This document shows, in pieces, positions 1 to 64,000 of a stretch of 64,000 nucleotides of DNA. The notes under the pieces were generated by a model that was not told where the DNA came from, did no database searches, and saw only the letters and a program-made list of their open reading frames with translations. The stretch covers positions 2,102,223 through 2,166,222 of the forward strand of contig CP012155.1 in the NCBI GenBank assembly GCA_001602415.1. The letters run 5' to 3'. The number at the start of each line of letters is the position of its first letter. The stretch's first letter is position 1. A program made the position numbers and the translations under genes. Source of the DNA: Bacteroidetes bacterium UKL13-3 (GTDB lineage Bacteria; Bacteroidota; Bacteroidia; UKL13-3).

Positions 1-1184
1 TTGCTAAATTCAATGCCGGATTCAAAATTAAAGGCCAGTTTGACAACGAAGCTCAAATTAACCAATTAAAAGGTTTATTGAAATCAGATAAAAACTGGGT
101 AGTTAAAGGTATTTCGATCAATGCTTATGCCTCACCTGATGGAGAGCTTTCGCGCAACCAAAACTTATCAAAAGGTCGTTCGGAGTCATCTTTAAATTAC
201 TTCAAAAAGGAATTGAAAAAACTTGGATTCACAGAAGTAAATGATCAAACACTAAAAATGGGTTACACGTTAGCAGAAGATTGGGCAGGTTATGAAAAAG
301 CAGTAGCTGCTTCCATGCATGCCGACAAAGATGGTGTTTTAAATATCATCAAAAATAAATCAGTATCTGATGAGGAAAAAGAAGGTTTGATTAAACGTAA
401 CTACCCTAAATTTTGGGAGTCGACCAAAAACACTTTGTTGCCTGCTTTAAGACGTTCGGAATTGGTTGTAACAGGTCAAAAACCTTTAAAATCGGATGAT
501 GAGTTAAAAGCTAATCTTGCCAAACTTGAAACATTAAATGAAGCTGAGTTATTGCATTTGGCGGCTATCACTCCAGATATGGAAACTAAAGCTAAAATTT
601 ATACTGTAATGACAACCAAATTTGCTCAAGATTGGAGAGGTTTTAATGATTTAGGTGCTGTTCAATTATCAATGAGTAAAACATCAGAGGGACTTGCTAG
701 CTTGAATACAGCAAACTCATTATCTCCTGAAAACGCTGCGGTATTAACTAATCTTGGTAATGCATACTTAATCCAAAAAGATTTTAACAAAGCAGGTGAG
801 TTCTACAAAGCTGCTGTTGCCAAAGGAGGAAACGCAAGTTATGGTATGGGTGTAATTGCCATCAAAAAAGGAAATTATGCTGATGCAGTTGCTAACTTAA
901 ACAAAGCTGACAAAAAAGATTTCAACTTGGCTTTGGCTCAATTATTAAACGGTAGCGCTGCTGATGCAAAAACCACTATTGATAACATGAAACCAGAGGA
1001 AATGACTTGGGAGTGCTACTACGTTCGTGCCATTGCAGGTGCTCGTATGGCTAACCAAGATGTGATGAACACAAACTTAACTCGCTCGATCCAACTAAAT
1101 GCCGAGTTGAGAAACAAAGCTAAAAACGATGTAGAGTTTATTAAATATTGGAGCAACCCTGCTTTTCAAGCTGCTATCAGATAA
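1..1184 (+). CDS. OmpA-like / TPR protein, 5' end outside window
   Basis: The frame is open from base 3, so the true start lies to the left; the TTG at 78 is only an internal codon. The first ~70 visible residues (through INAYASPDGELSRNQNLS and a following RSE) have the layout of an OmpA-type domain, a fold that usually holds the envelope to peptidoglycan. From about codon 180 onward the helix pairs and small/aromatic spacing (LGNAYLIQKDFNKAGEFY, then a second weaker pair) look like TPR repeats. A role in the periplasm or outer membrane is inferred; no signal peptide can be checked because the N terminus is missing. The gene ends just before a strong terminator. Confidence 0.7.
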   Translation, partial: AKFNAGFKIKGQFDNEAQINQLKGLLKSDKNWVVKGISINAYASPDGELSRNQNLSKGRSESSLNYFKKELKKLGFTEVNDQTLKMGYTLAEDWAGYEKAVAASMHADKDGVLNIIKNKSVSDEEKEGLIKRNYPKFWESTKNTLLPALRRSELVVTGQKPLKSDDELKANLAKLETLNEAELLHLAAITPDMETKAKIYTVMTTKFAQDWRGFNDLGAVQLSMSKTSEGLASLNTANSLSPENAAVLTNLGNAYLIQKDFNKAGEFYKAAVAKGGNASYGMGVIAIKKGNYADAVANLNKADKKDFNLALAQLLNGSAADAKTTIDNMKPEEMTWECYYVRAIAGARMANQDVMNTNLTRSIQLNAELRNKAKNDVEFIKYWSNPAFQAAIR

Positions 1185-1209
1185 TTTAACCACGCTATAC
1201 TTTCTAAAA

Positions 1210-1244
1210 AACGGCTGAATCCAATGGGGTTCAGCCGTTTTTAT
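1210..1244 (+). terminator. Rho-independent terminator
   Basis: A perfect 10-bp stem (AACGGCTGAA at 1210-1219 with TTCAGCCGTT at 1230-1239) closes a 10-nt loop and runs into T-rich sequence. It ends the OmpA/TPR gene. Confidence 0.9.
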
Positions 1245-1252
1245 TTACAAGG

Positions 1253-1282
1253 TTGGTAATTTCCATTTTTAGCATACTTTTG
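1253..1282 (+). promoter_or_regulatory. Bacteroidota-type promoter of queA
   Basis: TTG at 1253-1255, a 19-nt spacer, then TACTTTTG at 1275-1282: an exact match to TTG-N19-TAnnTTTG. Transcription should begin near 1288, leaving a leader of about 94 nt before queA. Confidence 0.8.
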
Positions 1283-1300
1283 CATTTCCAAATTTTTTTA

Positions 1301-1349
1301 TAGAGGGCATATCTTACGGAAAGTATGCACCATTGAAAAATGACCTCTA
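1301..1349 (+). promoter_or_regulatory. possible three-way-junction RNA in the queA leader
   Basis: Three nested stems can form in the leader. P1 is TAGAGG (1301-1306) with CCTCTA (1344-1349). P2 is GCATA-CTT (1307-1315, T1312 bulged) with AAGTATGC (1321-1328) around loop ACGGA. P3 is CATT-GAAA-AATG (1331-1342), a GNRA-capped hairpin. Only A1329, C1330 and A1343 stay unpaired at the junction. An A-run follows P1 and can extend it against the upstream T-run. The pairing is seen; any sensing function is inference. It does not match the preQ1 classes I can recall. Confidence 0.4.
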
Positions 1350-1381
1350 AAAAATTGTTATACAAATGTTTTTAACACACA

Positions 1382-2428
1382 ATGAAACTATCACAGTTTA
1401 AGTTCAATTTTAACGAAAGCCTTATTGCTAAACACCCTACAGATGTTCGTCACGATTCAAAACTAATGGTATTGAACCGTGCAACAGGGAAAATTGAGCA
1501 CAAAAAATTTAACGATATACTTAACTATTTTGACGATCGTGATGTGTTTATCACCAACAACACAAAAGTGTTTCCGGCTCGTTTATACGGAAGCAAAGAA
1601 AAAACAGGTGCCAAAATTGAAGTTTTCTTGTTGCGTGAATTAAACAAGGAAATGAAATTATGGGATGTATTGGTTGACCCTGCTCGTAAAATTCGTGTAG
1701 GAAACAAATTGTATTTTGGTGATGATACGTTGGTTGCTGAAGTTGTTGATAATACCACTTCACGAGGACGTACCATTCGTTTTTTGTTTGATGGCAGCGA
1801 TGAAGAGTTATGGAAACTAATTGACAAATTGGGTGAAATGCCTATTCCTAAATACATGGGACGTGCAGTTGAAAAAAATGACCGTGATCGTTTCCAAACC
1901 ATCTTTGCTAAAAATATCGGTGCAGTTTCACCTCCAGCAGCCGGATTGCATTTTACCAAAGAATTGATGATGCGCCTAGAAATTAAAGGTGCTGAATTTA
2001 CAGAGGTAACTCTTCATAATGGATTAGGAGCTTTCCGCCCGGTAGAGGTAGAAGATTTAACCAAGCATAAAATGGATTCGGAGTTTTATGATATTCCTGC
2101 CGAAACAAGCAAATTGGTGAATAGAGCGTTGGATGAAAAAAAGAAAATTGTAGCAGTAGGTTCATCTGTAATGAGAGCCATTGAATCGTCAGTGTCTTCC
2201 ACAAACAGGTTAAATGTAACCAGTGGATGGACCGATAAATTTATCTTCCCTGAATACGACTTCCGCATCGCCAATTGTATGATTACGAACTTCCATACAC
2301 CCGAATCTACTTTATTAATGATGAATGCCGCTTTTGCTGGATATGATTTATTGATGGAAGCATACGAAGAAGCAGTGAAAAAGAAATACCGTTTCCTTAC
2401 TTATGGGGATGCTATGTTGATTATCTAA
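1382..2428 (+). CDS. queA: S-adenosylmethionine:tRNA ribosyltransferase-isomerase
   Basis: QueA transfers the ribosyl moiety of SAM to preQ1 at tRNA position 34, making epoxyqueuosine in the cytoplasm. The 348 residues cover the whole family length from MKLSQFKF to the C-terminal YGDAMLI signature, and [12 protein letters not shown] near residue 300 is typical. Two conserved segments differ from the version I know: residues 183-192 read [10 protein letters not shown] where AAPTAGLHF is usual, and 211-220 read [10 protein letters not shown] where LHVGLGTF is usual. The start ATG is the first in frame after the promoter and structured leader. No other queuosine gene lies next to it; the pterin-synthase-family gene at 23.7 kb is the only possible partner in the window. 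Confidence 0.95.
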
Positions 2429-2544
2429 GAGAGAGTATAAAATTCGAATCACTAAATTCGAAAAAGATAACTAAAGCATAGAGGTTATCACCTTTGTCAA
2501 CCAATCACTCTATCAACTGATAATTATTTAAAACTATATATTTG

Positions 2545-2575
2545 AAGAGTTGGCTCAACAGGTCAACTCTTTTTT
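2545..2575 (+). terminator. terminator-like hairpin abutting the ispD start codon
   Basis: AAGAGTTG (2545-2552) and CAACTCTT (2564-2571) form a perfect 8-bp stem with an 11-nt loop, followed at once by TTTT and the ispD ATG. It probably ends queA transcripts. A candidate -7 element TATATTTG (2537-2544) lies immediately before it, so a transcript starting there would carry only part of the stem. Confidence 0.6.
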
Positions 2576-3244
2576 ATGGAACGATATGCATTAATAGTAG
2601 CCGGTGGAACTGGAACACGAATGGGATCAGAGATTCCCAAACAGTTTTTATTACTGGCTGGTAAACCGATTTTAATGCATACGCTTGGCATCTTTCACCA
2701 ACTGAATTGTAAATTGGTTTTGGTATTGCCCGAGTATCAGCTAGCTTATTGGGAAGAGTTGTGCAGGCAACATCATTATGAAATTCCTCATCAGGTTTTA
2801 GCAGGCGGTGCTACTCGATTTCATTCAGTACAAAATGGACTTGTGGTAATTCCTGATGATTCCTTGGTTGCCATTCATGATGGCGTGAGGCCGTGTATTG
2901 TAAAACCGGTTATTGAAACCACCTTTGATATAGCTGCAAAAAAGGGAAGTGCCGTAACAGCTGTTCTTCCTAAAGATTCTATTCGAATTGTAGATGGCAT
3001 GCAAAATACCGCAGTGAACAGAGCATTATACCGCCTTATTCAAACCCCGCAAACGTTTCAAAGCACACTCATTAAAAGAGCATATACCACAGCAACACAC
3101 CATGATTTTACAGATGATGCGGGTGTGTTGGAAGCTGCTGGATACTCCATTGAACTGGTGGAAGGTGATTATAAAAACATAAAGGTAACCACGCCAGAAG
3201 ATTTGATGGTGGCAGAAATATTCCTCCTGAAGCAACGCTCATAA
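2576..3244 (+). CDS. ispD: 2-C-methyl-D-erythritol 4-phosphate cytidylyltransferase
   Basis: IspD makes CDP-methylerythritol in the non-mevalonate isoprenoid pathway. The 222-residue protein has the nucleotide-binding start AGGTGTRMG (residues 9-17), PKQF (21-24), HDGVRP (101-106), TPQTF (157-161), FTDDAG (178-183) and a C-terminal GDYKNIKVTTPEDL, all in family order and spacing. The glycine-rich motif fixes the start at 2576, with only T-rich terminator sequence directly upstream, so a long leader or Shine-Dalgarno site is not available. It is read in the same direction as queA but separated by the hairpin. Confidence 0.95.
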   Translation: MERYALIVAGGTGTRMGSEIPKQFLLLAGKPILMHTLGIFHQLNCKLVLVLPEYQLAYWEELCRQHHYEIPHQVLAGGATRFHSVQNGLVVIPDDSLVAIHDGVRPCIVKPVIETTFDIAAKKGSAVTAVLPKDSIRIVDGMQNTAVNRALYRLIQTPQTFQSTLIKRAYTTATHHDFTDDAGVLEAAGYSIELVEGDYKNIKVTTPEDLMVAEIFLLKQRS

Positions 3245-3300
3245 AAATAAAGAAATGCATTAATGAAAAGTTAAAGCAAATTTAAAATAACAAGTAAACC

Positions 3301-3872
3301 TTGGAAAACATACTATTTGACTTCATATCAAAATACATTTCGTTAACAGAAGAAGAGAAGAATGCAATCGTTTCTTTGGATATATTTCACTCGGTAAAAA
3401 AGGAACTACTCTCCTCAAAGAGGGCCAACTATCGAAAGAAAGCTATTTTGTTCTCAAAGGTTGTATTCGTACCTATTATGTTTTAAATGGTGAAGAAAAA
3501 ACGACTGCTTTTTATACGGAAATGGAAGCGTTAACACCTCCATGCGTTGTAAATAAAACACCTTCTGATTGTTTCGTTAGTTGCGTTGAAGACAGTATTG
3601 TGCTGATTTCAAACGCTGATATGGGAATAGAAATAAACAGCAAATTTCCAAAGTTTGATATCATGTGCAGAATGTTGACGGAAGAATTGCTAGCTAAACA
3701 ACAAATTGCATTTGATGAGTTCAAAACTTCTTCACCTGAACAACGGTACTTAAACTTATTACAAAACAGACCCGACCTTATCCAGCGTGTTCCCCAACAC
3801 CAATTAGCAAGTTATTTAGGCATCAAACCACAATCGCTAAGCCGGCAACAATTAAAATGGGCTATGATGTAA
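3301..3872 (+). pseudogene. Crp/Fnr-family regulator, frame broken at a slippery heptamer
   Basis: Reading from TTG 3301 gives ENILFDFISKYISLTEEEK, the usual N terminus of Bacteroidota Crp-family regulators. At 3396-3402 the sequence is A AAA AAG in the zero frame; the rest of the cyclic-nucleotide-binding domain (GTTLLKEGQLSKESYFVL onward) and the helix-turn-helix (QLASYLGIKPQSLSR) continue only in the -1 frame, to the stop at 3870-3872. The last helix after LSR ends early as QQLKWAMM, so the C terminus also looks replaced. Either the gene is dead, or the heptamer supports programmed slippage, or a homopolymer base was lost in sequencing. The truncated DNA-binding end favours decay. The only start codon available is TTG, because TAA lies two codons upstream. 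Confidence 0.75.
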
Positions 3873-4033
3873 TGAAGCATTGGTGTATAATCGTTTCTGC
3901 CTCTTTTACCATGCTCAATAAATCATTCGGAACGGTGTATGAAAATGGTACTAAATACCCAATTTTTCCTGCCAATACCTTTGGAAACTCTAACTTTACG
4001 GCTATTAATATTGGGTTAGGGTATAAATTGTAA
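3872..4033 (+). pseudogene. C-terminal scrap of an outer-membrane beta-barrel protein
   Basis: An open frame starts inside the Crp stop (TAATG) and encodes 53 residues, including SFGTVYENGTKYPIFPAN and the ending NFTAINIGLGYKL. Alternating residues and an aromatic-rich final strand are typical of the last strands of a porin-like barrel. No N-terminal domain or real signal peptide is present, so I read it as a remnant joined to the end of the Crp gene by a deletion. Confidence 0.5.
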
Positions 4034-4124
4034 GAAAGCCGTTGCGGAATACGTAAAACTCAGGCGCCTTTCGCTGCACTTATTCTTCTCCTGACATTTA
4101 CTCATTTTAAAATTCACTCATTTT

Positions 4125-5351
4125 CTAGGCATGTGCCGCAATCAACAAATCAATATCCTTATGGTAAATGTTCAGCCGTTTGCCAATATGTTTATTGGTA
4201 AGGTTTCCTTTGTAAATGTATACGCCACTTCTTGCATATTGATGAGTCCAAACGTAATCGGTAATAGATCCTGATTCAGAAATATCCAATAGAATAGGTG
4301 TAAGAATATTACTCAATGCGTAGCTGGCTGTTCGGCTTACACGAGAGGAAATGTTTGGAACACAATAATGGATTACATCATGTTTGACAAAAGTGGGTTT
4401 TTGGTGAGTGGTAAGCTCTGACGTTTCAAAACAACCACCTTGATCGATGCAAATATCTACAATTACTGAAAGAGGCTTCATTTTGGTTACCATTTCCTCG
4501 GTTACTACTGTCGGACTTCTACCTTCTTCACTCCATAAACAACCAATGGCTACATCAGCAGAAGCAATGGCTTTTTGTAAAATTTTAGGGTGAAGGAGGG
4601 AGGTAAATATTTTAACGCCAAGGTTATTTTGGAGTTTTCTTAGTTTTTCAAGTGAATTATCAAATACTTTAACGGTAGCACCGAATCCCAAAGCAGCTCT
4701 TGCTGCATACTCACCAACGGTTCCTGCTCCAATAATTACAACTTCTGTTGGCGGAATTCCAGTAACACCTCCCAACATTTCACCTTTACCACCCCTGGTT
4801 GTGCACAAATATTCGGCAGCAACCGATATAGCGGATGTTCCAGCAATTTCACTCATGCTGCGTACAATAGGATAGATATCATCTTCTGATTTGAGGTACT
4901 CAAACGCAATGGCCGATATTTTTTTATTCATCAGGGAGCGTATATAACTCTCTGATTTATTGCTTAGTTGAATGGCAGAAATAAGTAATTGGTTTGGTTT
5001 CATGAGTTGAATTTCCTCATCCGAGAGTGGTTCAACCTTTACAATAGCATCGGCTTTGTATACTTCATCTCTGCTGTAACATATTTTAGCTCCCGCTTCA
5101 CTGTATTCTTTATCTGTAAACTTTGCTTCCTTACCTGCACCGGTTTCAATCCACACCTCATTTCCATTGTTTACAAGTAAATTAACAGATGAAGGAGTTA
5201 GAGCCACCCTGCTTTCTTGCAACGTACATTCTTTGGGAACGCCAATATAAAGGGGCTGATTCGGCTTTTGGGTACCCAATAATGCCTCTTTGGGCTGTAA
5301 AGTTGCCTGCCGAGCCAGTTCGCTAAAGCCGGATTTAGATAGTTCCTCCAT
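4125..5351 (-). CDS. ald: alanine dehydrogenase
   Basis: Interconverts L-alanine and pyruvate plus ammonia with NAD. The 408-residue protein starts at ATG (5349-5351) with a ~30-residue N-terminal extension, then YIGVPKECTLQESRVALTP (the substrate-side start of the AlaDH/PNT fold) and the dinucleotide-binding loop GAGTVGEYAARAALG at residues 208-222. This longer form with SEIAGTSAISVAAEYL before the Rossmann loop is the Bacteroidota version. On the minus strand TAAATTTG (5373-5380) is a good -7 element about 22 nt upstream of the start. It stands alone, with an IS982 element inserted about 240 bp upstream. Confidence 0.9.
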   Translation of the reverse strand: MEELSKSGFSELARQATLQPKEALLGTQKPNQPLYIGVPKECTLQESRVALTPSSVNLLVNNGNEVWIETGAGKEAKFTDKEYSEAGAKICYSRDEVYKADAIVKVEPLSDEEIQLMKPNQLLISAIQLSNKSESYIRSLMNKKISAIAFEYLKSEDDIYPIVRSMSEIAGTSAISVAAEYLCTTRGGKGEMLGGVTGIPPTEVVIIGAGTVGEYAARAALGFGATVKVFDNSLEKLRKLQNNLGVKIFTSLLHPKILQKAIASADVAIGCLWSEEGRSPTVVTEEMVTKMKPLSVIVDICIDQGGCFETSELTTHQKPTFVKHDVIHYCVPNISSRVSRTASYALSNILTPILLDISESGSITDYVWTHQYARSGVYIYKGNLTNKHIGKRLNIYHKDIDLLIAAHA

Positions 5352-5589
5352 TCTGTTAAGTGTTTAATCTCCCAAATTTAACTAAGATTGTATGGTAAAT
5401 AAAACAAAAGGGAGCAATTTTTTTCGTTCGTGCTTGGAAAATGTTTGGCTACATCAGTTAAGTGAAAAGCATTCGTCAAGAAAGCCTTAGCGTTTACACA
5501 GCATCCAAGTTGCAGAAATTTATCTGAAGACTTTGTAGCACCAAAACCGAAAATTTCTTACTGCACAATTAAAAAGAAAATTATTTATT

Positions 5590-6659
5590 AACCTGAGTTC
5601 GGTTTAAGCAGCTAATGTCAATTGTTGTTCAAGTTGCTTGATAAGCTGAGGGTTTGTTTCCTCAATATCTTTTTTGATGGAAGGTTTTTTAGGAAAGAAA
5701 GAATACGCAGCAATTGCACTCATAATATTAAGAAGAAAACCGCTGATAGAGCGATGTCTTGTATGTTCAACTTGACAAATGTTTTTTAACTCATCATTTA
5801 CGGTTTCAATCACGGACCGTTTCCTTAAAAGAAGTTTCTCTTCATTGCTCAATGCTTTAGATTTCATGTTTCTTCTTACAGCTGTAATGAGTTGTATACC
5901 GTTGCCAAAAAGCAGATCACTCAATGCTTTTGAGATATATCCCTTATCTCCAAATAGTTTTCCGAAAAGGTCTTTAGTCATATTGGTAATTGTTTTAGCA
6001 TCTCTATCATCCACATTTCCTTTGGTTAGAAAGAAAGATAATATCTCACCTTTTTCGTTTATAATCAGGTGAAGTTTAAAGCCAAAGAACCATCCCATTG
6101 ATGATTTACCAACCTCTGAAAAGCCTTTAAATGTTTTATTACGCTTTATCCTTTTGTTGTGACAAACACGCAGTACAGTAGAATCAATAAAGCTAATGCC
6201 AGTGCACTCGCCTTTGCAACAATGATGGAGAAACAACATGAATGCAATAGCACAACGATGACTCAATTCAATAAACCTGTTATAGGAAACCAATCCGGGA
6301 AAATCTTCTCTTAAATGAACAGACACATAGTCCACATAAAAATGCTTGAAATTCCTGAATTGACCACCATGAAACGCAATCAGGAGTGTGATAATTTCAG
6401 AGTCACACATTCCGGCTTTTCTATTTCTTGTTTTAACGTTTGATGGTGCGGGTAATTGGTGTTTTGAATACAAAATTTCAAATTCATTGCAGAAATCATC
6501 AACTTTTACAAAAGTTTCTGTAATTTTATCTTGTAGCATTGGTGTGTTTTTTATGTTTTTTTTGCACTACAAAATTAACACTTCCAATGCTAGTAATTAT
6601 TTGATTACCAAATAATTATAAACAAAATAATCAACACTTTCTTATCCCGAACTCAGGTT
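5590..6659 (-). mobile_element. IS982-family insertion sequence, intact
   Basis: Perfect inverted ends AACCTGAGTTCGG (5590-5602) and CCGAACTCAGGTT (6647-6659) bound a ~1.07-kb element with one transposase on the minus strand. I could not see an exact target duplication in the flanks. A near-identical copy of its transposase-3' end lies at 12211-12415 in the opposite orientation. Confidence 0.9.
5604..6539 (-). CDS. IS982-family transposase
   Basis: A 311-residue DDE transposase of full family length. FIDSTVLRV carries the first catalytic Asp, FGDKGYISK the second and RSVIETVNDELKN the Glu. The C terminus TLAA is followed within a few bases by the terminal inverted repeat. No frameshift or internal stop is visible, so the element may be active. 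Confidence 0.92.
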   Translation of the reverse strand: MLQDKITETFVKVDDFCNEFEILYSKHQLPAPSNVKTRNRKAGMCDSEIITLLIAFHGGQFRNFKHFYVDYVSVHLREDFPGLVSYNRFIELSHRCAIAFMLFLHHCCKGECTGISFIDSTVLRVCHNKRIKRNKTFKGFSEVGKSSMGWFFGFKLHLIINEKGEILSFFLTKGNVDDRDAKTITNMTKDLFGKLFGDKGYISKALSDLLFGNGIQLITAVRRNMKSKALSNEEKLLLRKRSVIETVNDELKNICQVEHTRHRSISGFLLNIMSAIAAYSFFPKKPSIKKDIEETNPQLIKQLEQQLTLAA

Positions 6660-6760
6660 TGTAATAATTTCGCAAGACTCCTGTTTAAGCCGCTAACTGG
6701 CAATACACAAGTGTTTTGAACATACCCTCACCAGCTTTGTTGGCTATTTTTTGCAGCAAT

Positions 6761-6792
6761 TTGTATTTTTTATACACAAAAGCATATCTTCG
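6761..6792 (+). promoter_or_regulatory. promoter of the DUF177-rpmF-plsX-fabH operon
   Basis: TTG (6761-6763), 21-nt spacer, TATCTTCG (6785-6792), one mismatch from TAnnTTTG. It lies about 100 bp beyond the IS982 end, so the insertion did not remove it. A start near 6798 supports the TTG at 6811 as first codon of DUF177. Confidence 0.65.
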
Positions 6793-6810
6793 CAGGCTTT
6801 CTGTGAAGAT

Positions 6811-7356
6811 TTGAAGTCGAAAGATTACATATTAGAGTTTAACAAAGTTCGAATGGGGATGAACGAATACACATTCCTGTTGAATGACGAATTTTTGTCG
6901 AAAATAGACGGATCGGCCATCACCCATGCAAATGTTGAGGCTTCTCTAGTACTATTTAAGACGGAATCTCTGTATGAATTAACCTTTCAACTAAAAGGAA
7001 TGGTGGTTTGTGAGTGTGATGTGTGTTTGGAAGACTTTGAATTGCCTGTTGATGAAGAGTTTAAGCTTTTAATTAAACTGAGTGAAACAGAAAATTATGA
7101 GGATGATGAAATTATATATATCACCGAGAAGGTGATTGAATATGACTTAACTCAATACTTATATGAAAGCATGATGTTATCCATTCCCACACGTAAGACT
7201 TGTGATATGAGTGATAACAAAAAATGTAATAAAGAAGTTATTGCCAAGCTGGAGGAACTGTCGCACATAGAGGAAGAGGAAGAGGATGAGGATGATGAAA
7301 ACGAAGACAAAACCAATCCAACTTGGGATAAACTAAAAGGAATATTTAATAATTAA
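6811..7356 (+). CDS. DUF177 (YceD-like) protein, 23S rRNA accumulation factor family
   Basis: The DUF177 family is linked to rRNA processing/50S assembly and almost always precedes rpmF, as here (24 bp apart). I choose TTG 6811 because it gives MKSKDYILEFNKVRMGMNEYTF, aligning with the usual Bacteroidota N terminus; ATG 6853 would cut the first strand. The conserved core VVCECDVCLEDFELPVDEEF holds the paired cysteines seen in the family. The C terminus is a run of ~20 acidic residues and ends TNPTWDKLKGIFN, also usual. The acidic tail and the basic L32 next door suggest a shared ribosomal role, which is inference. Confidence 0.85.
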   Translation: MKSKDYILEFNKVRMGMNEYTFLLNDEFLSKIDGSAITHANVEASLVLFKTESLYELTFQLKGMVVCECDVCLEDFELPVDEEFKLLIKLSETENYEDDEIIYITEKVIEYDLTQYLYESMMLSIPTRKTCDMSDNKKCNKEVIAKLEELSHIEEEEEDEDDENEDKTNPTWDKLKGIFNN

Positions 7357-7380
7357 TAACAAACAGTAAAGTATACTACT

Positions 7381-7566
7381 ATGCCTAATCCTAAACGAAA
7401 AATTTCGAACTCTCGCAGAGACAAGAGAAGAACACATTACAAAGGAGCAACTCCTTCATTAACAGTAGATGTAACTTCGGGCGAAACGCATTTGAGACAC
7501 CGCGTAACTGCAGATGGATTTTATAAAGGGAAACATGTTTTTCCTGAAATGAAAAAAGACGTATAA
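7381..7566 (+). CDS. rpmF: 50S ribosomal protein L32
   Basis: A 61-residue basic protein starting [20 protein letters not shown], the L32 signature. It lacks the zinc-ribbon cysteine pairs present in some L32 proteins, so it is the cysteine-free type. It sits between DUF177 and plsX, the standard arrangement coupling ribosome and membrane-lipid synthesis, and is probably co-transcribed with both. Confidence 0.95.
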
Positions 7567-7589
7567 TTGTTTTACCAAACAATTATTAA

Positions 7590-8549
7590 ATGAGAATTGG
7601 ATTTGATGTAATGGGTGGCGATTTCGCCCCCAAAGAAGCCATAGCGGGCGCTATTCAAGCATACCACGAATTAAAATCGGACGAACGAATCGTTTTTATT
7701 GGCGACAAAGAGCAGGCCCTAGCACTTGTAAAAGAGCATGGACTTGCTGAAGATGCCTTCGATTTTGTTCACACCACCGAGGTGATTGGAATGGGTGAAC
7801 ATCCTACTAAAGCTATTCAACAAAAACGCAACTCAAGTATCTCTATTGGATTCGGATTACTTGCAAAAAAGGAGTTAGATGCCTTTGTAAGTGCCGGAAA
7901 TACTGGAGCTATGCTGGTTGGTTCTATGTTTTCAGTAAAACCAATTGAAGGAGTTATCCGTCCAAGTATTACGGCTATTATACCTAAACCCAACGGTAAA
8001 TTCGGATTGCTGCTGGATGCAGGTGCAAATGCCGATTGTAAACCTGATGTTTTATATCAATTTGCAGTGCTTGGTTATTTAATGGCCAAAAATGTAATGG
8101 GTATCGAAAATCCTCGTGTTGGATTATTAAGCATTGGTGAAGAAAAGGAAAAAGGTAACCTGGTAACCATTTCGGCTCACCATATTTTAGAAGAGTCGAA
8201 TCAGTTTAACTTTATTGGTAATGTTGAAGGGCGTGATTTCCTGTCAGACAAAGCAGATGTAATAGTTTGTGAAGGGTTTGTTGGAAATGTTGTACTCAAG
8301 GCATTCGAATCAGTTTACTATGTTATGAAAAAACGTGGTATTAGTGACGAATACTTTGATAGCATGAACTACGAAAATTATGGAGGAACTCCTATTTTAG
8401 GTGTAAATGCTCCGGTTATAATCGGTCACGGAATCTCTAACGCCAAAGCGTTTAAGAATATGATTTTCTCTGCGCGGGATGTCATCAATTCTAAACTTTG
8501 CGAAATTATTCGCGAAGAATTTAAAAATCTTGTTCCGCCAACTCAATAA
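7590..8549 (+). CDS. plsX: phosphate acyltransferase
   Basis: PlsX converts acyl-ACP to acyl-phosphate, the acyl donor for glycerol-3-phosphate acylation at the membrane. The 319 residues begin MRIGFDVMGGDFAPKEAI and contain SAGNTGAML and the VCEGFVGNVVLKAFES segment typical of the family. It starts 23 bp after rpmF, and its TAA shares a base with the fabH ATG (ATAATGA at 8546-8552), so translation of the two is probably coupled. Confidence 0.95.
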   Translation: MRIGFDVMGGDFAPKEAIAGAIQAYHELKSDERIVFIGDKEQALALVKEHGLAEDAFDFVHTTEVIGMGEHPTKAIQQKRNSSISIGFGLLAKKELDAFVSAGNTGAMLVGSMFSVKPIEGVIRPSITAIIPKPNGKFGLLLDAGANADCKPDVLYQFAVLGYLMAKNVMGIENPRVGLLSIGEEKEKGNLVTISAHHILEESNQFNFIGNVEGRDFLSDKADVIVCEGFVGNVVLKAFESVYYVMKKRGISDEYFDSMNYENYGGTPILGVNAPVIIGHGISNAKAFKNMIFSARDVINSKLCEIIREEFKNLVPPTQ

Positions 8550-9544
8550 TGAATAAAATTACAGCCGCTATAACATGCGTGAACGGTTATGTTCCGCCTG
8601 ATTTACTTACCAATAAAGATTTGGAGAAATTGGTTGATACCAACGATGAGTGGATCTTATCGAGAACAGGTATTAGAGAGAGGCATATTCTCAAAGATCC
8701 TTCCTTGGCAACCTCAGATATGGCAGTAATAGCAGTAAACGGCTTATTGGAAAAACGAGGTATTAAGGCCAATGAGATTGATGTAATCATATTTGCTACC
8801 ATAACACCAGACTTAACATTTCCTGCCAGTGCCAATATATTAGCGGATAAAATAGGCGCACAAAATGCATTTGGGTACGATTTGGCTGCTGCTTGTTCAG
8901 GTTTCCTGTTTGCTCTTGAAACTGGCTCTAAGTTTGTTGAGAGTGGCAAATACAAAAAGGTTCTGGTAATTGGGGGCGATAAAATGTCGTCAATTATAGA
9001 TTACACAGACCGCAATACGTGTATCATTTTTGGTGATGGTTTAGGCTGTGTATTACTTGAACCTAATGAAGAAGGATTGGGTATTCAAGATAGTATACTT
9101 AAAGTGGATGGCAATGGCCGTCATTATCTTCATCAAAAGGCTGGAGGGTCATTAAAACCGCCAACCCACGAAACAGTTGATGCCAAAGAACATTATGTTT
9201 TTCAAGATGGAAAAACGGTGTTCAAATATGCAGTAAGTGGTATGGCAGATGTTTCGTCTCAAATTATGGAGCGTAACCATTTAACAGCTGACGATGTATC
9301 ATGGTTGGTTCCACATCAGGCAAATCTTCGAATTATTGATGCAACAGCAGAACGCATGGGGCTATCAAAGGATAAAGTAATGATTAATATTGACCATTTC
9401 GGTAATACAACCAATGGAACACTTCCATTGTGTTTATGGGAATGGGAGAAGAAACTTAAAAAAGGTGACAACATCATTTTGTCGGCTTTCGGGGGAGGTT
9501 TTACTTGGGGAGCTATTTACCTCAAATGGGCATACAACAGCTAA
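8549..9544 (+). CDS. fabH: beta-ketoacyl-ACP synthase III
   Basis: FabH condenses acetyl-CoA with malonyl-ACP to start fatty-acid synthesis. The 331-residue protein has the catalytic Cys at residue 116 (AAACSGFLFA), the His in VPHQANLRI and the Asn in FGNTTNGTLPL, completing the Cys-His-Asn triad. Its start overlaps the plsX stop by one base. It is followed by ~100 bp before accB, so accBC may have an extra promoter. Confidence 0.96.
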   Translation: MNKITAAITCVNGYVPPDLLTNKDLEKLVDTNDEWILSRTGIRERHILKDPSLATSDMAVIAVNGLLEKRGIKANEIDVIIFATITPDLTFPASANILADKIGAQNAFGYDLAAACSGFLFALETGSKFVESGKYKKVLVIGGDKMSSIIDYTDRNTCIIFGDGLGCVLLEPNEEGLGIQDSILKVDGNGRHYLHQKAGGSLKPPTHETVDAKEHYVFQDGKTVFKYAVSGMADVSSQIMERNHLTADDVSWLVPHQANLRIIDATAERMGLSKDKVMINIDHFGNTTNGTLPLCLWEWEKKLKKGDNIILSAFGGGFTWGAIYLKWAYNS

Positions 9545-9641
9545 ATTAGGCACTGTTGGTTAACGCGTGATAAAATTAAATAAGAATCTACTGAGATTTT
9601 TAAAATTTCTATACATTTGATATCAATAAACTAATCCTATC

Positions 9642-10121
9642 ATGGAACTAAAAGAGATTAAAGAACTCATTAAACTGGTATCTGAAGCTGAAGTTTCAGA
9701 GGTTGAAGTTGAGAAAGGTGATTTCAAAATTGCCATAAAAAAAATTGATGAAAGAACCACCTACGTGCAAGCAGCTCCTGTAATGCAGCAAGCTCCTGCG
9801 CCTATGCAGGTTAATATTCCGGCAGCACCAGCAGCACCTGTTGCAGCAACACCACCTGCTCCAGTTGCAAACACGAGTAATCTTATTACCATTAAATCTC
9901 CGATGATTGGTACTTTCTATAAATCATCTACACCTGATAAGCCAGCATTTATTAACGTAGGTGACGAAATTAAAGTAGGTTCTGTTTTGTGTATTGTTGA
10001 AGCAATGAAATTGTTCAACGAAATTGAATCGGAAGTTTCGGGCAAGGTTGTTAAAATATTGGTTGAAAATGCTTCTCCTGTAGAATACGACCAACCGTTA
10101 TTTTTGGTAGAGCCACAATAA
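9642..10121 (+). CDS. accB: biotin carboxyl carrier protein of acetyl-CoA carboxylase
   Basis: Carries biotin between the carboxylase and transferase subunits of acetyl-CoA carboxylase. The 159 residues show an N-terminal helical part, an Ala/Pro-rich linker (about 45-80) and a biotinyl domain with VEAMKLFNEI, in which the Lys is biotinylated. The gene is followed by a large nested inverted repeat before accC rather than by the usual tight junction. Confidence 0.95.
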   Translation: MELKEIKELIKLVSEAEVSEVEVEKGDFKIAIKKIDERTTYVQAAPVMQQAPAPMQVNIPAAPAAPVAATPPAPVANTSNLITIKSPMIGTFYKSSTPDKPAFINVGDEIKVGSVLCIVEAMKLFNEIESEVSGKVVKILVENASPVEYDQPLFLVEPQ

Positions 10122-10125
10122 TAAT

Positions 10126-10188
10126 AATGTGCATATTCGCAGGTATACAAATGAGATGTTGACGTTCTCATTTGACTATCTGCACATT
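10126..10188 (+). promoter_or_regulatory. nested inverted repeat between accB and accC
   Basis: Outer arms AATGTGCA (10126-10133) and TGCACATT (10181-10188) enclose inner arms CAAATGAGA (10148-10156) and TCTCATTTG (10166-10174) with a 9-nt loop. Both pairs are perfect. There is no T-run, so it is not an ordinary terminator. It could set the ratio of accB to accC message by stabilising or processing the mRNA; this is inference. Confidence 0.55.
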
Positions 10189-10213
10189 TCCACATCTTCA
10201 CATTCAAAAACTT

Positions 10214-11560
10214 ATGTTTAAAAAAATACTGATTGCAAATCGTGGTGAGATTGCTCTACGTGTAATACGTACTGCAAAGGAAATGGGTATTAAAACAGTA
10301 GCCGTTTACTCAACCGCTGATAAAGATAGCTTGCATGTGCGCTTCGCTGATGAAGCGGTTTGCATTGGTCCTGCACCTTCTCCACAATCTTATTTGAATA
10401 TGGCAAGCATTATTGCTGCTGCCGAAATTACCAACGCTGATGCTATTCATCCGGGTTATGGTTTCCTCTCGGAGAATGCAAAGTTTTCAGGAATTTGTCG
10501 TGATCATGGTATTAAGTTTATTGGTGCTTCTCCCGAAATGATTAACCAAATGGGGGATAAATCAAATGCTAAAGATACCATGAAAAAAGCAGGAGTACCT
10601 GTGATTCCTGGTTCTGATGGATTGTTGGCAAGTGCTGATGAAGGTCGTTCCTTGGCTAAAGAAATTGGTTATCCTGTTATCATTAAAGCTACTGCTGGTG
10701 GTGGTGGACGAGGAATGCGTATTATTTGGCAAGACGAGGAGTTTGAAAAAAATTGGGATAGCGCAAAACAAGAATCCTTAGCAGCTTTCGGTAACGATGG
10801 TATGTACATGGAAAAATATATTGAGGAGCCACGCCATATCGAAATTCAATTGGCGGGCGATCAATACGGAAACGTTTGCCACTTGAGCGAGCGTGATTGC
10901 TCTATTCAACGCAGGCATCAAAAATTGGTGGAAGAAGCACCATCTCCGTTTGTTACAGAAGAGTTGCGTGAGCGCATGGGTGAAGCTGCTGTAAAAGGAG
11001 CTAAAGCCATTAACTATGAAGGTTTAGGAACCATTGAATTTTTGGTTGACAAACACCGCAATTTCTATTTCATGGAAATGAATACACGTATTCAGGTTGA
11101 GCACCCGGTAACTGAAGAAGTAATTAATTACGATCTGGTGAAAGAGCAAATTTTGATTGCAGCAGGCGTGCCAATTAGTGGAAAAAATTATTTCCCATTC
11201 CGTCATGCAATTGAGTGCCGTATTAATGCGGAAGATCCGTTGAATAATTTCCGTCCTACCCCAGGAAAAATCGAATACTTACACAAACCAGGTGGGCACG
11301 GAGTTCGAGTAGATACGCATATTTACGCAGGTTACACCATTCCATCCAATTACGATTCAATGATTGCTAAACTGATTGTGTTTGCACAAACACGTGAAGA
11401 AGCAATAATTAAAATGGAACGCGCTTTGGGTGAGTTTATCATCGAAGGTCCGGGTATTAAAACTACTATTCCATTGCATATCCAATTGATGCAAAATGAA
11501 GATTTCAAAAAAGGAAACTTCACCACTGCATTTATGAACACATTTGAGATTAAGAAATAG
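10214..11560 (+). CDS. accC: acetyl-CoA carboxylase biotin carboxylase subunit
   Basis: Carboxylates the biotin of AccB with ATP and bicarbonate. Starting at ATG 10214 gives [18 protein letters not shown] and 448 residues, matching the family length; an upstream TTG at 10172 would lie inside the inverted repeat and is rejected. Visible motifs are the glycine-rich ATP-grasp loop AGGGGRGMR, the metal/ATP residues [16 protein letters not shown] and the C-terminal RINAEDP block. It ends 20 bp before a terminator, closing the fatty-acid operon. Confidence 0.96.
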
Positions 11561-11580
11561 TCTCTGTTTTTTTGATTTTT

Positions 11581-11609
11581 AGGCCATCCGAACGGGTGGC
11601 CTTTTTTTT
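11581..11609 (+). terminator. terminator of the accBC operon
   Basis: AGGCCATCC (11581-11589), loop GAAC, GGGTGGCCT (11594-11602), followed by eight Ts including the last stem base. The single G-T pair does not weaken it much. Confidence 0.9.
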
Positions 11610-11730
11610 GTAGCATAGTTGAAAAAAATATTCTTTATAGAATAACTCATATACTTACCCCAAATAAAAAATGTTAGCCCGCAGATAGGCTGCGGATTGA
11701 AGAAAGAACTTTGAATAAAAATAACAGATT

Positions 11731-12219
11731 ATGTTCAAAGGGTATGACATTTTAGACTTTGTTCGCACATATTGCGAAGAGTCGATTTGCCAAGAATATT
11801 TGGCGAATGCGAAATGGGGAAACGGTTTCAGATGTGTAAAATGTGGGAACACAAGTTGGAGCAGGGTGGCTGAAACCTATAACCGTAAATGCAATAAGTG
11901 CAAACATATTGAGTCGCCTACATCGGGAACACTCTTCCACAAAGTGAAATCCCCCCTGACTAAAGCTTTTCTATTTGTGTTTTTAGTAAGCACAAGTAAG
12001 AAAGGAATAAGTAGCTATGAGTTGGCTCGCAAATTGAGTTTACGACAAACTACCTGTTACTTTTTTAGCAGAAAAATAATGAAGGCGATGAATATTAAAG
12101 AGCCTAAACTTTTAGATGGCAAAGTGGATGTAGATGAGTTTTTTGTAGGAGGTCCTGAAACGGGTAAACGCGGCAGAAGTAAAGGAAAGAAGAAACAAGT
12201 AGTGATGGTAATGAGTTAA
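11731..12219 (+). pseudogene. IS1595-family transposase, 3' part lost
   Basis: The first ~155 codons are a normal IS1595 start: an N-terminal zinc ribbon (CVKCGNTSW then CNKCKHIES), a linker and the first catalytic region KVDVDEFFVGGPETGKRG. The frame then stops at 12217-12219 because from 12211 the DNA is IS982 sequence. The second Asp and the catalytic Glu/Asn-His region are missing, so it cannot work. A hairpin CCGCAG-ATAGG-CTGCGG (11679-11695) lies in its leader. Left terminal repeat not identified. Confidence 0.85.
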
Positions 12220-12415
12220 AAAACATTTGTCAAGTTGAACATACAAGACATCGCTCTATCAGCGGTTTTCTTCTTAATATTATGAGTGCAATTGCTGCGT
12301 ATTCTTTCTTTCCTAAAAAACCTTCCATCAAAAAAGATATTGAGGAAACTAACCCTCAGCTTATCAAGCAACTTGAACAACAATTGACATTAGCTGCTTA
12401 AACCGAACTCAGGTT
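12211..12415 (+). mobile_element. 205-bp IS982 end fragment
   Basis: From ATGAGTTAAAAAACAT to the inverted end CCGAACTCAGGTT (12403-12415) this matches the intact IS982 copy (5590-5794, opposite strand) over the same 205 bp; I saw a single difference, a silent Thr codon change. It encodes the last ~60 residues of the transposase. The junction with the IS1595 gene is sharp and without inverted repeats, so it came from deletion or recombination, not transposition. Confidence 0.9.
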
Positions 12416-12775
12416 ACTAATGTTTTCATGTAATTGCATTGTAAGGAAAAATACGCCCTGTTCACGAGGTCCGATTGCTATAGGACGTTTTGCCTATGTG
12501 CATTAGAACGACCATGCACAAAATACACGAAATAACAAATGGAAGCCCTAATCGGAGTTTGACGATTTAAAAGAGAAAGCTGTTTCGACAAATTCGATAA
12601 AAATTTTATCATTGAGGTAATATTGGCGAGTCACGCACGACAAGTGCGCGACAACAAGGGAAAGCCCTTTTGGTAAGTACGGTAAAAATTTCATAATTGA
12701 GCTACAGCGGACAAGTCACGCACGACATGTGCGCGGCAACAAGGGATGTGACTGTAGCTGAACTATGTTTAAAAC
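12416..12775. repeat. gene-free stretch with a 67-bp direct repeat and hairpins
   Basis: No coding frame is convincing here. Units 12595-12661 and 12680-12746 (period 85 bp) align without gaps and are near-identical at both ends (AAAAATTT near the start; GTCACGCACGACA then GTGCGCG and CAACAAGGGA at the end), with a diverged middle. Each contains a CGCAC-N5-GTGCG hairpin. In the second unit AGCTACAG (12700-12707) and CTGTAGCT (12752-12759) enclose it. Further hairpins lie upstream: TGTGCAT / ATGCACA around 12497-12520. It is less A+T-rich in patches than the surroundings. Could be the remainder of a mobile element or a structured RNA; I do not recognise it. Confidence 0.6.
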
Positions 12776-12790
12776 AATCATCCTAAACAC

Positions 12791-12820
12791 AAAACGCCTT
12801 CCGTTTCCGAAAGGCGTTTT
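12791..12820 (-). terminator. terminator of rmlC-kynA
   Basis: AAAACGCCTT (12791-12800) and AAGGCGTTTT (12811-12820) form a perfect 10-bp stem 16 bp past the kynA stop on the minus strand. Confidence 0.85.
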
Positions 12821-12835
12821 GTATAATATGTTTGG

Positions 12836-13780
12836 TTATGAAACAAACGCTGCTCTGCCCCAGGTTTCTTTTTCTTCCTCGTTCCATAACTCAGGATAGA
12901 AAATACGTTTTTGGAAACGTGGAGGCAGGTATTTTTGCCAGTTGGTTCCTCCTGTTGCAGCAATGTCTTCCGGATTTTTTTGCAAATACCTTGCAGCCGA
13001 TTTGTAATGCACCAACGGCCAATGAATGTTTACATGCTCATCAAAACTGCGCAGTTGTGCTATAATAGCTAGGTCTTGTTGATCGGCTTCCGACATGGAT
13101 TTATAAACTGCCCACAAATTACAATCAGCATACTCTTGCGCCAAGCGTTTAAACCTATCGGTATAACGGTCTTCAAACTGCGTGAGTGTTAAGGTTTTCT
13201 TGCCACTGGCTAATTCTGTTGCTCCGGCTTTCCAATAAATAAATTCGTATTGCGTAGCAAAATCATCTGTTGGTTTAATGTGATTGCGGTGTTCTTTATT
13301 AACCAAATTATAAAAATCAGTTGAGCAAATCTCTACCATTCGGTATTGTGCCGATTGGAAACCACTTGCAGGCAATAAACTCATCCTGAATTGCAGGAAC
13401 TGCTCCTTTTCCATCCCCTGAATCATAATTTCAAAGGATAAAGTAAGGTTGCGGAAATAGGCATTCATGCGCTGCAAACGAGCAATGAAAAAATCCTTTG
13501 TAATCGTTCCCTTACGTTGGGAAACTTGCTCCATTTCATGCAACGTAAGTTTAAAATACAGCTCCGTGATTTGATGATAGATTATAAAAATCATTTCATC
13601 TTTAATGTCGGTGCGTGGTTTTTGCAAAGAAAGCAAGGTATCTACCTGCACGTAATCCCAATAGTTTAGATAATCTGCGTGCAATAAACCTTCGAGATAC
13701 GACTTTAAATCCTGTCCGCTTTTTTGGTATTTTTCTTCCAGCTTTCCTAATAAAGCTAATATTTCGCTATTTTGATTCAT
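12836..13780 (-). CDS. kynA: tryptophan 2,3-dioxygenase
   Basis: A heme enzyme opening the indole ring of tryptophan to N-formylkynurenine, the first step of the kynurenine route. Starting at ATG 13780 gives MNQNSEILALLGKLEEKYQK and 314 residues; an upstream ATG would add 24 residues that are only the rmlC end read in another frame. LHADYLNYWDYVQVDTLLSLQ, FIIYHQITELYFKL (active-site region) and SFDEHVNIHWPLVHYKSA (the His after FDEHV region being the probable heme ligand) are family hallmarks. Its start overlaps the rmlC stop by 14 bp. No kynurenine pathway partner is visible nearby, so its pairing with a sugar epimerase is probably incidental. Confidence 0.93.
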   Translation of the reverse strand: MNQNSEILALLGKLEEKYQKSGQDLKSYLEGLLHADYLNYWDYVQVDTLLSLQKPRTDIKDEMIFIIYHQITELYFKLTLHEMEQVSQRKGTITKDFFIARLQRMNAYFRNLTLSFEIMIQGMEKEQFLQFRMSLLPASGFQSAQYRMVEICSTDFYNLVNKEHRNHIKPTDDFATQYEFIYWKAGATELASGKKTLTLTQFEDRYTDRFKRLAQEYADCNLWAVYKSMSEADQQDLAIIAQLRSFDEHVNIHWPLVHYKSAARYLQKNPEDIAATGGTNWQKYLPPRFQKRIFYPELWNEEEKETWGRAAFVS

Positions 13781-14324
13781 ATGTGAATGGACTATCGAAG
13801 TGTTCAAGAGTGGGTAGTAATTGATCCTTTTCGGAAACAATGGCTTCATCAACCTGCCAATTTATATTTAAGGAAGAATCATTCCAGTATATGCCACCTT
13901 CCGATGCTTTATGGTATAGGTTGGTGCATTTGTATAAAAAGATGGTATTGTCTTCAAGCGTAGAAAACCCATGTGCAAAACCAGGAGGAACCCAAAACAT
14001 TGTTTTGTTATCAGCAGTTAGCTCAATATCAACATGTTTTCCGTAGGTAGGAGACCCTTTGCGAATATCAACGGCTACATCCAACACTGCACCTTGCACC
14101 ACTCTTACCAATTTGCCTTGGGCATAAGGATTTGCCTGAAAATGAAGTCCGCGAACAGTGCCTTTTTGCGATAACGATTGGTTATCCTGCACAAAATCTG
14201 CATCAATACCTAATTCTTTAAAAAACCGCGCACTAAACGATTCGAAAAAATAACCCCTGCTATCACTAAACACTTTCGGTTTAATAACAAGAGGACCTTC
14301 TATAAAGACTTTTTCTATTTCCAA
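13767..14324 (-). CDS. rmlC: dTDP-4-dehydrorhamnose 3,5-epimerase
   Basis: Third enzyme of dTDP-L-rhamnose synthesis for surface polysaccharide. The 185-residue cupin has FSDSRGYFFESF near the start, DNQSLSQKGTVRGLHFQ with the catalytic His, KLVRVVQGAVLDVAVDIRKGS and WVPPGFAHGFSTL, all standard. The other rml genes are not in this window. It is the first gene of a two-gene unit with kynA. Confidence 0.95.
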   Translation of the reverse strand: MEIEKVFIEGPLVIKPKVFSDSRGYFFESFSARFFKELGIDADFVQDNQSLSQKGTVRGLHFQANPYAQGKLVRVVQGAVLDVAVDIRKGSPTYGKHVDIELTADNKTMFWVPPGFAHGFSTLEDNTIFLYKCTNLYHKASEGGIYWNDSSLNINWQVDEAIVSEKDQLLPTLEHFDSPFTYESK

Positions 14325-14428
14325 AACAACTGATTTTGGGCAAATCTATTAAAAAAAGACACACTTCGAATAAGAATAATTCTCATGTTTTAATCACAAA
14401 TAACAAAGTTTATTTTGAAAAATAAAGC

Positions 14429-14436
14429 TACTTTTG
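14429..14436 (+). promoter_or_regulatory. -7 element TACTTTTG
   Basis: A perfect TAnnTTTG eight bases before the ATG of the next gene, which would give a leader of only a few nucleotides. No good TTG is seen at the right distance upstream. Confidence 0.5.
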
Positions 14437-14444
14437 CAGGCAGT

Positions 14445-15368
14445 ATGGAACAAGAATCAAAAAGAAACTCAAGCAAAATATATTATATCATCATCATTAT
14501 CATTCTCCTAACGCTGAATGGAATTTTTGTGTACAATTATTTTACAACAGATAAAAAGTTGGTTCACACAGAAGAAAAATTATTTGCTACCGACTCGGTG
14601 AAAGTTGAACTTGAAAAGGTTTTGGTCGATACCAAAAACGAACTCGAATCATACAAAGGAAAAAATGCGCAACTTGACGCATTTTTGAAGGAGAAAAACG
14701 ACTCATTACAAGAATATGCAGAACGCATTGAGGTATTGTTGCGCCAAGGACGATTAACACGAGATCAATTAAATAAAGTTTTAGACGAGGTGGATCAGTT
14801 AAGATATTACAAGCGCAAATATCTTAATCAAATTGATTCGTTGAGTATGCACATTGTATACTTAAACAAGGAAAATACAACCTTAAGAGGAACCATTGAC
14901 AAAGAGAAACGAAAAGTTGAAGACTTGAATATGGAGAATATCAAGCTTAACAATAAAGTAGCTATTGGTGCCAAACTAAATTCAACATCAATATTTGTTA
15001 CGGGCATTAAAATGCGAAGCAATGGTAAGGAAAGGGAAACCATACGAGTATCGCAAATGGAGAAACTGAAAGTATCCTTTCACCTCCAAGAAAATTATGT
15101 TACAGACGCTGGACCTAAAGATATCTATATGAAAGTTGTTGGTCCGGAAGGAAATACTTTATACAATGAACTATCAGGTTCGGGCACAATTAAAGTCGAA
15201 GGTCAAGAATCATTGTACACAACAAAAAAGACTATTGATTTCACGCAAGACGCTCAAGATGTTTCCATTTATTGGGCGAAAGCAGCTGATTTTGCTAAAG
15301 GAATATATAAGCTAGAGCTTTTTGCCGATGGACTAAGAATTGGTTCAAGTGATTTTGAACTAAAATAA
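14445..15368 (+). CDS. single-pass membrane protein with coiled coil
   Basis: Not a family I can name. From ATG 14445 (an upstream TTG at 14415 lies within the promoter region) the protein has 307 residues: a short charged N terminus, one strong membrane segment (IYYIIIIIILLTLNGIFVYNYF, about residues 12-34), about 130 residues of charged heptad-like helix, then a beta-rich domain of ~120 residues with MKVVGPEGNTLYNEL. This suggests a membrane-anchored rod holding a small globular domain outside the membrane. Similar Bacteroidota proteins exist without known function. Its end overlaps the convergent outer-membrane gene by 9 bp. Confidence 0.75.
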   Translation: MEQESKRNSSKIYYIIIIIILLTLNGIFVYNYFTTDKKLVHTEEKLFATDSVKVELEKVLVDTKNELESYKGKNAQLDAFLKEKNDSLQEYAERIEVLLRQGRLTRDQLNKVLDEVDQLRYYKRKYLNQIDSLSMHIVYLNKENTTLRGTIDKEKRKVEDLNMENIKLNNKVAIGAKLNSTSIFVTGIKMRSNGKERETIRVSQMEKLKVSFHLQENYVTDAGPKDIYMKVVGPEGNTLYNELSGSGTIKVEGQESLYTTKKTIDFTQDAQDVSIYWAKAADFAKGIYKLELFADGLRIGSSDFELK

Positions 15369-18300
15369 ATAGCGCGCTTCCATCCTTCCTACATTTACAA
15401 CAGGCTGGCCTTCGGATTTACGACCATCATAACTAAAATTTATTTGTAAGTTATTTGATAGTCGTTGCTGAAATCCAATATTCCACACCATATTATCACC
15501 GATGGTTAAACCTTGAAGCATGTCGTATCCAAGAGGACTGGATATATCGCCATTGAATTTAACTTTATACAAACTAAACTTACCGTTGAGTACTCCCTGT
15601 TTTCCAACATTATACCTTAACTCAGCCCCAAACTCCTGATTGTTTCCTTTTTGTTTGCCCAAATCGGCTTTGTTTTGTCCTTCAAAATACGTGTACACCA
15701 ATGTGGCCCTGATATTACGAGTTGCTTGAAAAATAAGACGAGGCTTCACTTCATTAAACAAATAATTATAGTTATTGGCTGTAAAAAAATCGGAAGTAAA
15801 CAACCTATTGCCATACGTGTAACCCAAGGTAATACCAAGCATTGCTGTAAAATTCCATCGTATGTTCGTTCCTTGTTCCTCACGAGTACGCGAGTCAAAT
15901 CCATTGGTTAAATAACTTTTACTTTTATTCGTTTGATAGTTTACATCAAACCCAAAAGTTGGATTAGCACGATTGAAAAACAGGGTATTTCTAACCACAG
16001 AAGAAACAGCAATAAGGTTGCTATCATTTACATTTAACTGAAACGGATTGATAAAATCAATAGCATTCAACACAGTTGTTTTTCTATCGATGCGCACAGC
16101 AGTTTGATTATTCCAACGAGCCACAAATTTTTGAATGCCTTTTCTATTATTCCAAACTGCTTGAGGGTTGATGTTAAGCGTTTGGTTAAACTGATTGGAG
16201 TTTGTACGAATGACGGTATTAGTTGGCAAAAAAACCTTGATATAATTGGCCTGGTTGCGATCCGAGAATGAAGCTACCACAAACTCGTTCAGCCCCTGCA
16301 CTCCATCTTTGTTGAAATCGCGCCACACGTAAACACCTTGTCCGGTTGGCACTTCAATAAATTGAAAATCTCTTCGCAATTCTTGTCCAGATCCCAATTG
16401 ATAATAAGTATTGGCCGTGAAAACTCTTCTCAAAAAAGAATAATCATACTCGATACGCGATAAGATAGTTTGTTCGGGTTTGAGGTTGGTAAAAAGGGTA
16501 TCTTTTACCTCAAAATTGCGATACGTAAAATTGGCGGATAACCGGTTAAAGTTTCGTTGTGTATATTCTAAGTTGGCATTTACGCTACGTGATAAGGATG
16601 CCGTATTGTATTCATTTTGCTTGGGTTGATAATCTTCCCGCTGTGCATATTGGATTCCATATCGTAAATTGGTACTATCTGTGTTGCGGGTATAAAAGGT
16701 TAATTGGTTGTATGCAAAACTGCCCCTTTCTAATGAATCTATACTTTTACGGTAATTACTTACTTCATGCTCAATCCTTATCCCACTTGTTAAAAAGAAT
16801 AACTCGCGGGCATAATCAACTTTGTACCTTTTTACGTCATTAGAGAGAGTATTTACCGATACTTTATTGCTTGTCTGTATCCATTCTGTTTCACCAAAAA
16901 GTATGTTTTTTGAAAACCGTAACGATGTTCCAGCAAGTTGTTGCACCCCATTAAACAATCCTGCACGGTCATAATATCCAATTTGGTAATACGTGCTTCC
17001 AATAGATTGTTTGTTTAAAGACGTGCGGAACGATAAAATATGTTCGTTATATCCAGTATCGGCAAATTGCTGGTTGGTTAACTGACGGTTCCACGTGCGA
17101 TCAAACTCTACGTTGCGATAGCGCTCTACATACCTAAAATTTTCATCTACAAATTCATACTGCGTTTCGGTTTTAATGTTCCAGGCATTTTCTTTTTGTT
17201 GCTGCAACGGTATTGTGTTAGCAACAGAAAGCTTTATTCCATAACCTCCGTCATTCGCTTTATCTTTTGTTGCAAATAAATTTTTATCGTAAACCGACCT
17301 TGCTAACTCAATACTAATTTGGGTATTTCGAATGGCATTTACATCTAAACCAACCGTATACATCTGCAAACTTTTAGGACTAACCAATAATGTTACAGGA
17401 GCATAACTTCCTTGCTTTTGTCCGCCAACAGGCGCCACCCACTTGAATACCCGACCGTTTGCCGATGATTTTGCTTGAATATAATCTCCTTTTCCCTGCC
17501 CCACTGAACTAAAACGAACCTCGTAAAAAATCGAAGTTCCACCAGGTACATCAGCATATATAAATACACCTGTATACCCGAGTGTATCCAGCTTTCGGTA
17601 TAATATCTTTTTGGATGAAAACTCTCTTGTGGCAATTTCTGTTGGCGCAACTGCGTTGTTAATATCATCACCAACACTTGCTAAAATTGCTTTATTGCTA
17701 TCGGTTAAGCTTTGCAAAAATGGTTGGTTCTTGCTGTCTTGCTCAGTAAAATAATTTCCCCTTATCCGGTATTTTTTGGTTTCATACTGTGTGTTTAAAT
17801 GAAAAACTGATCGGGCATAATTGCGATCCGAATACTGGAACTCAACAACAATCCTACTGTATTGAGTTATCATCCGTCTTGGCATAAACGTAACCTCACC
17901 TGTATTGTAATCAATCACGTAATCATTTTGCTCTCCACGCTTCATTTTTTCGCCATCTAAATACACAGCTTCTGTTCCCGAGATAATGATGATATAAAGT
18001 TCACCGTTGGTTCCTGATAAACGATATGGTCCCAAATTCCCTTCCACTCCATTGATAATGTTACGTGCAAATCTTCCCCTTGATAATGCCCCTTCAGCTC
18101 CAAACGTGAGCACACCGTTTTTGCCAACTGTTGCTGATGAGCTTAACTGTATTCCCCTCGATTTCTTGTAGTAATTCATGAAATAACTCCCAGATGGTCG
18201 AATCATTTCAAAATCACCAACAGTTAGCTTTGTTTGATTTTTACTCAACTGTATAAACACCTTATCAAAATCCTGCAACTGCTGAGTGTTTCCTTCCGGT

Positions 18301-18857
18301 TGAATGGGATTATTCTCATCACTAATTGCCGCCAAAACATCTATATCATTACCTAATCTACCGGCTAACTGTAGGTTTAAATTAGAGTTTACAACAACAT
18401 CCTGATTGTTCCCGAACGCAAGTCCTCTAGATAAGCTTCCATTCATTTTTAGCCCCTCGCTTTGGTATAACTCAACACGCTGCTTTTCGATAGTGTACAA
18501 AAATGGATTTCTGATTTCTTGAAAATAGGGTTGTATAATACTCCTATCTTTGTGCTTCCTTTCGTTGCCTATGGGCAACAACATAACGTTATATCTTATA
18601 TTAACAACTTTACCCCGTGCAATTGTTAGTGGAATAAAAGTAGAATGGATATAATCGATTTTATAGTCGATATTCTCGGTTAGTAAATCCGTTTGCGCAT
18701 ATACTTTTACAGTACCTTTAAAAATAGTTAAGGTATCAATTGAAATTGTATCGCCATTTAGGATGATGTTCTTCGTTCTTGTATTTCCGTTGAATTGAGC
18801 CATTGCCATCGAAATGGAAAACCATGCTACAATCAAACAAACGAAAATACGCATCAT
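15360..18857 (-). CDS. large outer-membrane beta-barrel protein, unknown function
   Basis: An 1165-residue protein with a clear signal peptide (MMRIFVCLIVAWFSISMAMA, cut before QFNG). An N-terminal periplasmic-like region is followed by SLSRGLAFGNNQDVVVNSNL and KLTVGDFEMIRPSGSYFMNYYKK, then several hundred residues of alternating strands ending in a terminal aromatic (ARYLF), as in a large barrel. The GNNQ...NLNL...VGDFEM pattern resembles in layout the SprA-type secretion barrels of the type IX system, but it is half the size and I would not call it SprA. Its ATG directly follows the stop of the sensor kinase (CTA/CAT junction at 18855-18860), so the two are co-transcribed. Confidence 0.8.
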   Translation of the reverse strand: MMRIFVCLIVAWFSISMAMAQFNGNTRTKNIILNGDTISIDTLTIFKGTVKVYAQTDLLTENIDYKIDYIHSTFIPLTIARGKVVNIRYNVMLLPIGNERKHKDRSIIQPYFQEIRNPFLYTIEKQRVELYQSEGLKMNGSLSRGLAFGNNQDVVVNSNLNLQLAGRLGNDIDVLAAISDENNPIQPEGNTQQLQDFDKVFIQLSKNQTKLTVGDFEMIRPSGSYFMNYYKKSRGIQLSSSATVGKNGVLTFGAEGALSRGRFARNIINGVEGNLGPYRLSGTNGELYIIIISGTEAVYLDGEKMKRGEQNDYVIDYNTGEVTFMPRRMITQYSRIVVEFQYSDRNYARSVFHLNTQYETKKYRIRGNYFTEQDSKNQPFLQSLTDSNKAILASVGDDINNAVAPTEIATREFSSKKILYRKLDTLGYTGVFIYADVPGGTSIFYEVRFSSVGQGKGDYIQAKSSANGRVFKWVAPVGGQKQGSYAPVTLLVSPKSLQMYTVGLDVNAIRNTQISIELARSVYDKNLFATKDKANDGGYGIKLSVANTIPLQQQKENAWNIKTETQYEFVDENFRYVERYRNVEFDRTWNRQLTNQQFADTGYNEHILSFRTSLNKQSIGSTYYQIGYYDRAGLFNGVQQLAGTSLRFSKNILFGETEWIQTSNKVSVNTLSNDVKRYKVDYARELFFLTSGIRIEHEVSNYRKSIDSLERGSFAYNQLTFYTRNTDSTNLRYGIQYAQREDYQPKQNEYNTASLSRSVNANLEYTQRNFNRLSANFTYRNFEVKDTLFTNLKPEQTILSRIEYDYSFLRRVFTANTYYQLGSGQELRRDFQFIEVPTGQGVYVWRDFNKDGVQGLNEFVVASFSDRNQANYIKVFLPTNTVIRTNSNQFNQTLNINPQAVWNNRKGIQKFVARWNNQTAVRIDRKTTVLNAIDFINPFQLNVNDSNLIAVSSVVRNTLFFNRANPTFGFDVNYQTNKSKSYLTNGFDSRTREEQGTNIRWNFTAMLGITLGYTYGNRLFTSDFFTANNYNYLFNEVKPRLIFQATRNIRATLVYTYFEGQNKADLGKQKGNNQEFGAELRYNVGKQGVLNGKFSLYKVKFNGDISSPLGYDMLQGLTIGDNMVWNIGFQQRLSNNLQINFSYDGRKSEGQPVVNVGRMEARYLF

Positions 18858-21800
18858 CTAAACAATATGCTTGGGTAAGGTGATAACAAATGTGGTGCCT
18901 ACATTTGGAGTAGATGTAAATGTGATGGTTCCTTTACCGCTTTCAATCATATTTTTTACAATAGGTAAGCCTAAACCCATTCCACTAATTTTAGTGCTGA
19001 AATAAGGTTTAAATATCTGAGTTGCTTGATCTGCATCCATGCCGCTTCCGTTATCTTTAACGATAATGACAATATTTTCAGTATCCTCTGATGCCGTAAC
19101 CTCTACTTTCCCTTGCGTTTCATCGGGAATAGCTTGAATAGCATTTTTGATAATATTCCCAATGCTTCGGCTAAAGTATGAACGATCAAAAAATAATTCG
19201 CTTGCTACATTGCATTGAAGCGAAATGTGTACATCAGAATTAATGCTATATAATGAAATAATTTCCTCTAAAGCATTTATAACCGAAATAGGCTCATAGT
19301 TGGGCGCAGGCATTTTGGCGTATGATGAAAACTCATTTGCCAACTCACTTAGTGTATCAATTTGATTGATGAGGAGGTTAGTGGTACGATTCAGTTTATC
19401 TTCAATATTTGCATCTTGATTTTTATACGCACGTTGCAAATGCTGAATACTTAATTTCATTGGGGTGAGTGGATTTTTTATTTCATGAGCGATTTGCCGG
19501 GCTATCTCACGCCATGCGCCTTCCCTTTCTGTTTCAGCTAATTTTTGTGCACTTTCTTCCAACTGTGCAATCATACTATTGTATTGTTTTACCAACTCGC
19601 CTATTTCATCATCGCGATGCCAACTGATAGGTTCGTTTTTTTCGCCAAGCACCGTTTTCGAGAGTTTTTGCTGAATAAGCGTAAGTGGGTAAGAAATATT
19701 GCGCGAAACTAAATACGCAATCACACCAATGATTATAAAAAGGACTACGTACAAATTAATAAATCCAACAATGATGGATGATATTTCTGTAAGCAAATCG
19801 GCCTGCTGACTAAAGTATGGCAATTGTAAGTATCCCAACACCTCTGATTTATTTTTAAAAATGGGGGCGTAAGCTGCTTGAAACTGCAACAATGCAATAT
19901 TCTCATTTTGCGAAAACTGTGACTCTCTTAGTAGCTTCAGGTGATAATAGGCATTGGGGTGCATCATATTTGAAATCACACCTTCATCATAAATTTTGGC
20001 AATACTAGATGCCATCACTTTACCATCTTTACCAAACAACGTGATATCTGTATCATAAAAATCAGCAATTTGGTTAATAAAAGCGCCTAACTCGTTGCTG
20101 TTGGAAAAATCGTATTCCTTTATATTTTCATTCTCAACAGTTATCACAACGTTGCGCAATTTTTTCATCAACCGCTCGGTTTGGCGGTTATTATATTTTT
20201 GGGTGATGAATGAAATGGTGAAGTATGAGGTAAATAGAAGTGTGATAAAAACAATAAAAATAATGGAGCTTTGAATACGTGTGCGGATATACAAAACATC
20301 AGGCTTATCAATCATTAGTAAACGGTTAAATCCATCACGAATAAAGAGTATAAGCCTATTATTAAAAAACGACCAATTGCGAATGAGTTGGGTATTTAAT
20401 CCTACATACACAAATAAAATAAGGATAAGCGCAACGGTGCAAAAAGTGAAAATGAAAGAGAATAATCCGATAGTTTGCAAGAGTGAATCACTGTTTCTAC
20501 TCACAACAATTGTTAATGGTTGTGTATCGGTATAAAGTAAATGATCGAAATCGCTTTCACTAAAAAACTTATAGGTATTATTTGTCTCTCCCCATGTATT
20601 TTTGATGCGATATGGGTAATCGCCACTCTGGTAAATTAAGTTCTTATCCTTGTAAACAGCATATGAGTAGTCGAAAGTTTTGCGCTTGCTTTGGCGAAAA
20701 CCATCAATCAATAATTCATCAAATCTATTCTCATCTTGAATAAGTTTAGGTTGTAACAAAATAAATATATAACCCACTTTATGGTTATGGTCAAAAATCT
20801 CAAACTTGCCTAAATATCCTTTTACCTCGGCTGTATTTTGCAAGTATCTAAAATTGCTATTAATGGTTTCTAGCGATTTAAATCGATACAGTTTATTGAT
20901 TTGTTGATAGGTGTAATCATTCTTTTGTTTAAAGAAATATCCTAGCGAATCATAGTCGAGAATCTTTACCTCAAATTTGCTCAAATAGCCCGTAAAATAT
21001 AGCTGTCGTATTCGTTTTTCAAATTGCGATTTGATAATAATGGGATTATTAAAATAGGTATTAATATAACCATCATTGCTTATCTTTTTTTCTACGTTAC
21101 GCAAAAAATAATCGGTAGTAATATCATTTTGGGAAACCAGCTTGGCGGCAAAAAGCTTTCTGTTCTCAATTTCCTTTATAGTTAACCAATGGTTAATGCT
21201 GATGGATGATACGAAAGCGATAATAAAAATAACAAAAAAGTACTGTTGAAAACGATTCAACTTTATGCGAAGTGTTTTAAAAAACACAAACGTAACCAGT
21301 AATAAAACTGTTATTAAAGCATGAAACCAATCACGTTGAATGAAGGTTTGCGAAACAAAAACATACAAACAAACAATTACGCCTAAAAGAATATGAGATA
21401 GTAATTGTTTATCGGGATGAGCTTTTATGAATCGAACAAAATTTCGGATAATAAAATAAATACTCAACAAGATGATAATGCAAACGATCAATCCTATGTA
21501 AGTAAAGAAGTTTATCGAGAAAACATTATTGATATCGAATGAAATTTGCGAATCAATAGCCAAACTGCGAATGAATGAAATAGCTATATGCGAGCCCCAA
21601 AAACACAATATAGCGTAAAGCAAAAAGCGAATCCAATATTCAACAAACGAAACCGTAATATTCTTGTAACTGTTAGATGTTTTAGATTCCAATATTATGA
21701 GGTACCATAAACCAAGAGCCATGTTTAACAACAAATCACCTAAAGAAGGAAACCATAAGGATGACGCGTAAATTTGAGGATCGAATAGTCGCAAATCATA

Positions 21801-22592
21801 TAAAAACTCGGGGATATGGTAAAATACATTGATCCAACGCAAGTAAATAAATAAAGCTCCGAAGGCAATTGTTGTTTGCCAAAGATATAACTGAATATAA
21901 AGCCTTGCCAACAAGTGAGCCGAAAACAACAACAATAAAACTACAATTGTGATTGCTACAATTAACCAAATTGGTGTTTTCTCGGTGAATGAAAATATTT
22001 GTAACGAGAATAAATAGTTGTTTGCTAAATCATGGATATCAACAAAATTCTCTACCGTTTTAGAGAGAATAAACCCTTCTTTTATGAAACCAACTTCTTT
22101 ATCAAATGCATTTTCGATATACTGATTGCGAAAAGGATAATTTGTTTTTACATCATACAAAAAAACATAGGTAAAGGAACCTCGTATTTGTTTGTAGGTA
22201 AAATAATAACCGTTACTTGCCTGTACAAAACCTGCCCCCTTTTTTAGCCCTTGGTAAAAAGCTTCTGAATTAATGGCGTTGTTGCTCCAAACAAACAAAC
22301 TATCACTTCGGTAAACATGTAAAATGATATTCTCTCTTTCAGCTATTTCGATCACCGAACTCCAGTTTCGTTGCAGATTTTGAGTATCGGAAAACTGGTT
22401 TTGAAGAATATTGATGCAGTTAACCTCTTTATCTAATATAACTTGCTGCGCTTGGCTGTATGCCTCCGAAAGTTGCTTATCAATATTACTATTCTGCCTT
22501 TGCTCAACCCAGGTGAGTAAAGCCAACGACACAAGCGCAAAGCACAACAAAAGTGTATAATGTGTATGCGTAAAATGTCCTTTTTTAAGCAT
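18858..22592 (-). CDS. giant multi-pass sensor histidine kinase (NtrY-like output)
   Basis: About 1244 residues from ATG 22592 (TTG 22601 is possible but overlaps rfaD). Order: one membrane segment, a ~160-residue periplasmic domain, about eight membrane segments, a second large periplasmic part, two further membrane segments flanking a third sensor region, a last membrane segment and HAMP, then HisKA with the phospho-acceptor His near residue 1036 (HEIKNPLTP) and an ATPase domain with N box (NIIKNAIQAI), DNGSGM and GMGLGLPIV. The kinase core resembles NtrY. No response regulator is adjacent, so its partner is elsewhere. It lies 2 bp after rfaD and directly before the outer-membrane barrel gene, suggesting an envelope-sensing unit; that link is inference. 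Confidence 0.88.
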   Translation of the reverse strand: MLKKGHFTHTHYTLLLCFALVSLALLTWVEQRQNSNIDKQLSEAYSQAQQVILDKEVNCINILQNQFSDTQNLQRNWSSVIEIAERENIILHVYRSDSLFVWSNNAINSEAFYQGLKKGAGFVQASNGYYFTYKQIRGSFTYVFLYDVKTNYPFRNQYIENAFDKEVGFIKEGFILSKTVENFVDIHDLANNYLFSLQIFSFTEKTPIWLIVAITIVVLLLLFSAHLLARLYIQLYLWQTTIAFGALFIYLRWINVFYHIPEFLYDLRLFDPQIYASSLWFPSLGDLLLNMALGLWYLIILESKTSNSYKNITVSFVEYWIRFLLYAILCFWGSHIAISFIRSLAIDSQISFDINNVFSINFFTYIGLIVCIIILLSIYFIIRNFVRFIKAHPDKQLLSHILLGVIVCLYVFVSQTFIQRDWFHALITVLLLVTFVFFKTLRIKLNRFQQYFFVIFIIAFVSSISINHWLTIKEIENRKLFAAKLVSQNDITTDYFLRNVEKKISNDGYINTYFNNPIIIKSQFEKRIRQLYFTGYLSKFEVKILDYDSLGYFFKQKNDYTYQQINKLYRFKSLETINSNFRYLQNTAEVKGYLGKFEIFDHNHKVGYIFILLQPKLIQDENRFDELLIDGFRQSKRKTFDYSYAVYKDKNLIYQSGDYPYRIKNTWGETNNTYKFFSESDFDHLLYTDTQPLTIVVSRNSDSLLQTIGLFSFIFTFCTVALILILFVYVGLNTQLIRNWSFFNNRLILFIRDGFNRLLMIDKPDVLYIRTRIQSSIIFIVFITLLFTSYFTISFITQKYNNRQTERLMKKLRNVVITVENENIKEYDFSNSNELGAFINQIADFYDTDITLFGKDGKVMASSIAKIYDEGVISNMMHPNAYYHLKLLRESQFSQNENIALLQFQAAYAPIFKNKSEVLGYLQLPYFSQQADLLTEISSIIVGFINLYVVLFIIIGVIAYLVSRNISYPLTLIQQKLSKTVLGEKNEPISWHRDDEIGELVKQYNSMIAQLEESAQKLAETEREGAWREIARQIAHEIKNPLTPMKLSIQHLQRAYKNQDANIEDKLNRTTNLLINQIDTLSELANEFSSYAKMPAPNYEPISVINALEEIISLYSINSDVHISLQCNVASELFFDRSYFSRSIGNIIKNAIQAIPDETQGKVEVTASEDTENIVIIVKDNGSGMDADQATQIFKPYFSTKISGMGLGLPIVKNMIESGKGTITFTSTPNVGTTFVITLPKHIV

Positions 22593-22594
22593 TC

Positions 22595-23560
22595 TTAGCA
22601 ATAGGTTTTATCAATAAGGTAATTTGTTACATAATCTTTTACACCCTCTTCAATGGGTGTAAATGATGTGGTATACCCAGCAGCAATTAATTTGTGCATG
22701 TTTGCCTCGGTAAAATACTGATATTTATCTCTGATATCTTCAGGAATATCAACATAGTCAATTTGAACAGGTTTATTCAACGCATCAAAAATACTCTTAG
22801 CTAAATCATTCCATGTGCGAGCCTTACCTGTTCCTAAATTATACAGACCACTGTTTTTTCGATGATGCATAAAAAAAACACACACATCCGTTAAATCTTT
22901 TACGTAAATGAAATCTCGCTTTTGCTCTCCATCCTTATAATCATCCCTATGCGACCGAAACAAACTGATTTTACCGCTTTCGTTGATTTGTTTAAATGCA
23001 TGTAAAATCACCGAAGCCATTCGTCCTTTATGGTATTCGTTGGGACCATACACGTTAAAAAATTTCAGTCCTGCCCAAAAGAAAGGTTGTTTGGATTGTT
23101 GAAGTGCCCACTTATCAAACTCGTTTTTGGATCTTCCATAAGGATTAAGCGGCTTGAGCTCGGTTAGCTTGGTAACATCATCATCATATCCATTTTCCCC
23201 TTCACCATAAGTAGCAGCGGATGATGCGTAAACAAGAGGCAATCCATATTGAACACATTTATCCCACAACGTTTGCGAAAAATCAATATTCAATATTTTA
23301 AATATTTGCTCATCCATCTCGGTTGTATCGGTTCGGGCTCCAATATGAAAAATGAATTGAACTTGGTTTTCATGCGCATCAAGCCAACTAAAAAAATCGG
23401 CTCGCATCACTTTTTGAGTGTATTTTTTCCCTACTAAATTTTGGGATCTATCGCCATCACTAAAATCATCAACCAATATTAAATCATTGTAGCCATCAGC
23501 ATTTAAGCGGGCCACCAAGCAACTTCCTATAAAGCCTTCAGATCCTGTAATTACAATCAT
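22595..23560 (-). CDS. rfaD: ADP-L-glycero-D-manno-heptose 6-epimerase
   Basis: An SDR epimerase making the L,D-heptose of the lipopolysaccharide inner core. From ATG 23560 the 321 residues begin MIVITGSEGFIGSCLVARL (NAD loop) and carry the catalytic YGRSKNEFDKW (Tyr-x3-Lys) and FNVYGPNEYHKGRMAS, the RfaD-specific block. The 61 codons upstream in frame have no coding character. First gene of the rfaD-kinase-barrel unit; a head-to-head arrangement with the pterin synthase gene leaves 123 bp for both promoters. Confidence 0.93.
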   Translation of the reverse strand: MIVITGSEGFIGSCLVARLNADGYNDLILVDDFSDGDRSQNLVGKKYTQKVMRADFFSWLDAHENQVQFIFHIGARTDTTEMDEQIFKILNIDFSQTLWDKCVQYGLPLVYASSAATYGEGENGYDDDVTKLTELKPLNPYGRSKNEFDKWALQQSKQPFFWAGLKFFNVYGPNEYHKGRMASVILHAFKQINESGKISLFRSHRDDYKDGEQKRDFIYVKDLTDVCVFFMHHRKNSGLYNLGTGKARTWNDLAKSIFDALNKPVQIDYVDIPEDIRDKYQYFTEANMHKLIAAGYTTSFTPIEEGVKDYVTNYLIDKTYC

Positions 23561-23650
23561 TTTGCAGTTATTATTCCCCAAAAATAAGCAATAATGGCAA
23601 TTTTTGGTTTCGGTGAGCGAAATCAGTTCGTAAGAAATGGAGCAGGATTG

Positions 23651-23658
23651 TATATTTG
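23651..23658 (+). promoter_or_regulatory. -7 element TATATTTG before the pterin synthase gene
   Basis: Perfect TAnnTTTG, 25 bp before the ATG; a TTC at 23627-23629 lies 21 bp upstream in place of TTG. Confidence 0.55.
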
Positions 23659-23683
23659 CAGCTTCAATTAGGAAAAGCAGTAG

Positions 23684-24112
23684 ATGGAAAAGAAACCTAA
23701 ACTTGTTTATATTACCCGTAAAGAGCATTTTAATGCTGCTCATCGTTTATACAACCCTACCTGGAGCGATGAACAGAACGAGGCTTTTTTCGGAAAATGT
23801 GCCAATAAAAACTACCACGGACATAATTTTGATTTGTACGTAACCCTAAAGGGCTATGCTGATGCCAACTCTGGAATGGTAATGGATCTCAAAAAACTAA
23901 AACTTGTTATTAAAGAACAAATAGTTGATCAATTAGATCACATGAATATTAATGAAGATGTTCCTTTTATGAAGGGCCAACTTGCTTCAATTGAAAACAT
24001 TGTTGTTGCCATTTGGGACAGATTGGAGCCATTTATTGAAAACGGGAAGTTGCATTGTATCAAGCTAGTAGAAACAGAACGCAACTATGTTGAATATTTT
24101 GGCGAAGAATAA
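23684..24112 (+). CDS. 6-pyruvoyltetrahydropterin synthase-family protein
   Basis: A 142-residue T-fold enzyme acting on dihydroneopterin triphosphate. Zinc ligands are H20 (HFNAAHRL), H45 and H47 (HGHNF). The active-site Cys39 is separated by five residues from H45 (GKCANKNYHGHNF), the spacing of animal PTPS; E. coli QueD has three. C-terminal LVETERNYVEYFGE holds the pterin-binding Glu. It could serve queuosine or tetrahydropterin synthesis. Since the window carries later steps of tyrosine breakdown, a pterin cofactor for phenylalanine hydroxylase is conceivable, but this is inference. Called queD in many automatic annotations. Confidence 0.85.
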   Translation: MEKKPKLVYITRKEHFNAAHRLYNPTWSDEQNEAFFGKCANKNYHGHNFDLYVTLKGYADANSGMVMDLKKLKLVIKEQIVDQLDHMNINEDVPFMKGQLASIENIVVAIWDRLEPFIENGKLHCIKLVETERNYVEYFGEE

Positions 24113-24135
24113 TTTTTTTTAGTTCATCAAAATCA

Positions 24136-24143
24136 TATATTTG
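24136..24143 (+). promoter_or_regulatory. -7 element TATATTTG
   Basis: Perfect TAnnTTTG 22 bp before the ATG of the lipoprotein gene; -33 TTG not evident. Confidence 0.5.
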
Positions 24144-24165
24144 GTTTAGAAACAAACGTTATAGC

Positions 24166-24804
24166 ATGAAACAAAACATTAACTACTCCAGAGTAATTTT
24201 CTCTTTAGGAATCCTATTCCTCCTTTCTTCTTGTGGCTCATCCGTTACCAATGTTTGGGACTATTATGTGACCAACGATGTGGTTGTGCACAAAGCTGGC
24301 GAGAATGCTGTTTACAAGAAAAAGCTATTGTTACGCGAAAAAGAGCGTGTAAACAAATCGCAACTAGAACTCATTGCTGTTAAGCAAGATAATGATGCGT
24401 ATTTGGTCATTGGATTTCATAAAATCGCGAAGTCATTCATGATACAAGACAGCTTGTACGCATTTGATGTAAGAGACTTATACTCCCGTGTGCGCGGAAG
24501 TGATTTTATTCGCCAAATGGGTGATTTAAACATATACTTCACCCACGTACCAGGCACAAAAGTGAATGAGTTTTTGGCTAACTATGAGTTACTCAAAAAA
24601 CAATATGCAGATGCTACAGTAGCCAATGGTGCAACTACTCAAGTTGACTTTTATTTAGCATACAACGTATTTGTAAGTTTTGAAAAAACTAAAGCTGGTC
24701 AATCGCTGCCTTCGCATTGTACACTTTGGGCAGGTAAACGCAAACACGAAATGAGTACTAAAGATTTAGTTAAAGCATTAACTGAAGTGAAAGATTTTAA
24801 CTAA
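24166..24804 (+). CDS. lipoprotein of unknown function
   Basis: 212 residues with a lipoprotein signal (hydrophobic run ending LLSSC), so the mature protein begins with lipidated Cys around residue 23 and probably sits in the outer membrane. The rest is soluble, mixed alpha/beta, with no motif I recognise (DYYVTNDVVVHKAGENAVYK; NVFVSFEKTKAGQSLPSHC). Own promoter and terminator make it a single-gene unit. Confidence 0.75.
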   Translation: MKQNINYSRVIFSLGILFLLSSCGSSVTNVWDYYVTNDVVVHKAGENAVYKKKLLLREKERVNKSQLELIAVKQDNDAYLVIGFHKIAKSFMIQDSLYAFDVRDLYSRVRGSDFIRQMGDLNIYFTHVPGTKVNEFLANYELLKKQYADATVANGATTQVDFYLAYNVFVSFEKTKAGQSLPSHCTLWAGKRKHEMSTKDLVKALTEVKDFN

Positions 24805-24827
24805 AAAATATTCAACTCATAACGAAG

Positions 24828-24859
24828 TAACCGGAAGCAAAACTTTCGGTTATTTTTTT
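24828..24859 (+). terminator. Rho-independent terminator
   Basis: TAACCGGAAG (24828-24837), loop CAAAA, CTTTCGGTTA (24843-24852), then seven Ts. Confidence 0.9.
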
Positions 24860-24914
24860 GCCATAAAATATCATTTTTGCAGTCAATACTATTTTAAAAC
24901 TTAAATAATACATC

Positions 24915-25796
24915 ATGAAAAAAGCATACGTATTTCCGGGACAAGGAGCGCAATTTGTAGGAATGGGAAAAGATTTATATGATACCAATACAATGGTGCA
25001 CGATTTGTTTGAGAAGGCAAATAGCATACTTGGCTTTCGTATAACCGACATCATGTTTGCAGGAACAGATGAAGAGTTGAAACAAACACGTGTCACACAA
25101 CCTGCAATATTTTTACACTCGGTAGCAAAGGCTTTAACATTGGGCGATTCTTTTCAACCCGATATGGCTGCAGGGCACTCATTAGGTGAATTTTCTGCAT
25201 TGGTTGCCATTAAAACGTTAAGTTTTGAAGATGGCTTGAAGTTAGTTTACCAACGTGCGTTAGCCATGCAAAAAGCTTGCGAAATACAACCATCTACAAT
25301 GGCTGCTGTTTTAGGGTTAGAGGATGCTAAAGTAGAAGAAATTTGTGCCTCAGTTAGGGATGGTGTTGTGGTAGCCGCAAATTACAATTGCCCTGGTCAA
25401 TTGGTAATTTCAGGTAGTATTGATGCCGTAACAAAAGCTTGCGAATTATTAAAAGCAGCCGGAGCAAAACGTGCGTTGGTATTGCCTGTAGGTGGTGCGT
25501 TTCACTCTCCACTAATGGAACCGGCTCGTGTGGAACTCGAAAATGCCATTCATGCCACACCGTTTAGTAAACCGATGTGCCCAATCTATCAAAATGTAAC
25601 GGCAAGTGCTGTTACCAATGTAGATGCCATCAAACAAAACTTGATTGCTCAATTAACAGCTCCCGTTAAATGGACACAAAGTGTGCAAGCCATGGTAGCC
25701 GATGGAGCTACTGATTTTATTGAATGTGGTCCGGGTAAAGTATTACAAGGATTGGTTCAGAAAATACATAAAGAAGCAGTAATTACCTCTGCATAA
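24915..25796 (+). CDS. fabD: malonyl-CoA:ACP transacylase
   Basis: Transfers malonyl from CoA to ACP, feeding FabH and the elongation cycle. The 293-residue protein starts KKAYVFPGQGAQFVGMGKDLY, has the nucleophile elbow GHSLGE, the oxyanion region TQPAIF and the active-site His in FHSPLME. It is monocistronic, between two terminators, away from the plsX-fabH group. Confidence 0.96.
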   Translation: MKKAYVFPGQGAQFVGMGKDLYDTNTMVHDLFEKANSILGFRITDIMFAGTDEELKQTRVTQPAIFLHSVAKALTLGDSFQPDMAAGHSLGEFSALVAIKTLSFEDGLKLVYQRALAMQKACEIQPSTMAAVLGLEDAKVEEICASVRDGVVVAANYNCPGQLVISGSIDAVTKACELLKAAGAKRALVLPVGGAFHSPLMEPARVELENAIHATPFSKPMCPIYQNVTASAVTNVDAIKQNLIAQLTAPVKWTQSVQAMVADGATDFIECGPGKVLQGLVQKIHKEAVITSA

Positions 25797-25812
25797 GTTT
25801 TTGTTCGTGTAT

Positions 25813-25848
25813 AAAACGGAATAGTTTCAAAAAAGCTATTCCGTTTTT
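25813..25848 (+). terminator. terminator of fabD
   Basis: AAAACGGAATAG (25813-25824) pairs perfectly with CTATTCCGTTTT (25836-25847), 12 bp, ending in Ts. Confidence 0.92.
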
Positions 25849-25882
25849 GTGTTTTGTGGAATAAATATATTTCAACTCAACA

Positions 25883-26032
25883 CTAAAAAATACCCTTAGC
25901 AATGAGGAAAGGGATAATGAGCCATAATAGTCCTTTGATTAAAAAGAACAGGAATCCGGCTATACCAATTCGTTTAAACCACGATTTGACACTACGTTTA
26001 TCAGTCATAACTTTTGCTGATAGCGTTTCCAT
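25883..26032 (-). CDS. 49-residue membrane protein
   Basis: ATG at 26030-26032 follows the stop of the monooxygenase gene by one base (TAA-A-ATG), so it should be translated in the same operon. The product has a basic start (TDKRSVKSWFKRIG) and a hydrophobic run (IAGFLFFLIKGLLWLIIPFLIA) long enough to cross the membrane, ending AKGIF. A second ATG eight codons in is an alternative start. I do not know the family; the short spacing and clean hydrophobic pattern support a real gene. Confidence 0.65.
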   Translation of the reverse strand: METLSAKVMTDKRSVKSWFKRIGIAGFLFFLIKGLLWLIIPFLIAKGIF

Positions 26033-26033
26033 T

Positions 26034-26363
26034 TTAGTTGGAAATTACCTGATACACTTTGAAATCGCTGGTCATTGGAGGTGTTTTACCTTCCTCTTTG
26101 GCTTTACGAATATCTTCAAAACCTCTTTTGTGCCCTTCAATAAATGCCGAAGAAGTTGTCCATGTTTTAAATGCGTCTTCACTGTCCCAATGGCTCACGA
26201 TTAAATAGGATTCACCTTCTTTATTGGGCTTTAACACTTGCATATCTAAAAACCCAGGCATCGTATCAATGGCATGTGCGCGGGTAGCGAAAAGTTGCTC
26301 AAAACGCTCGGCATACTCCGGTTGGCAGTTGATATAATTAATAGCTACAAATTTTTTGTCCAT
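26034..26363 (-). CDS. antibiotic-biosynthesis-monooxygenase (HmoA-like) domain protein
   Basis: 109-residue ABM-fold protein. FVAINYINCQPEYAERFEQLF, GFLDMQVLKPN and SHWDSEDAFKTWTTSSAFIEGHKRG match the dimeric ferredoxin-like fold; the trailing W-x6-F-x2-W and H resemble heme-degrading HmoA/IsdG proteins, so heme binding is possible but unproven. A perfect -7 element TATCTTTG lies on the minus strand at 26387-26394. It heads a two-gene unit with the small membrane protein. Confidence 0.75.
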   Translation of the reverse strand: MDKKFVAINYINCQPEYAERFEQLFATRAHAIDTMPGFLDMQVLKPNKEGESYLIVSHWDSEDAFKTWTTSSAFIEGHKRGFEDIRKAKEEGKTPPMTSDFKVYQVISN

Positions 26364-26444
26364 ACTTATTTTGTTTAAATGTGGAACAAAGATATTTATT
26401 ATTTATAACTAATCTAAATAAAAATAATAAAATAATAGTACATA

Positions 26445-26479
26445 AAAAATCCCGCTTCCGAAACCGGAGCGGGATTTTT
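26445..26479 (-). terminator. terminator of the thrS-infC-rpmI-rplT operon
   Basis: AAAAATCCCGCT (26445-26456) and AGCGGGATTTTT (26468-26479), a perfect 12-bp stem, lie 25 bp past the rplT stop. Confidence 0.92.
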
Positions 26480-26504
26480 AAATCGTACGATCGTTGTGAA
26501 TAAT

Positions 26505-26849
26505 TTATTTTACTTTCTCTACTACTGCTTTGAAAGTCTCAGGATGGTTCATCGCTAAGTCAGCTAATACTTTACGGTTTAAGCCAAGGTTTTTTGTGTT
26601 TACCTTACCAATAAACTGCGAGTACGACATACCATGCGGGCGAACACCTGCATTGATACGCATGATCCATAATGAACGGAAGTTACGCTTTTTGGTTTTA
26701 CGATCGCGGTAAGCATAGCCCAATCCTTTGTCGATAGAGTGCTTAGCAATGGTTAATACATTTTTACGTTTACCCCAGTAACCTTTGGCTAACTTGAGGA
26801 GTTTTTTTCTACGTCTGCGAGACGCTACTGAATTGACACTACGTGGCAT
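26505..26849 (-). CDS. rplT: 50S ribosomal protein L20
   Basis: 114-residue basic protein with the L20 start [27 protein letters not shown] (quoted in part) and the block [19 protein letters not shown]. It assembles early on 23S rRNA and in other bacteria represses its own operon. The gap to rpmI is 127 bp, longer than needed, and could hold an RNA control site; I see no clear mimic of the L20 rRNA site. Confidence 0.96.
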
Positions 26850-26976
26850 AATTTGTTAAGTTTTTTTGGACCTGAGCGTTCCGAATTTTCGAAAACTTTT
26901 AATAGGCTCTTATCCGGGTTTGTTTTTTAAACTTTAAACCTGCTCCGATTGCTCGAAACAAATTCGACTTACAGTC

Positions 26977-27177
26977 TTATTTACCGATTGTAAGTAGATT
27001 TTTGATCAATCCCATATCTGGTTTTGATACGACAACCATCTTAGTTAAACCACGTTTTTGTTTCGTAGTTTTCTTAGTCAGGATGTGATTTTTGAAAGCC
27101 TGCGCACGCTTAATTTTACCACTAGGAGTAACTTTAAAACGCTTCTTCGCAGAACTGTTGGTTTTCATTTTTGGCAT
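26977..27177 (-). CDS. rpmI: 50S ribosomal protein L35
   Basis: 66 residues, [20 protein letters not shown] at the start and the basic [14 protein letters not shown] segment identify L35. Stands between infC and rplT, the common bacterial order. Confidence 0.96.
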
Positions 27178-27217
27178 AATCTGTCTTCCTTTTATATACT
27201 CGATGTACGATTTTCTT

Positions 27218-27871
27218 TTATTTAGCAGGCGGTGCTGCAGGAGCGCCCAGTGCTGCTTTTCCTTTAGGACTCATAAGCAAGAACATTTTTTTACCTTCTA
27301 ACCTAGGCAACTGTTCAACCTTACCAATCTCCTGAAGCTTTTGTGCAAACTGCAACAATAACACTTCTCCTCTTTCTTTGTATACAATGGCACGTCCTTT
27401 AAAGAAAACATAAGCACGAACCTTATTTCCTTCTTTCAAAAACTTCTCTGCATGTTTCAACTTAAATTCAAAATCATGCTCATCCGTATTAGGTCCGAAA
27501 CGAATTTCCTTTACCTCTTGCTTCACCGAGTTTGCTTTTTGCTCTTTCTTCTTTTTCTTCTGCTCGTATAAAAACTTTTTGTAATCTACAATACGGCAAA
27601 CTGGCGGATCTGCATTCGGTGAAATTTCAACAAGATCTAACTCTTGTTCTTGAGCAAATTTCAATGCTTCTTGAAGAGCGTATACACCTACTTCAATATT
27701 CTCACCTACCAAGCGAACTTGATTGGCGCGAATACGCTCATTGATTTTGTGTTCAGGCTCTTTTGCTCTGCTCATTCCACGTCCGTAGCGATTGGCTCCG
27801 GGTACGTATGGCGGCTTTGGTGCAGTATTACTGGGTGTTGCCGGTCTAAATGGTTTGTTTGGTGCTGCCAA
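27218..27871 (-). CDS. infC: translation initiation factor IF-3, probable TTG start
   Basis: IF-3 keeps subunits apart and rejects wrong start codons. The N domain ([14 protein letters not shown], then [23 protein letters not shown]) and C domain ([25 protein letters not shown]) are complete. The frame reaches back to TTG 27871, giving a Pro-rich ~35-residue N-terminal extension as in other Bacteroidota; the first ATG in frame is at 27775, directly before the folded domain. There is no ATG in between the thrS stop and the TTG. A non-ATG start would allow IF-3 to limit its own synthesis, as with the AUU of E. coli; inference. Confidence 0.9.
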
Positions 27872-27895
27872 GTATGTTGTTAAATTGGTTTGTTT

Positions 27896-29857
27896 TTAGT
27901 TTAAGTTTTTGGCCTGTTCTTCCTTGATAAACGTTACAAAGTTTTCGAGGGTGAATTTACCTACATCTCCCGCTCCATGCTTACGAACCGATACGGTTCC
28001 TTCTGCCTCTTCCTGCTCTCCGATGATTAACATAAATGGGATTTTTTCCGTTTCCGCATCCCTTATTTTTTTGCCAATCTTTTCGTTCCTATCATCAAAC
28101 GGACCGCGAATATCTGCTTTATTTAGCACATCCACAACTTTTTGCGCATAGTCATGATATTTTTCACTTATGGGCAAAACGGCAATAGGCTCAGGCGTTA
28201 ACCACAATGGGAAGTTTCCGGCACAATGTTCAATCAAAACTGCCACAAAACGCTCTAGTGAACCAAATGGCGCACGGTGTATCATCACAGGGCGGTGTTT
28301 CTGATTATCACTCCCGGTATACTCAAGCTCAAAACGCTCCGGTAAATTGTAATCTACCTGAATGGTTCCCAATTGCCATTTTCTGCCAATAGCATCTTTC
28401 ACCATAAAATCGAGTTTAGGTCCGTAAAACGCAGCCTCCCCTAATTCTACAACTGTTTTCAAGCCTTTTTCGGCAGCCGATTCAATAATGGCCGCTTCGG
28501 CAAGTGCCCAGTTTTCGTCAGTACCTATATACTTTGTTTTATTTTCGGGATCACGTAAGGAAATTTGGGCGGTAAAATCTTTAAAATCTAATGCTTTAAA
28601 GACATACAACACTAAATCAATTACCTTACAAAACTCATCTTTTACCTGATCTGGACGAACAAATAAATGTGCATCATCTTGCGTAAAGCCGCGCACACGG
28701 GTTAATCCATGCAATTCGCCTGCCTGCTCATAGCGGTAAACAGTTCCAAACTCTGCATATCTAACTGGTAAATCCTTATACGACTTAGGTGATGCTTTGT
28801 ATATTTCGCAGTGATGCGGGCAATTCATCGGCTTCAAGAAAAACTCCTCTCCTTCACGTGGCGTTGAAATCGGTTGGAACGAATCGGCACCGTATTTCTC
28901 ATAATGCCCGGAAGTAATGTATAAATTCTTGTTTCCGATATGCGGTGTTACAACCGGTAAATATCCTGCAGCAACTTGTGCTTTCTGTAAAAATTGCACC
29001 AAGCGCTCACGCAACATGGCACCTTTTGGTAACCACAACGGTAATCCCATACCCACTTTTTCGGAGAACGTAAAGAGCTCTAATTCCTTACCTAACTTAC
29101 GGTGATCACGTTTTTTAGCTTCTTCTAACAAAGCTAAATACTCATCCAACTCCGATTTTTTAGGAAACGTTACTCCGTAAATACGGGTAAGTTGTTTATT
29201 TTTTTCATCTCCTCTCCAATAAGCTCCGGCAACACTCATCAACTTAATGGCTTTGATAAATCCAGTGTTCGGAATATGCGGTCCGCGGCATAAGTCGGTA
29301 AAGTTACCTTGGTTGTAGAACGTGATGTTTCCATCTTCCAGGCCTTCCAACAAGTCTAGTTTATACTCATCCCCTTTTTCTTTGAAATAGGCAATGGCAT
29401 CACCTTTGGAAACCTCCGAACGTTTATATGGATTGGCCTGTTTAGCCAACTCCACCATTTTATCTTCTATCTTCTTAAAATCATCACTCGAAAATTCTTT
29501 TCCGCCAAAATCCACATCATAATAAAACCCTGTTTCAATGGCAGGACCAATTCCAAATTTCGTTCCCGGGTATAATGCCTCCAAAGCTTCAGCCATCAAA
29601 TGTGCCGAAGAATGCCACATGGTTGATTTTCCTTCTTGATCATTCCAAGTAAGTAACGTGAGTGTGGAATCTTCCATGATCGGTCGCGTGGCATCCCATA
29701 TTTCAACACTCGTTGGATTGAGCGCAGTCGAAATCTTGGCGGCTAATACATTGCGTGCCAATCCTTCGCTTATGGATTTGGCTACATCTAAGGCGGTTAC
29801 TCCCCGTTCATACGAGCGAACGGAACCGTCAGGTAAGGTGATATTTATATTACTCAT
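27896..29857 (-). CDS. thrS: threonyl-tRNA synthetase
   Basis: 653 residues from ATG 29857. Domains in order: TGS ([16 protein letters not shown], to ~62), editing domain with the [11 protein letters not shown] His cluster and the C-x-G-PH block (DLCRGPH), class II catalytic core ([29 protein letters not shown] in part) and C-terminal anticodon-binding domain. First gene of the operon with infC, rpmI and rplT. An upstream ATG four codons earlier is less likely because the TGS domain begins right after MSN. Confidence 0.96.
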
Positions 29858-29969
29858 AAAGGCTTGCAAAATAGTGTATGTGCATCAATTGTAAAATCTT
29901 TATTTTGTAGATGTATTAAAAACTTTTTTAGCCCTAAATTGGTATAATCTTTATAAAATTTCTCTACTT

Positions 29970-30428
29970 ATGGCACGTCCGAGTTTATTGATAATTGAAG
30001 CACTGCGCAAAACAGCTAAAAACATTCAAAATGGAAAACCTTACGAATGGGGACATATGGGAAGTTGTAATTGTGGTAATTTAGCACAAACACTGCTCAA
30101 TATTTCTAAAAGTGATATTCACAGATATGCCATGGAGAAAGTGGGCGATTGGAGCGAGCAACTCAATGATTACTGCCCAACAAGCGGATTACCAATGGAC
30201 CAACTGATTTTTGGTTTATTGGAGAAAGGTTTCTCCACAACGGATCTTAAAAACTTAGAATATTTGAGTGATCAAGCAATTATTGAAGCATTAGGCAGAG
30301 GCCATTTGCGCAATAATAACTTAACTGATGTGGTAGATTATTTGAATGCATGGGCTAATTTATTGGAGGCAGATTGGATACAAACCGTTCCAATGCCTGC
30401 GTTTCAAAAACAAGTAGATGTCATCTAA
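29970..30428 (+). CDS. conserved protein of unknown function
   Basis: 152 residues, no membrane segment or signal. It starts MARPSLLIIEALRKTAKNI and has a Gly/Cys-rich patch (YEWGHMGSCNCGNLAQTL) that could bind metal, followed by helices. I know similar Bacteroidota hypothetical proteins but no function. Divergent from thrS, 112 bp apart. Confidence 0.75.
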   Translation: MARPSLLIIEALRKTAKNIQNGKPYEWGHMGSCNCGNLAQTLLNISKSDIHRYAMEKVGDWSEQLNDYCPTSGLPMDQLIFGLLEKGFSTTDLKNLEYLSDQAIIEALGRGHLRNNNLTDVVDYLNAWANLLEADWIQTVPMPAFQKQVDVI

Positions 30429-30525
30429 TTATTCATTCACCTGAACGATTTGTAAGGTTTTCTACAAAATTAATTAGTACAGACTCTTTAGTGCGTGGGT
30501 GGGTTCTTGTGCCGTTACGTCAAGA

Positions 30526-30744
30526 TTAACTGATGGCATTTCTTTCTTGGGCTACAATAAATACATCATCAAAATATTCTGTTGTCCAATCCCATTTATT
30601 CTTTGGTTCATCACTTCTCCAATCAGTAGTGATTGTATTAAAATTTGCGCTGCAATGAGGTACAGGAAGCGTAGGTATAGGCTGCCCTAATATTTTTTGA
30701 GAAAACAGCACTATCATTATAAAAGACAGTATTTTAATTTTCAT
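30526..30744 (-). pseudogene. truncated secreted protein, N-terminal part only
   Basis: From ATG 30744 the frame gives a signal peptide (MKIKILSFIMIVLFSQKILG) and about 50 residues of a Trp-rich mature start (TTDWRSDEPKNKWDWTTEYF) then a stop. Such starts belong to long secreted or type-IX-sorted proteins of Bacteroidota; nothing of the body follows in any frame. The IS4-family element lies immediately upstream. It could be a real short secreted protein, but the abrupt end argues for a broken gene. Confidence 0.5.
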
Positions 30745-30829
30745 ATTTATTTTCATAACTATCCGAAAGTCTAAATTAGAAAAAGCGGAAAAGAACACAA
30801 ATATTTGAGGTGTCTAACTACTCAATCAA

Positions 30830-31975
30830 ATGAGCCTTTTCCGCAGAAACAAAAATAGTAATAAACCTGTAATTCGTCAGGTAATCGATTTAATTCCCCG
30901 CTTTATTATAACAAAGGCAATTAATCGCTATCAAAGCGACAAGTATTGCCACAAATACAAAACATACGACCAGTTAGTTGCCTTATTGTTCGGACAGCTT
31001 TGTAAATGCAGTACTTTAGAAGATATTTCGGTTGGAATAGGTGTATCCGAAACCTTTATATCCGACCTTGGATTAGAACAAAGTCCGGCTAAGTCAACCA
31101 TGAGTGATGGTAATAAGAAGCGTAATTGGCAAGTATTTGAGCAGTTGTTTAATGAGCTACTCAAATATTATGGAAGTAGCCTTGCCAAGTATTCAAATCA
31201 AACCGTGATCGAAGATGTTAAATCACTTACAATCCTTATACGTGATAGCAGCACGGTTAGCCTATGCTTGAGTATGTTTGACTGGGCAAAGTTCCGAACA
31301 GCTAAAGGAGGCATTAAAATACACACACAATGGGATGAAGCTATGATGCTTCCCAATTTGGTTAACATCACCGAAGCATCTGTACACGATAGCAAGGGTT
31401 TTGAGCAGGTAGTATTTGAAAAAGGAACCATTATTATTGAAGATAAAGGTTATTGGGACTTTGGCGTAATCCGAGACAGGATAAAGGCTGAAAATACTTT
31501 TGTTACTCGAATAAAGGATAATACGGTTTATCAGGTCATAGAAGAACTGGAACTTCCTGACAAGGTTGATCAGCATATCCTGATAGATGAACTTATTCAC
31601 TTAACGGGCAAGAAAGCTCTTGAGTTAAAATTGGAAACGCAAACCCTAAGAAGGGTTGTGGCATATCACCAAGAAAAAAACACAACCATAGAAATTATTA
31701 CCAATAATTTAACGTGGCAAGCTTCTACCATTGCTGCACTATACAAAAGACGTTGGGATATTGAGACGTTCTTTAAACTGCTTAAGCAAAATCTGAATGT
31801 TAAAACCTTTGTCAGTACGAGTCAAAATGGGGTTAAGTCTCAAATATTTGTAGCATTGATAGCTTATCTACTTTTAGAATTATTGAGAAGAGTAAAAGCA
31901 AAAGGTAAAACAGCCTTCTCTAATTTTGTAGAGAAAATACGTATCTGCTTATGCTATTATCTAACGCTTGATTAG
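30830..31975 (+). CDS. IS4-family transposase with DUF4372-type N terminus
   Basis: 381 residues. N-terminal helical part (VIDLIPRFIITKAINRYQSDKY), first Asp in IRDSSTVSL, second in IIIEDKGYWDFG, and the IS4 signature Tyr-Arg-Glu-Lys in YKRRWDIETFFKLLKQNL. Full length, no break. I could not settle the element ends: AAGTCTAAATTAG at about 30769 and a related inverted copy near 32080 are the best guess, which would make it ~1.3 kb. Confidence 0.9.
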   Translation: MSLFRRNKNSNKPVIRQVIDLIPRFIITKAINRYQSDKYCHKYKTYDQLVALLFGQLCKCSTLEDISVGIGVSETFISDLGLEQSPAKSTMSDGNKKRNWQVFEQLFNELLKYYGSSLAKYSNQTVIEDVKSLTILIRDSSTVSLCLSMFDWAKFRTAKGGIKIHTQWDEAMMLPNLVNITEASVHDSKGFEQVVFEKGTIIIEDKGYWDFGVIRDRIKAENTFVTRIKDNTVYQVIEELELPDKVDQHILIDELIHLTGKKALELKLETQTLRRVVAYHQEKNTTIEIITNNLTWQASTIAALYKRRWDIETFFKLLKQNLNVKTFVSTSQNGVKSQIFVALIAYLLLELLRRVKAKGKTAFSNFVEKIRICLCYYLTLD

Positions 31976-32240
31976 GTAATACTCCGCATACAACCCAAAG
32001 CCAGAAGCGCTAGAATAAAACAAATCGTCTTTAACTTTAATGGTAATCATATACTGTTTTGATCGTTTTTTAGGACTTTATTTCTTTCGATTTTTACATC
32101 GTATCTAATATTAACAAAGGTTTACAAAGAAGTTTTAATTGATTCTCAAAAAAGTTCGGATGAGTGTGCTCCAACAATTACAATTACGAGAAGTGGAAAA
32201 TGAGTTAAAGATAATCTAATCTTCGTTAGAGGTATTCCGG

Positions 32241-33278
32241 TTACTTAAGTTTTTTAACCAACCGCTGCAGTCCTTCTTCTGCAAGTGTATAATTCGGATC
32301 CAACTGTAACACAAATTCATAATTTAACTTTGCGTCCGAATAATTTTTGCGCTGTTCGTGTAACAATCCGCGCATGTAGTAAGCCATTATGTTTTGGTTG
32401 TTCATCTCAATACAAATGTTCCAACTGCGCATTGCCTCATCGTATTTTCCAGCCTCATAATTAATATATCCAACATTATAGTAGGCCTTATCGTTTGACG
32501 GATCATACTCGATAACTTTACGGTAATCAAATAATGATTTTTGATATTGCTTGGTAAGCTGATAGTAGTAAGCGCGCCCAAAATAAGCCTCTGTACTGCG
32601 CGGATTTAACCGAATGGCCGTGGCAAAATATTCGGTTGCTATTTTATCTTTTTTAGCCGCAAACAACAATCCCAACTGCATAGCTGCATCATAGTAATTA
32701 TTATCAATTTCTAATGCTTTTTGAAATGAAGCAATTGCTCTTGCCGAGTCTTTCATTTCTTTTTGATTCATTCCTTTATAAAACTGTCCCTCGGCATTTG
32801 ACGGATCGCTAGCTATCAAAACATTCAATGCATCAATCGACTTTTGGTGTTCTTTCACAACATAGTATAATGTTGCCAATTTCAAACGGGCTTCGTTGTA
32901 ATCTTCTTTTAAGGCAATGGCACTTTCGTATGCCTTCGCTGCATCTTGAGTGCGGTTCATGGCATACAAAATCTTTCCTTTATAAAAATAATACAGCGGA
33001 TTTTGTGCCGATAATTTTAATGCATCATCTATATCAAGCAACGATCGGTCTAAATATTTTTGATCGAAATACACCACCGCACGTTGGTAGTATAACTCGG
33101 CATTTTCAGGATCGGACTCAATTTGCCGACTAATCACTTTGGCGCTTTCTAATTCTGTTAAAGTAGAATCGGCCGAGGATTTATTTACTTTTGAATGATT
33201 GTTGTTTGTGCATGAAACACCAAGAATCAATATTGCGGTGACGTAAATCAGTTTTATAAATACGGTTTTAAAATACAT
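32241..33278 (-). CDS. TPR-repeat lipoprotein
   Basis: 345 residues with a lipoprotein signal (ILILGVSC; Cys about residue 23) and then about eight tandem TPR units, e.g. YYQRAVVYFDQKYLDRSLLDI, FYKGKILYAMNRTQDAAKAY, KAYYNVGYINYEAGKYDEAM (each shortened). A scaffold for protein contacts at the inner face of the outer membrane is likely. On the minus strand TACTTTCG (33311-33318) is a one-mismatch -7 element. Monocistronic. Confidence 0.85.
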   Translation of the reverse strand: MYFKTVFIKLIYVTAILILGVSCTNNNHSKVNKSSADSTLTELESAKVISRQIESDPENAELYYQRAVVYFDQKYLDRSLLDIDDALKLSAQNPLYYFYKGKILYAMNRTQDAAKAYESAIALKEDYNEARLKLATLYYVVKEHQKSIDALNVLIASDPSNAEGQFYKGMNQKEMKDSARAIASFQKALEIDNNYYDAAMQLGLLFAAKKDKIATEYFATAIRLNPRSTEAYFGRAYYYQLTKQYQKSLFDYRKVIEYDPSNDKAYYNVGYINYEAGKYDEAMRSWNICIEMNNQNIMAYYMRGLLHEQRKNYSDAKLNYEFVLQLDPNYTLAEEGLQRLVKKLK

Positions 33279-33594
33279 TTGCTAGAGTTGTGGTTTAATA
33301 GAAAATAATTCGAAAGTATCGTTTCATCTTTCTTACAAGTCACAAAAAAACTAAATTTGATTGCATTAACGTAATTTAAAGTTGAGATTGGTTAATAAAG
33401 TGGTTAGTTAATAGTGTTGATGAGGGGTTGCATCACTGTAATTTTTCTGAACAAAGGCACAAAACAATGGAAGATGAAAAAACATGAATCTATCTCTTAC
33501 GAATAACTATGATCCACCAACTATAAACTAATTACGACTCAACAGAATTAATACAGTAACTCAATAACAGAATAACCTTTTAACTCAATACACA
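33279..33594. other. intergenic region, no gene seen
   Basis: 316 bp between divergent genes. Besides the weak minus-strand promoter it holds TAAATTTG at 33352-33359, a possible -7 element for hmgA that would leave a ~230-nt leader. Short imperfect repeats of GTTAATA-type words occur at 33390-33415. No hairpin or frame stands out. Confidence 0.6.
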
Positions 33595-34752
33595 ATGCCA
33601 TTTTACCATAAACTCGGACACATTCCTCCTAAACGTCACACACAGTTTCGCAAGCCGGATGGAACTTTATATCAAGAAGAACTTGTTTCTACCGAAGGAT
33701 TTTCAAGTCTTTACTCACTTGTATATCATACCAATCCCCCAACAATGGTTAAAGAAATTGGAGAAGCTTATCCTTTTGGTCCTGTTGCTGCATTGGAAAA
33801 AAACATGCAGAACAGAAGCTTCCTCACCTTTAAAACCAAACCTGAAGACGATTACTTGAACAGCAGAGTCTATTTGTTGTTTAACAATGATGTATACCTG
33901 GCATCGGCTGCTCCCAAAAAGAGTATGACTGAGTATTTTTATAAAAACTCAGATGCAGACGAAGTAGTTTTTGTGCACGAAGGAAGTGGTGTTTTGAAAA
34001 CGATTTACGGTCAGATTCCATTTGAGTATGGCGATTACCTTGTAATTCCACGCGGAACTATTTATCAGCTACATTTCAATGACGAAAACAATCGGTTGTT
34101 TATAACGGAAAGTTTATCTCCTATTCGTCCGCCTAAAAGATACTTGAACCAATACGGTCAGTTATTAGAGCATTCTCCATACTGTGAACGAGACATCAAA
34201 GTGCCAGAAAATTTGGAAACATTTGACCAAAAAGGCGAGTTTAAAGTGATGATTAAAAAGCAAGATATGTTGTATCCCTACACGTATGCTGCACATCCAT
34301 TTAGTGCCATTGGTTGGGATGGATTTCAGTATCCTTATGGATTTTCGATTCACAACTACGAACCGATTACGGGCCGTGTGCACATGCCACCTCCTATTCA
34401 CCAAACGTTTGAAGGACATAATTTTGTAATTTGTTCATTTGTTCCTCGCATGTATGATTACCATCCTTTGGCAGTGCCCGCTCCGTATGCGCATAGCAAT
34501 GTTGATAGCGATGAGGTATTGTACTATGTAGATGGTGATTTTATGAGCCGTAAACATGTTGAGCGCGGAATGATTAGCCTGCATCCAAAAGGAATTCCTC
34601 ATGGTCCGCACCCTGGAACAGTTGAAAAATCGATTGGTAAAACTGAAACGAAGGAATTAGCCGTAATGATTGATCCTTTTTATCCGCTTAAAATTACCAA
34701 ACAAGCCATGGAAATGGAAGATCCGGGATACTATAAAACGTGGATTGATTAA
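33595..34752 (+). CDS. hmgA: homogentisate 1,2-dioxygenase
   Basis: Opens the ring of homogentisate to maleylacetoacetate, using Fe(II) and oxygen, in phenylalanine/tyrosine breakdown. 385 residues, beginning MPFYHKLGHIPPKRHTQF, the short Bacteroidota form; cupin blocks VFVHEGSGVLKTIYG and FEYGDYLVIPRGTIYQ, and the C-terminal ISLHPKGIPHGPHPG with several His that include metal ligands. Its substrate is the product of the hppD gene 1.4 kb downstream on the same strand; a terminator and the J-domain gene lie between, so they are neighbours rather than one operon. Confidence 0.94.
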   Translation: MPFYHKLGHIPPKRHTQFRKPDGTLYQEELVSTEGFSSLYSLVYHTNPPTMVKEIGEAYPFGPVAALEKNMQNRSFLTFKTKPEDDYLNSRVYLLFNNDVYLASAAPKKSMTEYFYKNSDADEVVFVHEGSGVLKTIYGQIPFEYGDYLVIPRGTIYQLHFNDENNRLFITESLSPIRPPKRYLNQYGQLLEHSPYCERDIKVPENLETFDQKGEFKVMIKKQDMLYPYTYAAHPFSAIGWDGFQYPYGFSIHNYEPITGRVHMPPPIHQTFEGHNFVICSFVPRMYDYHPLAVPAPYAHSNVDSDEVLYYVDGDFMSRKHVERGMISLHPKGIPHGPHPGTVEKSIGKTETKELAVMIDPFYPLKITKQAMEMEDPGYYKTWID

Positions 34753-34865
34753 TAGTTCATGATTGATAGTTAATGGTTCATGGATGATAGTGGATGGTTT
34801 GTGAATCATAGTCTTCGGGTCATCTTTGATAACTTAATGTAGTAACCCATACCCAAAAATACAGG

Positions 34866-34895
34866 CAGCCGACTTTTGTCGGCTGTTTCTATTTT
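34866..34895 (+). terminator. terminator after hmgA
   Basis: CAGCCGAC (34866-34873), loop TTTT, GTCGGCTG (34878-34885), then T-rich sequence. Confidence 0.85.
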
Positions 34896-34917
34896 CAAAG
34901 GTTTGTGTTGCAATCTT

Positions 34918-34947
34918 TTGTTGAGTGGGTATAATCTCATAACTTGC
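34918..34947 (+). promoter_or_regulatory. promoter of the J-domain gene
   Basis: TTG (34918-34920), 19-nt spacer, TAACTTGC (34940-34947), close to TAnnTTTG; start codon 7 bp downstream at 34954. Confidence 0.5.
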
Positions 34948-34953
34948 CTGTAC

Positions 34954-35961
34954 ATGATTTCAGAATCCCCGTATCACATTTTAGGTTTATCGGATAATGC
35001 TACAGTTGATGAAATCAAAAAAGCTTATCGAGCCAAAGCCTTTTTAGTGCACCCTGATAAAAATCCTTCGGCAACTGCTCAACAAGAATTTATTGAGCTC
35101 ACCGAAGCGTATGAAGAAGCTATTGCCGCTAAAACAAACAGTTTCAAAAAATACACTTCACCCTTTGAAGATATTGAAAAGCGCCAGCAACGCGAACGGG
35201 AAGCTGCCAAACTAAGAGCCCGAGAATACGCACAAATGCGTTATGAAGAGTTTGAAAAAACAGAAGCTGCACAAACAATCAATTCGCTTAATGTAATTCT
35301 CAATCATGTAATGTTTCTATTTGTGATTGTGATGCTAGTTAGCTTACCTGTTGTTGTGGGTTACCTTTATCCTGTAGACGGAACAATTGTAGGAATCGTA
35401 TTTGTGGCTCTGGTAGCTTGGCCTGCGTTTGGATTTATTAAACCGCTTTTTAACATCAAAGAATTGTGGCTGGCGCTGAATAAACTGTTAGAGACCCTGT
35501 TTTTCCGAATGTTTATCCTGAGTGTGCTCAATATTTACCTCTATGTCAAGGTTGTCCTAAACACTTTACTGCAGATGGAAATCACCCTTCTGATATTTGT
35601 AGCACTAATGTTATCCTGTTACTTTTATTTTCTCAAAAACAAAAAAGATACACCTCGCCTATTCTTTTCATTCAGCTTATTTCCGCTAATTCTAAATGGG
35701 CTGTTTTGTTTAAATTATGTTGAAAGCAGCCATCCTAAAATTGAGACGTATGAATTTTGGAATGATCATAATACAACCCGAAGAGGAAGAAGTTTAAAAA
35801 ACACAATGATTCATTTGGAGGGAGGTTACTATGAGGAATATCAGGGAATCAGAATGTTTAGTTCCTTAGCCCAAATGAGCAATTGTAACCACATCATCTA
35901 CCAATTTGAAGATGGATTATTAGGTGTTCGGGTGATGAAAGAATATCGGTTTATACCTTAG
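34954..35961 (+). CDS. J-domain membrane protein
   Basis: 335 residues. An N-terminal J domain (SPYHILGLSDNATVDEIKKAYR with the HPD tripeptide in LVHPDKNPS) occupies residues 3-60, followed by a charged helix (EKRQQREREAAKLRAREYAQMR shortened) and five or six membrane segments from about 115 to 265, then a soluble C-terminal tail. The J domain would recruit DnaK to the cytoplasmic face of the membrane. No Cys-rich DnaJ zinc domain. Starts before 34954 are not supported because they lie in the promoter. Confidence 0.85.
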   Translation: MISESPYHILGLSDNATVDEIKKAYRAKAFLVHPDKNPSATAQQEFIELTEAYEEAIAAKTNSFKKYTSPFEDIEKRQQREREAAKLRAREYAQMRYEEFEKTEAAQTINSLNVILNHVMFLFVIVMLVSLPVVVGYLYPVDGTIVGIVFVALVAWPAFGFIKPLFNIKELWLALNKLLETLFFRMFILSVLNIYLYVKVVLNTLLQMEITLLIFVALMLSCYFYFLKNKKDTPRLFFSFSLFPLILNGLFCLNYVESSHPKIETYEFWNDHNTTRRGRSLKNTMIHLEGGYYEEYQGIRMFSSLAQMSNCNHIIYQFEDGLLGVRVMKEYRFIP

Positions 35962-36175
35962 TCTCATATACAAAATGCGGGTTGTTTATTGCTAGTTGCA
36001 AGTTGAACACCTAGTGTTTACTAATTAATTACCTACTTTCCTTATCACACAATTAACAATCTGAAATCTGCATTACCCCTTAATGACTTTTCTCAAATAC
36101 CGGCTTCATTGATAATTGTCATGATAGGAATCTCATAAAAAATTCGATTTTCGTAAATCATATATTACATATTCT

Positions 36176-37306
36176 ATGAAAACTATACATCAAACTAAGG
36201 AAATGATGCCTACAACTGCTGATTTCCTTCCTTTGAACGGAACCGATTACGTTGAGCTCTGGGTGGGTAATGCCAAACAATCTGCACACTACTATAAAAC
36301 TGCTTTTGGCTTTCAAAGCCTCGCTTATGCTGGTCCTGAAACAGGAGTAAAAGATCGTGTTTCCTATGTATTGGTTCAAAACAAAATGCGTTTGGTATTA
36401 ACCTCTCCGCTACACAGTGATAGCCCAATTGCCGAACACCACCGTAAACATGGTGATGGCGTAAAATATTTGGCTCTTTGGGTAGATGATGCGTATGATG
36501 CCTTTGAACAAACTACTAAACGCGGTGGCGTAGCAACGGTTCAACCTAAAACTTTAACAGACGGTAAAGGAGAAGTTCGCATATCAGGCATCAAAACCTA
36601 TGGCGAGGTAGAGCACTTATTTATCGAACGTAAAAATTATAACGGAGCTTTTATGCCAGGTTTTGTAGAATGGAAAAGCACATACAATCCTGCACCAACC
36701 GGTTTATTATACGTTGATCATTGTGTAGGAAATGTTGGTTGGAACCAAATGAATCCATGGGTAAAATGGTACGAAGAAGTAATGGGCTTTAAAAACATTT
36801 TATCGTTTGATGATAACGATATTTCCACCGAATACTCTGCCTTAATGAGTAAGGTAATGAGCAATGGAAATGGTTATGTAAAATTCCCGATAAATGAACC
36901 AGCAGAAGGAAAGAAAAAATCACAAGTAGAAGAGTACTTGGATTTTTATGAAGGAGAAGGTGTGCAGCATATTGCCATAGCTACAAAAGACATTGTGGCA
37001 ACCGTACGTGATTTGATGAGCAGAGGAGTTGATTTTCTTAAAGTACCAAGCAGCTATTACGATGATTTGTTTGACCGTGTAGGTGCTATTGAGGAAGACA
37101 TCGAACCGCTAAAAGAATTAGGTATTTTGGTAGATAGAGATGATGAAGGATATTTACTTCAATTATTCTCTAAACCAGTAGAAGATCGTCCAACCATGTT
37201 CTTCGAAATTATTCAACGTAAAGGAGCTAAATCATTTGGCAAAGGTAATTTCAAAGCTCTTTTCGAAGCATTAGAAAGAGAACAAGATGCCAGAGGCAAC
37301 TTGTAA
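36176..37306 (+). CDS. hppD: 4-hydroxyphenylpyruvate dioxygenase
   Basis: Converts 4-hydroxyphenylpyruvate to homogentisate with Fe(II) and oxygen. 376 residues as two VOC domains; the iron ligands are the His in YVDHCVGNVG, the His in EGVQHIAIAT and the Glu in MFFEIIQRKG. C-terminal GKGNFKALFEALEREQ is the usual lid helix. Supplies the substrate of the homogentisate dioxygenase just upstream. Followed by its own terminator. Confidence 0.95.
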   Translation: MKTIHQTKEMMPTTADFLPLNGTDYVELWVGNAKQSAHYYKTAFGFQSLAYAGPETGVKDRVSYVLVQNKMRLVLTSPLHSDSPIAEHHRKHGDGVKYLALWVDDAYDAFEQTTKRGGVATVQPKTLTDGKGEVRISGIKTYGEVEHLFIERKNYNGAFMPGFVEWKSTYNPAPTGLLYVDHCVGNVGWNQMNPWVKWYEEVMGFKNILSFDDNDISTEYSALMSKVMSNGNGYVKFPINEPAEGKKKSQVEEYLDFYEGEGVQHIAIATKDIVATVRDLMSRGVDFLKVPSSYYDDLFDRVGAIEEDIEPLKELGILVDRDDEGYLLQLFSKPVEDRPTMFFEIIQRKGAKSFGKGNFKALFEALEREQDARGNL

Positions 37307-37331
37307 TTTTTGACCTTAAAATTATACTTTG

Positions 37332-37366
37332 AAAGACGCGAGAAGATAACCTTTCGCGTCTTTTTT
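37332..37366 (+). terminator. terminator of hppD
   Basis: AAAGACGCGA (37332-37341) with TCGCGTCTTT (37354-37363), 10 bp perfect, then Ts; it lies 17 bp before the start of the LOG-family gene. Confidence 0.9.
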
Positions 37367-37382
37367 GCGTTATTGCAATTGT

Positions 37383-38150
37383 ATGGCAACAAAAAATATC
37401 AAACAACTTCGAGATAAAGTTATTTACTCAGAAAGACGGTTTTTAGAAGGACCTCGCTCGCGTACGCGTGAATTTTTATTTGTATTTAAAGTATTCCGCG
37501 AGTTTATGCAAGGCTTCCGCAAACTTCATTTTATTGGCCCATGCGTTACAGTATTCGGAAGTGCCCGATTTAAGGAAGAGCACCCCTACTATATCAAAGC
37601 CCGCGAAATTGGAGCTGCGGTTAGCAACTTGGGATTTACCATTCTAACGGGTGGTGGACCAGGTATAATGGAAGCCGCCAACCGCGGAGCTTTTGAAGCA
37701 GGTGGACGCTCTGTTGGGTGTAATATTGTTTTACCACACGAGCAAAAAGAAAATCCTTACGTGCAAAAGTCAGTAGAATTCCGCTACTTTTTTGTACGCA
37801 AAACACTCCTCATAAAATACTCTTATGCCTTCATTTGTATGCCCGGAGGAATGGGCACGATGGATGAAATGTTTGAAGCATTAACATTAATTCAAACAGG
37901 TAAAATCCAAAATTTCCCCGTAGTGCTTTTTGGTAAAGACTATTGGAAAAATCTTTACGAATTAATGGAAGATATGGTTAAGGAAGGCACCATCTCTGCA
38001 ACAGATCTTGATTTATTGTTGGTTACCGATTCGGTAGAAGAAACCGTAGCTCATCTTAAAAAACATGCTATTCATAAATTTGGGTTGAAAAAAGAAAAAC
38101 GGATGACACCGAAAAAATGGTTAGGAGAGTTTTTCTTTAGCAAAAAATAG
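37383..38150 (+). CDS. LOG-family (TIGR00730) nucleoside monophosphate phosphoribohydrolase
   Basis: 255 residues from ATG 37383. The Rossmann-like LOG fold shows FGSARFKEEHPYY, GGGPGIMEAANRGA and the hallmark PGGMGTMDEMFE with the catalytic Arg/Glu pair. Plant and bacterial LOG enzymes release cytokinin bases from the 5'-monophosphate; many bacterial members act as general purine-nucleotide hydrolases. An N-terminal ~45-residue basic stretch precedes the domain. Followed after 6 bp by the VF530 gene. Confidence 0.85.
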   Translation: MATKNIKQLRDKVIYSERRFLEGPRSRTREFLFVFKVFREFMQGFRKLHFIGPCVTVFGSARFKEEHPYYIKAREIGAAVSNLGFTILTGGGPGIMEAANRGAFEAGGRSVGCNIVLPHEQKENPYVQKSVEFRYFFVRKTLLIKYSYAFICMPGGMGTMDEMFEALTLIQTGKIQNFPVVLFGKDYWKNLYELMEDMVKEGTISATDLDLLLVTDSVEETVAHLKKHAIHKFGLKKEKRMTPKKWLGEFFFSKK

Positions 38151-38156
38151 AGCAAC

Positions 38157-38429
38157 ATGACAGACGTAACACCTCAGAAAAATAACCCCCTTCATGGAAT
38201 TAAGCTGGAAACGATGCTCACCGAATTGGTTGATACTTACTGTTGGGAATTTTTAGCCGATAATGTAAATGTGAATTGTTTTAAAAAGGATCCTAGTATT
38301 AAATCGAGCTTAACGTTTTTACGCAAAACACCTTGGGCACGCACCAAAATTGAAGGGATGTATCTGAAATATATTATTAGAGCCCAAAAGAAAAAAGAAA
38401 CTTTATTGGGAGGAGACGACAATATCTAG
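38157..38429 (+). CDS. VF530-family small protein (DUF2132)
   Basis: 90 residues with [34 protein letters not shown] and [15 protein letters not shown], nearly the whole VF530 signature. The fold is known and DNA binding has been suggested for the family; function is not established. Second gene of a two-gene unit with the LOG gene. Confidence 0.85.
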
Positions 38430-40369
<1,940 letters not shown>

Positions 40370-40388
40370 TTATTCCATCTCATGGAAT

Positions 40389-40417
40389 AAAAAGACGCTC
40401 CATCGAAGCGTCTTTTT
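40389..40417. terminator. bidirectional terminator
   Basis: AAAAAGACGCT (40389-40399) with AGCGTCTTTTT (40407-40417), loop CCATCGA; serves the ABC-F gene and the convergent purD. Confidence 0.92.
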
Positions 40418-40480
40418 TATGTTGTGATACCTTAATGAAGGTTTATTTATGCAGTTGAATAAGGTAAAAGAGAACATTCT

Positions 40481-41758
40481 TTACAGAAACTCATACCCAA
40501 TATCCTTGCGGTAATATTTCCCTTCGTACTGTATTTTTTCAGCATTGGCAAACGATTGTGTTGCTGCTTCCTTTAAATTGTTACCAAAGGACGTTACCGC
40601 TAATACACGTCCACCATTCGTAACAATTTCTCCCTTTTCATTCTTTTGGGTTCCTGCATGGAAAAGGATAGAATTTGATGTTTGTTCAAAACCCGTCATT
40701 ACTTTTCCTTTGGGATAATCACCTGGATAACCCTCGCTTACCAACATCACTGTTACAGCAGTTTGATTGGACAACTTAAGCTCTATTTCATTTAATTTTC
40801 CGGTTCCTGCTGCAAACATTAACTCTACAAAATCGGATTCAATGCGGGGTAAAACAACTTCTGTTTCGGGGTCGCCCATGCGGCAGTTGTATTCAATTAC
40901 CGAAGGCTCTCCATCTTTATTCATCAACCCAATAAAAATAAAACCAACATAGTGTATCTCTTCTTTTTTAAGGCCATCAATCGTTGGTTTAATAATACGT
41001 TCTTCTACTTTTTGCAAGAATGCAGCATCGGCAAATGGTACTGGCGAAACAGCTCCCATTCCTCCGGTATTTAACCCCGTATCACCCTCTCCTATTCGTT
41101 TATAATCTTTAGCCGATGGTAATACTTTATAATTGGTTCCATCCGATAACACAAAAACCGAAAGTTCAATACCACTCAAAAACTCTTCAACAACAACTTT
41201 GCTGCTTGCCACTCCAAATTTTTGCTCGTTAATCATGGCTGTTAATTCGCTAACAGCTTCTTCATTACTTTGGCAAATCAGTACACCTTTTCCTGCAGCT
41301 AATCCATCCGCTTTTAACACAACCGGCAAGGAATGTGATTTTACATATGCAATTCCTGCTTGCAATGTATCGGCAGTAAAAGTTTCGTATGCAGCAGTAG
41401 GAATACCGTATTTTTTCATAAATGCCTTGCTAAAATCTTTACTTCCCTCTAACTGAGCTCCCTTTTCTCCAGGACCAATAAATGGAATTTGTTTCAAGTG
41501 ATCATCTGCTCCAAAATAATCTCGCATGCCCTTTACCAGCGGTTCTTCAGGACCGACAATTATTAACTTGACATCATTATCAAGGCAAAATTTCCCAACA
41601 TTGGTAAAATCTAAAGGATCCAGCGGCACATTTATAGCCAACTGAGCTGTGCCTGCATTTCCTGGCATAACAAATAACTTATTGCATTGAGCGCTTTGGG
41701 TAATTTTATAAGCAAAGGCATGTTCCCGTCCGCCCGATCCAATTAACAAAATATTCAT
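40481..41758 (-). CDS. purD: phosphoribosylamine-glycine ligase
   Basis: Second step of purine synthesis, joining glycine to phosphoribosylamine with ATP. 425 residues of ATP-grasp fold: LLIGSGGREHAFAYKI at the start, IIVGPEEPLVKGM, ADGLAAGKGVLIC and EYNCRMGDPETEVVLPRI, all standard. The minus-strand TATATTCG (41778-41785), one mismatch from consensus, is a likely -7 element. Isolated from other pur genes. Confidence 0.96.
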   Translation of the reverse strand: MNILLIGSGGREHAFAYKITQSAQCNKLFVMPGNAGTAQLAINVPLDPLDFTNVGKFCLDNDVKLIIVGPEEPLVKGMRDYFGADDHLKQIPFIGPGEKGAQLEGSKDFSKAFMKKYGIPTAAYETFTADTLQAGIAYVKSHSLPVVLKADGLAAGKGVLICQSNEEAVSELTAMINEQKFGVASSKVVVEEFLSGIELSVFVLSDGTNYKVLPSAKDYKRIGEGDTGLNTGGMGAVSPVPFADAAFLQKVEERIIKPTIDGLKKEEIHYVGFIFIGLMNKDGEPSVIEYNCRMGDPETEVVLPRIESDFVELMFAAGTGKLNEIELKLSNQTAVTVMLVSEGYPGDYPKGKVMTGFEQTSNSILFHAGTQKNEKGEIVTNGGRVLAVTSFGNNLKEAATQSFANAEKIQYEGKYYRKDIGYEFL

Positions 41759-41889
41759 ATGTTCACAATTGAGAGGGCGAATATACTTTATCCGAATAAA
41801 ACTGACAGATTATTCCATCAACATTCAGCCGCAATGATTCAGATGGAAGGCCCATAGAATAACTATTACTTAAATAATTCTACAAATCA

Positions 41890-42285
41890 TTATTTTGCCA
41901 TCATGGATTCAAACTTCAGACGAGATGTTTCGTATTCTTTTTTCATTGCCTCGTCCATTTTGGGAAGCATCATTTCCACTCCAGATTTTAACGATTCGTG
42001 GGTTTTCATAAGAGAAGCACCCCAAAACTCATCCATTAAAAGAGTTGTCTTTGCTTCGGGAGGTTTAATGCTGGTATCTATCCTCACCAAATTAGGATCA
42101 TTAGGATCGTATGGGGTTTCTACATAAGTACTATCGGTTGATTGTTTCCAAACCGTATTTTGAGCATAAATGGAGTCTACAAAATTTTGATAAGCTACCA
42201 ACGCTTTTTTACTCGATGATTCATTTGATGATGAACAGCTAAAAAGAAAGAGTGTTGCTGTTCCAATAATGGTTAAGTATTTCAT
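41890..42285 (-). CDS. small lipoprotein of unknown function
   Basis: 131 residues; signal ending FLFSC puts a lipidated Cys at residue 17, followed by Ser-rich linker (SSSNESSSKK). The mature part is helical and charged, with no motif I recognise. Divergent from the methyltransferase gene. Confidence 0.7.
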   Translation of the reverse strand: MKYLTIIGTATLFLFSCSSSNESSSKKALVAYQNFVDSIYAQNTVWKQSTDSTYVETPYDPNDPNLVRIDTSIKPPEAKTTLLMDEFWGASLMKTHESLKSGVEMMLPKMDEAMKKEYETSRLKFESMMAK

Positions 42286-42347
42286 ACGGTTATTGATTAA
42301 AACCCGAATATAAACATATTCAGCTCATTATCCAACATAAATTGTAG

Positions 42348-42355
42348 TACCTTTG
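42348..42355 (+). promoter_or_regulatory. -7 element TACCTTTG
   Basis: Perfect TAnnTTTG ten bases before ATG 42365, predicting a leader of only a few nucleotides; -33 is poor. Confidence 0.5.
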
Positions 42356-42364
42356 CCCGAATAT

Positions 42365-43546
42365 ATGAACTTGAATACTACCTTTAATATTGTTGCCAAA
42401 ACACAACAAGGCCTCGAACCCTTATTGGCCACAGAACTCGAACAACTTGGAGCAACCAATATCGAACAGCACAAAAGAGCTGTTAGTTTTGATGGGGATA
42501 AAGCGCTGCTTTACAAAGCCAACCTTTGTTTGCGAACAGCTTTGCGCATTTTAATACCCATTCATCGCTTCGAAGCTGTTAATGAACAAGAACTATACAA
42601 CGGAATTCAGGAGGTTAACTGGGAAGAATACATGGATGTAAATGGTACACTTGCTATTGAGGCCAGCACCAACTCCGATTTGTTTAATCATACCCAATAC
42701 ATTTCTCAAAAAACAAAAGATGCTATTGTGGATCAGTTTCGCGATAAATTTGGGGTACGTCCAAGTGTGGATATCAACCGTCCTGATTTAAGGCTAAACC
42801 TTCATATTTTCCAGCATCAATGTACTTTATCATTAGATAGCTCCGGAGAATCCTTGCACCGCAGAGGCTACCGTGCTGATGCCAATCTTGCTCCACTAAA
42901 CGAAGTAACAGCTGCCGCTTTGGTATTACATAGCGGATGGAATGGTGAAGGTGTATTTATGGATTGTATGTGTGGAAGCGGAACTATTTTAATTGAAGCA
43001 GCAATGTTTGCTAAAAACATTCCACCCAATATAAACCGCGAACGCTTTGGATTTGAAGGATGGAAAGATTTTGATGCTCCACTTTGGACAAAAGTAAAAG
43101 AAGAAGCCCTTGCCGGAATCCGCGAGACCAATGCTCGTTTTATTGGTAATGATGCCGTATTTAAAGTGATTGAAATTGCCCGAAACAATGCCCGAAAAGC
43201 AGGTTTAGATGGACTCATTGAACTTACCAACAAACGCTTTGAAGAACAAACAGCACCCGAACCCCAAAATGGCGGAATCGTTATCATGAATCCACCCTAC
43301 GGTGAACGTTTGGATGTGGGCGAAATTGGCGCATTTTACAAAATGATGGGTGATAAATTTAAACAGGAATTTTCGGGATATGACGTTTGGATTTTATCCT
43401 CGAACAAAGAAGCACTTAAAAAAGTAGGCCTCGCTGCAAGCAAACGTTTGGTGGTTTGGAACAGCCAACTGGAATGTAAGTTCCACAAGTTTGAAATGTA
43501 TAGAGGAACTAAAAGAACGGATAAGGTAGTTATGTTGGAAAGTTAA
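42365..43546 (+). CDS. THUMP-domain rRNA/tRNA guanine-N2 methyltransferase (RlmL N-half / YpsC type)
   Basis: 393 residues. N-terminal ferredoxin-like and THUMP domain (about 1-160) for RNA binding, then a Rossmann methyltransferase with SAM motif DCMCGSGTILIEAA and catalytic NPPYGERL. The layout equals the first half of E. coli RlmL, which makes m2G2445 in 23S rRNA; the target here is inferred. The start at 42365 is preferred over a TTG at 42353, which lies inside the -7 element. Confidence 0.88.
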   Translation: MNLNTTFNIVAKTQQGLEPLLATELEQLGATNIEQHKRAVSFDGDKALLYKANLCLRTALRILIPIHRFEAVNEQELYNGIQEVNWEEYMDVNGTLAIEASTNSDLFNHTQYISQKTKDAIVDQFRDKFGVRPSVDINRPDLRLNLHIFQHQCTLSLDSSGESLHRRGYRADANLAPLNEVTAAALVLHSGWNGEGVFMDCMCGSGTILIEAAMFAKNIPPNINRERFGFEGWKDFDAPLWTKVKEEALAGIRETNARFIGNDAVFKVIEIARNNARKAGLDGLIELTNKRFEEQTAPEPQNGGIVIMNPPYGERLDVGEIGAFYKMMGDKFKQEFSGYDVWILSSNKEALKKVGLAASKRLVVWNSQLECKFHKFEMYRGTKRTDKVVMLES

Positions 43547-43553
43547 TTCTCCC

Positions 43554-43595
43554 CATTGACATAGCTATGGATTTAAATCCATAGCTATGTCAATG
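43554..43595. repeat. perfect 42-bp palindrome
   Basis: Arms of 21 bp with no spacer: CATTGACATAGC...GGATTT and its exact complement, centred at 43574/43575 (TTTAAA). It lies 8 bp past the methyltransferase stop and has no T-run. As RNA it would be a ~19-bp hairpin. Resembles REP-type intergenic palindromes; no second copy is in the window. Confidence 0.85.
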
Positions 43596-43667
43596 ATTCT
43601 AATTATTTTGAACACTAAGCCATATCGAAGGCTCAATTTTCTTAAACCATTTCTACACAAATATTGT

Positions 43668-43675
43668 TAGGTTTG
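43668..43675 (+). promoter_or_regulatory. -7 element TAGGTTTG before nfu
   Basis: Perfect TAnnTTTG, 19 bp before the ATG; no clear TTG at -33. Confidence 0.5.
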
Positions 43676-43694
43676 TAGACTAATTCTAAATAGC

Positions 43695-44270
43695 ATGACT
43701 GAAGTAAAAGAATTTCTTGAAGTATACGCAGAGCAAACGCCCAATCCGGAGACAATGAAATTTGTTTTCAATAGAATGATTTTGCCTGATGATAGTGCAG
43801 ATTTCCCCACTCGTGAAAGCGCAGCGCCATCACCTTTAGCTAAAAACCTGTATGAATTCAATTTTGTAAATGGTGTTTTTATCATGAATAACTTTGTAAC
43901 CGTTACGCGCTCAGAAGGTGCAGCATGGGACGAGATTATTCCCATCATGCGCGAGTTCTTAAAATCATATGTGGAAGCAAAAGAACCTATTCTCCTAAAA
44001 TCTAAAAAAACAGTTATAGGGGATTACGGAGCGGATAATGTAACCGTTGCTAAAATTATTGATGTATTGGATACGTATGTAAAACCTGCCGTTGAAGTAG
44101 ATGGAGGCATGATATCTTTCAAATCATACGAAAATGGTGTTGTTACAGTTGAAATGAAAGGTTCCTGCAGCGGATGCCCTTCGTCAACCGTTACCTTAAA
44201 ACGTGGTATAGAAGGAATGTTGCAACGTATGGTTCCAGAGGTAAGAGAAGTAATTGCCGAGGCATTGTAA
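43695..44270 (+). CDS. nfu: Nfu-type iron-sulfur cluster carrier
   Basis: 191 residues: N-terminal scaffold domain (VYAEQTPNPETMKFVFNR) and C-terminal NifU-like domain with KPAVEVDGGMISF and the cluster-binding Cys pair in GSCSGCPSSTVTL. Nfu carries assembled [4Fe-4S] clusters to target enzymes in the cytoplasm. The mixed N-domain plus C-domain form is common in Bacteroidota and mitochondria. Its terminator has been split by the IS1182-family element. Confidence 0.93.
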   Translation: MTEVKEFLEVYAEQTPNPETMKFVFNRMILPDDSADFPTRESAAPSPLAKNLYEFNFVNGVFIMNNFVTVTRSEGAAWDEIIPIMREFLKSYVEAKEPILLKSKKTVIGDYGADNVTVAKIIDVLDTYVKPAVEVDGGMISFKSYENGVVTVEMKGSCSGCPSSTVTLKRGIEGMLQRMVPEVREVIAEAL

Positions 44271-44315
44271 GTTCAACATCAGTAATCCTATAATTAAAAA
44301 GGCTGTTCAATATTC

Positions 44316-46055
44316 GAGGCCACTGAAAAAGCATCATTTTGATGAAAACTTAATTTAGAGCGATTAGGTAAAATGTAAATTTTACTTAATCGCTTTTTTG
44401 TAATTTTACTTTTGAGATTTACAGGATGTTTTATGGTTCTTGTTGCACCCTAAAATGCATTTTTAGACCTTTTTTCGCGTAACTTTAGAGTTTACTCTGT
44501 TAATTTAATAATTCTTTTTAAGTTGACTGCAAAAATTGCCAGTGCACCCTGCATTTGCATATTACTAATGCCATAGGATATTGCTCTATCGTATCCGTGT
44601 ATGTTTTTTAACTCACTATTTTTTGCTTCAATTTTATAACGATGCTTTGATTTTTCTTTATAATAATCGGTTTCTTGAAAGACTGTTTGTTCTTGATGTA
44701 GGTCTGATTTAATTGTTAACGAATAGGTTTTTGTTTTTGCTCCTTCTTTATAACAACCCTCTTTTAAAGGGCATGTTTTACATTTGTCTGTATCAAAGTA
44801 GTATGTTACTGCTTGGTTTTTTCCAATATTTTTTGTGCCTTGACGAGCCTTTTTTAATGCCATATGACCAGCAGGGCAAACAAACATATCTGCATCTTTA
44901 TTGTAATCAAATTTATCTTCATCCTTTCTTGTGCCTTGTGTGATTGAGGGATTTAGCCTTGCTACTATTTTAATATTTTGCTCTGTTGTAATTTTAAGAT
45001 TTTCTTTTCCTGAATAGGCGGTATCGCCTATTATGGTATCCACATCAATTCCATTTTCTTGACTCATTTGTAAAAGTTTTGTTAACTCTGGCCCATCTCC
45101 TTTTTCACCCGATGTTACTACTGCTGCTGTAATAATGCGCTCTTCGGTCATGGCTATATGTGTTTTGTATCCAAAGAATGAGCTATCAGCTGATTTGTGC
45201 CCAATTCTTGCATCAGTATCTTTTGATAGGATGAAATTTTCTTGCGTATCTTCTACCGTTTCTTTTAGTAAATTGAGTTTTTCTTTTACACCAGGTATTG
45301 AACTAATAGTTGGTTCATTTTCTATTCGTTGCTCTAACTCTTTGCAATATGCTAACTCCTTTTCCAAATCATTATCAATGTTCTTTTGTGGCATATTTTC
45401 TTTCCATTACTCATCAAACAAATACACCGCTTTCCTGAGTAACTTAGAGCGTTCACGTAATACTTCTATTGCTGAAAATGGATTTGATCTTGATAGCATA
45501 TGTGTGGCATCTACTATAATTGACTTTGAACGAATGATGCCTTTTTCAACTGCTATACTGACTGTTTTGTTTATTAATAAATCTAACAAGTCGGTGTCTT
45601 TTAAACGTAGTTTCCTAAACTTGGTCAATGAACTAGAATTTATTACTTCCTCTTCTGGTGTCATTTCTAAAAAGTATTTAAATGACATATCGTATCGTGA
45701 ACGCTCAACTACATCAACATCAGATATTGTATAAATTGTTTTCAAAAGTAAATACTTGAACATGCGAACTGGACTTTCCGCCATTCGGCCATTATTCATG
45801 CAATATTTATTTACTAGCTCCTCGTATACAAAGGAAAAGTCTACTAATTCATTAACTTTTCTAAGCAAATTGTGCTTCGGAACAATTAAATCTTATAACG
45901 AAGAATGGTTACTAATCTGAATTTTATGCTGTTGTAATAACATTTGGCTGCCGTTAAATTTCTTAATAAAGAAACAAAAAAAGGGGCAAAAAACATTGCC
46001 GTTTTTTACCCCTTTTACTAACATTTGTTAATCAAATGACTTTTTCAGTGGCCTC
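44316..46055 (-). mobile_element. IS1182-family insertion sequence with 7-bp target duplication
   Basis: 16-bp perfect inverted ends GAGGCCACTGAAAAAG (44316-44331) and its complement (46040-46055). Direct repeat AATATTC flanks both sides (44309-44315, 46056-46062). Each end carries an internal hairpin: AGCGATTA-G-GTAAAAT with its partner (44359-44394, followed by T6) and AAAAGGGG with CCCCTTTT around 45979-46017. These probably shield the transposase from outside transcription and restore termination for the neighbours. Confidence 0.92.
44492..45868 (-). pseudogene. IS1182-family transposase with one in-frame stop and no ATG
   Basis: The two open parts, 45868-45407 and 45394-44492, are in the same frame and separated only by TAA at 45407-45409 within LFDE-stop-WKEN. 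Together they give about 458 codons with the N domain (LLRKVNELVDFSFVYEELV), first Asp (IIVDATHML), DTAYSGKENL, the Cys-rich insert (CPAGHM, CKTCPLKEGC) and the Glu region KNSELKNIHGYDR. At the 5' end the family sequence IVPKHN continues upstream of 45868 to a TAA, without an ATG. So the copy carries at least a nonsense codon and a damaged start, although both element ends are perfect. Confidence 0.85.
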
Positions 46056-46080
46056 AATATTCTGAGCAGCCTTTTTAGTT

Positions 46081-46905
46081 TTATTTGTGAAGCACCAACA
46101 ATGGTATTTTGGTATGATATGCCATTTGTTTACTCAAACTACGGTGAAACAACCTATCAAAGAAACTTCTGCTATGTTTGGCCATCACCAACATATCAAC
46201 TTGATGTTCTGCAATAAACTTCTCTATAGCCTCTGTAACTTCCGTATTTGCCTTGTTTACTACCGTTATGTTTTCATGCTTAATGTGTTTTTTGTTGCGT
46301 GCAAAAAAGTTATTTTCAGAATCAAAATACTTATCAAATTCTGTTGAAATATGCAACACGGTAACTTTTGAATCGAACAGTTCAGCAAAAAACATCAAAC
46401 GAGAAACAGCAGGAAATTCTGGCTCGTTATAATCGCTTGAATACAAAATATGCTTAGGCTCGGTGTATGAATAAGCTGGAGGAATAACCAGCACCGGAAT
46501 TTCACTTTTACCAATAACAGAGGCGCTGTTGCTTCCAACCAAAATTTCTTGCAAACCGCTTGCTCCGGTTGTACCCATCACAATTAAATCAATGTTATTG
46601 CTTTTACTAAACGAAATAACTTCATCATTCACAAAACCTGTGGCAGTATGCAACTCAAAAGTAATTCCCGAAGATTTGAGGTAAGCTGTTTCTAACTTTT
46701 CAAACCCTACTTTTGTAGCTTCTTCCATTTCTTGCAAAATAAGTTGATAGGTTTCTGCAGGAAAAGAAGCGTCCATTACAGGAATGCTTTTAATGTGAAA
46801 TAAGTGAAGTTTGGATTCTGTTTTCTTGCAAAGCTCAATTGCATAACGCAACGCATTATTGGCAACTTCAGAAAAATCGGTAGGTAATAATATATTGTTT
46901 ATCAT
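46081..46905 (-). CDS. tandem universal stress protein
   Basis: 274 residues, two UspA domains. Domain 1 (to ~145) starts NNILLPTDFSEVANNALRY and has the ATP-loop MGTTGASGLQEILVGSNSASVIG (shortened: GTTGAS...GSNSASV). Domain 2 is less conserved and ends HRSLSKQMAYHTKIPLLVL. Cytoplasmic, role in stress survival inferred from family. Its terminator is the one split by the IS. Confidence 0.85.
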   Translation of the reverse strand: MINNILLPTDFSEVANNALRYAIELCKKTESKLHLFHIKSIPVMDASFPAETYQLILQEMEEATKVGFEKLETAYLKSSGITFELHTATGFVNDEVISFSKSNNIDLIVMGTTGASGLQEILVGSNSASVIGKSEIPVLVIPPAYSYTEPKHILYSSDYNEPEFPAVSRLMFFAELFDSKVTVLHISTEFDKYFDSENNFFARNKKHIKHENITVVNKANTEVTEAIEKFIAEHQVDMLVMAKHSRSFFDRLFHRSLSKQMAYHTKIPLLVLHK

Positions 46906-47033
46906 AATATGAGGTGTTAGTTAAAATCAAGTTTAGTGCTGCAGTATTATTTCAATGTTAAATAACAATACAAAGTTTAAATAATGTAATGCAAATAAAC
47001 ATGACCTTCCTCATTATCGTTATGCTATTAAAG

Positions 47034-48101
47034 CTACTCACCCATCACGGCTTCTTTGTGGCGTTTGTTTGCTAGTTGTCCGCAAGCAGCATCAATATCT
47101 TTACCTCTACTTCTGCGCAGGGTTGCCGTTAAGCCATTGTCCTCAAGGTAACGTTGAAAACGATATAACTTATTACCAGATGTATTCTGAAACTCCCCTC
47201 CATCAATACTGTTGTATTCAATTAAGTTAACTTTTGATGGAACATATTTCGAGAATGCTAATAACTCATCAGCATCTTTGAGAGTATCGTTAAAATCTTT
47301 GAAAACAATATATTCAAATGTTACCTGGTTTTTTGTTTTACTATAATAATATGCAAGAGCTTCACCTAACACATCGAGTGTATTACTCTCATTGATTGGC
47401 ATAATTTTACTGCGCTTCTCATCATTGGCGGCATGAAGTGAAAGTGCCAAATTAAACTTCACTTCATCGTCACCCAGTTTTTTAATCATTTTGGCAATGC
47501 CAGCAGTACTCACCGTAATTCGATCGGAAGCCATGTTTAAACCATCTTCTCCCGTAATTTTAGCAATAGCCCCAAGAACATTTCGATAATTTAAAAGTGG
47601 CTCACCCATGCCCATAAAAACAATATTGGTTAACGGGCGCTGGTAATATTGTTCTGCTTGATTTTTTATAATAACAACCTCATCATAAATCTCATCGGCA
47701 TTGAGGTTGCGCGCTAAGTCCAACTTTCCAGTGGCACAAAACCTACAACTGAGGCTACATCCCACTTGCGATGAAACACAAGCTGTAATTCTTTTTTCTG
47801 TTGGAATAAGCACGCCTTCTACAATAGGTCCATCAAACAGTTTCAAACTATTTTTGATGGTTCCGTCACTGCTTATTTGCTTTTCGTCAACACTTACAGC
47901 ATTAATTGTATAGTTCAACTCCAACTTTTCACGTAATTCTTTACTCAAATTGCTCATTTCACTGAAAGAGCGAGCACTTTTTTTCCAAATCCATTCATAA
48001 ACTTGTTGTCCACGAAATGGCTTTTCGCCCATACCAGCAAAGGATTCCTTTAATTCGGAGAGACTAAGTGATCGAATATCTTTTTTACTTGCGGTGTTCA
48101 T
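47034..48101 (-). CDS. rlmN: 23S rRNA (adenine-2503-C2) methyltransferase
   Basis: A radical SAM enzyme that methylates A2503 of 23S rRNA and A37 of some tRNAs. 355 residues; SSQVGCSLSCRFCATGKL carries the CxxxCxxC cluster motif, IVFMGMGEPLLNY and LRRSRGKDIDAACGQLA, in which the second Cys is the methyl carrier, follow. Divergent from lysS. Confidence 0.95.
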   Translation of the reverse strand: MNTASKKDIRSLSLSELKESFAGMGEKPFRGQQVYEWIWKKSARSFSEMSNLSKELREKLELNYTINAVSVDEKQISSDGTIKNSLKLFDGPIVEGVLIPTEKRITACVSSQVGCSLSCRFCATGKLDLARNLNADEIYDEVVIIKNQAEQYYQRPLTNIVFMGMGEPLLNYRNVLGAIAKITGEDGLNMASDRITVSTAGIAKMIKKLGDDEVKFNLALSLHAANDEKRSKIMPINESNTLDVLGEALAYYYSKTKNQVTFEYIVFKDFNDTLKDADELLAFSKYVPSKVNLIEYNSIDGGEFQNTSGNKLYRFQRYLEDNGLTATLRRSRGKDIDAACGQLANKRHKEAVMGE

Positions 48102-48169
48102 TGTAACAACAAAGATAGGGCATTCGGCATCAGCCGCAAAAAACCATTATTAAATGGCCGGTGTTTTTA

Positions 48170-48177
48170 TATTTTTG
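48170..48177 (+). promoter_or_regulatory. -7 element TATTTTTG of lysS
   Basis: Perfect TAnnTTTG, 24 bp upstream of ATG 48202; it excludes the in-frame ATG at 48154. Confidence 0.55.
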
Positions 48178-48201
48178 CACCTCTTTAAAACGGGCTATTA
48201 C

Positions 48202-49731
48202 ATGGAATTGAACGAACAAGAAATTATCCGCAGACAGAAACTTCAAGAAATTGGTAACATGGGTATTAATGCTTATCCCGCAGAACTTTTTGAAGTAAAT
48301 ACCTCTGCAAAAGATATACAGACACACTACGAGGCCGATAAAATTGAGTTCAAGAACATATCAATAGCTGGTAGGATTATGAGTGTGAGGGATATGGGAA
48401 AAGCTGCGTTTTGTGTTATACAAGATGCTACAGGTAAAATTCAGCTGTACGTTAGACGAGATGATATTTGCAAAGGGGAAGACAAAAGTTTATACGATAC
48501 ACTTTTTAAAAAACTCCTTGACATTGGTGATATCATAGGCGTTAAAGGGTATGTATTCACTACCAAAACAGGTGAAACATCCATTCACGTTGAAGAGTTA
48601 ACACTTTTATCAAAATCGTTAAAACCACTTCCAATTGTAAAAGAAAAAGATGGTGAAACCTTTGATGCTGTTACCGATGCCGAATTCAGATACCGTCAGC
48701 GTTACGTTGATTTAATAATCAACCCACAAGTAAAAGATACTTTTGTAAAACGTACGCAGCTGGTAAATACCATTCGCGATTTCTACAATGCAAAAGGATA
48801 TTTAGAAGTAGACACACCCGTATTACAGGCCATTCCTGGAGGAGCAGCAGCGCGTCCGTTTGTTACCCACCACAATTCATTGGATATTCCGATGTACATG
48901 CGAATAGCGAATGAGTTGTATTTAAAACGTCTAATTGTGGGCGGATTTGACGGTGTATATGAGTTTTCGCGCAACTTCAGAAACGAAGGAATGGACCGAA
49001 CACACAATCCTGAGTTTACTGTAATGGAGCTTTATGTTGCCTACAAAGACTATAACTGGATGATGGATTTAACCGAAGAGTTAATCGAAAAAATTGCTCT
49101 TACACTGCATGGCACAACCGAAGTTCAGGTTGGCGATAAGATTATTGATTTCAAGGCTCCATTTAAACGGGTTACAATGTTTGATTCCATTAAAGAATTT
49201 ACCGGAATTGACATTAGTAACATGGAAGAAGCCGAGTTGCGCGAAGTTTGTAAAAAACTACACATTGATGTTGCTGGTAATATTGGTAAAGGAAAACTGA
49301 TTGATGAAATTTTTGGAGCAAAGTGTGAAGGAAATTATATACAACCAACTTTTATAACGGATTATCCAGTTGAGATGAGTCCCCTTACAAAAAAACACAG
49401 AACACATGCTGGATTGGTTGAACGTTTTGAATTAATGGTAAATGGAAAAGAACTAGCCAACGCCTATTCAGAGTTAAATGACCCCATAGATCAGCGTGAG
49501 CGTTTTGAAGAACAAGCCAAACTTATGGAACGTGGTGATGATGAAGCAATGTTTATTGATCATGATTTTTTACGCGCACTCGAGTATGGAATGCCTCCAA
49601 CAGCGGGTATCGGTATAGGAATTGACCGTTTGGTCATGATTATGACCAATAATCCTTCTATTCAAGATGTATTATTCTTCCCACAAATGAGACCTGAAGT
49701 AAACCATCAGGAAAAAGAGGAAAACAACTAA
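48202..49731 (+). CDS. lysS: lysyl-tRNA synthetase, class II
   Basis: 509 residues starting MELNEQEIIRRQKLQEI. N-terminal OB fold for the anticodon (ISIAGRIMSVRDMGKAAFCVI), class II motif 2 FSRNFRNEGMDRTHNPEFT and motif 3 GIGIGIDRLVMIM. The N-terminal extra helix is short, as in bacteria. Ends 20 bp before a large-loop terminator. Confidence 0.96.
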   Translation: MELNEQEIIRRQKLQEIGNMGINAYPAELFEVNTSAKDIQTHYEADKIEFKNISIAGRIMSVRDMGKAAFCVIQDATGKIQLYVRRDDICKGEDKSLYDTLFKKLLDIGDIIGVKGYVFTTKTGETSIHVEELTLLSKSLKPLPIVKEKDGETFDAVTDAEFRYRQRYVDLIINPQVKDTFVKRTQLVNTIRDFYNAKGYLEVDTPVLQAIPGGAAARPFVTHHNSLDIPMYMRIANELYLKRLIVGGFDGVYEFSRNFRNEGMDRTHNPEFTVMELYVAYKDYNWMMDLTEELIEKIALTLHGTTEVQVGDKIIDFKAPFKRVTMFDSIKEFTGIDISNMEEAELREVCKKLHIDVAGNIGKGKLIDEIFGAKCEGNYIQPTFITDYPVEMSPLTKKHRTHAGLVERFELMVNGKELANAYSELNDPIDQRERFEEQAKLMERGDDEAMFIDHDFLRALEYGMPPTAGIGIGIDRLVMIMTNNPSIQDVLFFPQMRPEVNHQEKEENN

Positions 49732-49751
49732 TCAATATCTCAAAGACAAAC

Positions 49752-49797
49752 AAAGCCTTGACTGCACCTTTTAAAACGGATTGTATTCAAGGCTTTT
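49752..49797 (+). terminator. terminator of lysS
   Basis: AAAGCCTTGA (49752-49761) and TCAAGGCTTT (49787-49796) pair perfectly across a 25-nt loop, then Ts. Confidence 0.75.
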
Positions 49798-49916
49798 TTG
49801 TTACTTGATTGTAAAAACATTTTCTATGAATTTCTTAGTATGAATGTTTGAATAGAAAACAGAGTTGAATGAGGAGAAGCTTATTTAATAACAGCAATTT
49901 CAACAGTAATAAATCA

Positions 49917-50396
49917 ATGGAAAACTTATTTTTACTTACAGGAAGCAATATTGGCAATAGTGCACAACACTTGCAACAAGCCAAACAATTCATTAACGAA
50001 CGTATTGGGATTACCGTTAAAAGTTCTTCTGTATACAAAACCGAACCTTGGGGAAAAAAAGATCAACAGGATTTTTTGAACCAAGTATTGTTGGTACAAA
50101 CAAAACTGTTGGCCGAAGATGCATTGATTCAATTGTTACAAATCGAAAAAGAAATGGGGCGTAACCGACTGCAAAAATGGGAGCCTCGCATTATTGATAT
50201 TGATATATTGTTTTATGGAGACCGCATTATTAATACCGAAAAGCTTATAGTGCCTCATCCATTGTTGCATGAGCGAAGGTTCACTTTGTTACCTCTTGCT
50301 GAAATTGCTGCCGGTTATATGCATCCTGTTTTGCATAAAACAATCGAAGAGTTACTTCAATCGTGCAACGATACAAGTGCCGTAACCCAATGTTAA
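49917..50396 (+). CDS. folK: 2-amino-4-hydroxy-6-hydroxymethyldihydropteridine pyrophosphokinase
   Basis: Activates the pterin for dihydropteroate synthesis in the folate pathway. From ATG 49917, 159 residues: LLTGSNIGN, VYKTEPWGKKDQQDFLNQV, EKEMGR and PRIIDIDILFYGD, all HPPK landmarks. An upstream in-frame ATG (49869) adds 16 Asn/Ser residues without family support. Followed 71 bp later by a deoxynucleoside kinase, a pairing I have seen in Bacteroidota. Confidence 0.95.
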   Translation: MENLFLLTGSNIGNSAQHLQQAKQFINERIGITVKSSSVYKTEPWGKKDQQDFLNQVLLVQTKLLAEDALIQLLQIEKEMGRNRLQKWEPRIIDIDILFYGDRIINTEKLIVPHPLLHERRFTLLPLAEIAAGYMHPVLHKTIEELLQSCNDTSAVTQC

Positions 50397-50467
50397 ACAT
50401 TCATCAAGCCCAAATGGTGGAAAAAATGTAGGTATCATCTGGCTGCAGTAGCGCACATTTGTAATTC

Positions 50468-51124
50468 ATGGAATTAACTCCGGAGTATTCGTTTATAGCA
50501 ATTGAAGGCAATATTGGTGCAGGCAAAACTTCGCTTGCACAAAAACTGAGTGCCGATTTTAATGCAAAACTTATTTTAGAAGAATTTGAAGACAATTCTT
50601 TTCTTCCAAAATTTTATGAAGATGCACGCAGGTATGCATTTCCGTTAGAGATGAGTTTTTTGGCAGCACGTTTTAATCAACTCAAGAAACAACTACTCGA
50701 ACAAGACCTGTTTAAGCAATATACCATTAGTGATTACATCTTTCCTAAGTGCATGTTGTTTTCAAAGGTTAATTTAGATGATGATGAATACGATTTGTAT
50801 GTAAAATTATTTGATATCATTAATCAACAACTTCCACAACCCGATTTGTTGGTGTATTTGCATAATCCAATTGAGAAATTACAATGGAATATCACCAATA
50901 GAGGTCGTACTTATGAACAACATATTGAAGATTCTTACCTACAACAATTAAGCGATGCGTATCTTCAATATCTTCATTCAAACGAACACTTGCGCATACT
51001 TCTAATTAATTGCAGCAGTCTCGATTTCGTAAACAATGTTGATCACTATCAAAACTTAAAAGCACTTGTGTGCAAAGAATACAAACCCGGCATTCACCAT
51101 GTTAACTGGTTGATGGAGGAATGA
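50468..51124 (+). CDS. deoxynucleoside kinase
   Basis: 218 residues, dNK family. P-loop IEGNIGAGKTSLAQ at residues 12-25, FLPKFYEDARRYAFPLEMSFLAAR (shortened) and NITNRGRTYEQHI with the lid arginines. Phosphorylates deoxyadenosine/deoxyguanosine-type substrates in salvage; exact specificity not readable. Probably in one unit with folK. Confidence 0.88.
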   Translation: MELTPEYSFIAIEGNIGAGKTSLAQKLSADFNAKLILEEFEDNSFLPKFYEDARRYAFPLEMSFLAARFNQLKKQLLEQDLFKQYTISDYIFPKCMLFSKVNLDDDEYDLYVKLFDIINQQLPQPDLLVYLHNPIEKLQWNITNRGRTYEQHIEDSYLQQLSDAYLQYLHSNEHLRILLINCSSLDFVNNVDHYQNLKALVCKEYKPGIHHVNWLMEE

Positions 51125-51270
51125 GGATAATGCATAGCATGTGGATGATAAAATGTTATGATTATATTCCTGATATTTAAAAAGTAAGATAAAGAGCATT
51201 AAATACTGCGAATAGAAATGCTGAAAACTCCTTTTTTGATACAAATTGCAAATAGCCCAACATAAGCAAC

Positions 51271-51864
51271 ATGATTATTTTAAGTTCACATTACCTTCCG
51301 TGTATTGAATGGTTTCGGGCATTATTGTCGGAGCAAGATGTGATTATTGACATACACGAGCATTTCCTGAAACAAACCTACCGGAACCGAGCAAACATTT
51401 TAAGTTCAAACGGAAAACTTGCGTTATCTATACCTGTAAAAAAATTTGCAAATCATACGCCCATCGTTGACATTAAAATTGAAAATGGTTTTCCTTGGCA
51501 ACATCAGCATTGGCAGGCTATAGTATCAGCATATAACTCTGCGCCTTATTTTTTATATTACCAAGATTACTTTAAACCACTGTTTGAAAAAGAATTTACG
51601 TCATTGGTTGAATGGAATACCGAACTACTTAAAGTCTGTTTAAAATTAATGAAGTTAGACCTATCCATTCAGTACAGTGATAACTATTATAAGTGCATGA
51701 GCGATGATGTTGATTATAGAATGCTCATCAGTCCTAAAAACAAAGAAGAAGTGATTACACCAACCTACCATCAAGTATTCTCAGAAAAATTGCTATTTGA
51801 ACCCAACCTTAGCATTGTTGATGTGCTTTTTAACCACGGTCCACGTTGGAAAGAATTTCTTTAA
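51271..51864 (+). CDS. WbqC-like family protein
   Basis: 197 residues with SSHYLPCIEWFRALL, HEHFLKQTYRNRANILSSNGKLALSIPV (shortened) and HWQAIVSAYNSAPYF. The family occurs in polysaccharide clusters and also alone in Bacteroidota; function unknown. In other genomes it often sits near signal peptidase or folate genes. No membrane segment. Confidence 0.75.
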   Translation: MIILSSHYLPCIEWFRALLSEQDVIIDIHEHFLKQTYRNRANILSSNGKLALSIPVKKFANHTPIVDIKIENGFPWQHQHWQAIVSAYNSAPYFLYYQDYFKPLFEKEFTSLVEWNTELLKVCLKLMKLDLSIQYSDNYYKCMSDDVDYRMLISPKNKEEVITPTYHQVFSEKLLFEPNLSIVDVLFNHGPRWKEFL

Positions 51865-51900
51865 TTGATTTTCTGATTTCGGTAGTTGAATTTTTATACT

Positions 51901-53229
51901 CTATCTCATAAATGGCAACTTGGGCATGCCTCTACCAGCACCTTGCATTTTCCCGAACGACTTCATCATTTTACGCATTTCATCAAACTGCTTTAAAAGC
52001 TGATTCACTTGTTGAATGTCCGTTCCGCTACCATCGGCAATTCGTTTTCTTCGACCACCATTAATAATATCCGGATTGTTACGTTCTTTCGGAGTCATTG
52101 AGTTTATAATAGCTTCAATTCCTTTGAATGCATCATCCCTAATATCTAAATCTTTTACAGCCTTACCAACACCTGGTATCATACCCATCAAGTCCTTTAA
52201 ATTACCCATCTTTTTAATTTGTTGAATTTGGGTATAAAAATCTTCGAACGTGAATTGATCTTTTAAGAGCTTCTTTTGAATGCGTTCAGCTTCGTCTTCA
52301 TCAAATACTTGTTGAGCGCGTTCTACTAAACTCACAATATCACCCATTCCCAAAATACGCTGAGCCATACGATCAGGGTGGAACGCATCCAATGCTTCCA
52401 TCTTCTCGCCCATACCCACAAATTTTATAGGTTTCTCAACCACCGTTTTGATGGAGAGAGCTGCTCCTCCGCGTGTATCACCATCCAACTTTGTTAGAAT
52501 AACACCGGTAAAATCCAACACATCATTAAATGCTTTAGCCGTATTCACTGCATCTTGCCCTGTCATCGAATCTACAACAAACAAAATCTCCTGAGGTTGA
52601 ATGGCATTTTTGATATCACCAATTTCCATCATCATTTTTTCGTCAATAGACAAACGACCGGCCGTATCAATAATAATTACAGAAGCCCCCTTTTCTTTTG
52701 CTTCCTTCACCGCATTTTGTGCAATGCTCACAGGATTTGTGTTGCCCTCTTCGCTATATACTGGAACACCAATTTGTTCACCTAAAACATGTAACTGTTG
52801 AATAGCGGCAGGACGATACACATCACAAGCAGCCATCATTACTGTTTTACCTTTTTTCTTTATAAAACTTGCAAGTTTTGCAGAATGGGTTGTTTTACCC
52901 GAACCTTGTAATCCCGCCATCAGGATAATTGCAGGAGATCCTTTTAAATTTAGTTCCTCTGATTTTCCTCCCAACAATAAAGTCAACTCATCGTTAACAA
53001 TTTTAGTGAGTAATTGCCCAGGTGAAACCGCGGTTAAAACGTTTTGACCTAAGGCTTTTTCCTTAACAGTATCGGTAAATGTTTTGGCAATTTTATAGTT
53101 TACGTCAGCATCAATCAATGCTTTACGAATTTCCTTTACCGTTTCGGCAACGTTAATTTCGGTAATTTTACCTTGCCCTTTAAGGGTTTTAAATGCTTTA
53201 TCGAGTTTACTGCTTAAACTTTCGAACAT
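51901..53229 (-). CDS. ffh: signal recognition particle protein
   Basis: 442 residues: N domain, G domain with P-loop GLQGSGKTTHSAKLA, DTAGRL and TKLDGDTRGGAALS, then a Met-rich M domain (MRKMMKSFGKM) for 4.5S RNA and signal-sequence binding. Targets membrane proteins co-translationally. Convergent with the WbqC gene, 36 bp apart, with no obvious terminator. Confidence 0.96.
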   Translation of the reverse strand: MFESLSSKLDKAFKTLKGQGKITEINVAETVKEIRKALIDADVNYKIAKTFTDTVKEKALGQNVLTAVSPGQLLTKIVNDELTLLLGGKSEELNLKGSPAIILMAGLQGSGKTTHSAKLASFIKKKGKTVMMAACDVYRPAAIQQLHVLGEQIGVPVYSEEGNTNPVSIAQNAVKEAKEKGASVIIIDTAGRLSIDEKMMMEIGDIKNAIQPQEILFVVDSMTGQDAVNTAKAFNDVLDFTGVILTKLDGDTRGGAALSIKTVVEKPIKFVGMGEKMEALDAFHPDRMAQRILGMGDIVSLVERAQQVFDEDEAERIQKKLLKDQFTFEDFYTQIQQIKKMGNLKDLMGMIPGVGKAVKDLDIRDDAFKGIEAIINSMTPKERNNPDIINGGRRKRIADGSGTDIQQVNQLLKQFDEMRKMMKSFGKMQGAGRGMPKLPFMR

Positions 53230-53321
53230 AATATCGTAAATTTGAGGCGCGAAAATAGGAATAAATGCCGAATGCGCGGAACCTAATTTTTGTATTGTTT
53301 AAATAATTGATTAGGAGCTAG

Positions 53322-53711
53322 ATGAATAATCATCCAATTGTGTTTTATGATGGTGTTTGTGGCCTGTGTGACCGCAGCGTTCAATTTATGATTAAACACG
53401 ATCATAAACGCATTTTCAGATACGCAACGTTACAATCAGATATAGCAAAACAAACATTGGGCAACCAAATTACTTTTGATTCTTTTGTTCTTTATGAAAA
53501 TGGGAAAGCTTTCTACCAATCAACAGCAGCACTTAAAGTATTGAAAAAATTGGGTGGAATATGGCGTTTAGGCTATGTGTTTATGATTGTTCCTGCCTTT
53601 ATCCGAAATGCAGTATATAATTTTATTGCCCTTAACCGCTACAAATGGTTTGGCAAATTTGATCGTTGTAAAATTCCTACTCCTGAGCAACGTGACTTGT
53701 TTTTAGCCTAA
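53322..53711 (+). CDS. DCC-family thiol-disulfide protein (DUF393)
   Basis: 129 residues with the DxxCxxC start YDGVCGLCDRSVQF at residues 9-22, a thioredoxin-like fold signature, and a conserved FALNRYKWFGKF-like C terminus (IALNRYKWFGKF). Family members are predicted oxidoreductases; substrate unknown. Confidence 0.8.
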   Translation: MNNHPIVFYDGVCGLCDRSVQFMIKHDHKRIFRYATLQSDIAKQTLGNQITFDSFVLYENGKAFYQSTAALKVLKKLGGIWRLGYVFMIVPAFIRNAVYNFIALNRYKWFGKFDRCKIPTPEQRDLFLA

Positions 53712-53757
53712 AAAGTTAAGATAACTTTCACTGAACTAACTATTCAATTCAAAGAAC

Positions 53758-54243
53758 TCAGTATACTTTTTTTAGCCTCTCAACAATTTCAAAAACAGCA
53801 GGACAAATCGCTACGTTATTAAGAGTTTCCTTAAAAAGTGTGTGTATTTTTCGTTGATTGGTGTGCGGATATTCTCGGCAAGCATTTGGGCGATGGTCAT
53901 AAACAGAACAATAATTATCAGAACCCAAAAACGGACAAGGCAACGCATTTAAAACGTAATCATTGTCTTCATCTATATGCAAATACGTTTCCACAAATTG
54001 TGCTGGCCGCATTTTGAAGTGCGAAGCTAGTCGCTCGATATCTTTTTGCTTAAATAACGGGCCGGTTGTTTTACAACAATTAGCACATTTCAAACAATCA
54101 ATATGGTCAAATGCTTCATCGTGAAATTGTGCAAACTGTTCATCTAAATTTTTAGGAGTGCGCTTTTTAAGCTGTTCGAAGAATCGCTTGTTCTCGTTTT
54201 TTTTCTGAGTTGCTTTGTTTTTTAGTTCGTTCAGGTCTTCCAT
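53758..54243 (-). CDS. YkgJ-family cysteine-cluster protein
   Basis: 161 residues with a Cys pattern CLKCANCCKTTGPLF, then CPFLGSDNYCSVYDHRPNACREYP (shortened), the eight-Cys zinc/iron-chelate signature. Function unknown. Its ATG overlaps the stop of the Nramp gene by one base, so it is the third gene of the mntR operon; a metal-linked role is possible by context. Confidence 0.8.
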   Translation of the reverse strand: MEDLNELKNKATQKKNENKRFFEQLKKRTPKNLDEQFAQFHDEAFDHIDCLKCANCCKTTGPLFKQKDIERLASHFKMRPAQFVETYLHIDEDNDYVLNALPCPFLGSDNYCSVYDHRPNACREYPHTNQRKIHTLFKETLNNVAICPAVFEIVERLKKVY

Positions 54244-56111
54244 TATTTAACAATCAAAACAGGTATTTTAACATTGTGTCTAACTGCATCAACGGTGCTT
54301 CCGAAAATAATATCCTTAAGCCCCTTATGACCGTGGGCTCCCATAACCAATAAATCAGCATCACTTTTATTAATTATTAACGAAATAGCATTAGCTGATT
54401 TCCCATACCCCAATTCAGTAATCACAGAGTATCCCATTCGCATTAAATCTAATTGGTACTTTTTAAGATTTTCCAAATCATGCATCGTTTCGTTATCCAA
54501 AATTTGGTTGCCTAAACGAATAGCTCCAGCCGATTCAACAATATGAATGAGTATGTACGATGCTGACTTTCCTCCTAAGGACAATGCATGCTGAATGGTT
54601 GCCGTATCATTTTTCGAGAAATCAACCGTTATAGCAATTTGTTTGTAAGTTGATTGTTCAACTTCACCGAGTGATATTGCATTACCATGAGGAATACTAT
54701 TTTTTACTTTACGCTTATACTTAATAACAGGCTCAAACGTAATATAAAGCAACAGCGTAAGTACGAAAAGCAACAACAGCAAAATGAACATTTTTAAAGA
54801 AAAGTTTCCTTCCCCTAAAAAAATGAAGAATGAGGTTACTTCATCAATAATTAACTTCACATTGAGTGAAATAATAATTGCTGCACATAACCAGGCTCCC
54901 AATTTAAGCCAAGGTTTAATCGCAAAGGAATCCATAATCTTTTTACTAGATGTAAAATGAATGAGCGGAATAACAGCAAAACCCAATTGCATGCTCAATA
55001 CAACTTGACTAAATACGAGTAACTCACCTAACTTTTCTTCTCCAAAATAAAAAATGGTAAACAGAGCCGGAGCAATTGCAAGCATCCGAGTTAACAATCT
55101 TCTAATCCAAGGACTGATGCGCAAATTCAAATACCCTTCCATTACAATTTGCCCAGCTAAGGTTCCTGTAATAGTTGAGCTTTGGCCAGCACAAATAAGT
55201 GCTATAGCAAACAAGGCAGGTGCCCAATTACCAAAAATATTTTGAAGCAATAAATGTGCATCCTGAATACTACTTACCTTATTAAATCCATTGTGGTGAA
55301 AGGCAGATGCCGCCAAAATAAGTATAGAGGCATTTACAAAAAAAGCGAGATTTAAAGCAATTGTTGAATCAATAAAATTGAATTTCAGTGCTTGTTTGAT
55401 GCCCGTCAAATCTTTGGAGAAATTGCGTGTTTGAACCAAAGACGAATGCAAATAAAGGTTGTGTGGCATAACCGTGGCTCCGATAATACCGATAGCAATA
55501 TAAAGTGCATTACTCGTTAGTGCGGTTGGCACAAATCCCTTTACTAGTTCTTGCACATCTGGTTTTACAATAAACAACTCCGTTATGAATGACAACCCAA
55601 TAATCGCAATTAAACTCACAATAAATACTTCCATTTTTCGGATACCCTTGTTGAGTAGAAACAGTAGTAAAAAAGTATCAAGTACTGTTATGATAACGCC
55701 ATACATTAATGGCAAGCCAAACAATAAATTAAGGCCGATAGCCATACCAATTATCTCAGCCAAATCACAGGCAGCAATGGCTAATTCTGCCAAAACGTAA
55801 AGTGAAACATTGGCCCAAGGAGCGTATTGTTGTCGCGATGCTTGTGCAAGATCTAATCCTTTAACTACACCTAATCGGGCCGCAAGACTTTGGAGCAATA
55901 ATGCCATCAAGTTACTCATGAGTAACACCCAAATTAATTGATACCCAAATTGGCTTCCACCAGCAATATCGGTAGCCCAATTTCCGGGATCCATATATCC
56001 TACACTTACCATGTATGCCGGCCCTAAAAACGCCATGAGTGTTTTCCAGAAATTCCTTTTCGATGGAATCTGAACACTTTCATGAACGTCACTTAACGAT
56101 TTTTCTGACAT
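54243..56111 (-). CDS. mntH: Nramp-family Mn2+/Fe2+ transporter fused to a UspA domain
   Basis: 622 residues. The Nramp part (~1-450) has eleven or twelve membrane segments, with the metal-site motifs DPGNW in segment 1 and MPHNLYLHSS in segment 6 and GQSSTITGT in a later loop, so proton-coupled Mn/Fe uptake is expected. After a short basic link (FEPVIKYKRKVK) a complete UspA domain (~475-622) follows, ending GAHGHKGLKDIIFGSTVDAV with the ATP-binding loop. Plain MntH lacks this. The soluble domain would face the cytoplasm and may gate the channel by nucleotide; inference. Starts 5 bp after mntR. Confidence 0.93.
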   Translation of the reverse strand: MSEKSLSDVHESVQIPSKRNFWKTLMAFLGPAYMVSVGYMDPGNWATDIAGGSQFGYQLIWVLLMSNLMALLLQSLAARLGVVKGLDLAQASRQQYAPWANVSLYVLAELAIAACDLAEIIGMAIGLNLLFGLPLMYGVIITVLDTFLLLFLLNKGIRKMEVFIVSLIAIIGLSFITELFIVKPDVQELVKGFVPTALTSNALYIAIGIIGATVMPHNLYLHSSLVQTRNFSKDLTGIKQALKFNFIDSTIALNLAFFVNASILILAASAFHHNGFNKVSSIQDAHLLLQNIFGNWAPALFAIALICAGQSSTITGTLAGQIVMEGYLNLRISPWIRRLLTRMLAIAPALFTIFYFGEEKLGELLVFSQVVLSMQLGFAVIPLIHFTSSKKIMDSFAIKPWLKLGAWLCAAIIISLNVKLIIDEVTSFFIFLGEGNFSLKMFILLLLLFVLTLLLYITFEPVIKYKRKVKNSIPHGNAISLGEVEQSTYKQIAITVDFSKNDTATIQHALSLGGKSASYILIHIVESAGAIRLGNQILDNETMHDLENLKKYQLDLMRMGYSVITELGYGKSANAISLIINKSDADLLVMGAHGHKGLKDIIFGSTVDAVRHNVKIPVLIVK

Positions 56112-56116
56112 ATCCG

Positions 56117-56776
56117 TTAACGTATTTTTACAAGTATATTTTTTGCAACTTCTTTACTGAGATGTAAATGAGAGGAACTACCTAATTTAATTTCAATTGA
56201 TCCATCATACTCGTTTTTATCGAGCACCTCAATTTGGCAGCCGAGTGCAAGAGCTATTTTATTGAGGTGTTGTAAAAAAGGAGCACTATGGTCTACCACC
56301 CCCGACATCAAAACTTTTTGCTTGAGCTTGGCATCACACAACAGAATGAGATCGGATTTTTTAATTTCACCAGACCTTGTTGGAATGGGATCTCCATGCG
56401 GATCGTGAGAGGGGTTTCCTAAAAAATCGTCCAATTTATTTGTTAAGGCTTCGGAGTTAATATGCTCCAATTGCTCGGCAATATCATGCACTTCATCCCA
56501 GCCAAATTCTAATTTCTCATGTAAAAAAGTCTCCCATAATCTGTGTTTGCGCACAGTTTCTACAGCAATCAATCGACCCTTTTCGGTCAAAGCAACTCCC
56601 CGATATTTCTCGTATTTCAACAGCTTTTTATCTGATAATTTTTTAATCATATCAGTTACTGATGCAGCTTTGGTCTCCAGCACTTCAGCAATAGCATTTG
56701 TAGTAATACTGTCGGGGGCTCGTTCCGATAGCTTATAAATTGCTTTTAAATAGTTTTCTTCCGTAAACGAATACAT
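56117..56776 (-). CDS. mntR: DtxR/MntR-family metal-dependent repressor
   Basis: 219 residues: winged helix (NYLKAIYKLSERAPDSITTNAIAEVLETK, shortened), dimer/metal domain with VRKHRLWETFLHEKLEFGWDEVHDIAEQLEH (His/Glu/Cys-type ligands at H, E and H), and a C-terminal FeoA/SH3-like domain (~150-219) as in longer DtxR proteins. First gene of the operon with the Nramp transporter, so it probably senses Mn or Fe and represses uptake. A dyad directly upstream is its likely operator. Confidence 0.92.
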   Translation of the reverse strand: MYSFTEENYLKAIYKLSERAPDSITTNAIAEVLETKAASVTDMIKKLSDKKLLKYEKYRGVALTEKGRLIAVETVRKHRLWETFLHEKLEFGWDEVHDIAEQLEHINSEALTNKLDDFLGNPSHDPHGDPIPTRSGEIKKSDLILLCDAKLKQKVLMSGVVDHSAPFLQHLNKIALALGCQIEVLDKNEYDGSIEIKLGSSSHLHLSKEVAKNILVKIR

Positions 56777-56780
56777 TTCA

Positions 56781-56809
56781 CAAATGTAAAAAATTTAGAC
56801 GAGCCTAAA
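56781..56809 (-). promoter_or_regulatory. mntR promoter with overlapping operator
   Basis: On the minus strand TACATTTG (56781-56788) is a perfect -7 element. Just upstream is a dyad TTTAG-ACGAGC-CTAAA (56794-56809), close to the TTAGG/CCTAA half-sites of DtxR-family operators, placed in the spacer/-33 region where binding would block transcription. Start would fall at or next to the ATG, giving a leaderless message. Confidence 0.55.
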
Positions 56810-56871
56810 AATAATTTTTATACCATTAAAATAGTCTTGAAACTATAATTACGTACATTTGTTTCTGAAGT

Positions 56872-57036
56872 ATGAAAACACTCACAAAAATAGGGTCCTA
56901 TATTGCGTTTTGGAAAAAGCAACCTACTGACGAACCGTCATCTTTTAACTTAAAAATGATGCACGGTATTAATCGAATTTCTATTTTAATGTTTCTGTTC
57001 GCACTTATTGTCATGATTTATCGTTATACGCGATAA
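56872..57036 (+). CDS. 54-residue membrane protein, DUF6728-like
   Basis: ATG 56872 lies 10 bp after a perfect -7 element TACATTTG (56854-56861). The product: soluble start (TLTKIGSYIAFWKKQPTDEP), then SSFNLKMMHGINRISI and one membrane segment LMFLFALIVMIY ending RYTR. The FNLKMMHGINRISI block matches my memory of the Bacteroidota DUF6728 family, function unknown. Divergent from mntR, so the MntR operator may affect it too. Confidence 0.7.
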   Translation: MKTLTKIGSYIAFWKKQPTDEPSSFNLKMMHGINRISILMFLFALIVMIYRYTR

Positions 57037-57090
57037 TGGAATAACGTTTGATTAAGAAAACAAAATCTTACACACTTAAACTACACTATT

Positions 57091-57762
57091 ATGCTATTTA
57101 TCGGATTGTTTTTTTTATTAATCAGTTTGCTGGTTAGTTGGAGATTTAAAAGTAAAGTAAAGGAATACAGCGAAGTTGCCTTGCACAACAATTTGTCGGG
57201 AGCAGAAATTGCCGAAAAAATGTTGCGCGACAACGGTATTTATGATGTAAAAGTACTAAGCGTTGATGGGCAACTTACCGATCATTATAACCCGCAGGAT
57301 AAAACGGTAAACCTCAGTCGTGTTGTGTTTCATGGCCGCAGTGTTATTGCAGCTGCAGTTGCTGCTCATGAGTGTGGCCATGCGGTGCAACATGCCAATG
57401 CTTACTCATGGCTAGGTTTTCGCTCGGCAATTGTTCCTGTTGTCAGCATTACTTCACGTTATGTGCAATGGGTTTTGCTTGGTGGTATTTTGTTATTAAA
57501 CTCTTTTCCGCAATTATTACTTATTGGAATCATCATGTTGGCGGCAATTACCTTGTTTTCATTAGTAACCTTGCCTGTTGAATTTGATGCCAGTAACAGA
57601 GCAATGGCTTGGTTAGATACAAACCGTATTGTGCAGCAAGACGAATACGGGATGGCGCGCAACGCACTAAACTGGGCAGCATCAACTTATGTAATTGCAG
57701 CCTTATCATCATTAGCTACTTTATTGTACTACGTATCTATTTTTACGGGAAGAAGAGATTAA
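57091..57762 (+). CDS. YugP-type zinc metallopeptidase, membrane
   Basis: 223 residues; one membrane segment at the N terminus, then GAEIAEKMLRDNGIYDV, the zinc motif AAHECGHAVQ (His-Glu-x2-His) and two or three C-terminal membrane segments; ALNWAASTYVIAALSSL at the end is typical. Predicted membrane protease of unknown substrate. Lies 54 bp after the small membrane gene and may be co-transcribed with it. Confidence 0.87.
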   Translation: MLFIGLFFLLISLLVSWRFKSKVKEYSEVALHNNLSGAEIAEKMLRDNGIYDVKVLSVDGQLTDHYNPQDKTVNLSRVVFHGRSVIAAAVAAHECGHAVQHANAYSWLGFRSAIVPVVSITSRYVQWVLLGGILLLNSFPQLLLIGIIMLAAITLFSLVTLPVEFDASNRAMAWLDTNRIVQQDEYGMARNALNWAASTYVIAALSSLATLLYYVSIFTGRRD

Positions 57763-57786
57763 CCGACTCTTACCTTTCATACATAA

Positions 57787-57818
57787 AACCTTTAGTTGAT
57801 TACAGCTAAAGGTTTTTT
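57787..57818 (+). terminator. terminator after the YugP gene
   Basis: AACCTTTAG (57787-57795) pairs with CTAAAGGTT (57806-57814), then seven Ts. Confidence 0.9.
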
Positions 57819-57866
57819 TATACCTATACTTTTTATGGTGCAATATCGTTTTATTCAATATTTTTG

Positions 57867-58937
57867 ATGTTCGTGAACAAAATTTTATACTTCATACTAA
57901 GTTGGTGTTTAACAGCTCCGGTTGTTTTAGCTCAAGTTGCAGGAACAAGCACCTATCAGTTTTTATCCTTGCAACCAAACGCTCGCATTGCAGCTATGGG
58001 AGGGACTGCAATAACCCTTGATGACAACGACATGAATTTGGCACTACAAAATCCTTCTATGCTTAAAGCAGAGATGAACAACCAAATTACCTATAATCAT
58101 GTTTTCTTGTTTCAAAACATCGGAGCAGGTTATGTCGGATTTACCAAACATATGGATAGTATTGGAACCTTCTCAATGGGTATTCAGTATATTGGTTATG
58201 GCGATTTTAAACGCACCTTGGCTAATGGTGAAGAAATAGGAACATTTAGTGCCGGTGAATATGCAGCAAATATTGGTTATGGAAAAAAGCTGAGTGATTA
58301 TTTATCAATTGGTGGACAGGTTAAATTAATCTATTCTTCACTAGCTGAATTTGCGTCTGTTGGAATAGCCACAGATGTAGCTGCAACCTATCATAACAAT
58401 GATAAACTATTCACGGCAGCGGCAGTAATAAGCAATGTTGGTCGGCAGATAAGAGCATACAATAATGGCAATAATGAAAATTCGCCTTTTAATGCTCAAT
58501 TGGCGTTCTCCAAAAAATTCAAACACAATCCTTTTCGATTTACCATTGTTGCCAATCATTTAGAAAAAGCGGGTAAGTTATTGTACGCAAACAATGAAAA
58601 ACCTGGTTTAAAAAAATCGCTCGAAACAGGTGATATCATTCCTGAAACATACAATATTGGAGAAAAAACACTTGCCCATTTAACCTTTGGATCGGAAATT
58701 CTATTGGGTAAAACATTTTATATCGCTTTGGCTTATAACCATTTTAAACGAAGAGAGATGAGACTTGAAGACCTTGGAGGGTTTGCCGGTTTCTCTTGGG
58801 GATTCGGATTTAAAGTAAGCAAGATGCAGGTTGCTTATGGTAATACAGGATATTACATAGGCCAATGTACCAACCATTTTTCGTTTATCTTCAACTTAAA
58901 TGACTTCAAGAAAAAGAAGCGGAACACTGCTTCATAG
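57867..58937 (+). CDS. porQ: type IX secretion system protein PorQ
   Basis: 356 residues with a signal peptide (ILYFILSWCLTAPVVLAQ) and the PorQ start TYQFLSLQPNARIAAMGGTAI, then a beta-barrel of the PorV/FadL type ending in NHFSFIFNLNDF. PorQ is part of the outer-membrane attachment machinery that handles C-terminally sorted proteins. It stands beside cmk, a common Bacteroidota pairing. TATTTTTG (57859-57866) touches the ATG; if this is the -7 element, translation would start at GTG 57873 on a leaderless message, which still leaves a full signal peptide. Confidence 0.9.
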   Translation: MFVNKILYFILSWCLTAPVVLAQVAGTSTYQFLSLQPNARIAAMGGTAITLDDNDMNLALQNPSMLKAEMNNQITYNHVFLFQNIGAGYVGFTKHMDSIGTFSMGIQYIGYGDFKRTLANGEEIGTFSAGEYAANIGYGKKLSDYLSIGGQVKLIYSSLAEFASVGIATDVAATYHNNDKLFTAAAVISNVGRQIRAYNNGNNENSPFNAQLAFSKKFKHNPFRFTIVANHLEKAGKLLYANNEKPGLKKSLETGDIIPETYNIGEKTLAHLTFGSEILLGKTFYIALAYNHFKRREMRLEDLGGFAGFSWGFGFKVSKMQVAYGNTGYYIGQCTNHFSFIFNLNDFKKKKRNTAS

Positions 58938-58982
58938 TATGATTATTTTTCGGTTTATTTGTGGTGAAACCTACCTACAATT

Positions 58983-59675
58983 ATGTCGAATATCATCATA
59001 GCCATTGATGGCTACTCTTCTTGCGGAAAAAGCACATTAGCAAAGCAGGTAGCCAAGGCTCTGCTTTATCGATATATTGATACAGGTGCAATGTACAGAG
59101 CAACGGCTTTATATTTATTGCGCAATCATATTGACATATACCATCCAGAGCATGTAGCAAAAGCATTGAATGATATTCATATCAACTTTAGGATAAACAA
59201 AGCCCCCCAATCACAAGACATTTATTTGAATGGCGAAAATGTAGAAGAAGAGATTCGTGTAAACCCCCGCGTAGTTAGTATTGTGAGCGATGTAAGTGCC
59301 ATAAGTGAGGTGCGCAGATTTTTGGTGAAACAGCAGCAAAAAATGGGAGATCATAAAGGCATTGTGATGGATGGAAGAGATATAGGTACGGTTGTTTTCC
59401 CACATGCCGAACTCAAAATATTTGTAACAGCTGATCCTAAAATACGAACCCAACGTAGGCTGGATGAGTTGAAAGAAAAAGGTCAAAATACAACGTTTGA
59501 CGAGGTTCTTGCCAACCTTGCAAAACGTGATCATATTGATACAACTAGAGCTGACAGTCCTCTAAAAAAAGCTGAAGATGCTATTGAGTTAGACAACTCT
59601 CACATGTCGCGCGAGGATCAGTTTAACTTAGTTTACGATTGGGTGAAACAAAAAATACAACAAGCTTCTGCATAA
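58983..59675 (+). CDS. cmk: cytidylate kinase
   Basis: 230 residues; P-loop DGYSSCGKSTLAKQ, IDTGAMYRATALY, MDGRDIGTVVFPHAELK and KRDHIDTTRADSPLKKA are standard for Cmk, which makes CDP and dCDP. Starts 45 bp after porQ, same direction. Confidence 0.96.
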   Translation: MSNIIIAIDGYSSCGKSTLAKQVAKALLYRYIDTGAMYRATALYLLRNHIDIYHPEHVAKALNDIHINFRINKAPQSQDIYLNGENVEEEIRVNPRVVSIVSDVSAISEVRRFLVKQQQKMGDHKGIVMDGRDIGTVVFPHAELKIFVTADPKIRTQRRLDELKEKGQNTTFDEVLANLAKRDHIDTTRADSPLKKAEDAIELDNSHMSREDQFNLVYDWVKQKIQQASA

Positions 59676-59718
59676 AACAGTTTCTCGATAAACCTTATTA
59701 AAACGGCTTGAACACTCA

Positions 59719-60528
59719 ATGAAAGAATTAAAAGAAACAGTGGCCTTTCTTGAAGTTGAAGGCTTTCAAAATGCTCAAGTTGGTATTGTGCTTGGAACAG
59801 GACTAGGGCACTTGGTGGAGCATATTCAGATAAAAAAAGAAATCCTCTACAAAGACATTCCACATTTTCCACTTTCCACTGTTGAATCGCACACCGGTAA
59901 ACTTATTTTAGGGACAATAGCCGATAAAATGGTTATAGCAATGCAAGGACGTTTTCATTATTACGAAGGCTATTCCATGCAGCAAATTGTATTTCCTGTT
60001 AGAGTGATGAAGTTATTGGGAATTAAACATTTATTACTATCCAATGCATCGGGCTGTTTAAATCCCAATTGGAAAAAAGGTGAATTAATGCTCATAGATG
60101 ACCATATTAATTTGCAACCAACAAATCCTTTGATTGGCAAGAATAACGATGAACTTGGACCTCGGTTTCCTGACATGAGTGCACCATACTCTGCCCAAAT
60201 GAATACACTATTAGAACAAATTGCTGCACAAAAGAAAATTACGTTAAACAAAGGTGTATATGTTTCGGTGGCAGGTCCGATGTTGGAAACCAGAGCTGAA
60301 TACCGTTATTTAAAAATGATTGGTGCAGATGCCGTAGGAATGAGCACTGTACCTGAAGTAATAGCTGCAAATCATCTGGGGTTAGCGTGTGCAGCAGTTT
60401 CCGTATTAACAGATGAGTGTAACCCTGATAATTTAAAGCCTGTAACACTTGCCGAAATTATTGCAGTTGCAGCTAAAGCTGAAGTTAAATTATCTGAATT
60501 ATTCGTGGCATTAATCGCACGTTTATAA
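59719..60528 (+). CDS. purine nucleoside phosphorylase, trimeric type
   Basis: 269 residues. VGIVLGTGLGHLVE (phosphate loop), MQGRFHYYEGY, LLLSNASGCLNPNW and GPMLETRAEYRYLKMIGADAVGMSTVPE (shortened) mark the PNP-I family acting on inosine and guanosine in salvage. The GRFHYYEGY block holds the catalytic His region. Possibly in one unit with cmk (43 bp). Confidence 0.93.
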   Translation: MKELKETVAFLEVEGFQNAQVGIVLGTGLGHLVEHIQIKKEILYKDIPHFPLSTVESHTGKLILGTIADKMVIAMQGRFHYYEGYSMQQIVFPVRVMKLLGIKHLLLSNASGCLNPNWKKGELMLIDDHINLQPTNPLIGKNNDELGPRFPDMSAPYSAQMNTLLEQIAAQKKITLNKGVYVSVAGPMLETRAEYRYLKMIGADAVGMSTVPEVIAANHLGLACAAVSVLTDECNPDNLKPVTLAEIIAVAAKAEVKLSELFVALIARL

Positions 60529-60586
60529 AAGCATCTCGCACAAACGTCATTTAGCCTAAAACCTAGGTTGATAAAAAGTCACAAAA

Positions 60587-60616
60587 AAATCGCCACACAA
60601 TTTTGCATGGCGATTT
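60587..60616 (-). terminator. terminator of eno
   Basis: AAATCGCCA (60587-60595) with TGGCGATTT (60608-60616); on the minus strand a T-run follows. Confidence 0.88.
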
Positions 60617-60640
60617 GTAAAAATTCAGGATACCTTCCAA

Positions 60641-62098
<1,458 letters not shown>

Positions 62099-63202
62099 TT
62101 AATTCATCAGCTTCACGAAATCATCAAACAAATAGTTCGAATCATGAGGACCCGGAGCTGCTTCGGGGTGGTATTGCACCGAGAATGCTTTTCTGCTTTT
62201 CAGTCGAATTCCCTCAATGGTATTATCGTTAAGGTTAATGTGTGTAATTTCAACATCCGGATGTTTTTCGATGTCCTCAGCCTTCACTGCAAATCCGTGA
62301 TTTTGTGATGTAATTTCACATACACCTGTGATGATGTTTTTCACTGGATGGTTTAGTCCACGGTGACCATTGTGCATTTTATATGTTTTCAGTCCGTTCG
62401 CTTCTGCCAACATTTGGTGTCCTAAACAAATTCCAAACAACGGAACATTCTTATCCAAAATAGCCCTAACCGTATCAACAGCATATTCCATAGTTGCCGG
62501 ATCACCCGGACCGTTTGAAATCATAAATCCATCCGGCTTAAATTTCATCATCTCATCAAAACTTGTTTTGCCGTTAAATACTGCCAAGTAACAGCCGCGA
62601 TTAACCAAGTTACGAAGAATGTTTTTCTTTACTCCTAAATCAAGCACGGCCACACGTTTAACCGCAGTAGCTTCATTACCCATATAGTAGGTTTCTTTTG
62701 TAGATACTTGTGACGACAATTCCAATCCGGCCATTGACGGAACACTTTTAAGTTCAGCAAGCAATTCATCCACTGTCTTTTCCTCGGAAGAAATAATGGC
62801 ATTCATAGCGCCTTTACTGCGCACATGTAAAACCAACTCGCGGGTATCAATACCTGTAATACCAACAACGTTGTTTAGTGCAAAATAATCTTGTACAGTG
62901 CTGTCGGCTTGTTTGCGAGAATAAGGAACGTTAAAGTCTTTACAAACCAAGCCAGATATTTTGATGGATTCCGACTCAATTTCATCGGTATGAATTCCGT
63001 AGTTTCCAATGTGAACGTTGGTTTGAACCAATATTTGCCCGAAATAAGAGGGATCTGTGAATACTTCTTGGTAGCCAGTCATTCCTGTATTGAAACAGAT
63101 TTCACCGGTGGTTGTTCCCATTTTTCCAATAGAAATTCCTTTGAAAACGGTGCCATCTTCGAGAACTAAAGTGGCAGGGAATTTTGTAATTGACTTGTTC
63201 AA
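62099..63202 (-). CDS. carA: carbamoyl-phosphate synthase small subunit
   Basis: 367 residues; supplies ammonia from glutamine for carbamoyl phosphate (arginine, pyrimidines). N-terminal domain FKGISIGKMGTTTGEICFNTGMTGYQEV (shortened) and class I glutaminase with Cys in FGICLGHQML and His/Glu in VQYHPEAAPGP. carB is not adjacent. In the same direction as eno, 171 bp upstream of it. Confidence 0.96.
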   Translation of the reverse strand: MNKSITKFPATLVLEDGTVFKGISIGKMGTTTGEICFNTGMTGYQEVFTDPSYFGQILVQTNVHIGNYGIHTDEIESESIKISGLVCKDFNVPYSRKQADSTVQDYFALNNVVGITGIDTRELVLHVRSKGAMNAIISSEEKTVDELLAELKSVPSMAGLELSSQVSTKETYYMGNEATAVKRVAVLDLGVKKNILRNLVNRGCYLAVFNGKTSFDEMMKFKPDGFMISNGPGDPATMEYAVDTVRAILDKNVPLFGICLGHQMLAEANGLKTYKMHNGHRGLNHPVKNIITGVCEITSQNHGFAVKAEDIEKHPDVEITHINLNDNTIEGIRLKSRKAFSVQYHPEAAPGPHDSNYLFDDFVKLMN

Positions 63203-63502
63203 GGTTGGTTAGATTTGGGCAAAGATAATCAATCTGAATATTTTGCCGCACCTATCCTTCAAAAATGATTTCCCACATCCTGCAATCACAATACAGTCAA
63301 GGGCTTTACTACACTAATTGTCAATAAGATTAGCACTCATTTTGGCGCATTCAATCCTAAGAAATGACAATTATCAATCCGTAAATCTCAAACCTTCCAC
63401 TTCATCCATCTTCCAAGTTCCAACTTCTTTCTAGTGAGCATTCCTGAGGTCTACTTCGGTAAACGCAGTATGACAATCCTCACCTCCGAAATCCGTATTG
63501 CT
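63203..63502. other. intergenic region, no gene seen
   Basis: 300 bp upstream of carA. No convincing frame, RNA or strong hairpin; ATTGTCAAT and GACAATTATC words near 63316-63375 give a weak dyad. Confidence 0.5.
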
Positions 63503-63811
63503 TTACGCTTGCCCTGTTGGCCCACCAAAATTCATTGGAATTGGTGGTGCTTCGTTAATGCTGATATGGCCGTTTTGTTCTTCGTATTTATTTACGTTAT
63601 CACTCAGGGCAATTAACAAACGTTTTGCATGCTCAGGTGTAAGGATTATTCTTGATTTTACTTTTGCCTTGGGAATGCCCGGCATTACCCGAATAAAATC
63701 AACTACAAACTCGGAGTTTGAATGCGTGATAATTGCTAAGTTACTATAGATACCTTCAGCCATTTCCTCGCTGAGTTCGATGTTTAACTGGTTGTCGTTT
63801 TTGTTTTCCAT
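63503..63811 (-). CDS. DUF3467 protein
   Basis: 102 residues with LNIELSEEMAEGIYSNLAIITHSNSEFVVDF (shortened), RVMPGIPKAKVKSRIILTPEHAKRLL and a Pro/Gly-rich tail. In many Bacteroidota this gene lies directly downstream of rpoC; here the preceding DNA runs off the window. Function unknown. Confidence 0.88.
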   Translation of the reverse strand: MENKNDNQLNIELSEEMAEGIYSNLAIITHSNSEFVVDFIRVMPGIPKAKVKSRIILTPEHAKRLLIALSDNVNKYEEQNGHISINEAPPIPMNFGGPTGQA

Positions 63812-64000
63812 GTTCTGTTTCTAAAAATCAAAAATACATTGTTTTATTATTGCTGCGAAAATAAAATAAAAGACCTTCTAAAATCGCTATGGCGATAAGC
63901 CTAGGCTACAATTGGTTTTGCGGTTTTCTTGAATATTTAAAACCGTAAAATGTAAAACCGCCAAAGTAACCACACCAATAAGGTCGCTGAAAGTGCTGCT
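63812..64000. other. right edge, unresolved
   Basis: GCGGTTTT and AAAACCGC form an inverted repeat around 63918-63961. All three minus-strand frames stay open for 20-38 codons to the edge, so the 3' end of a gene may lie here, but I cannot choose a frame. Confidence 0.3.

Follow-up and report, generated by a model that had tools for sequence, protein, structure and literature searches.

The window analysed here is a stretch of 64,000 nucleotides from contig CP012155.1 of Bacteroidetes bacterium UKL13-3. Within it, an insertion sequence lies between the convergent genes nfu and usp, with one half of a hairpin on either side. The locus raises the question of whether such an element finds a terminator by its folded shape, by its base composition or not at all, and of what the insertion means for the neighbouring genes. 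The features concerned are as follows, in window coordinates.

43695–44270, + strand: nfu, upstream gene of the convergent pair (Nfu_N and NifU domains; ORF and domain match)
44296–44308, no strand: target hairpin, left half, made up of A-run 44296–44300 and left stem arm (sequence, folding)
44309–44315, no strand: left copy of the target site duplication, AATATTC, comprising the hairpin loop and one further base
44316–46055, − strand (that of the transposase): IS1182-family insertion sequence, 1740 bp (sequence and repeat search)
44316–44331, + strand: left terminal inverted repeat, GAGGCCACTGAAAAAG (perfect, 16/16 bp)
44357–44399, + strand: subterminal terminator-like hairpin and T-run, facing transcripts from the nfu side (folding)
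44492–45394, − strand: transposase frame, C-terminal part (DDE_Tnp_1_6, DDE_Tnp_1; ORF and domain match)
45407–45868, − strand: transposase frame, N-terminal part (DUF772; ORF and domain match)
45972–46016, − strand: subterminal terminator-like hairpin and T-run, facing transcripts from the usp side (folding)
46040–46055, − strand: right terminal inverted repeat, exact complement of GAGGCCACTGAAAAAG (repeat search)
46056–46062, no strand: target site duplication AATATTC, right copy (direct repeat)
46063–46076, no strand: target hairpin, right half, made up of right stem arm and T-run 46072–46076 (sequence, folding)
46081–46905, − strand: usp (two Usp stretches; universal stress protein), opposite convergent gene (ORF and domain match)

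When the flanks are rejoined with a single copy of the duplication, the resulting 34-nt empty site folds into a 14-pair stem with one T-G wobble and a 6-nt loop, ATATTC. The fold has an energy of −18.8 kcal/mol; for 1000 mononucleotide shuffles of this site, the mean is −3.1 (sd 1.9) and the best value −11.8 kcal/mol. Chance pairing at the window site is ruled out by these shuffles and by the recurrence of the pattern at other insertions. The stem halves, AAAAAGGCTG at 44296–44305 and CAGCCTTTTT at 46067–46076, lie outside the duplication according to the repeat search and flank the element, as a preliminary description of this DNA had proposed. That description also equated the duplication with the hairpin loop; given the fold of the rejoined site, the duplication is indeed at the loop but takes in one base of the closing pair as well. 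Similarly, the span of 44296–46076 that it assigned to the element includes the target stem halves, the element itself ending at 44316 and 46055.

Being inverted repeats that adjoin the ends, the stem halves might be taken for longer inverted repeats of the element rather than for part of its target. However, the duplicated centre intervenes between them and the ends, and their sequence varies by copy while the element stays constant. The four full-length copies of the window genome contradict this reading, and we discount it almost entirely.

That genome (3.24 Mb, one contig) carries, besides the four full copies, a 128-bp end fragment of the element. The transposase frame of the window copy is split by one in-frame TAA, and those of the other three full-length copies are open. 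The product of one open copy (L003) scores 363.7 bits against the IS1182 model NF033551 (cut-off 270, E 1.6e-108), which confirms the family assignment made earlier, and the DDE transposase domain is matched above cut-off by PF13751 and PF01609. Members of the IS1182 family are single elements of about 1.5–1.9 kb with terminal inverted repeats, a layout matched by the 1740 bp and the 16/16 bp repeats of the window element. The clade to which it belongs shares 17–20% identity with 12 representatives drawn from other IS1182-family clades and branches separately from them in a tree in which long branches are flagged. No name for the clade was found among 40 of 1205 plasmid matches listed, seven of which are at 60–80% identity and the others below 60%. 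A sister copy in the window genome (L002) has a 9-bp duplication within another hairpin. An empty site for the window insertion was looked for in one congener, and no direct one was found: in the 1.5 kb examined 3′ of nfu, the congener has a different hairpin with T's, followed by a tRNA-Leu on the opposite strand and an unrelated-looking 257-aa ORF. Given this different downstream content, its nfu locus is not comparable with the window site.

Insertions of the same clade were collected from one scan of genome contigs (54 loci), from searches of related genomes and from fetched regions. A pair of ends entered the collection when it matched GAGGNNACTGAAAAA, one mismatch being allowed, and either showed a duplication of 5 bp or more or was of full-length or MITE-like size; the outer flanks were not used in the selection, except for a minimum length and the removal of exact repeats. 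After four tandem or nested artefact pairs had been dropped, 111 end pairs left 107 two-ended insertions, MITEs included, from about 32 genomes of Flavobacterium, other Bacteroidota and two Bacillus; searching around one genome (G093) added nothing to the collection. Only 6 of the 5671 site pairs have similar flanks (at most 20/60 mismatches). An exact duplication of 7–9 bp is present in 83 of the 107 insertions, from 23 genomes (64 of 8 bp, 17 of 9 and 2 of 7), and 7 of the other 24 have a duplication with at most 2/8 mismatches. Nineteen of the 107 are MITEs shorter than 230 bp, 14 with an exact duplication and 5 without.

The NK2020 chromosome holds 25 full-length copies at 99–100% identity, plus partial copies. 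At two of its loci (L041 and L014), tandem copies have a single duplication unit between them, and other DNA interrupts some copies. In two other genomes, the insertions L098 (G103) and L122 (G461) have similar terminator arms (AAAAAAGGCTAAGA) and different duplicated centres; from these sequences, one orthologous terminator may have been hit twice independently.

Once the 83 insertions are aligned on the duplication, A occupies positions −12 to −9 in 89–95% of them and T positions +9 to +12 in 90–96%. The register A4-N8-TSD-N8-T4 thus holds an exact position, to the base, relative to the duplication. At least three of four A's and T's on both sides are found in 75/83 insertions (NK2020 23/28, G470 10/11, the rest 42/44), against 1.9% of 389,040 background positions in NK2020 and 0.9% of 399,040 in G470. 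The rule is missed by eight of the 83, a clear miss being L058 from Bacillus, and it fits 22/24 insertions that have no exact duplication, if a length of 8 bp is assumed for these. A fixed A-to-T distance regardless of duplication length is unsupported, since the totals, measured crudely between run edges, vary between 18 and 26. In the window genome, L003 and L004 have no duplication, and every one of their flank halves fits the A/T rule, with left and right halves that are mismatched; the sequences suggest recombination between copies.

The arms between the runs and the duplication pair in excess. Their mean best pairing is 5.99/8, versus 3.78 (sd 0.11) for permuted partners, which retain the A/T motif (z 20, 83 insertions). 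At least six of eight arm positions are paired in 56/83 insertions (NK2020 10/28, G470 9/11, the rest 37/44), and in 13 of the 24 that lack an exact duplication. Insertion into a hairpin bounded by an A-run and a T-run, with stem halves on both sides, thus recurs as the preliminary description anticipated. In the remaining 27/83, a good stem is absent. A/T runs are present in 22 of these 27, and their mean G+C content is 64% at −6 to −2 and 57% at +2 to +6, with 34% and 42% for two background genomes.

In the structure-guided alternative, the transposase recognises a hairpin or cruciform once extruded and attaches the element ends 5′ of each of the two loops, so that the loop is duplicated. 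This follows pathway c in the 2017 model of IS1272, where such joining is drawn as an alternative (PMC5678879, as consulted in part). It draws support from the 56 hairpins and their z of 20, from the centring of the duplication on the dyad, and from the hairpin targeting reported, in the parts consulted, for IS1272 of the same family (PMC5678879, PMC4923244). The 27 sites without a good stem speak against it, as most of them keep the A/T register and, on average, the G+C blocks. So does their location: among stemless sites with long flanks, 11 of 26 are inside an ORF of 120 codons or more, compared with 3 of 37 stem sites (Fisher p 0.002). This context was scored for the 63/83 sites that have 600 nt or more on each side (20/83 have flanks that are too short), an ORF here being a stop-free stretch and not an annotated gene; L019 and L098 were scored as inside an ORF although the likely start is 73–78 nt away. 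In the genomes other than NK2020, this difference does not reach significance (2/28 for stem versus 1/8 for stemless sites, p 0.54), and 18 of the 27 stemless sites come from NK2020, 10 of those 18 within long ORFs.

This concentration in NK2020 bears on a further possibility, namely that the element inserts anywhere and selection retains the insertions in harmless terminators. The NK2020 copies are probably young, given that 25 full-length matches are 99–100% identical, and their many stemless insertions, so often in long ORFs, are what such a process might leave. Nevertheless, stemless insertions, those in ORFs included, tend to obey the base-fixed A/T register. Since a register in stemless sites cannot come from selection on gene function, we reject selection alone and consider insertion without target choice highly improbable. 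Terminator enrichment is, even so, also produced by purifying selection.

To weigh composition against pairing, a position model was built from the stemless sites only, without pairing as an input, and used to scan NK2020 (390 kb) and G470 (400 kb), overlapping positions being counted separately as background hits. Among its intergenic hits with a score of at least 12, hairpins are found in 61% (n=28, NK2020) and 59% (n=32, G470), and among its hits in ORFs in 7.5% (n=40, NK2020) and 14% (n=7, G470). Intergenic insertions in NK2020 have stems in 8/16 cases versus about 7 expected from the score bins, with stemless sites scored when left out; hence composition is enough for this genome. For genus g53, stems are found in 15/18 intergenic insertions versus about 10 expected (summed score bins). 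In this comparison, 10 of 29 g53 sites are left out because their context is unknown, the top background bins hold 4 sites each, and the second L023 insertion is given the context of the first, whereby one NK2020 row is listed as ORF. Much of the hairpin association is thus predicted by a model that was trained on stemless sites, and it accounts for the stem fraction of NK2020, contrary to the structure-guided reading. The leftover g53 excess favours that reading; according to the model, it may reflect a real hairpin preference on top of composition, or selection.

Given that stemless sites retain the A/T runs, some of them in ORFs, we conclude that insertion is probably guided by sequence geometry and not by hairpin shape alone, and recognition of the extruded structure appears unlikely to us. 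To judge by the sequences, arm pairing is not required for insertion, although it may help. Copies at sites without inverted repeats, which the preliminary description had named as the observation that would speak against its structure-guided target choice, thus do occur, in long ORFs among other places. The earlier reading was right on terminators and over-stated on structure.

The stem sites lie close to gene ends. An ORF 3′ end is no more than 120 nt away from 33/37 stem sites (on both sides of 15) and from 11/26 stemless sites. One such place was followed through relatives. Pyruvate kinase (PF00224, PF02887) is found in 93/93 genomes of the genus, and among 30 loci read at the 3′ end of its gene, one has the element, flanked by AAAAAAAAGGCCTTCCG and the complement of that sequence. 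In 28 of the 29 element-free relatives, a hairpin with T's (−8 kcal/mol or below) lies within 90 nt of the stop codon; the one relative of the 29 read with no such hairpin behind the gene is L314. As the hairpin sequences differ among species, this locus shows the kind of place that is entered, not one identical empty site.

Terminator-like hairpins are also present within the element, near its ends. In the window, the hairpins proper occupy 44357–44396 (+) and 46016–45979 (−), with T's after each and z values of −7.4 and −4.7 versus shuffles, in agreement with the hairpin and T-run near each end that had been noted before. In 18 chosen elements, an inward terminator-like hairpin of −10 kcal/mol or below is found at 35/36 ends, compared with 5% of 540 shuffles (made from the same 18 elements, inward reading only) and with 6% among 300 genome windows chosen at random. 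For 37 full-length elements with distinct ends, the inward count is 73/74, the exception being one end of L058, and hairpins score outward at 43 of the same 74 ends, a count without shuffle control. Many end hairpins being bidirectional, inward facing is a tendency and not a strict feature. Their sequences vary among subgroups, and the arrangement is constant.

These hairpins could serve the element only, by blocking read-in to its transposase gene, with no benefit to the neighbours. The inward score at nearly every end is in line with this, and so are known barriers such as a stem-loop of IS200, which terminates impinging transcripts (PMC3196728, as consulted in part); we hold the case for this reading to be evenly balanced. 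Since an inward barrier also ends the neighbour's transcript, effects on the element and on its neighbours can both hold. The sequence data fit an element that would substitute for the lost terminator and so spare its neighbours.

The nineteen MITEs (152–212 bp) have the same ends and mostly follow the same target rule; their loci are L131, L134, L138, L142, L148, L153, L154, L157, L158, L162–L166, L168, L173, L175 and L192. Of 13 distinct MITEs, 10 have an inward hairpin at one end and none at both, and 12 have an outward one. With hairpins facing both ways in most of them, MITEs may be portable terminators.

Taken together, we find it likely that a distinct IS1182-clade DDE element targets terminator-like DNA of two-fold symmetry, makes a cut that duplicates the loop, and carries end hairpins able to stop read-in. 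The transposase would read, in duplex DNA, an A-tract, about 8 bp rich in G+C, an A+T-rich centre of 8 (7–9) bp, again about 8 bp rich in G+C, and a T-tract. An 8-bp staggered cut centred on the dyad would then duplicate the centre, which in a terminator is the loop, and leave the stem halves on either side; pairing of the arms could help and would not be needed. Because bidirectional intrinsic terminators closely match the target composition, most insertions would lie between genes or just behind them. The end hairpins could stop transcripts arriving from either neighbour, would thereby also keep read-in transcription out of the transposase gene, and in many cases could act outward. Against this account stand the g53 stem excess over the model, the eight register misses, the enrichment of terminators by purifying selection, the outward-scoring ends and the failure to find a direct empty site of the window insertion in the congener examined. 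We propose more tentatively, and with slightly less than even confidence, that terminators serve the element as safe harbours read by duplex composition and not by folded shape, and that a broken one is repaid by a terminator of the element's own at each end. If this is true, hairpin targeting elsewhere in the family may likewise be composition reading.

The closest published parallels are IS1272 and TnSha1, IS1182-family elements of staphylococci whose targets are inverted repeats, often transcription terminators; in the parts consulted, they are reported to delete the hairpin wholly or partly, without target duplication or sequence consensus (PMC5678879, PMC4923244). Three IS1272 copies are reported there at targets other than inverted repeats (PMC5678879), and a review cited in both papers has some IS1182 members targeting palindromes. 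The likeness to our clade lies in the family name and, for the 56/83 sites with a stem but not for the other 27, in inverted repeats as targets. Unlike IS1272 as so described, the elements studied here duplicate a centre of 7–9 bp, keep the stem halves and follow a strict register; the insertions do not follow the IS1272 type of hairpin deletion without duplication, since 83/107 have exact duplications and 56 of these both arms retained, with 24/107 lacking an exact one. Pathway c of the 2017 model draws loop duplication without an example in the parts consulted, whereas here it is seen in many insertions, and the hairpin extrusion that it includes is not demanded by the present data. Among the literature matches listed, in which subscription journals are mostly uncovered, neither the A/T register nor loop-duplicating insertion into terminators appears by title or abstract opening.

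Insertion into extragenic palindromes is shared with ISPpu9, ISPpu10, ISRm22 and others, which insert in REP sequences (PMC1525189, as consulted in part). Their target is one repeated palindrome family, whereas here composition and spacing are common to the sites and the sequence is not. The rule described here supplies a base-by-base target description for a family that the parts consulted present as hairpin-targeting without sequence consensus (PMC5678879, PMC4923244), and at least two outcomes within one family, a duplicated centre and a deleted hairpin, can now be compared. It suggests a way for a transposon to insert often while leaving genes intact and sending no run-on transcripts into its neighbours. 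The rule would also let free target sites be predicted, possibly as a tool for tagging gene 3′ ends. Group IIC introns insert in or behind intrinsic terminators as well, and resemble the present clade in this association; they differ in being retroelements with RNA-based target recognition.

Other IS1182-family elements occur in the same genomes. The window genome contains a second, distant one in two copies (L281 and L282, G000:C1:78112-79485 and 2598489-2599862). At 19% identity, this element has TAACGT and ACGTTnnGC as flanks and a 4-bp duplication, ACGT, between them; the flank to the right of L281 looks like a dispersed repeat, with 7 genome matches at no more than 3 mismatches, itself included. 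G103, which also has the loop-duplicating clade, carries six copies of a third IS1182 clade (L283–L288), with a 571-aa frame, no visible duplication and a T-run a few bases past the right end, the ends being approximate. By analogy, these six look like the hairpin-replacing outcome of IS1272.
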